Below are positions 1 through 34,484 of a stretch of 34,484 bases of DNA, one piece after another. Source of the stretch: a virus. Position 1 is the first letter of the stretch, and the number at the start of each line of letters is the position of its first letter. Below the pieces are notes generated by a model that searched no databases, was not told where the DNA came from, and saw nothing but the letters and a program-made list of their open reading frames with translations. The position numbers were made by a program, and so were the translations under genes. The stretch covers positions 1-34,484 of the IMG/VR virus record IMGVR_UViG_3300048839_000711. One strand, written 5' to 3'.

Positions 1-1
1 T

Positions 2-457
2 GGAAACGTCGCTGTGATCGAACCTGGCTCTACGATCGACCTTACCTATCCGGATTCGACCATCGTCGACCGCATCGCCACCCTTCGTCGCCGACGTATC
101 CAGGTCGTTCGGCTTCGGGACTTGATCGCCGAACCACTGACGCCCGCCGAATTCATGCGACGACCACTGATCCATCGTTCCCGTTGGCTGATCACAGGTT
201 TTGATCTGGATAGCGGCAAATTCCGCCAATTTTATCTAGGGTCATCGACCGAATACCGATCCCCCGGAAACCTTTGTGTGGCACTGTATGAACCCGATTC
301 GACACGCCCCAGTTATCGGATCGCCCGACCATTCGGACCGTCGCGCGCCGAACGAATCACCCTGGCCAAGGCATTGGCGGTCTGGACCCAGCTCGACCTA
401 GATGACCTCCAGTTGCGGATCATTGCCGACGATCTTTCTATCCGATTTGCCGGCTGA
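2..457 (+). CDS. Unrecognised protein, 5'-truncated by the window edge
   Basis: The reading frame is open from the first bases of the window, so the GTG at 14 is probably internal and the true start lies outside. At least 151 residues are visible. I do not recognise the family. The visible part is rich in Arg and Leu, with an RRRRIQVVRLRDLI segment, a WLITGFDLDSGKFRQFYLG segment that looks like a beta-hairpin, and a charged C-terminus. There are no membrane segments and no signal peptide. It is the only convincing plus-strand gene and it converges on the integrase: the two 3' ends overlap by 20 bp (438-457). Whether it is a phage or a host gene depends on whether the tRNA fragment at 1799-1840 is attP (phage) or a chromosomal junction (host or second element). 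Confidence 0.6.
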   Translation, partial: GNVAVIEPGSTIDLTYPDSTIVDRIATLRRRRIQVVRLRDLIAEPLTPAEFMRRPLIHRSRWLITGFDLDSGKFRQFYLGSSTEYRSPGNLCVALYEPDSTRPSYRIARPFGPSRAERITLAKALAVWTQLDLDDLQLRIIADDLSIRFAG

Positions 458-1673
458 TCTCGATCGCCTTTTCCCGGTCCAACTCCGCGTAGATCTGCGT
501 CACATCGGCCTTGGCGTGACCCAGGATCACCTGCGCACCGTCCAGCCCGTACCGCTTTCGTATCTGCGTCCCCCGCGTATGCCGGAGCTGATTCGGTGCC
601 CAGCGGTTCTCGGAGTCCCAGGCCAGCACGGCCGACCGATCACCGGCGATCTCGGCCGGTGCCGGCCATGCCTTGCGGCACGCCACCGCGATAGCGCGTC
701 CATAGCTCCCCGCGGTAAACACCGGACCCGGCAATCGATCCGTCCCTGTCGGCTTCTGGCCCCCGCGTCGGCCGCGGGCATTGCCTGTGGAATCCGGCGT
801 CACGCGCGCCGCTGCAGCGACCGTCCGCCACCACTCGCGCGACTCCGATGGCGAGAAACAGTGCGAATCGTCGGCGCGCAGTAAATAGGGCCGCAAGATG
901 TCCTGCGACTCGGGCCCCAGATAGACCACCCGCTTTCGTCCATGGTGAGCGGTCTTATGGCCTTCGATCCGAAATTCCCACACGTCACTCGATCGATCCA
1001 CATCGCACGGCCGCATCCGGCACACCTCGCCGGGCCGCATCCCCGTCAACAGCTGCAGCGCGATCATGGCTTGAACAACCGGAGAGAGAAAGGGTAGCAC
1101 CGCATCGACGCGGTCTGGCGAAACTGGCGGTACCTCCTTCATTTCTGGAACCGAGGTGCGTCCCACATGGATCGCTTCCACGGCGCGCAGCGATTGCCAC
1201 ACATCCGCCGTCACCAATTCCTCGGCCACGCCCCACTTGAACACCCGCACCAACCGGCCTTGGCGTTTGTTGATCGTTTGCCGGGTGACCCCCGAATCGA
1301 TCCAGACCTGGCGGCACGCTTTCAGCGCGATCGGCCCAAAGTTCGCGGCCAGTTCATCGCCATACATTCGGCACGCCGTCCTGCACACTGACCGGAACTC
1401 ACCCAGCTCGGTCGTTGGCCGGCCATTTTTTTGGTAATACTTTTCCGCATGGCCCAGGTACGCCAGCGACAGCATATTGACGGTCACCGGTTCGGTCGTG
1501 ACCAGCCGTCGGCCATTGGCAAGGAACTCTGCGATCAGCCGGTCATAGGCCGCGATCGAGACCTCTGACTGGTGTGGTCCCAGGTAGTGGTCGACACCTG
1601 CGATGGTGACGACAGCCTGTCCCGAGGCTCTATGTTTTCGATACGAGGGGACCGATCGAGAAAGTCGAGGCAT
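438..1673 (-). CDS. int: Tyrosine-family site-specific integrase
   Basis: Catalyses site-specific recombination between the phage attachment site and a host tRNA gene. The 411-aa protein has an N-terminal arm-binding and core-binding region (about 1-180) and a C-terminal catalytic domain. Visible active-site residues are R213 (GMRPGE), K240 (GHKT), R364 (NQLRHT), H386 (LGHAKAD) and the nucleophile Y395 (TQIYAE). The usual His three residues before R364 is Asn361; other planctomycete integrases show the same swap, to my knowledge. I chose the ATG at 1673 because the protein family begins MPRLSR and because the longer frame from 1733 runs through the inverted repeat at 1702-1725. That repeat sits just upstream and could be an arm site or operator. 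The gene lies 126 bp from the tRNA-Lys fragment and overlaps the convergent gene at 457. Confidence 0.95.
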   Translation of the reverse strand: MPRLSRSVPSYRKHRASGQAVVTIAGVDHYLGPHQSEVSIAAYDRLIAEFLANGRRLVTTEPVTVNMLSLAYLGHAEKYYQKNGRPTTELGEFRSVCRTACRMYGDELAANFGPIALKACRQVWIDSGVTRQTINKRQGRLVRVFKWGVAEELVTADVWQSLRAVEAIHVGRTSVPEMKEVPPVSPDRVDAVLPFLSPVVQAMIALQLLTGMRPGEVCRMRPCDVDRSSDVWEFRIEGHKTAHHGRKRVVYLGPESQDILRPYLLRADDSHCFSPSESREWWRTVAAAARVTPDSTGNARGRRGGQKPTGTDRLPGPVFTAGSYGRAIAVACRKAWPAPAEIAGDRSAVLAWDSENRWAPNQLRHTRGTQIRKRYGLDGAQVILGHAKADVTQIYAELDREKAIEISRQIG

Positions 1674-1701
1674 AGTCGCGCGCTTCCGAGGGGGATGTTT
1701 C

Positions 1702-1725
1702 CCAAAACGGTATGTACCGTTTTGG
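1702..1725. repeat. Perfect 11-bp inverted repeat upstream of int
   Basis: CCAAAACGGTA and its reverse complement are separated by two bases (TG). The repeat starts 29 bp upstream of the chosen integrase start. The inner 10 bases recur at 1942-1951 on the other side of the tRNA fragment. It could be an integrase arm-type site or an operator for int autoregulation. The symmetry is seen; the role is inferred. Confidence 0.75.
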
Positions 1726-1798
1726 CTCAACACTGGAATAGCTGCGCTCCCGAGTCCGGAAGGTCACCTGAGTCGGCGATTCAGCGGAAAAACAGAAG

Positions 1799-1840
1799 TA
1801 CCCCCGGTAGGGCTCGAACCTACGACCCACGGATTAAGAG
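1799..1840 (-). other. 3' half of tRNA-Lys(CUU): probable attP core
   Basis: Read on the minus strand this is the anticodon loop CTCTTAA (anticodon CTT at 1838-1836), the 3' anticodon stem, the variable loop, a complete T arm (GTAGG-TTCGAGC-CCTAC), the 3' acceptor strand CGGGGGT and discriminator A at 1799. Upstream of the loop the sequence (GTTGC) does not pair with the 3' stem strand TCCGT, and there is no D arm or 5' acceptor strand. It is therefore not a working tRNA but a copy that starts at the anticodon loop, which is a common crossover position for tRNA-targeting integrases. No CCA is encoded after the discriminator base. The integrase begins 126 bp downstream in the tRNA sense. Confidence 0.85.
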
Positions 1841-1866
1841 GCAACCCATGGGGGGGCGGGAATGTG

Positions 1867-1889
1867 CGAAAACCAGTGTTTTCCGCACT
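1867..1889. repeat. Imperfect hairpin in the attachment region
   Basis: TGCGAAAAC and GTTTTCCGCA form an inverted repeat around a CAGT loop, with one extra base in the right arm. It lies between the late operon's last stop (1967) and the tRNA fragment. No T-run follows on either strand, so I do not call a terminator. It could be a recombination-protein site or an RNA end-protecting hairpin. Confidence 0.4.
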
Positions 1890-1934
1890 CTACTCGATCG
1901 CTAATGACTCTGACAGCACCCTTGTGCATCGGTA

Positions 1935-1964
1935 TTTTGCGCAAAACGGTAGTTTACCGGATTG
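1935..1964. repeat. Palindrome and second copy of the CAAAACGGTA repeat
   Basis: TTTTGCGCAAAA (1935-1946) is a perfect 12-bp palindrome. It overlaps CAAAACGGTA (1942-1951), an exact direct copy of the arm at 1703-1712. A degenerate inverted arm TACCGGATTG follows at 1955-1964, matching 8 of 10 bases. The exact copies lie 86 bp to the left and 101 bp to the right of the tRNA fragment, as expected for integrase arm-type sites around an attP core. Confidence 0.6.
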
Positions 1965-1966
1965 GG

Positions 1967-4057
1967 TTACTCGGTCACGGCCGGGGTGGGGTGCCCCAGT
2001 TCATCGTCGGCTGGGATTGCTGTGAATGAAAATTTGGTTGGGTCCATGGGTCGCTCGGTTACTTGATATTCGATGCGGCCAGTGACATCCGGGCTTGCGA
2101 ATTGGTTTTCGATTCTTCGCCCATATCCGCCGCTGATGATCGTTCGGATCGATTCAATGAGCGGGAAATCATCAAGTATCGTGGCAAAGCCAGACGTGTG
2201 GGTGGTGGTGGTTGTCGCTTCCTGCTCTTCGTCCGTGTTGATCTGCGTGAGCGTTACCTCGGTGAGCATTTCGGCGGTGATGTCGATTTCGGGTGGCTCG
2301 CCATCCCATGCAGGAACGTCGGTCTCGTAGACCAATGCGAGTGACACCCGATCGATGCGGCGTGTGTCGAAACCTATCCCCCAAAACCGATAGTGATACG
2401 CCACGGAGTAGGACCGGTTGGTAGTCATGTCGGGATGGACGTAGGACGATCGATTGCCGAACATGCGGACCGGGCCCCCACCACCGAATACCCGAAGCCC
2501 TAGGTGTGGAACGGGTCGACGCCCCGGGTAACCCGAATACGGTCCGAAGTATTCGTCGCCGGACTGGAGTTTCGTGTCGTAGGCGAGTGACAGCGTTACG
2601 CGAATCGTTCGCACTTGCGGCACAGGTGGCAATTCTGCGTCTGGCTCGTCTGGGTCGGGTTCGGGGGGGACGTAGTCGGGATCGTCGAATTCGTCGATGA
2701 CGGCGATTCGCACAGACGTATTGGTAAACGGATGGGCATTGTCAACCGTTCCACCGCCTTGGTATGGACGCCACTGGAAACGTTTGTCCGGTGGCGTATC
2801 TGGTGGATCCCAGTAGGCTTCGGGATTCAGCTCACTTTCGCCGTCAATTGTGTCGGGTATCTCGCCCTGCAGCTCGATGTAGGGCTGGGAAATTCGACGG
2901 AATTCGCGAATCAGGCTTCCCGAACGGTCAACCGGATCGCGAATGATCGTCTCGCAGCCGATGTAGCTGCGGTCGGGCGATGACACTCGACGGCTCCATC
3001 GATTGACACGATCCGTGTGGTCGTTGGCTTCTTCAACCGATGCGTATCGCGAGTCAGGTTGATTTGCATCAAGTACGGGATCGTAGGTGCTGCGTCGCAT
3101 CGCGATCTGTTGCCGCGAGATTTCCGCGTCTGGGAATTGATAGTTGCCGATCGGCGTTTTGATCGTGTTGACATGCCATCGGGGAGTGGCAAATGAAGGC
3201 CCGTTGTGTGGGCAGGATTCCACAGGCGGACATTGTCGGCGGTAGTATTTGGTTGGTTCGTCGGGTGATGCGTCTAGGTCGGTTGGTTTGCGAAGCTGTG
3301 TTCGACCGGCTGTTAGATGCAGCACAGGATCGATATTGAGTGTGAGTTCCTTAGGTCGGATGTGTAGTTCCAGGGTTTGTTTTTCGCTCGCGGCGACGAG
3401 TGGGAAAAACACCTGCTCGTGATACTCGTTGTACGACCAGAGAAATGCTGTATTGATTAACCCGGAATAAAAGAAAGTTCCGTATGGAAGGTCGATCTGG
3501 AACCATCGATCGATGTGGTCGTTTATCAGATCGATTTCGGGTGAAACCGTGTTCTCGACTGGATTGAGCAATGATCTGGAGAGACCAACGCCAAGAGGCG
3601 TGAACACGAACCCGAACCCTTGTTGGCCAGAGATGATATCACTGTAGTCGGATTCAGCGGTGAATCGCTTCTGGCCAACACGAATGCGGAGCGGTTTCTT
3701 GTGTCGATAGACCTGTGATGGTCCTTCGTGTAATACCCAATCTCCATCGCCGTCAACAATATTGTTTGAGTCGGGTGTTTGAAACCTAAATTCAACGCCG
3801 CCAAAAACATTATCTCCAGGAGGACGGGCGCCAATCGGACTCCCCAAACCGAGGAACAAGTCGACATAGGAATACGGATACGGAATCTCCTTTTTGATTC
3901 TCAGCCAGCCATCGTCGAGCAATTCACAGAGTCGATGCAGTTCTTTGATTCTCTCGTCTGTTGTCGGTTCGTTGCGCCGCAGGATCGTTTCGTAGTCTTT
4001 TGGGATGAAGACATTGACGATTTCGCAGCAACAGCAGCCGCCCAGTATGTTTCCCAT
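1967..4057 (-). CDS. Large unrecognised tail-tip or fibre protein (696 aa), last gene of the late operon
   Basis: I do not recognise a family. The ATG at 4057 is preferred over the GTG one codon earlier because GGAG lies 8 bases upstream of it. The protein begins MGNILGGCCCC: four consecutive cysteines near the N-terminus with no signal peptide. The rest is rich in Pro, Asp, Tyr and Arg. An acidic proline-rich linker (around residues 470-490, EPDPDEPDAELPP) separates two probable beta-rich parts. A Thr-rich stretch occurs near residue 615. It follows the 142-aa gene by 10 bases and ends about 127 bp before the tRNA fragment. Position and size suggest a virion protein of the tail tip or fibre. 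A carried accessory protein cannot be excluded. Confidence 0.75.
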   Translation of the reverse strand: MGNILGGCCCCEIVNVFIPKDYETILRRNEPTTDERIKELHRLCELLDDGWLRIKKEIPYPYSYVDLFLGLGSPIGARPPGDNVFGGVEFRFQTPDSNNIVDGDGDWVLHEGPSQVYRHKKPLRIRVGQKRFTAESDYSDIISGQQGFGFVFTPLGVGLSRSLLNPVENTVSPEIDLINDHIDRWFQIDLPYGTFFYSGLINTAFLWSYNEYHEQVFFPLVAASEKQTLELHIRPKELTLNIDPVLHLTAGRTQLRKPTDLDASPDEPTKYYRRQCPPVESCPHNGPSFATPRWHVNTIKTPIGNYQFPDAEISRQQIAMRRSTYDPVLDANQPDSRYASVEEANDHTDRVNRWSRRVSSPDRSYIGCETIIRDPVDRSGSLIREFRRISQPYIELQGEIPDTIDGESELNPEAYWDPPDTPPDKRFQWRPYQGGGTVDNAHPFTNTSVRIAVIDEFDDPDYVPPEPDPDEPDAELPPVPQVRTIRVTLSLAYDTKLQSGDEYFGPYSGYPGRRPVPHLGLRVFGGGGPVRMFGNRSSYVHPDMTTNRSYSVAYHYRFWGIGFDTRRIDRVSLALVYETDVPAWDGEPPEIDITAEMLTEVTLTQINTDEEQEATTTTTHTSGFATILDDFPLIESIRTIISGGYGRRIENQFASPDVTGRIEYQVTERPMDPTKFSFTAIPADDELGHPTPAVTE

Positions 4058-4070
4058 CACTACGGCTCCG

Positions 4071-4499
4071 TCAGCAAGGCCAAATGGTTGCGGCTTTGAT
4101 CCGGCCGTTGGTCGGTAGGATCAGAAACCATTCCCCGGCTGGAATGGCGTCCGTTGGAGAGAAGTTGGCCACCACTGCCTTTTGCGGATTCTCCGGTGTA
4201 CCGAGCGGCTCGAATTTGTATTCACCTTCTTCGCCTGGATTGATTGCCTCAGGATCGACTGGAACAATCTTGTATATCCGCACCTCAACCGCCGTGATGA
4301 TCACCTTGTCCTCGTCGCGATCAAGTGTTGCTTTCGGAAGCGATTCATTGTGTTTGGCGACCACCAGGATTCCGCCACCACCGCCTGGAATTGATGGTGC
4401 CTGTCGTCGTTGTCGCTGCCGATGCAAGGGGGTGACAGAGCGTTCCGACAGCTTGACCACTCTGCTGATGCGCGACTTTGCTTCGCGGTTGTAGGCCAC
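4071..4499 (-). CDS. Unrecognised 142-aa protein between tail-fibre genes
   Basis: The start is the GTG at 4499. A strong GGAGG lies 9 bases upstream, inside the end of the preceding gene, whose TAG ends one base before the GTG. The frame stays open further upstream, but that part overlaps the LamG gene and reads as low-quality sequence. The protein has a basic N-terminus (MAYNREAKSRISRV), a glycine turn (PGGGGGILVV, about residue 38), then a beta-rich body ending WFLILPTNGRIKAATIWPC. No catalytic motif is visible. It lies in the tail-fibre operon and is probably a small virion or fibre-accessory protein; this is inference from context only. Confidence 0.7.
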   Translation of the reverse strand: MAYNREAKSRISRVVKLSERSVTPLHRQRQRRQAPSIPGGGGGILVVAKHNESLPKATLDRDEDKVIITAVEVRIYKIVPVDPEAINPGEEGEYKFEPLGTPENPQKAVVANFSPTDAIPAGEWFLILPTNGRIKAATIWPC

Positions 4500-4500
4500 C

Positions 4501-5241
4501 CTAGTTGACCTCCAGCAGCGCTTCGCAATAGCTGCGGTACTCATGCTTGATCTCGCTTGCCGACAGCGATGCGGCTCGGATAGCGACTTCCTGGTACGCG
4601 CCGTACAATCCGCTGGCGTCACGGTATCGGCTGAGCGAGGCGATGCCCGAGAGTGGTTCTGTGGTGGTGATAGCGTGCTTAACCTTGCGGCCATCGTGAA
4701 AGAGCTGAACCGGCAGCCCGTTGACGTATATCAGATATTCGGCATCCCGGCGAACGAATGTGATATGCGTCCATTTGTCTCTAACCAAAGGGCTGGCATT
4801 GATAACGTCTTCGTCGGGTTTTCGCTCGTTGATCCAGATGATCGGTTCCAGCATCCACGACAACCCAAACCGTAGATCGTCGCCGACACTAAGAATGGTA
4901 GTCTCTAATTTTGGGCTCGTTGGTTTGCACCAGATCGATACCGTGATCGATCGTGACAATTCAAATGGAAGTACAAAATACTGACGACCATCCATGACTT
5001 CAGCATCTTCGCACAAAATACCTCGCACCAATTCGCTAGGTTCGTCAAGGCCGATCCGGGTCGCGTGATTTCCTTTGCCGCTGATGTCGTTGCCGTGATA
5101 TTCGCCGAGCGGATAATAGCCGAGCAGGTCGGCATCGATTTGTCCAGGAACTCGCCATATTCCGGCTGGTGCGAATTGCAGAGCGAGCTGAGGTGCGACC
5201 GATTCTACAGTGCATCCACATGAAACAACCTGGAGTGTCAT
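4501..5241 (-). CDS. LamG / concanavalin A-like tail protein
   Basis: A 246-aa protein with a LamG-type jelly-roll fold from about residue 38 onward. The visible signatures are LGYYPLGEYHGNDISGKGNHAT near the start of the domain (split here at the G turn), SITVSIWCKP in the middle strands, WTHITFVRRD with YLIYVNGLPV, and a closing strand GAYQEVAIRAASLSASEIKHEY. Such domains bind glycans or proteins and are common in phage tail fibres. A short N-terminal stretch (MTLQVVSCGCTVES) contains a CGC motif. The start ATG overlaps the upstream stop by 4 bases, indicating translational coupling. Role: probably receptor or glycan contact at the tail tip; the family is recognised, the partner is not. Confidence 0.8.
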   Translation of the reverse strand: MTLQVVSCGCTVESVAPQLALQFAPAGIWRVPGQIDADLLGYYPLGEYHGNDISGKGNHATRIGLDEPSELVRGILCEDAEVMDGRQYFVLPFELSRSITVSIWCKPTSPKLETTILSVGDDLRFGLSWMLEPIIWINERKPDEDVINASPLVRDKWTHITFVRRDAEYLIYVNGLPVQLFHDGRKVKHAITTTEPLSGIASLSRYRDASGLYGAYQEVAIRAASLSASEIKHEYRSYCEALLEVN

Positions 5242-7592
5242 CGAACAAGCTCCCGCACTGAAAGAAAGAGTGGCTGCTTTTCAGCGGGTGTGTAATACGG
5301 TTGCAAAATCAGCTTCAGCCGATTCCCATTGATTTCGCGAATGAAGTGGGGAACCGGTGTGTCGCTCGGATCAAACAGGCTGATCGCATCGATTGGCACA
5401 ACCCGTCCGAAGTCCAATTGGCAAACAATCAGCGAACGCGAAAGGGTTGAATCAGGCGATGGCAACACCCAGTCGAGTCGATATAGCTCCGTGCTGACCG
5501 CTTTGCCGTTCGCATGAAGTACGATCGATTGCGGCGATTCGATAGCTGAACTGCGTCGATGCGCCGCAAGATAATGAAAGATCACTGGGACAGGATCGGT
5601 GATTCGCGATCGAATCGACTCTTGGCCATTCGTCCTTAGGTGAATGTGAAACGGGTCTCGGAAATGCAACTTGTTTCCGCCGTCGCCGGATTCCGCCAGT
5701 AGGACGCTGTTGTCTGTGGCTATCTGGTTATGAAACCGAGCCTCGGCGGATGCGAGTCGAAAAATCGTGACTCGTGTATCACCCGGCAGTGGCGTCGTAA
5801 CGATCGGCGACATCAGCAGCAATTGTTCGTCGATCAGCGTCTTGGCGATCGAGACCGACAGTACCGATGATTCGGTCAGGACAATGGCGGACGGGTCGCC
5901 AGAGCCATCCTGGTATGTCCGATGTCTACCGGCACCCTGGAGCATCACCGAGTTTGTTGTGGTCCCCGATGTACCGATGGTTCGGAAGATCGAACCATCG
6001 GCAATATAGATAGGGGTGGCGTCAGAGTAAGACCATGTTCGCTGTATGGCGGCTTCGGGACTCGCCATGATCCCGACACCGTCGCGCACGACAGTGCAGA
6101 GCGTTGGAGGCGCAAAGAGTCGTTGCTCGTCGATCAGTTGCGCATCTTCACGAAATCCTGTCGACACCACGGCGTCTGGCTGAACAAGAACGCTATTCGA
6201 CTCCCGTACTCCGAGTTTCGTTTTTGCGTCTGGGCCGAGCAAGATACCAGGAACATCGCCGTCGTCTGGCACCGTGGGGATTGCTGTTGATCGAAAATCA
6301 TCTTCCGGCAACCGCATTGCGATCCACGTATTGCCGACCATTATCGGCTCATCGAGCGGATTGATCAGGACGGTCTGCGTTTTTTGCGCGAAGTTGCCCT
6401 GTTGTCCTACGATCCGACTTGGAGGCATTCCCGACGCCTCCATCGGGTAATAGCCTCCGTAAACATTATCACCGCCATTCCCGGGTAAAGCGGATGCTCT
6501 GTTTATGTATGTGATTTCTGGCGAAATTATTCCTTGATACCAGCCCGACAAGTATTGCACGAACTGGACGCCACCCTTGCTGCCAAACCAACTTGCGCTT
6601 AATCGGTGATCTCCGTCATTGAACCCACTGAATGGCGTTGTTGGATGAACGTTTCGCCAGATAGTCAAAAGAGTCGTGGCGGTATAGAAGCCAGCCGATC
6701 CTGGCACATAGCCGCTCGTGAAACCCAGTGACACATCTGACCCGGTGTAGCGGTGAAAGTATGCCCCTGTGCCCCACGGATCAGCCGATAAAGTCGTCCA
6801 ACCGCTCGGAATCACGCTCTCTCGCGCATCCGAGGTCGGGATGTTTGGGTAAGACGATCCGTTGTAATGAGACGCTAGGATTACGTCACCATTCTGTATC
6901 GTGTCTGGCAATCCAGCAGTCACGTTACCAGAGTAGACCAGTTCGACCTCAGTGTTACGTGTTTCGTTGTACCCGATCGCTATTGAGCCAACTGTTTGCC
7001 GTCGCTGAACGTTGGGCGGCGTGATTATGTGCAGGGTTGATGCGAGTGGGCGTGCGTACTCGAAATTCCGCTCGGTGACCGACACGGTGCCCGATGTATG
7101 GAGAGGGGTTCCGCCCATTGGGCGACTCACGCTAGTACCAGCCGAGCCGCCAGAGTACCTCAGAAAATCCAGCAGCGTGCAGTCAGCTACGATTTGAAAC
7201 GCATTGTCGTTGTCCGTGAATCCGTAGTTGTCTTCTATGCGGTTCCACTTGCGGTTCAACACCGATAGCGGACCCAGTGGGCCGCGATAGACGACGTGTG
7301 TAATCCGTGATTCTTGGTTAAACGGAATGCTGGGAGGAAGGATGGAAAACGATTGATTTGCCGCCGACGCGGTGAACGAATAGAACGCCGTTCGCAAGTT
7401 GGCGGTGTTGTTGGACCCAATGATCGTGGCGTCGGGAATGTGCGGCGGTGAGCTGAAACCGTCCGTTGATGAAAAAATTACTACCAAATCGCCTGGCTGC
7501 GCATTGGTAGCAATACTTGTCGGCGGGTTGTTGCCACCCTGGTCGTAGACCGTTGTTATGACTTGCCGCCGAATCGGCGCGTAGGCTGGCAT
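5238..7592 (-). CDS. Large unrecognised tail-fibre/tip protein (784 aa)
   Basis: Starts at an ATG immediately after the preceding TAG. No signal peptide or membrane segment. The composition (Ser, Thr, Gly, Asn, Val, few Lys and Cys) is that of a secreted or virion beta-protein. The N-terminal 120 residues (QPGDLVVIFSSTDG, then ITHVVYRGPLG) resemble a compact beta-sandwich; similar blocks recur (around residues 230-320 with NGDVILASHYNG and TTLLTIWRNVHP), suggesting duplicated domains. The C-terminal 100 residues (PIDAISLFDPSDTP, LKLILQPYYTP) look like another beta domain. It is flanked by two LamG-like genes and is probably part of the adhesion apparatus. No enzymatic motif was seen. Confidence 0.75.
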   Translation of the reverse strand: MPAYAPIRRQVITTVYDQGGNNPPTSIATNAQPGDLVVIFSSTDGFSSPPHIPDATIIGSNNTANLRTAFYSFTASAANQSFSILPPSIPFNQESRITHVVYRGPLGPLSVLNRKWNRIEDNYGFTDNDNAFQIVADCTLLDFLRYSGGSAGTSVSRPMGGTPLHTSGTVSVTERNFEYARPLASTLHIITPPNVQRRQTVGSIAIGYNETRNTEVELVYSGNVTAGLPDTIQNGDVILASHYNGSSYPNIPTSDARESVIPSGWTTLSADPWGTGAYFHRYTGSDVSLGFTSGYVPGSAGFYTATTLLTIWRNVHPTTPFSGFNDGDHRLSASWFGSKGGVQFVQYLSGWYQGIISPEITYINRASALPGNGGDNVYGGYYPMEASGMPPSRIVGQQGNFAQKTQTVLINPLDEPIMVGNTWIAMRLPEDDFRSTAIPTVPDDGDVPGILLGPDAKTKLGVRESNSVLVQPDAVVSTGFREDAQLIDEQRLFAPPTLCTVVRDGVGIMASPEAAIQRTWSYSDATPIYIADGSIFRTIGTSGTTTNSVMLQGAGRHRTYQDGSGDPSAIVLTESSVLSVSIAKTLIDEQLLLMSPIVTTPLPGDTRVTIFRLASAEARFHNQIATDNSVLLAESGDGGNKLHFRDPFHIHLRTNGQESIRSRITDPVPVIFHYLAAHRRSSAIESPQSIVLHANGKAVSTELYRLDWVLPSPDSTLSRSLIVCQLDFGRVVPIDAISLFDPSDTPVPHFIREINGNRLKLILQPYYTPAEKQPLFLSVRELVR

Positions 7593-8633
7593 CTAGCTTG
7601 CATCCAGTGATAGCCAATCGATCGGAATCTTGAGTTTTCCCGCCGGTGAGATTTCTCGCGGTGTCTCGAACTTGCACGCAGCGGCAACGTCGCCGTGGCC
7701 CGCCAGTTGCGTATCGATCACATAAAAGCCATAGATCGTGACAGTGGATGCCGATTGGTTGATCCATACCAGTTCGTCGAATTTCAATTGCGGCTCATCC
7801 GACACCACGGCAACCCCAGGCGCATAGGCGAGTGAGCTGTTGGCAACGGTCGTTATTGGCAATTGAGTATATCCGGTGAACGTCGGTTCGGTGAACGCTG
7901 CTGGAACCATAGTCTCGGTCAGCGTCGCGTCATTGGTGAACAGCCGGGCGCGGAGTGACACCGACCCGTTGAGTGCTCGCGAGAGATTTTTGGCTCGCAT
8001 TCGTGTCGTAATCACGCAATCTCCTTCGTCAATTACAAGGTCCAGCCCCGTGGCGGTGATGTCCGTCATCGTGTACGAGGTTTCAGCCGTTGGCACATTG
8101 CCGCTGCTGGCACTCGACTGAGTCAGGTAGAAGTATCGATAGAGTGTGGCCGGAACGGTGAGCGTCAATGTGTCAACCACCGATCCGGCGTGTGAGCCGG
8201 TACGGATCGTCAACGTCCCTGTAGTACCTGTGCGGTCGAAAGTCAGAAAGTAATCGGTGTCAGCATCCAAATAGGACGATGATGACGATGTCGTATCCCC
8301 CTCCATGTTGGCGATCCGCAGCGAATACCGATCGCTGGTCCAATTGGTCAGCCGGACAGCGATGCCATCTTCGTCATCGACGAGCGTATCGTTATCGCCC
8401 TGAGAGTTAGCAGCCGCGAACGGGCAGAGCATGTTTAGCAACGGATCAACGTCCGATACGTTAAAGGTCGCTGCAATCGAAAAATCGCCGATCGCACCCG
8501 CGCCGTAATCGCGCAGCAACCACGCACTATCGGCACCGGCCATGTCGGTGACAGTGACCGTAGTTGCCGTTGTGGCGATGTCATCGAGATTGGCACCGCC
8601 ACGCGAATAAGTGTTTGGGGCAATTGCTACCAT
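7593..8633 (-). CDS. LamG-like tail protein with a C-terminal domain shared with its neighbour
   Basis: A 346-aa protein. The first ~200 residues look like a jelly-roll lectin-type domain (DFSIAATFNVSDVDP, YSLRIANMEGD, YFLTFDRTGTTGTLTIRTG, YRYFYLTQSS). The C-terminal ~140 residues align along their length with the whole of the 140-aa protein encoded just upstream: shared features are an LSRAL.GxV/LKRALKGPV start, RARLF.N/RLRVF.N, MVPAAFTEPTF/MVAADFTEPAF, IYGFYV/IYGYWV, KFETPREI/KFDVPRQV and a final LSLDAS/LLAYDPTDA. The start overlaps the preceding stop as TAATG. The shared domain may be a common attachment or trimerisation module for tail-fibre components. Confidence 0.8.
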   Translation of the reverse strand: MVAIAPNTYSRGGANLDDIATTATTVTVTDMAGADSAWLLRDYGAGAIGDFSIAATFNVSDVDPLLNMLCPFAAANSQGDNDTLVDDEDGIAVRLTNWTSDRYSLRIANMEGDTTSSSSSYLDADTDYFLTFDRTGTTGTLTIRTGSHAGSVVDTLTLTVPATLYRYFYLTQSSASSGNVPTAETSYTMTDITATGLDLVIDEGDCVITTRMRAKNLSRALNGSVSLRARLFTNDATLTETMVPAAFTEPTFTGYTQLPITTVANSSLAYAPGVAVVSDEPQLKFDELVWINQSASTVTIYGFYVIDTQLAGHGDVAAACKFETPREISPAGKLKIPIDWLSLDAS

Positions 8634-9055
8634 TATGCGTCAGTTGGATCGTAGGCGAGCAGGCGTGGCGTGATCGCGAACGATCCATTTCCAACCACTT
8701 GCCGAGGCACATCGAACTTGTGAACCCACATCACAGCACTGTCAGCCGGATCATCCACCCAGTATCCGTAGATGTCTTCTTCGGTCGCGCCGGTGTACTC
8801 CCATTCCTGCTCGGCGTGTTCGATATCGCCCTTGCCTTCACCGTTGGTGATTGGATTCGACCAACTCGCGGCGACAATGTTTTTTGCAACGTATTCGCTA
8901 AACGCAGGCTCCGTGAAGTCGGCAGCGACCATGTCAGAATCGACGGTTACGTTGTTTTTGAATACCCGCAGCCGAAGATCGGTAACTGGACCCTTTAGCG
9001 CTCGTTTGAGCATTCGCTTTTCACCTTCGTTGGTGATCATTTGCACGCTTGGCAT
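8633..9055 (-). CDS. 140-aa tail protein, free-standing paralogue of a fibre C-terminal domain
   Basis: A strong ribosome binding site (AAGGAA, 8 bases from the ATG) precedes the start. The whole protein is homologous to the C-terminal region of the next gene's product (see that entry), so it looks like a duplicated domain that now stands alone, or the ancestral single-domain form. Motifs: KRMLKRALKGPV, LRLRVFKNN, MVAADFTEPAFSEY, DIYGYWVDD, VMWVHKFDVPRQV. No membrane segment. It lies between a beta-helix spike gene and the LamG fusion gene. A structural role in the tail fibre is likely. Confidence 0.8.
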   Translation of the reverse strand: MPSVQMITNEGEKRMLKRALKGPVTDLRLRVFKNNVTVDSDMVAADFTEPAFSEYVAKNIVAASWSNPITNGEGKGDIEHAEQEWEYTGATEEDIYGYWVDDPADSAVMWVHKFDVPRQVVGNGSFAITPRLLAYDPTDA

Positions 9056-9079
9056 AATTTCATTTCCTTTTGGTAAATA

Positions 9080-11146
9080 CTAAACAGATACAGGTTTCAT
9101 GATGAACGAATCGGCATCAGGGATTCGCACGGAGAATCCGATTGATTTCCCTTCAAATTTGATTTGCAGAGAGTAGCGGACCCCGCGAACGAGTTCCGTG
9201 GTCACAACACCATCAACACTGGTTGCCGGAACTTGCGGGAAATGCACCAGGGCATCATCGATGAAAGCTGGTGATTCTGGTGTCGATGTAAGAACAGCGC
9301 CGTCGATCGATTGCCCGTTTTGGTCGATCAGAGCCAGCGTGCAAATGCAGGTGTTTGGCGTGGTAGGTTCCGCAACGGATATTGACTGCAAGCCAAGTGC
9401 AACCGAGATGTCTGGTGCATTGACGACAAACGATTGTGTCGCATTGGCTTGATAACCACCGGCATGGGTTGCAACGACCTGATAGCTGCCATCATCCAAA
9501 TAAAACGTAGCCACGCCCTGCGAATTGGTATTCCCAACGATACCGGCGATGATGTCACCGGCTGAGTTCTTGATTTGCAACCTCGCATTGGCAACCAGGG
9601 CATCGGCTTGGTTGCGAACTGTGACAACTACGTTTCGCGATCCTGTGCCCGATCCACCCCCGCCTACTTCAATCGCGTCAACACTGGTTTCATTGAAAAC
9701 GACATCCTCTAGACTGTTGGCATCGTTTGTGCCCGTCGCGTCCCATGCGGCGATTGATTCGGCCAGGCTGCCAACCGTGGTGCCCTTGATCGTTCCCCAT
9801 GTTCCGTCACCGTGGACTAGATACTGATTGCGATCGACGATGCTTGTTCCGTCTTCTTGAGGCGCATCTCCGATATCGAACAGACTGCCGTTGCTGACTA
9901 TAAACGTAGAACCCTGGACATCATTTCCGCTAGCAATTGGCGACGAGTCTCCATTCCGCATTTCGAGTAGTGATCCACCGACATTCTGTAGAGCGAAAAC
10001 ATCTCTCGCCGTCCAATTGGTCGCGCCCTTAAGCAGCAATGTTTGATTGGTGCCTCCGATAAAGTTGCCCCCGTGGATCGTCCCTTTGTCGCCTTTGATT
10101 ACGGCAGCATAGCCGCCTGAAATAGTCGAGGACTGATGATTGATCACCGATACGTTGACCGCGCCGTTTCCGACAAGTAGTCCGTGCCCTGTGGTGCCGT
10201 ATACCGCCGTGTTACTGTTGCTTATTACTCCATCAACGTTCGTGCTGCTTTCGCTTGGTCCGCCGAATCCCATGTTTGATGCCACGCTAAGCAGGCCATC
10301 GACATCGAAGCTAATGTTTGCGCCGTCAAGCACAAAGCCTTGGCCGTCTCCGATTGCGGTTGTTCGTCGAGCAACGATGGTTTGCGTTCCGGATGATGTC
10401 CCCTGAATGAGCGATGCATAGCTTCGTCCATAAACTTTGCAATCGACTAGTCTGATTAGACTGCTCGCCGCAACCGAATCCTGTCGAAAACCCCAGTTAC
10501 CGTCAAATTCGCACGACTCTAAAAATATGTCGTTTGCGCCGGTCGATCGAAATGCAGATCCAACGGAGTATCGTGGCAGAAGCGCTGTGCTTCGCGTCAT
10601 GCGGAAGTTGTCTGCATTGCTAATTAGTATACCACCGTTGAAACTTCGCCCATTAGCCTCGATTTTGCAGTCGGTCAGGTGCCAGTTGTCGTGCGCCCCA
10701 GTTCCCTGTATCACCAGCATGTACATTGCGGTTGACACACTATGATTTACAACAAAGTCAACGTTGTAGAATTTCCACCCCGTGAAAGAAGTGGACGACG
10801 TGCAATTAACGATCGAAGTACATGCGTCGTTCGACGTGCTGAAGTCAAGGTTGGACCAGACCACGTCCGCAGCGTTTACGCGGACACTATATGTTCCAGA
10901 TACACCTGTGATGGTTGGTCTTCGTTTCGGATACGCGCCTGCGACGAACACACCTGCCTGTGTACAGTTCAGGTAGCCGAGTGCGCTTGTATTTTCAACA
11001 TACGTTCCATACGGGTCGATCAGCATGATCATGTCGCCGGCTGACGCAGCCGCGAACGCTGAAACGATCGTCTGTTTCGGCTCGCTGGCTAGCGTGCCGG
11101 CGTCTGCGTCATCACCCGTCGCCGCGGATACATAGTAGGTTGCCAT
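9080..11146 (-). CDS. Tailspike-like right-handed beta-helix protein
   Basis: A 688-aa protein. It opens with YYVSAATGDDADAGT, then a Q-T-I...A.SAGDMIMLIDPYGTY segment, the conserved start of DUF1565/pectate-lyase-like beta-helix domains. Residues ~60-480 are a long run of short Asn-, Ser- and Gly-rich strands typical of a parallel beta-helix. After a Gly-rich linker (GGGGSGTG, about 500) comes a carboxypeptidase-regulatory-like Ig-fold (VRNQADALVANARLQIKN ... GSYQVVATHAGGY), then a second such domain at the C-terminus. Parallel beta-helices in phages are usually polysaccharide-binding or depolymerising tailspikes. I cannot identify catalytic residues, so binding and cleavage are both possible. 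It starts 2 bases after the upstream stop. Confidence 0.85.
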   Translation of the reverse strand: MATYYVSAATGDDADAGTLASEPKQTIVSAFAAASAGDMIMLIDPYGTYVENTSALGYLNCTQAGVFVAGAYPKRRPTITGVSGTYSVRVNAADVVWSNLDFSTSNDACTSIVNCTSSTSFTGWKFYNVDFVVNHSVSTAMYMLVIQGTGAHDNWHLTDCKIEANGRSFNGGILISNADNFRMTRSTALLPRYSVGSAFRSTGANDIFLESCEFDGNWGFRQDSVAASSLIRLVDCKVYGRSYASLIQGTSSGTQTIVARRTTAIGDGQGFVLDGANISFDVDGLLSVASNMGFGGPSESSTNVDGVISNSNTAVYGTTGHGLLVGNGAVNVSVINHQSSTISGGYAAVIKGDKGTIHGGNFIGGTNQTLLLKGATNWTARDVFALQNVGGSLLEMRNGDSSPIASGNDVQGSTFIVSNGSLFDIGDAPQEDGTSIVDRNQYLVHGDGTWGTIKGTTVGSLAESIAAWDATGTNDANSLEDVVFNETSVDAIEVGGGGSGTGSRNVVVTVRNQADALVANARLQIKNSAGDIIAGIVGNTNSQGVATFYLDDGSYQVVATHAGGYQANATQSFVVNAPDISVALGLQSISVAEPTTPNTCICTLALIDQNGQSIDGAVLTSTPESPAFIDDALVHFPQVPATSVDGVVTTELVRGVRYSLQIKFEGKSIGFSVRIPDADSFIMKPVSV

Positions 11147-11148
11147 AG

Positions 11149-12072
11149 TTACGCTGCTGTTTTTGGTGTACCAAAGAGAAAATTGCTATCGTCGATCGAT
11201 GTTTGCACGGTGCCGGCGATTTCGGTCGAATGCTGACGCGGGCTGTTTCGGCAATCTCGCATTGCGAACGTCTCCAGCCCGTGAACCAGCTGGCCCGTGG
11301 TGGCGTGAATCCGCTGAACGTCACACACCCAGGCGGCTTGTCCGTGGTCGGTCCCCTGTTCCCACCGAAAACCAGACAGAAACAGCCCACTACCAACGCG
11401 ATCGGCAATGCTGCGAAAATAGATTGCGTGATCTCCACGCTGGCCGGTACCGGGTCCGACGTGCAGATGCAGCGGACAAGTTGCTGGACCGCCTTGGAAA
11501 ATTGCCGATACGTCGCCGCCAGTCACTGAATTAGTGCAGCACATGTCCCAGTGACGAAAAGAACAATTGTCGCCACTGTTGAATACGACTGGCTTGGCCG
11601 CGCGTACCTCGAAGTGAGCAAATGAGTTCGATTCGGCATTACGGCTTAGCCGAGAGCATCGTATCCCCGTGCTGTTATCGCCCAACATATCGAGACGGAT
11701 TTGAAATTTTCGCAAGTCCGCCGACGAGAGTGATTGGCACTCAAGTCCCGTAACGCATGCAGCAGATTGGTTCATGGCAGCCGTGATCCTGAATCCACGA
11801 AATCCGGTTCGGCTGCCATCTACCAGTTTTACGAGTGTTTGCCCGTCTTCAATATCGTGGAATTGCAGCTCCGTCGAATCGCTTCCCCCGCCCTCGCTGG
11901 CCAGCGATACGCCGCCCATAACGGTGATCGCGCGGGTCACGCGGTATCGTCTTTCAGCGAACACGACTGTACGAGTACAGGACGCACGAAGCGACTCAGA
12001 CTCGGCGTGTGAAATCGCCGCGTCGATCCGGTCGCTGTCGTTAGTGCCGTTGAAATCGTCTACAAAAATCAT
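11149..12072 (-). CDS. Second beta-helix (pectate-lyase-like) tailspike protein
   Basis: A 307-aa protein that begins FVDDFNGTNDSDRIDAAISHA and continues with YRVTRAITV, the canonical opening of the pectate-lyase superfamily beta-helix. Short repeated strands follow (VKLVDGSRTGFRGFRITAA, DLRKFQIRLD, NSFAHFEVRA, NCSFRHWDMCC). It is unusually Cys-rich for a phage structural protein. It lacks the N-terminal head-binding domain seen in many spikes, so it may attach through a partner, or act as an assembly-independent enzyme. It sits directly upstream of the larger beta-helix gene, so the phage appears to carry two spike types. Confidence 0.8.
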   Translation of the reverse strand: MIFVDDFNGTNDSDRIDAAISHAESESLRASCTRTVVFAERRYRVTRAITVMGGVSLASEGGGSDSTELQFHDIEDGQTLVKLVDGSRTGFRGFRITAAMNQSAACVTGLECQSLSSADLRKFQIRLDMLGDNSTGIRCSRLSRNAESNSFAHFEVRAAKPVVFNSGDNCSFRHWDMCCTNSVTGGDVSAIFQGGPATCPLHLHVGPGTGQRGDHAIYFRSIADRVGSGLFLSGFRWEQGTDHGQAAWVCDVQRIHATTGQLVHGLETFAMRDCRNSPRQHSTEIAGTVQTSIDDSNFLFGTPKTAA

Positions 12073-12083
12073 TGATTGGCTAT

Positions 12084-12155
12084 CTAAAATATCTTCCTAA
12101 ATGGATCAGCATTTGGCAATGCAATCGGAACGTTGAATGTTTCTGGGCTGGCCAT
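12084..12155 (-). CDS. Possible 23-aa small protein filling the gap between tail genes
   Basis: The ATG overlaps the previous stop as TGATG, and the frame stops 11 bases before the next gene. The product reads as a plausible peptide (MASPETFNVPIALPNADPFR plus three residues), with no low-complexity sequence. It fills the 82-base gap almost exactly. Coupling by stop/start overlap is the same arrangement used elsewhere in this operon. No function is known and no family can be assigned. Confidence 0.45.
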   Translation of the reverse strand: MASPETFNVPIALPNADPFRKIF

Positions 12156-13033
12156 CACAGGAAGAATCCAAAATCGGGGAACATGGCTTCGCGGTATCCG
12201 TCGAACTCCAACCAGATCGGCTCTTTGTCGACCGGCAAAATCCGTCCTTCCTTTGTCAATGCGATCGGCGTGGTGACGGGATCTCCGTTTGGGTCGAACT
12301 CCCCGTCATCGTTGACGCGAATACGGATACGCTTGGCGCGTCCGTCGTCATCTTCCCCGTCGCCCTTTTCGTAGTATCCCTGGTTCAGCAAAATGAAACG
12401 CCAGGTATCGTCGCTGAACTTGAATTCGTAGGATTTTTCGTAGTACGTTCCAAGTGTGCGGTGGTACTTGCTCCGCAACGTTGGCGCTTGAAATTTGACC
12501 GTGCGGCGGGCTGCACCCTGCCACGGTGATCGATTGACCGTGTCTCGCAGGTCAACACCGAACAACGCCATTGCCGCAGGTTCGTTGCGCGTGACGCGCA
12601 GAATTGGCTGCGAGTCTTCGCGAGTCATTACGTCGTCAAATCGATCGCCAACTGTGTTTTGGATTGGCTTTCCGTGTATGTCACGTTCGATCAGTTTTTC
12701 ATTCTGCGAAAAGATCATTTCGATCTGAGCCGGTTCTTCGACAGGGTTTTCTACCTGTTCGCTGGACTCTGGGACGCCGAAGACCACGCTATACATCCAG
12801 GCAAAATTGTTTCCTCGCACCGGCTCAGCACTGGCCGAAAGAACAATAGCGTCGGGGTCGTGATCGTTTCCAATACGAAACTCCTGTCCGAACCCCCACG
12901 GCATGTTATCTAAGATGGTTTTGACGTGATCATCGGGGCTGCTGACCGTGACCAAGTATTCGGCGGTATAGGACGGGCCATCCTTGTTTTCGCTGCCAGT
13001 TACTTTCTCAAGTGTGTATCGAACGATTCCCAT
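12155..13033 (-). CDS. Probable tail-tip protein after the tape measure (292 aa)
   Basis: The first gene after the tape measure gene, starting with a 1-base TAATG overlap. This position normally holds the distal tail protein, the base of the tail tip. The sequence is acidic, without membrane segments: N-terminal beta-strands (IVRYTLEKVTG, YTAEYLVTVSS), a WGFGQEF segment, a central AAMALFGVDLRDTVNRSPW segment, and a C-terminal part with YYEKSYEFKFSDDTWRFILLNQGYYEKG and acidic KGDGEDDDGR. I recognise no family signature; the assignment is by gene order only. It could also be a baseplate-hub component. Confidence 0.7.
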   Translation of the reverse strand: MGIVRYTLEKVTGSENKDGPSYTAEYLVTVSSPDDHVKTILDNMPWGFGQEFRIGNDHDPDAIVLSASAEPVRGNNFAWMYSVVFGVPESSEQVENPVEEPAQIEMIFSQNEKLIERDIHGKPIQNTVGDRFDDVMTREDSQPILRVTRNEPAAMALFGVDLRDTVNRSPWQGAARRTVKFQAPTLRSKYHRTLGTYYEKSYEFKFSDDTWRFILLNQGYYEKGDGEDDDGRAKRIRIRVNDDGEFDPNGDPVTTPIALTKEGRILPVDKEPIWLEFDGYREAMFPDFGFFL

Positions 13034-15858
13034 TACAGCGACTCCAGACCGGCTGATGTGGCTGTATTGGATGCGATTCGATTCAGAATCGTTGCGTGCC
13101 GCTGCGACTCGGACAGTTGCGACTGTGCCAACTCCTCCAGTTTTTTGGTATCAATCGCCTTTTGTGTGGCGCTCTGGATGGCAGCGGCCATGTTGGTCGG
13201 CAATTGTGCGGTCGCTTGCAGCTGTGCCCGTGCGGCCTGCGTCATCGGAGCCACCCACGGCGGCGTCTGGCTGGCTCCGTCGCTGCCGATTGCTCGTGTG
13301 CGAGCGATCGTGTCGAGTGCAGCCTTGCTGCCGTATCGAGCCGATCCGAGTTCTGGTGCAGGTGCCCCGCGAGTGGCCGAGCTATACTCGGCACCGGCTT
13401 TGATCGCCGCACGCGACGCGGTGACGGCGTTAATCGTGCCCGCCTTTTCCATTCCTTCGATCCGCTTGATCTCGTCTTGAAACTTCTCCAGCGGAGTGCG
13501 TAGGTCTTCGGTCAACTGCTTGCCTGCCTGCTTGGCCTCTTCGGCGGCATCAGCCATTGCGGTCATGTTGTCGATGATCGCTTGAGCAGATTTTTCGGAA
13601 GCTTCTTTTTCTTCCTCCAGGGCTCTTTTGCGGTCTCTCAATGCTTTGATTGCAGCTAGGTCAATTGCAATGTCGGCCTCGCTCTTGCCGTCCTTTCGCA
13701 GTTGTTCGGCAATTTTTGCATCCTCCGCAGCGTCGGCGCCAAGAGCCAACTCACGAATCTGATCGGTGAGTTCTCCGATTCGAGTTTTCGCTGCGTTAGT
13801 TTGTTCTTCGTCAACCGGTTTGGCGACTTGGCCCCTCAACTCTCGCAGCTCTTTTTTGGCGTTCAGGATTCCATCAGATGCGATGCCTTCGAGCCAATCG
13901 CCTCCGTTGAACATCGCTGCAATCTCATCGCCGATTCCCTCGCCGGAAAGTGCTTTCCTCAGCAGTGATGGAATCGATGTGAACAGATTCCATAGGGTAT
14001 CGATGAATGTTTTCCCGAATCGCTGCATCATGCCCATGATCTGGCCAGGCAGTTCAAAAAAGAGCCGAACGACTTCTTTGACACCCATCCAAAAAATCTG
14101 CTTCAGTCCAGCCCAGAGCATTTTGGCGGCGATCGTGTACTGACCGGCAGCTAGCGCTTCTTTGAGACCGGCAGCGACTTCCTTGACGACCGCAATCACG
14201 CCACTTGCCGAGCTGACGATATAGTTCCACGCATCGCCGAGCAAACCCGAAGATACGGTAGCAGCGGCTGCAATCCCAACCAAAAGGGCGATTCCCGCGA
14301 CGACGGCCACGGTCGCAGCGTACAGCGGAATCAATGGCGACGTGATCACAGCATAGGCCGACGCGATCACGCCGCTGGCTACGGTCCAGGCAGTCGCAAG
14401 CACCCCAGCCGCGCCAGTCGCCGTGGCGGAAGCTGCGGTAGTTAAACCGAGTGCTCCGGTGAGAATCCCGAAAGCTCCGGTTGCAATACCCTGGACCGCA
14501 GCCAACCCAGCGGTAGCGATCGATTGGACTCCGAAAGCGGACGCGATCAATCCTGACCCAAACGCTAACGAGCGAGCAGCAATGAAAGACGCAATGAGTC
14601 GACCAGCAAGCAAATTTGAGGCAATTGCCGCCGCGTTGGTCGCGATCAGGTAGGTACCAAGGGCTACCTTCGCCAGTGCAACGCCGTTGGTCATCAAGAG
14701 GATTGCTGCCCTTGCTGTCCCGGCTGCAATCGCCCAGGCGATCATCGCAGTCCTGGTCACCACCACTTGGATGCCGAATGTTCTCACCGCAATCCCGGCG
14801 ATAACCATGGCGGCAACGGCTGCGTGAATCGCCAGTTGTATAGCCACCCATGCAGCCAGTGACGCGACTACCGCAGTGCGGACCATGGTATATGCAATGC
14901 CGAATGCGGCTGTTGTTGCGCGTGCCACGGTCATCACGACATTGAACGCAGCGATCGCCTTTGCCGTTGCGTACAATGCCGCACCGACGCCCACCGCCGC
15001 TGCCGCCGCAGTCAGCCACGATGCTGCCAAACCCTCTGTGGTCGCCAATGTGCCAGCAAACGCACCAATCATTTCACTGATCGCATCCATCGCAGGCCCG
15101 ATCACCGCCATCAATTCGGTGCCGATCGGTAGCATCGCCATCGACACATCGTCGACAAGCGTGGATAGCTTTCCAAGAAACGTCTTGGACTGCTTTTCCA
15201 TCATCCCGAACGCAAATCCACCTTCGCTGGTAAGCGAAATGAACGCCTGCTCAAGATCGGAGAAATTGACTTTGCCATCTTTGACCAATTCTTTGACAGC
15301 CGAATCTGCAACGCCAAACTGCTTGGCAAGCTGACCGATGACGGGAATACCGCGTCCCGTCAACTGGTTGATGTCTTCGGCGAATAGCCTCCCCTGCACG
15401 CGGGCCTTGCCGTAAATTTCGGCAATGTCTCCAATGGGCGCTCCGATCGCCGATGAAATATCGCCGATGCGGCGTAGCTCCTCGGATACCATGTCGGCAC
15501 CGGTACCGAATGCGAGCAGTTTTTGTCCGGCAGATGCGAGTTCGGCAAATTGCAACGGCGTTGATGCGGCGAGGTCCAATATCGATTTCATTGCGGTTTC
15601 CGCGCGGCCCGCATCGCCAATGATCGATTCAAATGCAACGGATGTTTGTTGCAAATTAGCGGCAAACTTCAGCGGTGCGGCAGCAAATAGACCCATCGCC
15701 GCCCCGGCACCGATCAACTGTTTACCGATTCCGCCAAGAATCGCGGATGTCGCCCTGAATTTAGCCTCCATCTCGCGTAGGCCGCGATCAACGGCTGCGC
15801 GATCGAGTGAGACGCGGACAATTGCCTTACCGGCTTCGATGGCTCTGGCGCTGCTCAT
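13033..15858 (-). CDS. Tape measure protein
   Basis: A 941-aa protein, the longest in the window. It acts as the molecular ruler in the tail lumen and is released during DNA injection. Residues ~55-240 match the conserved tape-measure N-terminal domain: LQQTSVAFESIIGD, ILDLAASTPLQFAELASAGQKL (split at the ST), RIGDISSAIGAPIGDIAEIYGKAR, FAEDINQLTGRGIPV, LVKDGKVNFSDLEQAF. Residues ~260-560 are an Ala/Val/Ile-rich hydrophobic stretch with many predicted membrane-like helices. Residues ~650-830 are charged and helical (coiled coil). The start overlaps the upstream stop by 4 bases. It follows the chaperone genes, as expected. At about 1.5 angstrom per residue the tail would be near 140 nm. Confidence 0.95.
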   Translation of the reverse strand: MSSARAIEAGKAIVRVSLDRAAVDRGLREMEAKFRATSAILGGIGKQLIGAGAAMGLFAAAPLKFAANLQQTSVAFESIIGDAGRAETAMKSILDLAASTPLQFAELASAGQKLLAFGTGADMVSEELRRIGDISSAIGAPIGDIAEIYGKARVQGRLFAEDINQLTGRGIPVIGQLAKQFGVADSAVKELVKDGKVNFSDLEQAFISLTSEGGFAFGMMEKQSKTFLGKLSTLVDDVSMAMLPIGTELMAVIGPAMDAISEMIGAFAGTLATTEGLAASWLTAAAAAVGVGAALYATAKAIAAFNVVMTVARATTAAFGIAYTMVRTAVVASLAAWVAIQLAIHAAVAAMVIAGIAVRTFGIQVVVTRTAMIAWAIAAGTARAAILLMTNGVALAKVALGTYLIATNAAAIASNLLAGRLIASFIAARSLAFGSGLIASAFGVQSIATAGLAAVQGIATGAFGILTGALGLTTAASATATGAAGVLATAWTVASGVIASAYAVITSPLIPLYAATVAVVAGIALLVGIAAAATVSSGLLGDAWNYIVSSASGVIAVVKEVAAGLKEALAAGQYTIAAKMLWAGLKQIFWMGVKEVVRLFFELPGQIMGMMQRFGKTFIDTLWNLFTSIPSLLRKALSGEGIGDEIAAMFNGGDWLEGIASDGILNAKKELRELRGQVAKPVDEEQTNAAKTRIGELTDQIRELALGADAAEDAKIAEQLRKDGKSEADIAIDLAAIKALRDRKRALEEEKEASEKSAQAIIDNMTAMADAAEEAKQAGKQLTEDLRTPLEKFQDEIKRIEGMEKAGTINAVTASRAAIKAGAEYSSATRGAPAPELGSARYGSKAALDTIARTRAIGSDGASQTPPWVAPMTQAARAQLQATAQLPTNMAAAIQSATQKAIDTKKLEELAQSQLSESQRHATILNRIASNTATSAGLESL

Positions 15859-16277
15859 GAACGCCTCCGCATCGAGTCAGTCAATGCTCTGCGGATCGTG
15901 CTGCCCCGGGCGACACGTTGCAATGCTGGCCACATATAGGGTCGGGCTGCGTAGCGGATTCCAAATTCCAATTCCTGCGGAACCGTTTTTCCGCCTCGCG
16001 ACGCCAACCCGATCGAGCCAACGATGACACTGTGATCGCTTGGTATTGTCGCCGATTGTATGTTGCGAATTGATCGCCGACCGATTGAATGTGCGGTCGG
16101 TGTCTGGCCCGGTCGGCTCGTTTTTCCACGGAACCGAATCGATGCGGTTGCCTGTTCGGCGATTCGCTGGCCTATTTCCGGCAATTGTGCCCGTTCCGCG
16201 CCATCAATGGCATCATGCACGGCACCGGAATCGATGTCGATGATGTGCATTTCGTAGGCGACGGAAAACATGCTCAT
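15855..16277 (-). CDS. HK97 gp10-like / minor tail protein (out of the usual order)
   Basis: A 140-aa basic protein. The C-terminal pattern ELEFGIRYAARPYMWPALQRV, here broken at the G, resembles the HK97 gp10 / lambda gpZ family ending (E.G....RPF..PAL). An N-terminal helical region (AERAQLPEIGQRIAEQATASI) also fits. That family helps join head and tail or complete the tail. In most phages it lies before the tail tube gene, but here it lies between the chaperone and the tape measure. Starts with MSM: either ATG (16277 or 16271) is possible; the first overlaps the upstream TGA. Family call is moderate. Confidence 0.6.
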   Translation of the reverse strand: MSMFSVAYEMHIIDIDSGAVHDAIDGAERAQLPEIGQRIAEQATASIRFRGKTSRPGQTPTAHSIGRRSIRNIQSATIPSDHSVIVGSIGLASRGGKTVPQELEFGIRYAARPYMWPALQRVARGSTIRRALTDSMRRRS

Positions 16278-16756
16278 GTGTTCGGTTTCTGCTGATCAAT
16301 TCTTCGTTTGTGGTACTCGATGTATCGGCCCAACTCATCACTATCACGCTGCGGATTGCTTGGCGGTCGGCGACGAAACGGATGCAAGTCGTGTGGTGAA
16401 ACAGGTTTCCCGCTGTGAACGCTCAATAGTGCAGCATGAAGCTGTGCTGTGTGGTTCCATTTTTCCTCGACAACAGCCATGTATCGCCAACGCAGTCGAT
16501 TGATTGTTATGTCGCGCCAATCACTTGCTCCCGAGATGGCGATAAGCTCGTCGATCCATCGTCTGCTATCTGTTTCGCTTCCATCTCCGCCATCGACCGA
16601 TCCATTATCTTGTTCGCTTTCTGAACTTCCCTTTGAATCATCCTCGTCATCGTCTCGCCGTTGATCCGCGTCATCGCCGTATTCGTCAATGTCTTCGCTG
16701 CTTCGCGGACGCGGTCGATCACCGACACCAGTACATCCTGCGACTGCGTCTTGTAA
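16274..16756 (-). CDS. Frameshift-encoded T domain of the tail assembly chaperone
   Basis: This frame is -1 relative to the upstream chaperone gene. It is open for at least 160 codons, with no ATG, GTG or TTG before the ATG at 16480. From 16558 it reads WIDELIAISGASDW, then RDITINRLRW, the ATG, EEKWNHTAQLHAALLS and SPHDLHPF. This matches the recurring W...L....W..TA.L.A......P.DFHP pattern of lambda T-like chaperone domains, and the conserved part begins 26 codons before the only start codon. Between about 16690 and 16560 the frame encodes a very acidic Ser/Asp/Glu linker. The T6 run at 16760-16755 (GTT TTT TAC in the G frame) is the best slip site visible; slipping there would give a fusion of about 260 aa. 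The exact site is not proven. The 68-aa reading from 16480 is probably only a fragment. Confidence 0.7.
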   Translation of the reverse strand, partial: LQDAVAGCTGVGDRPRPRSSEDIDEYGDDADQRRDDDEDDSKGSSESEQDNGSVDGGDGSETDSRRWIDELIAISGASDWRDITINRLRWRYMAVVEEKWNHTAQLHAALLSVHSGKPVSPHDLHPFRRRPPSNPQRDSDELGRYIEYHKRRIDQQKPNT

Positions 16757-17055
16757 AAAACTCGCAACGCCGCCTCCAGAGCGACGTGAGCAGGTGGAGC
16801 GGTTTCAGGATCGCACAGGATTTCGTCAACGTCGTTCGCCCCCAATCCAAGCTTGACCGCCTGTCGATCCAAGATGGCAAGCAACACCTCGCTTCGCTTG
16901 ACTGGGTCAATCAGAACGTCGGAGATTGATTTCTCGTCCAACAGGTCGATGCCATGCTCGTCACGCAACGCTACATAGATTCCAACGGTGATGATTAACC
17001 GCCATCTTCGGTCGTTGCCATCAACGATTTCTGGTCTTGGCAGAGTGTCATTCAT
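16507..17055 (-). CDS. Tail assembly chaperone, G-like protein
   Basis: A 182-aa protein placed between the tail tube gene and the tape measure gene, where lambda G sits. The N-terminal ~100 residues (RRWRLIITVGIYVALRDEHG, a DVLIDPVKRSEVLLAILDRQ helix, the acidic NDVDEILCDPE loop) form a compact domain similar in layout to planctomycete phage chaperones. A basic helical tail follows. The protein probably coats the tape measure during tail assembly and is absent from virions. It starts 8 bases inside the end of the previous gene. A -1 frameshift is inferred to extend it into the T domain (see that entry); the protein of 182 residues would then be the unshifted G form. Confidence 0.75.
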   Translation of the reverse strand: MNDTLPRPEIVDGNDRRWRLIITVGIYVALRDEHGIDLLDEKSISDVLIDPVKRSEVLLAILDRQAVKLGLGANDVDEILCDPETAPPAHVALEAALRVFYKTQSQDVLVSVIDRVREAAKTLTNTAMTRINGETMTRMIQREVQKANKIMDRSMAEMEAKQIADDGSTSLSPSREQVIGAT

Positions 17056-17314
17056 GAGTTTTTGCCTGCGGTTTCTTGTATGCGTCTTTCGGCTTTTCCG
17101 AAACCGCGAGCAATCGCTCGGCTGTTTTCAGACTCATCATCAACCTGTGACGAGTTCCGCCGAAATCCGCTTGTGTCTTGCGGATGCCAACGGCTATGTC
17201 GTCGTGGCCAATGTCATTGGTGGCCAATTCGTCAACCAGTGACGCGCGAACCGCAACGTAGCGTGGGCTTGACTTGACCGCCTTAGCGAGCTGTGGCCTT
17301 GTTTCGCACGTCAT
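17048..17314 (-). CDS. Unrecognised 88-aa protein between tail tube and chaperone
   Basis: A basic, helical protein of 88 residues with no membrane segment and no recognised motif. The central part (SPRYVAVRASLVDELATNDIG, RKTQADFGGTRHRLMMSL) looks like a compact helical domain; the C-terminus is Lys-rich. The ORF overlaps the next gene by 8 bases and starts 13 bases after the tail tube stop, so it belongs to the tail operon. It may be a small tail accessory or a chaperone partner. No better call can be made. Confidence 0.65.
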   Translation of the reverse strand: MTCETRPQLAKAVKSSPRYVAVRASLVDELATNDIGHDDIAVGIRKTQADFGGTRHRLMMSLKTAERLLAVSEKPKDAYKKPQAKTHE

Positions 17315-17327
17315 GATTCACTTGATC

Positions 17328-17768
17328 CTAAATTGCTTGAACGTCGAACACTTCGCCGTCAACGTATGCGTCGGCTTCAGCGAGCGTAAACGAATGTTTG
17401 ACGCGATCGTTCGTCGGTTCTTCGACGGGTGAATCGGAAATGACATAGATGCCCTGAATCCCCGGGTCGGTGCCGATTTCGCCAGCGACAATGGCGACGT
17501 GAATCAATTCGCCATTCTCAGCAGCGGCGATGAGCTTCGCGAGGACTGGATCGCTTTGACCGTCTGGCCGCTCAAAGTATTCAAACTCTAAGCCCATCTT
17601 GACGTTTCCGGCCACCGTTTTTGTGTGGGTGGATTCGCGAAAGTCGTGTTCCGTGGTCGCTTGCGAGCGTGGGCGGGTTACGTTTTCCACTCGCCCGCAC
17701 AGCACCCAAGTCGGGCTGTCTGGCGTAGCAGTGTTCACATACAGTTTGCGGTCGCGTCCTAGACTCAT
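17328..17768 (-). CDS. Major tail tube protein
   Basis: A 146-aa protein in the tube position, between the tail terminator and the chaperone genes. Visible family-like features: LGRDRKLYVNTATP at the N-terminus, GRVENVTRP, a GLEFEYFER strand, an acidic C-terminal strand pair (VKHSFTLAEADAYVDGEVF) as in lambda V-fold tube proteins, and EIG..PGIQGIYVI. It would polymerise as hexameric rings around the tape measure protein. The start is well set by AAAGG 6 bases upstream of the ATG. No contractile sheath gene accompanies it. Confidence 0.8.
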   Translation of the reverse strand: MSLGRDRKLYVNTATPDSPTWVLCGRVENVTRPRSQATTEHDFRESTHTKTVAGNVKMGLEFEYFERPDGQSDPVLAKLIAAAENGELIHVAIVAGEIGTDPGIQGIYVISDSPVEEPTNDRVKHSFTLAEADAYVDGEVFDVQAI

Positions 17769-17786
17769 GATTTACCTTTCAAAGTT

Positions 17787-18311
17787 TCAAAACCCAATTC
17801 GATAAGTGACCGACAAAACAACGCTGATCACGCCAAGGCCAATGAGTGGCTCCGGTTCAAACACTGGATCGTGCTTGAGCCCAATGAACGTGCATCCGGC
17901 AAGTTTCTTGTTTCGCAATTGCCCAGCGTCCTGTAGCTGGGTTTCCGGACGCCACAGCGATTTGACGCTTTCCACCAATGCAATGATCGAATCCAGGAAC
18001 ACCGGCTGGTCGATCTGATCAAAATCCGGGCGGCCATTGTCTGGGTTGGGAGAACAAGGGACAGCCTGCTGGAAAGCGATTTCAATGGTGTGATCATCCT
18101 CGTCCCCTTCCCGGCCACTGGCAAACATGTCTGGATCGGTAGCGGCTATGTACACCGTGACTTGCAAGTTCGACAGATTCTCTCGACGAGTGCGAGGCAG
18201 ATAGCGACTCGCAACGACGTATTCGCCATCGACCGCCCCCGACAAATAGGAATCAAGTTCATCACGTAGACTGTCTCGCAGTTGCGAAATGGTTGCTGGC
18301 TCAAACGGCAC
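17787..18311 (-). CDS. Tail terminator / tail completion protein
   Basis: A 174-aa protein just before the tube gene. N-terminal helix (PATISQLRDSLRDELDSYL), then beta strands with LQVTVYIAATD, an acidic HTIEIAFQQAV segment, a VFLDSIIALVESVKSLW helix, and a C-terminal beta strand VISVVLSVTYRIGF. This helix-beta-helix-beta arrangement, with the final repeated V/T strand, is typical of tail terminator proteins (lambda U, HK97 gp10-neighbour families). The start lies 11 bases inside the end of the upstream connector gene. It caps the tail so that it can join the head. Confidence 0.7.
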   Translation of the reverse strand: MPFEPATISQLRDSLRDELDSYLSGAVDGEYVVASRYLPRTRRENLSNLQVTVYIAATDPDMFASGREGDEDDHTIEIAFQQAVPCSPNPDNGRPDFDQIDQPVFLDSIIALVESVKSLWRPETQLQDAGQLRNKKLAGCTFIGLKHDPVFEPEPLIGLGVISVVLSVTYRIGF

Positions 18312-18672
18312 CGGTCACCTCGATACAATGCACGCGATAATGCGTGCGACGTGGGTCGCTGTAACGCCATACTGGCATTCCGGACGGTGCCTGCACTTGG
18401 AACCGCCTCCCAGTTTGCGTTTCAATCACATCACCGATAAATGGTCGTGTACTCGCTTCGCCGTTTTTGTATTTTCCAATCGCAATCAACCAATCGATTG
18501 ATCGCGATTCAATCACCGTGCCGCCACCGCCATCGGAGCTGGCAGCCTCGCTTTCTCCGAGCACCCCCCAAGATTCCGTTGCCAAGCATCCACGAACAAT
18601 CTGGATGCTTTGGCCGGCGATCTCTTCGACTGCGGCAAAGCCGCTCGCAAGGGCGTCAGAGAACATGGTCAT
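18301..18672 (-). CDS. Head-tail connector / joining protein
   Basis: A 123-aa protein directly after the capsid gene. Motifs seen: an N-terminal helix (FSDALASGFAAVEEIAGQSI), SIDWLIAIGKYKNG, RPFIGDVIETQTGRRFQV and SGMPVWRYSDPRRTHYRVHCIEV, the strand-rich pattern of phage head-tail joining proteins (ending in a W.....R..YRV strand). It would sit at the portal-distal end of the head completion complex and contact the tail. Its start lies just after the capsid gene stop; the ATG at 18672 or that at 18666 is possible. Confidence 0.75.
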   Translation of the reverse strand: MTMFSDALASGFAAVEEIAGQSIQIVRGCLATESWGVLGESEAASSDGGGGTVIESRSIDWLIAIGKYKNGEASTRPFIGDVIETQTGRRFQVQAPSGMPVWRYSDPRRTHYRVHCIEVTGAV

Positions 18673-18675
18673 CTG

Positions 18676-19635
18676 TTAGGTCTTCAATCCGGTGATGACT
18701 TCGGCCATTTCGGGATAGAGCACCTTCAATTCGTACTCGTGCTTAAGCCGCACGATGTCGCATTCGATCTCTTCTTGCCGATACGTGAACGGCGTGGGCT
18801 GGAAATTGCCATGGATGCCGGCGAACGTGAATGTTCGACCGTAGCATGGCTCTTTCAGGCTGTTGCTGGTCGCGGTCCGCAGCAACAGCGCCTTGTCCTC
18901 TGGGAAAATGCTCGACACGTCGCCGTCATACTGGATCGCCTTGGCAACCAGCACTTGATCGACGCTGAATAGTTCCGCCAGCTTTGCGGTCGTGATTTCG
19001 TTGGGCTTGCTCGATTCACCACTGCCCTGGCCAGCCATGCGATCAATGACCTCTTGGCAATCCTTCAGGTTTTCCAACACCCATTGACTAATCACCATCG
19101 TATTTGGCGTGTATCCCGTGCGGAGCCACATCCGACGACGAGCCGCTTTGACGTCAGCTCGTGGTGTTGCTGTGGCAGGCACATCCCACTTGGCCTCGGC
19201 GTCGTCGGTAAATCCGGCAGTGACAGTTGCCGCGACGGTTTCCTCGAGCGCGGCAGTTTCAAAAGATTTGAACAACCGCTCGTAGCACCGCTGAACCGCC
19301 ATCAATTCGGCGTCGAAGTAATCGGCGTACAGCATTTTTTCATCGTCATCAATTTCCTCTTCGACGCCGTGCGCCTGGGTGATGAACGAGTCTTGGACGA
19401 AGTCCCAGTCGCCTCGCTTATAGCCGCTTTTTGCCGCGCGTTGCAGCTTTTCCGGGCCTGCCGACAGCAGCGAGTCGAGCCGGATTCGATTGAAGCGTGC
19501 CGTTCGAGCATTGACTCGGAATTCCGGCATGATCCGCAGCCCGATATAGTCGAGCCGTTGCATTTCGAGCGAGTATTCCTCGATCGTCTGCAGGTCTTGG
19601 CGTGGCGAAGCTTCGCGATTTGGTCCAGCAGGCAT
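18676..19635 (-). CDS. Major capsid protein, lambda gpE-like (HK97 fold)
   Basis: A 319-aa protein and the main shell component. Features of the lambda E family: conserved N-terminal FNRIRLDSLLS, GYKRGDWDFVQDSF segment, A.AATVTAGFTDDAEA followed by WDVP...RADVKAARRRMWLRTGYTPNTMVISQWVL (read here in parts) and C-terminal LLLRTATSN...YGRTFTF. The position after the decoration gene and the protease/scaffold gene is the lambda order. I prefer the ATG at 19635 over the GTG at 19644 because GGAG lies 8 bases upstream of the ATG. Polymerises on the scaffold and carries the decoration protein. Confidence 0.9.
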   Translation of the reverse strand: MPAGPNREASPRQDLQTIEEYSLEMQRLDYIGLRIMPEFRVNARTARFNRIRLDSLLSAGPEKLQRAAKSGYKRGDWDFVQDSFITQAHGVEEEIDDDEKMLYADYFDAELMAVQRCYERLFKSFETAALEETVAATVTAGFTDDAEAKWDVPATATPRADVKAARRRMWLRTGYTPNTMVISQWVLENLKDCQEVIDRMAGQGSGESSKPNEITTAKLAELFSVDQVLVAKAIQYDGDVSSIFPEDKALLLRTATSNSLKEPCYGRTFTFAGIHGNFQPTPFTYRQEEIECDIVRLKHEYELKVLYPEMAEVITGLKT

Positions 19636-19722
19636 AGTTTGCACTCCAGTAGTTGAGAGCGATCTGCTTCGCCGCGTGTGCTACCACGGGTCAGCTTGGC
19701 AAATCGCCAGGGTAATTCGTGT

Positions 19723-19756
19723 GCTTGGTTGCAAGATTGGCGTCTCGCAGCCAAGC
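19723..19756. repeat. Strong hairpin between decoration and capsid genes
   Basis: GCTTGGCTGCGAGA and TCTTGCAACCAAGC, read on the minus strand, pair over 14 positions with one mismatch and one G-U pair, and a 6-base loop CGCCAA. It begins 8 bases after the decoration gene stop. No T-run follows on the minus strand, so it is not an intrinsic terminator; it may stabilise the upstream transcript or separate the expression of the two genes. Confidence 0.6.
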
Positions 19757-19764
19757 GTTTTCAA

Positions 19765-20121
19765 TTAGATTTGTCGCCGCAACACGGAAACTTGACCGTC
19801 AATTGCCGCATTCGAAAGCGCGATACCGATAGGTGCTCCGGTATTGGTCTTGTTGACCTTGCCGGCGGCAGCTCCGTAGAGTTTGTCGCCGGGCACAACA
19901 ACAACCCCCGCAATGAACACCTCGGTCCCCTCTTTGGACGCGAAATTGACTGCAATGAATTCACCGTCGGCGTTTGCCGACCGAGCTGCGGTGCCAATGT
20001 CGCTATCGGCAGCAACCGCGACTGCGATTTTGCCGGTGCTTGCGATCTTGACTCGCAAATGCTGTGCGATCGGCTCGCTGGCTTCAAAAGTGCCGGATCG
20101 TGCATGAATTTGGTCGGCCAT
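19765..20121 (-). CDS. Head decoration protein (DUF2190-like)
   Basis: A 118-aa protein with the layout of phage capsid-cement proteins of the DUF2190 kind: AQHLRVKIASTGKIAVAVAADSDIGTAAR (read here in parts), GEFIAVNFASKEGTEVFIA, GVVVVPGDKLYGAAAGKVNK and IGIALSNAAIDGQVSVL. These proteins trimerise on the capsid and stabilise it. I chose the ATG at 20121; the longer frame adds an N-terminal stretch with no such similarity. Position between the protease/scaffold gene and the capsid gene matches lambda D. Confidence 0.75.
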   Translation of the reverse strand: MADQIHARSGTFEASEPIAQHLRVKIASTGKIAVAVAADSDIGTAARSANADGEFIAVNFASKEGTEVFIAGVVVVPGDKLYGAAAGKVNKTNTGAPIGIALSNAAIDGQVSVLRRQI

Positions 20122-20179
20122 TGGTATTTCTCTTTGTCCGTGGTACGAATTTGGTTTCTGTTTTTCGAAAACGAATTGC

Positions 20180-20590
20180 TTAGCTGGAACCGTCCAACAT
20201 CGCCTTGCGAAGTTCGGGATTTTGCCGGTTGACGGCACTCATCGCGATCGCTCGCGAACATCCCTTCGCGGATTGTTCGGCCTTGACGGCGGTCCAGTAA
20301 TCGGAATCGGATGTCGCACTTGCTGATGTGGTCTCCGGTACGCCGTCGGTGCCAGGCATGTTGTCCATCGCCGCCTTGGATTTGGCCGCTTCCGCGTTGG
20401 CCTTCTCCAGTGCCTCGTCTTTGGCCGCCAATTCAACCGCCATTTCCTGCATCCAGGCGTCCTTGCATTGATCGAGCGATTTTTCGTCCTCGATAAACGC
20501 CAAAAGCTTTTCGCTGGTGATTCCAGGGCAGGCGGCTTTGATTTGCTTGATCGTCGCCACAGCGACAGTTTCCGGTTCTTGGTCGGTCAT
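20180..20590 (-). CDS. Nested scaffold protein from an internal start in the protease gene
   Basis: The last 136 codons of the protease gene carry their own start: ATG at 20590 (Met301), preceded by AAGAGG at 20603-20598 with a 7-base spacer. This is the arrangement of lambda Nu3 within gene C. The product begins MTDQEPETV and is the helical, charged C-terminal region. It would serve as an internal scaffold for head assembly. Supported by the ribosome binding site and the family layout; no direct evidence of expression. Confidence 0.65.
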   Translation of the reverse strand: MTDQEPETVAVATIKQIKAACPGITSEKLLAFIEDEKSLDQCKDAWMQEMAVELAAKDEALEKANAEAAKSKAAMDNMPGTDGVPETTSASATSDSDYWTAVKAEQSAKGCSRAIAMSAVNRQNPELRKAMLDGSS

Positions 20591-21490
20591 TTTCATGCCT
20601 CTTGAGGTTGCTGTTTGAGACGCCAAACGTGTCGCCTCTGCCAATGATTCTTCAAACGTGCGGACGTGATCGATCAGCCGATGCTCTTTTGCTTGGGATG
20701 CGATGTGAATCCGACCATCCGCCAGAGCTTCGACATGTGCGAGCTGCATGTTGCGACCCTTGGCAACGCCACGCACAAAAAACCCGTTGACCTCGTCGAC
20801 CATTTTCTGGAACTCGGCCAACTGGCTTGCCGTGATCTCGGTTCCCGGCACACCTGCGCCCTTGTGCTCGCTTCCGGCTCGCACGACGTGGACTTTGATC
20901 CCTTCCTTGGCCGCCATCGCCGACAAATCGTTGATGACGGCGTAGGTACCAATGCTGCCGATTTTGCCGGGCTCGTTTGCGGATATTGATGTGGCCTGGC
21001 TGGCAATCCAGTAGGCTGCCGAAGCGCCAAGGTCTTCGATGTGGGCGATCACAGGCTTGACCGAGCGGACTTGAGCGATGGTTTCGGCTAGCTCAAACGT
21101 CCCAGCAGATGTTCCACCAGGCGATTCAATCGCCAGCAAGATCGATTTGACATCGTCGTCACGCATCGCGGCCAACATTGACCGCCGCAACATCACTGTT
21201 GACGTTCCGCTGCCGAAACTGGATGCGTGTTTCATCAACGTCCCGGTGATTTGGATCGTCGCAACACCATTTTGCACCGTAGTCCGATACTGATCGTTCG
21301 CGCGTTCGCTGTTCCGAATCGCGGATTGGTGGATCAGCTCCGACGCTGCATCGCTGGCCAAGTGCGAGGCCAAGTCGAGGCGTTTCGCCTGTTCGACCAA
21401 GGCCGCAAACACTGGCTCGTGCATCGCCCATACACCGACGTATTGGTCGGCGTATGGAATCCCCTGCAAATGGATCGTGGATTGTGTCAT
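20180..21490 (-). CDS. S49-family phage prohead protease, fused to a scaffold region
   Basis: A 436-aa protein like lambda gpC. Residues ~70-290 form the S49 (SppA-like) serine peptidase: ESPGG at 122-126, catalytic S157 in LGASAAYW, the KIGSIGTYAVI strand and the probable general base K210 (SEHKGAGVPG). This matches the Ser/Lys dyad of the family, with 53 residues between them. The C-terminal 136 residues are helical and charged (KLLAFIEDEKSLDQC; VELAAKDEALEKANAEAAKS) and form the scaffold. It processes head proteins and is then degraded. The start overlaps the portal stop by 4 bases. An internal start is given separately. Confidence 0.9.
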   Translation of the reverse strand: MTQSTIHLQGIPYADQYVGVWAMHEPVFAALVEQAKRLDLASHLASDAASELIHQSAIRNSERANDQYRTTVQNGVATIQITGTLMKHASSFGSGTSTVMLRRSMLAAMRDDDVKSILLAIESPGGTSAGTFELAETIAQVRSVKPVIAHIEDLGASAAYWIASQATSISANEPGKIGSIGTYAVINDLSAMAAKEGIKVHVVRAGSEHKGAGVPGTEITASQLAEFQKMVDEVNGFFVRGVAKGRNMQLAHVEALADGRIHIASQAKEHRLIDHVRTFEESLAEATRLASQTATSRGMKMTDQEPETVAVATIKQIKAACPGITSEKLLAFIEDEKSLDQCKDAWMQEMAVELAAKDEALEKANAEAAKSKAAMDNMPGTDGVPETTSASATSDSDYWTAVKAEQSAKGCSRAIAMSAVNRQNPELRKAMLDGSS

Positions 21491-23073
21491 GCCGCCACCT
21501 CGCGCCTGGTTGGCTCTGGTGACGCCTCGGGTGCATCGTTTACCAAGGGGGCTGCCGTCGCATTGAAGCCCGGCCCCAGTATTTCACGCCAGGTCACGCC
21601 CGCATCGGGGAAGTCGGCGTTGATTAGGTTCGATTCTTCGATGGCGTGACGAATCAGCAATCCGTTATCTTGGGCAATCTCCGGTGCAATCTCTTCCCAC
21701 TCTTGGCCACGTTCGGCCAACACCCGACGACGCGACGTGCAATGCTTTTCAATTCGCAGGTTGTCCGCCTGGGCATCCTTGAATGGCTCGATGTACGGCC
21801 AACCCGGAATCTTCCATTTGTGGGCAAGTGCGTTGACACCCTCTTGTTCCGCAAGTGCGGCCACCGCAGGGTCTGTGGCGATCCATTGACGAACTTTGAA
21901 TTCGTACACCGGTTCGTGAAATTGCTCTCGCATCGTCCGCTGCATGAAGCGAAAACGGACGCGAGCCTGATCGATCGTGCCACGCCAGCCCGAGAAATTC
22001 GTGTTGCTGGCATCCAGCAGTAACATTGCGACCGGCATTTCCAGATTGACCGCAATGAAGGTCAACAGCAGATTCGCGTGAGAGAAGAATTCAGCATTCG
22101 GAATGTTTGCAGAGGCAAATTTGAGCGTTTCGCCTGGGTTGGCTGTGACATCCAATCCCGCATCGATACCAGGAATCGATCGCACACCAGAGCCCGAGTC
22201 TCGCAACGTGCCATTGCCAAGGCCAGGACCGCCGAGCCCGGCTGGTGCGTTTAGATTTTGCTCTCGCAGTAGGACAATCAGGCTGGCCATTTGTGACTTG
22301 ACCAGTGTCGTGAAAAACAGGTCGTCACTCTGGCCAATGGTGTCGCTCACCGGTGCAACGGCTGGATAACCACGCCGCTGGCTTGATCGGCGTGGAAAGT
22401 AGACCTGAAATACCTGATGGCGTCCGGATTTATCTCGCCACGGGATGCGATTCACGGCTGTAACAGAGGCGACCGTGTTGTTGATGCCGATATCTTCCTT
22501 GGCCAGCCACAACTCTTCCCGGCGGGCTTGATCATCCATTTTGATTCCGTGTACGACATTTTTCGCGCCGATCCGTGGCGTTCGCGGCCGATGACCTTCG
22601 ACACACTGAATGGTCCCATTTCGCAGTGGTAGAACGAACATATCGCCATCGCGAATGACGCTGCGGAAAATCAAATCTTCCAATTGACGAAATGTGTGCT
22701 CGCCTTCGCTATGGCAAAGCTCCGAATCAGCGGACCAGGTCAACCACTTTTCTTTCAAAATGGCGTCCAACTCTTTCGATCCGGTACAAGGGTCCGGTGA
22801 GAACCCATCCTGGATCACATTCGCCGACAAGCGGCTAATTCCCTGCCCGACGACAGGGTTGTCTCGCTCGTAATGCCGCGATCGTTCCAGCATGTGCAAA
22901 TACTGTCGATCGAGTCGATAATGGTAATCGGCACCGCTGCCAAAAGGATTGACACCACGCAAGGCCGACATGAATCGGCTTTCTTGCGACATCCGAAAAT
23001 CACTTCGCAATCCATCGATCATGCCGTTGATCGATCGGTCGGCAACATCGCCCCGGAATCGGTCCCAAATCAT
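21487..23073 (-). CDS. Portal protein, lambda gpB-like
   Basis: A 528-aa protein of the lambda-type portal family. Diagnostic parts are LDRQYLHMLERSRHYERDNP, VVGQGISRLSANVIQDGF, WLTWSADSELCHSEG and RSVIRDGDMFVLPLRNG near the N-terminus, and GWRGTIDQARVRFRFMQR and EPVYEFKVRQWI further on. It forms the dodecameric DNA entry channel at one capsid vertex, where terminase docks. ATG overlaps the preceding stop (cgATGA), and its own stop overlaps the protease start. It has the expected length for the family (lambda B is 533 aa). Confidence 0.93.
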   Translation of the reverse strand: MIWDRFRGDVADRSINGMIDGLRSDFRMSQESRFMSALRGVNPFGSGADYHYRLDRQYLHMLERSRHYERDNPVVGQGISRLSANVIQDGFSPDPCTGSKELDAILKEKWLTWSADSELCHSEGEHTFRQLEDLIFRSVIRDGDMFVLPLRNGTIQCVEGHRPRTPRIGAKNVVHGIKMDDQARREELWLAKEDIGINNTVASVTAVNRIPWRDKSGRHQVFQVYFPRRSSQRRGYPAVAPVSDTIGQSDDLFFTTLVKSQMASLIVLLREQNLNAPAGLGGPGLGNGTLRDSGSGVRSIPGIDAGLDVTANPGETLKFASANIPNAEFFSHANLLLTFIAVNLEMPVAMLLLDASNTNFSGWRGTIDQARVRFRFMQRTMREQFHEPVYEFKVRQWIATDPAVAALAEQEGVNALAHKWKIPGWPYIEPFKDAQADNLRIEKHCTSRRRVLAERGQEWEEIAPEIAQDNGLLIRHAIEESNLINADFPDAGVTWREILGPGFNATAAPLVNDAPEASPEPTRREVAA

Positions 23074-23372
23074 CGGCGAACCCCTGACATGTCATAGGTT
23101 CGTACTCCGGCGATTCCGCCAGCGCCCGACGGCACTCGGTTGGCAGCCAACCAAGAGAGGGCATGGCGGAGCTGGTCGGCCATGGCTCGATAGTCGAATG
23201 TGACCGGGTTGCCGTCCACTGTGACGGATACCGGCCGCTTCAATTGCAATGCACGGCACGCGACGACAAAGTCTTCGCACATCGCAACACTTCCGCCCGG
23301 CAGATCATAGCCTGCGGAGTCGAGATAAGCTGCTGCGATTTCGTCCAGGGTAGACGTGGAAGTGATTGCCAT
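23070..23372 (-). CDS. gpW-like head-tail joining protein
   Basis: A 100-aa protein between the terminase region and the portal gene, where lambda W sits. The visible features (TLDEIAAAYLDSAG; CEDFVVACRALQLKRP; VTFDYRAMADQLRHALSWLA) make a small helical domain with a beta hairpin (VSVTVDGNPVTF), as in gpW. Lambda W is 68 aa, so this version is longer. In lambda W is needed for stable DNA packaging and tail joining. The assignment relies mainly on gene order and size. It overlaps the portal start by 4 bases. Confidence 0.65.
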   Translation of the reverse strand: MAITSTSTLDEIAAAYLDSAGYDLPGGSVAMCEDFVVACRALQLKRPVSVTVDGNPVTFDYRAMADQLRHALSWLAANRVPSGAGGIAGVRTYDMSGVRR

Positions 23373-23440
23373 GCCCTGATTGTTTCGCAGTGCCGCAAAA
23401 GTTCAAAGCGGAAACTCTGGAGTTCCTGAAGTTTGCCGAG

Positions 23441-23785
23441 TTACACGGCAGCGATCAACACTTGAGCCAGTAGCCACCGCACCACATCGGCGTTGCTACG
23501 GATCGGATTTCCATCCGGCAACCTGGCGTTTTCTGCCAATAGCCCTTCGCGGATTTGCAAAAACGCCATTGCTTCGTCCGGTGCAAGCTGTACCTGCGTC
23601 TTGCGTGACAGATGTCCCATTTGCACTCGTCCGCCAGTGGCCTGCGTGACCTCGTAACCGGCTGGTGGGTTTGCCAACGGGATTTCCAGGGTGACCTTTA
23701 CGGAATCCGACTTGAAGTTTGCATCCTCCGGTCCTTCCTTGGTCTTTTTCTGCTTGGTGGTCGGTTCGCTTTTTTCTACAGCCAT
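23441..23785 (-). CDS. Unrecognised 114-aa protein downstream of terminase
   Basis: A small protein with a very basic, Lys/Glu-rich N-terminus (EKSEPTTKQKKTKEGPED) and a compact body (VKVTLEIPLANPP; MGHLSRKTQVQLAPDEAMAFLQIREGL; NADVVRWLLAQVLIAAV). The basic tail could bind nucleic acid or the terminase. It lies between the large terminase and the gpW-like gene, a place with no lambda counterpart. It is not like a small terminase, which normally precedes the large subunit. The ATG at 23785 has GGAG 10 bases upstream. Confidence 0.7.
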   Translation of the reverse strand: MAVEKSEPTTKQKKTKEGPEDANFKSDSVKVTLEIPLANPPAGYEVTQATGGRVQMGHLSRKTQVQLAPDEAMAFLQIREGLLAENARLPDGNPIRSNADVVRWLLAQVLIAAV

Positions 23786-23791
23786 GGCTGC

Positions 23792-25939
23792 CTATCTCCG
23801 TGAAGTGATGAAAAATCCAAGCCCGTTCGGACCTGTGTGTAGTTTTGGTTTTGGAAGCGATGCCGGCTCCGGTGCGTCCGTTTGCTTTACCGGCGATTCC
23901 GTCGGCAGCGAACAGCCGGCGATCGATGCTGCCACGCCACACCCGACCAAGGTGTCAAACCAGTGATTGTCCTTGCTTCCGTAGACCTCCCAGACGTTTA
24001 CGGTCCGGCCGTTCTTTGTCTTTTGCTCGGGCCGCTCGGCCAACATGTGGTCGATGTATGCGGAGTGATCGATGCGCTCATTGCCCCAGAGCTTCCACGC
24101 CCCGGAGTCCGCCGATTGGATCAGCCTGGCAACAACGGTCGATTTCCAAAAATTGGCATCGAAATTGACTCGCAACACGCCGCCATCGACATGTTCGCGA
24201 GGGAAGAACCATCTTGGTTGTGATGGATCCGGCCCGCACCGCAAAACCCGCTTTCCACTCATATCGTATTCCGGCATCGGTTTTTCGATTGGACCGATTC
24301 CGATGCCGCGAGACGAATGAATCACAGGGTTGCCGATTCGTCGAATTGCATTGGCGACCGCCTTTGGCTTGTAACCAGCATCAACCAATCCCACCGAAAC
24401 CGCCAAGCTTGATCCGCCAACGAACACCCATTCGGTTTCCAGCAGCCGCGAAAGGATGTCCACGATGCCTTGTTCGATTGCCTGATCGCCATCGAGCGAC
24501 GGGTACATGTCGGTCAGCTTCCGTTTCGCAGATCGTAACGTGAAATACGGAGTCGGCTGCTCTGGCCATGTTCCGTAAGTGATGGAATCGCCTGTGAAAT
24601 CTTGACCCACCGCGGCGACCGAATAATACAGCACTTCGTCATGAACGTCGACATGAAACACAACGTGCGACCGATCTTCTGGAATCACACCCCGGGCGTA
24701 GTAGTTATTCCGCTGCAACAGGTCATCACGGTCGATCGCCAACGCTGCGGAAACGTGCGGACGGATTGGTGTATTCTGGCACTCGGCGTAAAACGTGCGA
24801 TCTCCCTTGTCGATCAGGATGTTCATCCCATGCTGAATGGCGCTAATTTCGTGGCCTTTGAGCGGGATGTTCTCCCATGTGGCTTCGGCGCCTGCGTCCA
24901 TCTCCATTTGGTTTTGCCGATAGAATTCAGTGCTGGAATAGATCGCCTTGATGCGACCACGGGGATCGTGGCGGTCGTATGCTCGTCGAATTTTTGCGTA
25001 CTCAGTCAACCACAGATCGTCGATGCGATGTGGCATAGACTTCAACATCTGAACTCGCACGCACTGCCATTCCGGATGCTTGTTTGGGTCGGCCAATTGC
25101 GACGGCACATCATTTTCGGCGATCACCGTAGCATTCAGAACCGCAGAAACTTCCGTGCCGTGGTCGCCCATCATCATGATCGACTGAAGGATGTAATCGA
25201 GCCTCGCCGCTGTTTGGACTTCACTCTTTGCCGACTGATCCGTTTGCGGGTCGTCAAGGATCACGATATCGGGCCGCACATTCTCTCCAGCGGTGTTCTT
25301 CTCTCGCGCACCTCGTGGCGGAGCTAGCAGGCCATACGCTTCTAGCAACGCGCCGGAGCTGACGCTGCAGGCAATGGTTGGTAACACCAGATGATCCTTG
25401 GTCCACTCAATGCCGGTCAGCTCGCCTTGGTGCGTTTGGCTTGCGCATCGCTGCGACTTTCCCTTCAGTGCGAGAAATGGGTAGCACAATTCCGGAAAGT
25501 CCTCTCTCAGTAGCAGATTGGTTACAAATTCACCGTAAATTGATTTGATCCCCTTGCACGCCAGACTTGCTGTGCCAGCAAAGAACATCCCATAGCGTCG
25601 GTGGCCATAGCCAAGCCCCCAGATAAGCGAGTTTTCCGACATCGTCGACTTGATGAATCCTCGCGGCATGATGTTCCCAACCCACGCTTCATCCAGCATT
25701 GCGACTTCGATCCGCTTGGCGGCTGCGATCTGTTCATCACAGAGCGGCTTTTTTCCTGTCGAGTAGGGAAAATACGTCGCGAGGAATAGCGGCAGGTTGT
25801 GTCGACAGGATTCCCTCCGCTCAACGTTGACGATTTGCGGGATGTCACCAATTTCGGCGACAGAGTCGTATCGGCTCCGAGAGTGTTCGGCCTTGCGATT
25901 TCGTTCCTGATCATTTGGCAGCGTCTGGCTTTTCCCCAT
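23792..25939 (-). CDS. Terminase large subunit (packaging ATPase/nuclease)
   Basis: A 715-aa DNA packaging motor. ATPase domain: a Walker A-like loop MPRGFIKST at 91-99, with Walker B IVILDD around 225-230 (RPDIVILDDPQ). Nuclease domain from about 425, with a first acidic cluster HVDVHDEV (429-436) and further acidic residues near the C-terminus (HWFDTLVG). The Walker A differs from the G..GKS/T consensus (RGFIKST), as in other phage large terminases. It cleaves concatemeric DNA and drives it into the prohead through the portal. It starts after the 200-aa gene; no small terminase could be recognised next to it. Confidence 0.93.
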   Translation of the reverse strand: MGKSQTLPNDQERNRKAEHSRSRYDSVAEIGDIPQIVNVERRESCRHNLPLFLATYFPYSTGKKPLCDEQIAAAKRIEVAMLDEAWVGNIMPRGFIKSTMSENSLIWGLGYGHRRYGMFFAGTASLACKGIKSIYGEFVTNLLLREDFPELCYPFLALKGKSQRCASQTHQGELTGIEWTKDHLVLPTIACSVSSGALLEAYGLLAPPRGAREKNTAGENVRPDIVILDDPQTDQSAKSEVQTAARLDYILQSIMMMGDHGTEVSAVLNATVIAENDVPSQLADPNKHPEWQCVRVQMLKSMPHRIDDLWLTEYAKIRRAYDRHDPRGRIKAIYSSTEFYRQNQMEMDAGAEATWENIPLKGHEISAIQHGMNILIDKGDRTFYAECQNTPIRPHVSAALAIDRDDLLQRNNYYARGVIPEDRSHVVFHVDVHDEVLYYSVAAVGQDFTGDSITYGTWPEQPTPYFTLRSAKRKLTDMYPSLDGDQAIEQGIVDILSRLLETEWVFVGGSSLAVSVGLVDAGYKPKAVANAIRRIGNPVIHSSRGIGIGPIEKPMPEYDMSGKRVLRCGPDPSQPRWFFPREHVDGGVLRVNFDANFWKSTVVARLIQSADSGAWKLWGNERIDHSAYIDHMLAERPEQKTKNGRTVNVWEVYGSKDNHWFDTLVGCGVAASIAGCSLPTESPVKQTDAPEPASLPKPKLHTGPNGLGFFITSRR

Positions 25940-25997
25940 TGTTGCATTCGTGTCGCACCTACCTGTCTATCGCGTAAAAAGCTTGAAGCGAATTGAT

Positions 25998-26600
25998 CTA
26001 GTCGCTGCTTTTTAGTAGCCCAATGTCGATCGTCAGAGCTGTAGTTGATCCGTTAGAAATGCTAACTGATTCAATCGACTCACCAGCCAACGGGTTTACG
26101 AAACCCATGCCGGAAACCCAAAACCTGCCCTCACGCTCGGCAATCTCGTAGGTCAAAGCTGCGGCAGATTCGTCGTCGAGAAATGCAATGCAGCATCGCT
26201 GAGTGTTCTTTATCGCGAACATGTCCAGGCTGTCGCCGTTCAACAAAAGCTCGTGAGTTGCTTTCTTGGACACAACAACCGATGTAGTTGCGATTGGAAG
26301 CGTGTCCCCAGAGTCAACGTCAAACGTCACAGTTGTTGCTGTTGAGCCAGACACTGTGGCAGCGCTAGCGAAACCACCAGCCCAGAAAATGCTAACAACA
26401 TCGTCCGTTAGAATCCCATGACCGGACGCAAGGGTCACAACCCCAGTGTTGTCATCCGTGCGAGTTGTAAGACTGCCAGCTAGTCCGGCAGGAACGTCTA
26501 ACGCGATTCGATCCGATGATTCTTGCTCTCGTTCGATTGACGAGCTGATAGTCAATCCGGCCACCGTCAATGAAGTTGTTGCTTTTGCGACAATTCCCAT
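25998..26600 (-). CDS. Probable virion beta-protein upstream of terminase (200 aa)
   Basis: A Ser/Thr/Ala/Val-rich 200-aa protein with no membrane segments and only two cysteines, adjacent. It looks like a beta-sandwich: IEREQESSDRIALDVPAG, TTRTDDNTGVVTLASGHG, TATTVTFDVDSGD, ALTYEIAEREGRFWVSGMGF and VSISNGSTTALTIDIGLL. This composition matches phage capsid or tail decoration proteins rather than regulators. Its place ahead of the large terminase is odd for a structural gene. GAGG lies 5 bases before the ATG. I do not recognise a family. Confidence 0.65.
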   Translation of the reverse strand: MGIVAKATTSLTVAGLTISSSIEREQESSDRIALDVPAGLAGSLTTRTDDNTGVVTLASGHGILTDDVVSIFWAGGFASAATVSGSTATTVTFDVDSGDTLPIATTSVVVSKKATHELLLNGDSLDMFAIKNTQRCCIAFLDDESAAALTYEIAEREGRFWVSGMGFVNPLAGESIESVSISNGSTTALTIDIGLLKSSD

Positions 26601-26681
26601 GATATCCTCTAACTGGTTTACTGAAACGTGAAAAACGATTTGAAGCCAAACAGAACATTACCGTATTTCATACGACGGCAT

Positions 26682-27098
26682 TTACTGTTTGCCTGTTTTA
26701 TCTACTATGCCGATCGGCTGTTTCGGTAGATCGGGGTGTTCTTCATAAAACTTAAGTTGACTACTTAGATGATGCACTTCGTTTTCTAAACCCAAAATTC
26801 GCAGTTTCATTTCTGAATTCGAGTCATGCAGGTCAGTTACTTTTTTCAGAAGTGCTGAGTTCTGCTCTCGAAGTGCTGATACCTCTTTCATAAGGTCTGA
26901 ATAGAACGAGGTTAGTCTGTTGTGTTCAGAAACTAGCTGTGATGCAAACTTCGATTCAACCTGCACTTCGTGTGAAGCTCTGATCTGTGCTATCTTTGCG
27001 CGAAAAGCTAACCATGCCGATGCAATCCCAGCAAACGCGGACATTACCGCTGTCGCGACCCAGTGAACTACCGTTGGCTCTCCGTCGGGGCCTTGCAT
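26682..27098 (-). CDS. Membrane-anchored coiled-coil protein (possible spanin-like)
   Basis: A 138-aa protein beginning at a TGATG overlap with the upstream stop; the longer form from 27134 (150 aa) is also possible. A membrane segment at about residues 11-32 (VHWVATAVMSAFAGIASAWL) is followed by a long charged coiled coil (~36-125; leucine heptads SEHNRLTSFYSDLMKEVSAL, SALLKKVTDL, MKLRILGLENEVHHL). A single N-terminal anchor with a periplasmic coiled coil is the layout of an inner-membrane spanin or of a lysis accessory, but there is no lipoprotein partner proved here. It ends the cassette with the cysteine peptidase gene. Confidence 0.6.
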   Translation of the reverse strand: MQGPDGEPTVVHWVATAVMSAFAGIASAWLAFRAKIAQIRASHEVQVESKFASQLVSEHNRLTSFYSDLMKEVSALREQNSALLKKVTDLHDSNSEMKLRILGLENEVHHLSSQLKFYEEHPDLPKQPIGIVDKTGKQ

Positions 27099-27781
27099 CA
27101 GTTGCACACTTTCTGGCCGTTGATCATTCGGCATGATTGGACTCGCTGCAAAGGCTGAAACCGTCGCCCCTGATAAACACCACGAACGACAGGCCCGGTT
27201 CCGATCGGTGTCGCTTCAACAACGGGACGGACGTAAACCGCGCGCCTCTGATAGACTGGAGCGGAATACGACCGAAACTCCGCTGCTGGAGTGATCCATG
27301 ATTGTGCGGGCTGACTCGCTGCGATTGCCGCCGGCGTGCCTACAGACACCCAACCGCCTGTTGCGTCTTGGTATCCCAAAAGAGTCTCCCCCGGAGCTAA
27401 CACAATCCGATGCGACTGATCAGGACGATCGAAACTCAGCGTCTCGGCTCTTGTGCCGCCGTTTGCCGTTTGGATTCCTACGCTCAGTTTAGATGCGTAC
27501 CTCTGATAGACTTCCTCGGCTACTTCGGTTGCAATCTCTCTCGCTTCGGTAGCGTCAATCGATGTTCGCTCAAGCTCTGCTACTCGCCGCTCAAGTGCGA
27601 CTAGCCTGTCGATCTGAGGAGAGCTTTCGAGCAAGTCTGCTTTCTTGCATTCGCATGGATCGCACTGACAATTCTCGCAATCACACTCGGCGGTAATCGC
27701 TGGCGAATCGACGCCGAACGGGTCTTGCGAAAATAGCGGCGTTGCCAATGCAATCAGAAATAAAATTGATGCGGGTTTCAA
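27098..27781 (-). CDS. Exported Cys-rich protein (227 aa)
   Basis: An N-terminal signal peptide (MKPASILFLIALATPLFSQ, hydrophobic core ending about residue 18) is followed by a dense six-Cys cluster at 33-45 (C33, C35, C38, C40, C43, C45), then a charged helix (~57-95), an acidic loop, and a Pro/Tyr/Arg-rich C-terminal region with two cysteines. The Cys pattern suggests metal binding or a disulphide knot. It overlaps the next gene's start by 4 bases upstream and by the stop downstream. No enzyme motif. Probably an envelope protein of the same cassette as the cysteine peptidase; function unknown. Confidence 0.6.
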   Translation of the reverse strand: MKPASILFLIALATPLFSQDPFGVDSPAITAECDCENCQCDPCECKKADLLESSPQIDRLVALERRVAELERTSIDATEAREIATEVAEEVYQRYASKLSVGIQTANGGTRAETLSFDRPDQSHRIVLAPGETLLGYQDATGGWVSVGTPAAIAASQPAQSWITPAAEFRSYSAPVYQRRAVYVRPVVEATPIGTGPVVRGVYQGRRFQPLQRVQSCRMINGQKVCN

Positions 27782-28158
27782 AACGAAGCTCCTTCTGTTT
27801 TTTGCTCTGACGTGTCCGTCTCTTCGCTACCGTCTTCACCAATGCGAATACTTGGTATGCCAAGAATTATCTGATTCAGTCTTCGGACTTGAATTTCCAG
27901 ATATTTGACGCGAAATTCTAAATCGTTGTTTCGCGTCTGTTCTTCGAGTGTCTGTTGGGTTTGCGGGTCGATACCGACAAGTTCCTCATAGTCGATCGTC
28001 GGCGTTTCTGTTGGCGGCCCGTGCTTCACTGGAGGAGCGTTGTAACGATCTCGTGTTTCGCATCCTCGAAACGCGGCGAGTGTCGCCACAACAAAAATCG
28101 CTCCCGCAATGACTATGCCCAAATCGTTCCAACGGTAGATCGCTTTGTCGGTTTTCAT
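27778..28158 (-). CDS. Single-span membrane protein with coiled coil (126 aa)
   Basis: One strong transmembrane helix at about 12-30 (DLGIVIAGAIFVVATLAAF), then a basic-acidic linker, and a predicted coiled coil at about 65-98 (QQTLEEQTRNNDLEFRVKYL; EIQVRRLNQII). A lone CE motif (C33) follows the helix. Translational coupling with both neighbours by 4-base overlaps. Like the 138-aa and 120-aa membrane genes, it is built as anchor plus helix, so the cassette holds several similar anchored proteins. No family recognised. Confidence 0.6.
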   Translation of the reverse strand: MKTDKAIYRWNDLGIVIAGAIFVVATLAAFRGCETRDRYNAPPVKHGPPTETPTIDYEELVGIDPQTQQTLEEQTRNNDLEFRVKYLEIQVRRLNQIILGIPSIRIGEDGSEETDTSEQKTEGASF

Positions 28159-28841
28159 CGTGTCTCCAGGTGTCGCACGTCTGCTGGAGTGATGGAATCA
28201 AAGAACTGAAGCACTTCACCATCTGGGGCCACGACATCGAAGTATGCTACTTGCGTTGCCGAATCAGGTTCCATGATGACGCGAACAAACCAGCCGCGCG
28301 ATTCAAATGACTGACGTTGTTCGGCGTACCACTTCGACGGCCAACCTGACTTGGTTCGCTGTGTCATGTGCAGCGTGATTTCTTTTTGGACCGGTTCGCC
28401 GTTAGGAATCGGATCGGGGATTGGATGCGGAATCTGTACTATGTCGCGATCGTCAATCTTTCCGTCTCCCCCGCATCGATTGCACCGGTCACAGGTGCGC
28501 CCATCGCCAACACGACCAACGCCGCACGCGCCAGGAGGATCGTTGCAGTCAGGGCACTTATCGCCGACCTTGGGGGTATTGTCGGGAATTGGTGCTGGCG
28601 ACGTTACCGACGCGATCGCAATTTCTGCCATCGCTCGCTCTTTCGCCCAGCCAATATCTCGATGGATGATTCCCGTTGCCGAACAGCCAGGAAGAATCAC
28701 AACAAGAACCAATAGCCCTAGCAGCCATTTTGTGACTTTCGCGGAAACGCGGTCATACTTCGCCTTGATCCACTTCGGCTGTGGCAATAGATTCCAGCCG
28801 ACGATCAATCCAATTGCAATTCCAACAAGAAGCCAAAACAT
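28155..28841 (-). CDS. Membrane protein with a DnaJ-like CxxC zinc region (228 aa)
   Basis: Two hydrophobic segments (about 2-19 and 38-52). The second ends VILPGC (C53), which resembles a lipobox but sits after an earlier membrane segment, so lipidation is uncertain. A Cys-rich block at 96-123 (CPDC, then C106, then CDRCNRC) with glycine turns resembles the DnaJ zinc-binding repeats. The C-terminal half (TQRTKSGWPSKWYAEQRQ; FVRVIMEPDSATQVAYFDVV) is soluble. It starts within the stop of the peptidase gene. Possibly a folding or redox helper for the exported neighbours. No enzyme assignment. Confidence 0.6.
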   Translation of the reverse strand: MFWLLVGIAIGLIVGWNLLPQPKWIKAKYDRVSAKVTKWLLGLLVLVVILPGCSATGIIHRDIGWAKERAMAEIAIASVTSPAPIPDNTPKVGDKCPDCNDPPGACGVGRVGDGRTCDRCNRCGGDGKIDDRDIVQIPHPIPDPIPNGEPVQKEITLHMTQRTKSGWPSKWYAEQRQSFESRGWFVRVIMEPDSATQVAYFDVVAPDGEVLQFFDSITPADVRHLETR

Positions 28842-29935
28842 CAGATCAACCCCTCCGCTCCGAGTGTTGCTTGTCGTCTTGGACGAAACCCGTGGCTGTC
28901 ACTCAATGCGTGACACTCACCGCCGCGAACCGCCTTCATCGTGTCATCCAAAGTCAAACAAAACAGACCCTCTGGGATAGTTCCGTACTCTACCGGCCAA
29001 TTGTTGATTTGGTTCCACCGGCCCCAGCTTTGATCCCAGAATATGAGCGTCTCGCGATGGTATTTTTTCGTGTCGTCAAAACCACAGATCGCCATGTCGT
29101 GCGCCCACGATCCGTCCAGTGCGGATAGGAATGGGACGCGATCTTTACCGCCAACTTTGGACACGCCAATTGACGATCCAATGCCAACACCGCAACCGTT
29201 CCACAGTGCGGTCAGCAACTCCTCTTCGGTTTCGATCTCCGCTACCTGCTTTGGTCCGTAATCTCGATTCAGGTTGTAAACCCACTGCGGGAATCCGGTC
29301 CTGCCGTACTCCATACCAAGCCGACAGTAGTTTTTGTATTCGCTAAAGTCCCACTGTTCACCGTCCGGCGATTCGATGACATCTTCCAAGAGAATCCCGA
29401 TCTTGGTAGCTGCCAGGGCAATGCGACTCGGTGACGCCCCGGCTCCCGTGTGACCTCGCATCGAGTACAAGTCAGCCGTCGCAGACCGCTTAACGTACTC
29501 TTCAGACTGTTTCAGGTGGCCAATGTCGTAGCATCTTGCCAGGTCTCGCATCGTACGCTTACTCCAGCTAACACAATCGCCTGTAAGCTGTGCGCCTCGA
29601 AACGCCAACGACGGATCAATCTGAAGATAGTGCTTGAAGTGCAGGCACAATTCTCCCTGATAGTCGCCGTACATTGCCTCGGTTCCTGGTGCGGTTGCAA
29701 ACCGATATTCGTTGACACTGACGGCATTCCGAAATTCATCTCGGCAATTTCGAGCGAACTGGCGAAGGTCATGCGGCAACAAGTCACTGTCGATTGCCGC
29801 ACCGATCAACGCGTGAGTCGAATACGCCCGCTCGATTCGACTTGGCGATGAAAAAATATCTTGCCGCGACAACCAGAGAGCTTGGTCGACGAAGTATTCC
29901 GCTGCTAGTTGTTCGGTTCGCTCTACGGTGTTCAC
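28841..29935 (-). CDS. Papain-like cysteine peptidase (364 aa), possible lysin
   Basis: The GTG at 29935 is chosen because GGAGG lies 7 bases upstream and because it overlaps the preceding stop by 4 bases. Papain-type catalytic landmarks occur in order: Q116 (AQLTG), nucleophile C121 in GDCVSWS, H279 in GSWAHDMAICGF, then WDQSWGRW at 300-307, which resembles the NSWG box with Gln302 in place of Asn. A catalytic helix continues after C121 (KRTMRDLARCY). No signal peptide. Family call from these motifs: a C1-like cysteine peptidase or amidase fold. In the middle of a membrane-protein cassette it could be the endolysin, cutting peptidoglycan peptides. A head or processing role is possible too. 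Confidence 0.7.
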   Translation of the reverse strand: MNTVERTEQLAAEYFVDQALWLSRQDIFSSPSRIERAYSTHALIGAAIDSDLLPHDLRQFARNCRDEFRNAVSVNEYRFATAPGTEAMYGDYQGELCLHFKHYLQIDPSLAFRGAQLTGDCVSWSKRTMRDLARCYDIGHLKQSEEYVKRSATADLYSMRGHTGAGASPSRIALAATKIGILLEDVIESPDGEQWDFSEYKNYCRLGMEYGRTGFPQWVYNLNRDYGPKQVAEIETEEELLTALWNGCGVGIGSSIGVSKVGGKDRVPFLSALDGSWAHDMAICGFDDTKKYHRETLIFWDQSWGRWNQINNWPVEYGTIPEGLFCLTLDDTMKAVRGGECHALSDSHGFRPRRQATLGAEGLI

Positions 29936-30549
29936 AGCCCCGCCTCCGCAGCTACAGCGATCGCTCCGGTGATTTCCACCAACCTGCCGACATCTGCCGG
30001 TGTGAACTTCCGGAACTCCCACCCTTCGGGTTCGCCGGGTTTATCGCGTCCCCATGTGATCCCGAGATGTGCGGCAACGGCTTGGTCGATGTCGCGACCG
30101 ATAGGCGTCCCGCCGCCAGCGTCGATGTCGGTCAACAGTGCCGCAGTCACGGCTGCAAAAACGCGAGTGTCGATGACACGCTGCCCAGACGGACCGGCCA
30201 ACGCATCACGAAATCCGCTATATGCCCGAAACACTTTCGCCGCTTTGGCTGGATCGTAGGCCAGCTTCTGCCGAATCGGTGCCACCAACGAATCCAAGTT
30301 GCCGCTCGGAATGACAATCGGCGCGGGGCCAGTCGGCGTTGACGGACGGAATTGCTTCCATGCGAGGAATGCACCCATTGCCAACATTGCGACCAACAGA
30401 ATCACAGTCAGTGGCGAAGCCTGCGGCCTATCGCCGTAATGCTGATGAACTCGATCAGCACCGCCAGATTCTGGATGCCCCTCTTCGGCAACGATCGCGT
30501 CGAACGTTGCTTGATCGATGAATGCTCCAGTTTTCGGGTCGCGTGGCAT
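29932..30549 (-). CDS. Single-span membrane protein (205 aa)
   Basis: A TAATG overlap with the upstream stop sets the ATG at 30549. The N-terminal ~45 residues are acidic and polar (DPKTGAFIDQATFDAIVAEEG); a transmembrane helix at 46-65 (PLTVILLVAMLAMGAFLAW) follows; then a C-terminal domain of about 135 residues with SLVAPIRQKLAYDPAKAAKV, FRAYSGFRDALAG, VFAAVTAALLTDIDAG and PADVGRLVEITGAIAVAAEAG, mostly helical. It is coupled to the peptidase gene by 4 bases. Topology suggests a cytoplasmic N-terminus with the domain outside, or the reverse. Could be a holin-related or peptidase-control protein; no family recognised. Confidence 0.65.
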   Translation of the reverse strand: MPRDPKTGAFIDQATFDAIVAEEGHPESGGADRVHQHYGDRPQASPLTVILLVAMLAMGAFLAWKQFRPSTPTGPAPIVIPSGNLDSLVAPIRQKLAYDPAKAAKVFRAYSGFRDALAGPSGQRVIDTRVFAAVTAALLTDIDAGGGTPIGRDIDQAVAAHLGITWGRDKPGEPEGWEFRKFTPADVGRLVEITGAIAVAAEAGL

Positions 30550-31079
30550 TACCGGACTCTCCTGTTATTTCTTCGACTTCGCCAACGACTCCACCACGAT
30601 TCCCGTGTCGGCTGTGGCGTCGGCCAGATCGCTGGGTGTCGATTTCTCCACGGCAGCCAACCAAAAAAGAAATCGCTAAACGTGTACCAGCTCGCCCGCA
30701 AAAGATTGATCCACAACCACGCACCTAAATCACGGACCAGCGATTCGCCGAAGTTCCTCAGAAAACCAGCAAAGATTTTTAGCAGTAGCGAAAACAAAAA
30801 CGTCGAAGCGTATGTTGCTCCAAAAACAGCCAAGCCGTTTCCGGTTGGGTTATTCGCTTCGGCCATCTGCTCGACCTGGAAACTTGCCCAAATAATCGCT
30901 GGTTGAATCGCGGCAGAAAACGCTAGCGTTGACCCGGCTTCGCGAGGCCCAAAACTACCACGAGGCGAATATCCGTTCCGCTGATACGCACCTTTGAGCG
31001 GTTCCCACCGCTTCGGAAACTGCGATCCCGACCCACTCTCGTCGTCACGATGTTCAATTCGGCCAGTATTAGATTCCAT
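30549..31079 (-). CDS. Multi-span membrane protein with Trp-rich basic tail (176 aa), holin candidate
   Basis: I prefer the ATG at 31079; it lies 11 bases inside the previous gene. A polar N-terminus (1-48) precedes three hydrophobic segments at about 51-70, 82-108 and 118-144 (TLAFSAAIQPAIIW, STFLFSLLLKIFAGF, WLWINLLRASWYTF). The end is strongly basic and Trp-rich (WWSRWRSRRNNRRVR). Three membrane segments and a basic tail fit class I holins, which are usually smaller (~100 aa). Function remains an inference from topology and from the neighbouring cysteine peptidase. Confidence 0.6.
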   Translation of the reverse strand: MESNTGRIEHRDDESGSGSQFPKRWEPLKGAYQRNGYSPRGSFGPREAGSTLAFSAAIQPAIIWASFQVEQMAEANNPTGNGLAVFGATYASTFLFSLLLKIFAGFLRNFGESLVRDLGAWLWINLLRASWYTFSDFFFGWLPWRNRHPAIWPTPQPTRESWWSRWRSRRNNRRVR

Positions 31080-31431
31080 TAGCTGAGTCTCTTGTGTTCT
31101 TAGACTCAATCTCCGAATCACCCTCATACCCTGGCTCGCCAGGACAATAGACTGCCTGCGGTTCTCGCTCGCGATTGAGAATCCAATACATGATCAATTC
31201 GATTGCCAATCGAATTGCAACGCCGAGCAGGATCGTAACGAATATCGATCCGAGTGCCTGCTCTGCTTCCGCCTTAGCCGCTTCCGCGTCGTCGGGATGC
31301 CGAAGCCATGCACTTCGTGCCACGTCCCGCACTGTGTTGCGTTGCCTGCGGCTTAGCAGCCGATACCCGCGATTACGATCGTCGTACACGTCCGCCGGCG
31401 AATTGCTTGTTAGGACGTGGTGCGGTTCCAT
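31069..31431 (-). CDS. Single-span membrane protein, first gene of the cassette (120 aa)
   Basis: The frame is open back to a TTG at 31485, but that codon lies inside the -35/-10 promoter at 31474-31501, so the ATG at 31431 is chosen; no clear ribosome binding site is seen before it. The protein has an acidic/basic N-terminal part (DVYDDRNRGYRLLSRRQRNT), a helix (DDAEAAKAEAEQAL), a transmembrane segment at about 62-85 (SIFVTILLGVAIRLAIELIM) and an acidic tail. It overlaps the next start by 11 bases. No family recognised; it probably belongs with the peptidase cassette. Confidence 0.55.
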   Translation of the reverse strand: MEPHHVLTSNSPADVYDDRNRGYRLLSRRQRNTVRDVARSAWLRHPDDAEAAKAEAEQALGSIFVTILLGVAIRLAIELIMYWILNREREPQAVYCPGEPGYEGDSEIESKNTRDSANGI

Positions 31432-31473
31432 CGATGCAGGCCATGCAAATGGGGAGGTGAGAATCCTGCCCCC

Positions 31474-31501
31474 ATCGTACCGCAAGAACCGCGTGTGTCA
31501 A
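31474..31501 (-). promoter_or_regulatory. Promoter of the membrane/peptidase cassette
   Basis: On the minus strand, TTGACA (31501-31496) and TACGAT (31479-31474) are separated by 16 bases. The -35 is perfect and the -10 matches 4 of 6. It lies between the HTH gene stop (31506) and the first cassette gene (31431), giving a leader of about 36 bases. It would drive the cassette and possibly the head genes beyond it. Confidence 0.6.
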
Positions 31502-31505
31502 CGCT

Positions 31506-31742
31506 TCATTTTCGCTGCTGTGCGCTAGTTCCGAAATTTGACAAAACTTCCGGTGGCACTTTTAGTGATTCGCGAAACAGCAGTAAATCGGATCGCAATA
31601 CACGGCGCCGACCCGACTCAGAAACAACGTAATGCGCAAGCCTGCCGTCATCGACCCATCTTCGAATTGTCGTGCGTGAAAGACCGAGCAGCCTACCGGC
31701 CTCGGTAAGATCAAGCAGCGGGTCGTGTTGCGGTTCGTTCAT
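31506..31742 (-). CDS. MerR/excisionase-like helix-turn-helix protein (78 aa)
   Basis: The start at 31742 is set by GGAGAG just upstream; the longer frame to 31826 adds unrelated sequence. Residues ~9-50 are a winged helix of the HTH_17/excisionase type: LLDLTEAGRLLGLSRTTIRRW, then DDGRLAHYVVSESG and a basic wing RRRVLRSDLLLF. These small proteins act as excisionases (with the integrase) or as DNA-binding regulators. Its size and the phage context favour excisionase or an early/late regulator. It sits immediately upstream of the cassette promoter, so regulating that promoter is also possible. Confidence 0.75.
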   Translation of the reverse strand: MNEPQHDPLLDLTEAGRLLGLSRTTIRRWVDDGRLAHYVVSESGRRRVLRSDLLLFRESLKVPPEVLSNFGTSAQQRK

Positions 31743-31856
31743 TTCTCTCCAGGTTATTTGGGTAATCCTATACCACGATGTTGAAGTAGCAAATGCGAAT
31801 TTGGGGATCGCATGTATTGTCAACATTCCCGCTGGTGAGAAACAGGTTATGCGGAC
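31743..31856 (-). other. Gap between zinc-finger and HTH genes, regulatory function unclear
   Basis: About 114 bases with no coding frame. A perfect -35-like TTGACA occurs at 31823-31818 on the minus strand, but no TATAAT-like hexamer lies 16-18 bases downstream, so I do not call a promoter. The heptamer TAACCTG occurs twice, just after the zinc-finger gene stop and just before the HTH gene ribosome binding site. Confidence 0.35.
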
Positions 31857-32285
31857 TCAATCCACGCTGGATGCGTACTCCGGGTGCTTCGTGTGCATGT
31901 GTCGTTGCAAATCTACAAAGGTGCGATTGCAGCATGGGCAAACGCCTTTGCTGACTCGATTCTTGATCCGCGTGACGACGCCCTTGGTTGCCGACAGTGA
32001 CCGCTCTGCCGCCTCTGCTCGCTCCTCTTGCCACTTCGCGGTCGCCTCCAGGTATTCGTTATTGCGCTTGACTCGGACTAGCTCGGCTTCCATTTCACGC
32101 CTGATTTTCTGATCGGGAGTTTCGCCGCCCCAACCTTGACAAGTTCCGCATGAAGGGCAATAGACGCTACGCTTTTTCCAAACTCTTGCGCGGTCGTTTA
32201 ACGTGTCGTCGATTGCGAACGTGCAACTGCATTCGCAACAAGTCACCGGATGGAATCTTGTTGACACTGCTTCGACAAATGACAT
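31857..32285 (-). CDS. Zinc-finger protein with C2H2 and coiled coil (142 aa)
   Basis: Start at 32285, with GGAG 8 bases upstream. N-terminal treble-clef or zinc-ribbon: C16, C19 (TCCECSC) and C43, C46 (YCPSC). A long helix from about 56 to 105 (basic then acidic; EMEAELVRVKRNNEYLEATA; EERAEAAERSLSA) is a coiled coil. The C-terminal 28 residues are a classic C2H2 finger, VCPCCNRTFVDLQRHMHTKH, with C116, C119, H129 and H134. C2H2 fingers are uncommon in bacteria but occur in phage and planctomycete proteins. Probably a DNA-binding early protein; target unknown. Confidence 0.7.
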   Translation of the reverse strand: MSFVEAVSTRFHPVTCCECSCTFAIDDTLNDRARVWKKRSVYCPSCGTCQGWGGETPDQKIRREMEAELVRVKRNNEYLEATAKWQEERAEAAERSLSATKGVVTRIKNRVSKGVCPCCNRTFVDLQRHMHTKHPEYASSVD

Positions 32286-32355
32286 TTCACTGACTCCTGA
32301 GATGGTAAACAATTGCGTGAACCGAAGGACGGCATCGGCTCTTTCGTGATGGTTA

Positions 32356-32380
32356 GCGTAACCGCCGTCCTCGGTTACGC
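32356..32380. repeat. 9-bp hairpin upstream of the zinc-finger gene
   Basis: GCGTAACCG and CGGTTACGC around a 7-base loop form a perfect stem-loop. It lies in the 111-base gap between the 65-aa gene and the zinc-finger gene (32285). No T-run follows on the minus strand, so it is not an intrinsic terminator. It may be an operator for a dimeric repressor or an RNA structure affecting the next gene. Confidence 0.55.
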
Positions 32381-32396
32381 AGGAAGTTCCCCGTAC

Positions 32397-32594
32397 CTAG
32401 CTTGGCCGCTGAACAAGGTGCAGCCCGTCTTCGCGTCGTTCGATCACATCACCCCAGTCCGCGTAGGCCCGATCTCCCTCGTGGTCAATGAACGGTACGA
32501 GCCGATGCAGGCGATGTTGCGGCACATCACCAACAAACGCGACAACTTCGCGGTAGTTGTTGGGATCTTTCGTGTATTCAATCTTTTCGACCAT
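32397..32594 (-). CDS. Unrecognised 65-aa early protein
   Basis: The ATG at 32594 overlaps the previous stop as TGATG and has GAGAGG about 5 bases upstream, so it is preferred to the GTG one codon earlier. The protein is acidic and compact (VEKIEYTKDPNNYREVVAFVG, DHEGDRAYADWGDVIER). No motif is recognised. It is typical of phage early-region genes of unknown function. Confidence 0.6.
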   Translation of the reverse strand: MVEKIEYTKDPNNYREVVAFVGDVPQHRLHRLVPFIDHEGDRAYADWGDVIERREDGLHLVQRPS

Positions 32595-32800
32595 CACAAC
32601 CTCTCACCAACAGACGCGGATCGCACTACCTCTAGCGACATCGATTCCAACGCCAACAAATGCCAGCCATCTTTAAGATGCCCAAAATCTCGCGGCTCCG
32701 TGACCGCGTCGGCAACTCCGCAAATCTCGCATTCGCCGTGATGCCATGTTGCGAACAAAGGTAATCTACGTCCGTACTTTTCGCCGCGCTCTCCCGCCAT
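32594..32800 (-). CDS. Small CxxC protein (68 aa)
   Basis: I place the start at 32800 (MAGERGEKYGRR); the frame is open further to 32863. WHHGECEICGVADAV, then RDFGHLKDGWHLLALESM, contains CEIC and several His residues, suggesting a small zinc-binding domain, a little like an HNH or zinc-ribbon fragment but without a full catalytic motif. It overlaps the next gene start. The first part of the long version overlaps the 131-aa gene, so the shorter start reduces the overlap to 35 bases. Function unknown. Confidence 0.5.
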   Translation of the reverse strand: MAGERGEKYGRRLPLFATWHHGECEICGVADAVTEPRDFGHLKDGWHLLALESMSLEVVRSASVGERL

Positions 32801-33161
32801 CTCTTTGCAGCCCCGTGATTGCTGACATTTTCGGATCAAACTTATCCAATACATGGCATTCAATCAGCCGAACAAGCGAATCTTTGGATCGCCCTCCCAT
32901 ATTTTGTTCCGTGCCGTCAGATCGTTGTTTCATCATCTGTGCCCGGTCGCATTCAATATCGCCCTCAAAGTATCCGACCGTCAAAATGTCCTTTGCCAAC
33001 TTTTCAGCGAAGTCCCTCGCAATGACCGATATCAACGACGGCAGGGCTGAGTCGTCACTGCCGCCTTTCGTTCGTGTAATCACCATCTCGGCGTCTCGCA
33101 TCAAATCTACCTCAGTTTTCATTTTTTCTTTGATCAAATTATTCATCTTCGTTTCGTTCAT
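32766..33161 (-). CDS. Unrecognised charged protein (131 aa)
   Basis: GGAG lies 8 bases before the ATG at 33161, inside the end of the small 24-aa gene, and the two overlap as ATGA. The protein is helical and charged, with NNLIKEKMKTEVDLMRDAEM, then LPSLISVIARDFAEKLAKD and a basic C-terminus (GGRARRKVRT). No membrane segment, no metal motif and no family recognised. It sits among early genes, so it may be a replication or host-takeover accessory protein. Confidence 0.55.
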   Translation of the reverse strand: MNETKMNNLIKEKMKTEVDLMRDAEMVITRTKGGSDDSALPSLISVIARDFAEKLAKDILTVGYFEGDIECDRAQMMKQRSDGTEQNMGGRSKDSLVRLIECHVLDKFDPKMSAITGLQRDGGRARRKVRT

Positions 33162-33232
33162 AGTGCTATCTCCAAAGGATGACGAACAAAAAATTGCATC
33201 GAAGTCGCGTCAGTGTTTTTTGATTCGTTCAT
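33158..33232 (-). CDS. Possible 24-aa small protein
   Basis: ATG at 33232 is preceded by AAGGA with 6 bases spacing, and the stop TGA overlaps the ATG of the 131-aa gene by 4 bases (ctATGA). The coding sequence (MNESKNTDATSMQFFVRHPL plus four residues) is not a low-complexity run. This fit to both the ribosome binding site and the coupled start argues for translation. The product may act mainly as a leader controlling the next gene, whose ribosome binding site lies within it. Confidence 0.5.
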   Translation of the reverse strand: MNESKNTDATSMQFFVRHPLEIAL

Positions 33233-33248
33233 GGTTTTCCTTCGCTGC

Positions 33249-33326
33249 TCACTCATTCCCTAGCGTCTCTGCGTCGTACATTTCGTCTGCTGTGGTTTCC
33301 TCGACGAAGTATATCGGCTTATCCAC
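33249..33326 (-). CDS. Possible 25-aa small acidic protein
   Basis: A GTG frame (MDKPIYFVEETTADEMYDAE plus five residues) lies in the gap between the 131-aa and 78-aa genes. The sequence is acidic and has normal codon use. An AAGGAG lies 11 bases upstream, slightly far. Another reading from an ATG just before it gives a poor basic peptide, so the start and even the frame are uncertain. Confidence 0.3.
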   Translation of the reverse strand: MDKPIYFVEETTADEMYDAETLGNE

Positions 33327-33330
33327 GCCA

Positions 33331-33567
33331 TTACTCACTCCTTACTCTTGCGGCTTTCTTGACTGCCGCCATCGGGTCGTGCCTTCCGGTTTGCATTACG
33401 GCCCAATTATCCAGGGCAGTAGAATGTTTGCACAACCAATCGAACGCAAACGCCTTGCACTTATCGCACTTACCGCAAGCAGAGCCAAGAGAAAAACATC
33501 CACGGCAAACAGCGGTAGAGCGCTGCATCGCAACGGAGTGGCGATCATCGTCTTTTGGTTGGTTCAT
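33331..33567 (-). CDS. Small Cys-rich protein (78 aa)
   Basis: The Cys pattern CRGC, then CGKCDKC, and one more cysteine nine residues on is typical of a small zinc-binding domain. GGGGA lies 7 bases before the ATG. It overlaps the end of the preceding 72-aa gene by 23 bases. The family is not recognised; small zinc proteins of this kind are common among early phage genes. Confidence 0.6.
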   Translation of the reverse strand: MNQPKDDDRHSVAMQRSTAVCRGCFSLGSACGKCDKCKAFAFDWLCKHSTALDNWAVMQTGRHDPMAAVKKAARVRSE

Positions 33568-33763
33568 TTGTCTTTCCCCACTCTCTAAACCCCTTCGTCC
33601 GCCTAATCGTCGATTCGATTATCTCGCTCTGTGACTGTTCGCATTGATCGAGGTATTGCTTCACCACTGGCGTCAGTGCGATCGACGTTGTGATCTTCGG
33701 TTCGCCGCGTACTGGCTTGCGGCCTGCTCCTTCGCGCTTGCCGCCGTGGTACTGGTTATTCAT
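33545..33763 (-). CDS. Basic protein with GGKREGAGRK motif (72 aa)
   Basis: The GGKREGAGRK start (residues 7-16) is a basic, glycine-rich motif found at the N-terminus of many small phage proteins, including small terminases and DNA-binding proteins. The following TSIALTPVVKQYLDQCEQS, then SEIIESTIRRTKGF, resembles a ribbon-helix-helix domain. It overlaps the end of the repeat-protein gene by 8 bases. It may be a transcription regulator; a role as small terminase seems less likely given its position far from the large subunit, but cannot be ruled out. Confidence 0.6.
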   Translation of the reverse strand: MNNQYHGGKREGAGRKPVRGEPKITTSIALTPVVKQYLDQCEQSQSEIIESTIRRTKGFREWGKTNEPTKRR

Positions 33764-34058
33764 TCGGTTTTGGTTGCTCTACGCCGTGGAGGTACCATTC
33801 CTTGTATCCATCTGCCAATTCAATCACTGGGCCGCCTTCTCTATGGAGTTTGCCGTTGAGATACCAGAACTCGGTGCCGTTTGCGCATTCAATCGCAGGT
33901 CCATCTTTTCGGTGATATTTGCCGTTTAGGTACCATGCCTTGGTACCGTTTACCCGTTCAACCGCTGGGCCGTCTTCTCGATGGAATTTGCCGTTGAGGA
34001 ACCAGAATTTGTTGCCGTATTCGTCTACTTCCATTTCGGGTTCGTTTTTGGTAGTCAT
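33756..34058 (-). CDS. MORN-like repeat protein (100 aa)
   Basis: Four tandem copies of a 23-residue repeat, W(F/Y)LNGK.H(R)(E/K)DGPA.E..NG. The copies are nearly perfect (FWFLNGKFHREDGPAVE; AWYLNGKYHRKDGPAIE; FWYLNGKLHREGGPVIE; EWYLHG as a partial last one), and the DNA shows the same 69-base period. The start is placed at 34058, where GGAGC lies 5 bases upstream, not at the longer frame to 34106. The repeats look like the MORN-variant family that forms stacked beta hairpins and can bind proteins or lipids. Phage early genes carry several such proteins; the target is unknown. Confidence 0.75.
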   Translation of the reverse strand: MTTKNEPEMEVDEYGNKFWFLNGKFHREDGPAVERVNGTKAWYLNGKYHRKDGPAIECANGTEFWYLNGKLHREGGPVIELADGYKEWYLHGVEQPKPNE

Positions 34059-34110
34059 TGTTTGCTCCGGTGGGTTTGAAGTTTTCGATTCGGCGAGTGT
34101 CATCACTAGG

Positions 34111-34359
34111 CTATTTGCGATCCATGTACGTTACATCAGAACAAATCAAGCCGTTCATTTCGTCAGCGTCTAGCCGAAGTTCCGCAGCGCACTCGTCGAT
34201 CGATTTGCCTTCGTAAACACAATCGGCTTCATCAAATCCAAAGATTGTTCGTGATTCACCCTCCCACTCGATGATTACTGTCTTGGTTTCATATCCTTGA
34301 TACATTTCCACGTCAGTTTCACGATCTGCGGAAATTACAAAATCTGTAAACTTGGTCAT
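34111..34359 (-). CDS. Acidic early protein, first gene behind the promoter (82 aa)
   Basis: GGAG lies 8 bases before the ATG at 34359. The longer start at 34395 would be leaderless behind the promoter and is rejected. The protein is strongly acidic (VISADRETDVEMYQGYETKT, VIIEWEGESRTIFGFDEADC, EGKSIDECAAELRLDADEM) with two or three beta strands and helices, and no recognised motif. Anti-restriction and host-takeover proteins are often similarly acidic, but this is only a suggestion. Confidence 0.6.
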   Translation of the reverse strand: MTKFTDFVISADRETDVEMYQGYETKTVIIEWEGESRTIFGFDEADCVYEGKSIDECAAELRLDADEMNGLICSDVTYMDRK

Positions 34360-34401
34360 CTTAGTTTCTCCGTTTGTGGGTTGTGTTGTCGTCATGCCCC
34401 A

Positions 34402-34429
34402 ATTATCGTCACCACGCTTGATTTGTCAA
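34402..34429 (-). promoter_or_regulatory. Strong sigma70-like early promoter
   Basis: On the minus strand, TTGACA (34429-34424) and GATAAT (34407-34402) are separated by 16 bases; the -35 is perfect and the -10 has one mismatch. Transcription would begin about 7 bases downstream, near 34395, and the first gene's ribosome binding site follows. AT-rich sequence lies upstream to the window end. It probably drives the early operon 34359-31506. Confidence 0.75.
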
Positions 34430-34484
34430 CAGCCATTCAAGCCCGTTTTCGTATTTTTTCTGGAATTATTTCCTCGCGTCTTTT

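Follow-up and report, generated by a model that had tools for sequence, protein, structure and literature searches.

A tail assembly chaperone pair probably made by -1 ribosomal frameshifting at a conserved mid-gene slip site in phages of planctomycetes and their relatives

The viral DNA analyzed here (34,484 nucleotides, called the window) carries a G-like gene and an overlapping T-like reading frame, which very probably encode a tail assembly chaperone pair expressed through programmed -1 ribosomal frameshifting. All features of the window listed below with coordinates lie on the minus strand. The 0-frame product is a G-like tail assembly chaperone (16507..17055; an ORF of 182 codons, 182 aa). 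The T domain (16274..16558) lies in the -1 frame and lacks its own start codon. More than 100 further viruses and prophages from planctomycetes or related bacteria share the same conserved slip point.

Locus and reading frames

The G/T locus is flanked by the genes of the major tail (tube) protein (17328..17768; Phage_tail_2 E 4e-4, below the curated cut-off; phrog_1407 E 1e-8) and of the tape measure protein (13033..15858; TMP_3 E 1e-18, phrog_9959 E 5e-57), with one small gene intervening on each side. Tail assembly chaperones are classically encoded at this place. Between the tube gene and G lies an 88-aa gene (17048..17314), an ORF whose 3' end overlaps the G start and for which no family was found. 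The gene between T and the tape measure gene (15855..16277) probably encodes a tail-completion-like protein; its match to phrog_5 reaches just E 0.25, and its relatives adjoin tail genes in L120 and L158-L160. Capsid and head-tail joining genes are located further upstream of the tail tube gene. The place of the tail-completion-like gene differs between loci, which is a gene move inside the tail module: in the window T and the tape measure gene flank it, in L120 it directly precedes the tape measure gene, and in L158 and several planctomycete loci a similar gene precedes the tail tube gene. Elsewhere in the window, an ORF at 438-1733 looks like a tyrosine recombinase gene, suggesting a temperate lifestyle.

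The T frame is the -1 frame of the G ORF and is open from 16804 to the stop codon at 16276-16274. It contains no ATG, GTG or TTG before an ATG at 16480, while the tryptophan of the conserved stretch WIDELIAISG is encoded at 16558, inside the G ORF and 26 codons ahead of that ATG. Between the slip site described below and T, the -1 frame translates into an acidic linker of about 66 residues (16559..16756), which overlaps the C-terminal third of G and which relatives keep free of -1 stops. The original prediction had read the locus in this way, with a start-less T frame, a conserved part beginning within G and an open, acidic linker; each of these points was borne out and all of its coordinates were right. 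A second IMG/VR record is 100% identical to the window over 16 kb including the G/T locus, so an assembly or base error is unlikely; for the same reason this record gives no variation to compare. Since 16% of synonymous recodings of the window are also stop-free in the -1 frame, the open frame of the window alone is not significant and relatives were needed. With relatives included, it becomes significant.

Relatives and the protected -1 frame

Direct searches with the G or T protein in a phage collection and in viral contigs matched only an identical copy. Relatives were therefore reached via alignments of the tape measure protein, which led to viral contigs and genomes. At one such locus, L158, the tape measure region is preceded by a G homologue whose -1 frame carries a start-less T; the slip site there is the canonical heptamer T_TTT_TTA. 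A first G profile, built from the G proteins of the window, L158 and L107, matched 40 of 392 Planctomycetota genomes, and profile searches found matches of the G/T family in 15 of 289 Verrucomicrobiota genomes and in 389 stretches of viral contigs. The locus set of the Planctomycetota search comprised 30 loci at first, to which 40 more were added; the set analyzed contained 73 loci forming 50 clusters at 85% identity. All 30 initial loci consisted of a G ORF with a T domain in the -1 frame, the latter in the form W-x-L-I-W-Q-L-A-G-I-x-G-V-x-P-G-P-L-T-L-R-E-L-V-W-M-A-E. T was in the -1 frame in every locus having a T (71 of the 73 analyzed), in all 42 independent viral clusters drawn from the 389 contig stretches and in the 18 Verrucomicrobiota loci examined (18/18). 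None of the genome loci, viral clusters and Verrucomicrobiota loci encoded G and T in a single frame. Profiles built without the window matched both of its parts: the G profile recognized the G protein with an E-value of 1.6e-10, aligning RVFYK with vdFfp of the relatives, and the T profile recognized the -1 frame with an E-value of 1.1e-7, the match beginning at open-frame residue 87. The window carries all features by which loci were assigned to the family: its G matches the G profile, its -1 frame matches the T profile, and T_TTY stands where the family has DFFP.

The T profile had no match in 198 genomes of the Hymenobacter phylum, an empty answer of weak weight. A weak G match in L019 and L020 was dismissed because it lies inside the tape measure ORF. 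L107 contains a G homologue (4208-4534) directly before the tape measure gene and no T; it may be a satellite, a degraded element or a system with one chaperone. In L158, a 561-codon ORF that by eye resembles a beta-helix surface protein (3971-5605) is inserted between T and the tape measure gene. One planctomycete genome (G359, contig C1) carries the G gene eight times, each at a separate position, which suggests many related prophages or tail islands.

Stop codons in the -1 frame of relatives would have spoken against a frameshift fusion, as the original prediction recognized. Between the slip site and T, not one was observed in 48 clusters, compared with 51 expected from synonymous recoding (log10 P -26), and an independent set of 42 viral clusters gave the same picture (0 versus 35.2 expected, log10 P -16.8). 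Upstream of the site, -1 stops were common (57 observed versus 71 expected from synonymous recoding), which places the beginning of the protected frame at the slip site. In five clusters a -1 stop directly precedes the heptamer at its 5' side, and hence the slip cannot lie further upstream. The sole exception was L399 on a Verrucomicrobiota chromosome, the only one of the 18 Verrucomicrobiota loci with a -1 stop between site and T; it is possibly a decaying prophage or a different arrangement. The compared sequences show selection for an open -1 frame and for Shine-Dalgarno complementarity, conservation of the site, homology of the proteins, their frame relation and the missing start.

Slip site, stimulators and predicted products

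The best visible candidate of the original prediction was the run of six T at 16760-16755, read in the codons GTT TTT TAC and regarded as non-canonical. The codons of the slip site are TTTTTTAC, and GTC TTC TAC is a synonymous form. In relatives the slip point coincides with a conserved DFFP motif, which is mostly encoded with the canonical heptamer T_TTT_TTC. The T_TTT_TAC of the window (16753..16759, with the P-site TTT at 16758-16756) aligns to the DFFP site in the same register and is homologous to T_TTT_TTC, so that the guessed site is indeed the conserved one. It is also non-canonical, as had been stated; its oddity, judged by the alignment, is that of the relatives' canonical site with the A-site Phe changed to Tyr. 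The T6A run of L158 stands in the same register as the run of the window in a codon-by-codon alignment.

Among the 73 loci, T_TTT_TTC occurred 49 times and T_TTC_TGC 11 times, followed by T_TTC_TTC, T_TTT_TCC and T_TTT_ACC (3 each) and by single cases of T_TTT_TTA and, in the window, T_TTT_TAC. T_TTT_TTC was also present in 34 of the 42 independent viral clusters, and all 18 Verrucomicrobiota loci had a slippery site at a DFFP-type motif, the -1 frame opening exactly there in several of them. At the first Phe position of the site, 40 of 47 clusters use TTT, compared with 41 of the 162 other Phe codons in the same genes. L254 has no T_TTY at the site, and L107, which lacks T, has T_TTC_AAG. In L241, L242, L248, L249, L274 and their relatives, the site reads T_TTC_TGC within an FCPSP motif and the A-site codon is not slippery; all else besides this codon is conserved in the subgroup.

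No canonical X_XXY_YYZ heptamer is present at the window site, since the A-site codon TAC cannot re-pair with TTA. Full P-site re-pairing after a -1 shift is possible at a single place of the overlap, T_TTT at 16759-16756, which corresponds to Z_ZZN, the tetranucleotide described as the minimal sequence for nearly all -1 frameshifting (PMC5009743). A canonical heptamer is usual but not required, and most annotated phage frameshift overlaps do without one (PMC10885494); experiments also support slippage by the peptidyl-tRNA alone (PMC5009743). The non-canonical A-site codon suggests P-site-only slippage, which is the likely mode in the window. We give even chances to the proposition that in the window and some relatives (those with T_TTT_TAC, T_TTC_TGC, T_TTT_ACC or T_TTT_TCC) only the P-site tRNA slips, on U_UUY and next to a non-slippery A-site codon, aided by an internal Shine-Dalgarno element. 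The -1 codon TTA is rare in the window phage (2.1 per 1000 versus 16.7 for TAC), which speaks against a high efficiency. If P-site-only slippage applies, the family would be a natural series varying only in the A-site codon. The natural variation of this codon at a fixed position makes the need for a slippery A site in -1 frameshifting directly testable.

A Shine-Dalgarno-like element precedes the site. About half of the clusters have GGAGG or GAGGAG some 8-13 nt 5' of the heptamer, at a distance that is nearly fixed across relatives. The mean pairing energy with the anti-Shine-Dalgarno sequence was -7.2 kcal/mol versus -5.3 kcal/mol expected from synonymous codons (43 of 48 clusters, p 3.5e-9), and the viral set behaved likewise (-7.5 versus -6.0, p 2e-5). 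The GGAGG of the window (16773..16777, 13 nt 5' of the heptamer, dG -9.9 to the anti-Shine-Dalgarno) is among the strongest of these elements. Downstream, a possible stem-loop begins 5 nt 3' of the heptamer (16700..16747, MFE -18.1). Structure at this place is only slightly enriched in relatives (mean z -0.9 to -0.6 versus about 0 elsewhere) and not significant in the 50-nt stretch of the window (z -1.2). A stem-loop as a required element is only weakly supported.

From these data we infer the following course of translation, including the exact slip at T_TTT_TAC, its P-site mechanism, its efficiency and the binding partners of the products. Most ribosomes would read G to 16507 and release the protein of 182 aa. 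A fraction would slip by -1 on T_TTT_TAC as the peptidyl-tRNA-Phe shifts its pairing between two overlapping UUU triplets, and would then continue in the -1 frame to 16274. The upstream GGAGG, and perhaps the downstream stem-loop, would stimulate the slip. The resulting GT protein would have about 260 aa, made up of 100 residues of G and 160 further residues that form the 66-residue acidic linker and the T domain. An AlphaFold model of G (mean pLDDT 77, based on three sequences only) shows a globular part up to a helix at residues 86-100, followed by a long helix at 104-167. In this model the slip codon is residue 100 and lies at the boundary of the two helices, and GT would therefore swap the long C-terminal helix for the acidic linker and T. 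By analogy with lambda, G may coat the tape measure protein, and the T domain of GT may recruit the tail tube subunit.

Three other explanations of the locus were weighed. A -1 shift could yield GT from a slip elsewhere in the overlap, or from transcriptional slippage at the T6 run. In favor of this, the A-site codon of the window heptamer is not slippery, about 100 codons of the overlap are free of -1 stops in the window, making other positions possible, and six T could be slippery for RNA polymerase. However, full P-site re-pairing occurs nowhere else in the overlap, and the internal Shine-Dalgarno element is conserved at its nearly fixed distance from this site. Polymerase slippage needs runs of about nine (PMC5009743), and it becomes less likely because relatives keep just T_TTY and not a long T run, which is down to four in T_TTT_ACC and three in T_TTC_TGC. 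Taken together, we regard a different slip position or transcriptional slippage as improbable.

T might instead be translated separately from the ATG at 16478..16480 or from a non-standard start, with G as a separate gene and the long -1 overlap as an accident. The ATG is in frame, and weak non-ATG starts always escape exclusion by sequence. This ATG is, however, residue 109 of the open frame, at least 22 residues inside the conserved T domain as counted from the start of the profile match, and corresponds approximately to the methionine of the LVWM block. No Shine-Dalgarno sequence was found in front of it (dG -1.9, weaker than background). It is probably an inner methionine and no start, and a separate start for T, which the original prediction had named as a possible objection, is very unlikely; most relatives have no start codons before T, and their -1 frame is stop-free back to the slip site and no further. 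Finally, a fused gene broken by a frameshift mutation or a sequencing error would look alike in a single genome. The arrangement is identical, and always -1, in about a hundred independent clusters, the second record of the window sequence shows no difference and none of the loci has G and T in one frame, which leaves this explanation scarcely any probability. Programmed -1 ribosomal frameshifting at the conserved site is thus our preferred reading.

Relation to known systems

Neither G nor T of the window matched a Pfam or NCBIfam family above the cut-off or gave a convincing PHROG, and the same was true for the relatives tested. In NCBIfam, G resembled a type III effector and chorismate mutase, but both matches were dismissed as far below the cut-off, and a search of the PDB with the G model returned chance matches only. 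T is weakly similar to Phage_tail_T (PF06223): it scored 14.9 bits and its relatives 17-19 bits against this family, below the curated cut-off of 25.9 although in the right region. The G/T pair of phages of Planctomycetota and Verrucomicrobiota is apparently a separate, undescribed family. Because no database family matched, annotation pipelines are likely to miss T or to call a truncated protein from the inner ATG. Among phages that infect common model hosts, frameshifting of tail chaperones is a familiar phenomenon. Our literature search found no account of it in planctomycete or verrucomicrobial phages among the open-access papers covered.

In lambda, G and T act in tail assembly and the shift occurs near the 3' end of g (PMC5009743). 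The lambda G/GT genes likewise lie between the major tail protein and the tape measure protein, with a start-less second frame in -1, and the proteins are of similar size (140 aa for lambda G, 182 aa for G of the window and about 260 aa for its fusion). The slip sequences differ (GGGAAAG in lambda), and the window has an internal Shine-Dalgarno element in addition. The position of the slip differs as well. In lambda it ends 18 nt before the G stop, so that GT is G plus T, and in annotated SEA-PHAGES genomes it averages 26 nt before the stop (PMC10885494). In the window it lies 83 codons before the stop (family median 63-65 codons), and the predicted GT consequently loses the C-terminal third of G. 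Homology of G to lambda G was not detectable. Judged by sequence, the window locus would function like lambda G/GT and belong to the functional class of frameshifted tail chaperones, while by the tests made its G/T pair appears to stand outside the lambda sequence family. The original assignment to a lambda G-GT type thus holds for the -1 frameshift, which the relatives support, and not for the architecture, in which the slip is mid-gene.

Other systems share single features with the locus. In P2, a small tail gene located before the tape measure gene is likewise extended in the -1 frame (E and E+E'); the P2 slip occurs 20 nt before the 0-frame stop, the proteins differ from those of the window and the P2 tail is contractile. 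The G-T pairs of phrog_344 and phrog_337 (for example in L017 and L137) occupy the same place beside the same tape measure family and also use the -1 frame; in L017 and L137 the slip falls on an A-rich run close to the end of G. G and T of the window did not match these two families. E. coli dnaX combines an upstream Shine-Dalgarno-like element with a downstream stem-loop as stimulators of the shift, a known arrangement (PMC6787027) that the window resembles. The gene and the slip sequence of dnaX are different, and its shift truncates the product, whereas that of the window would add a domain.

The mid-gene slip represents a second route to a G/GT pair, in which a helix is swapped for a linker and T instead of T being added to the whole of G. 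Both frames use the same stretch of about 60 codons. In L237-L306, G ends in a Ser-rich stretch (SSGSSPASSAS) that results from reading the conserved T start (LIWQLAGIVGV) out of frame.
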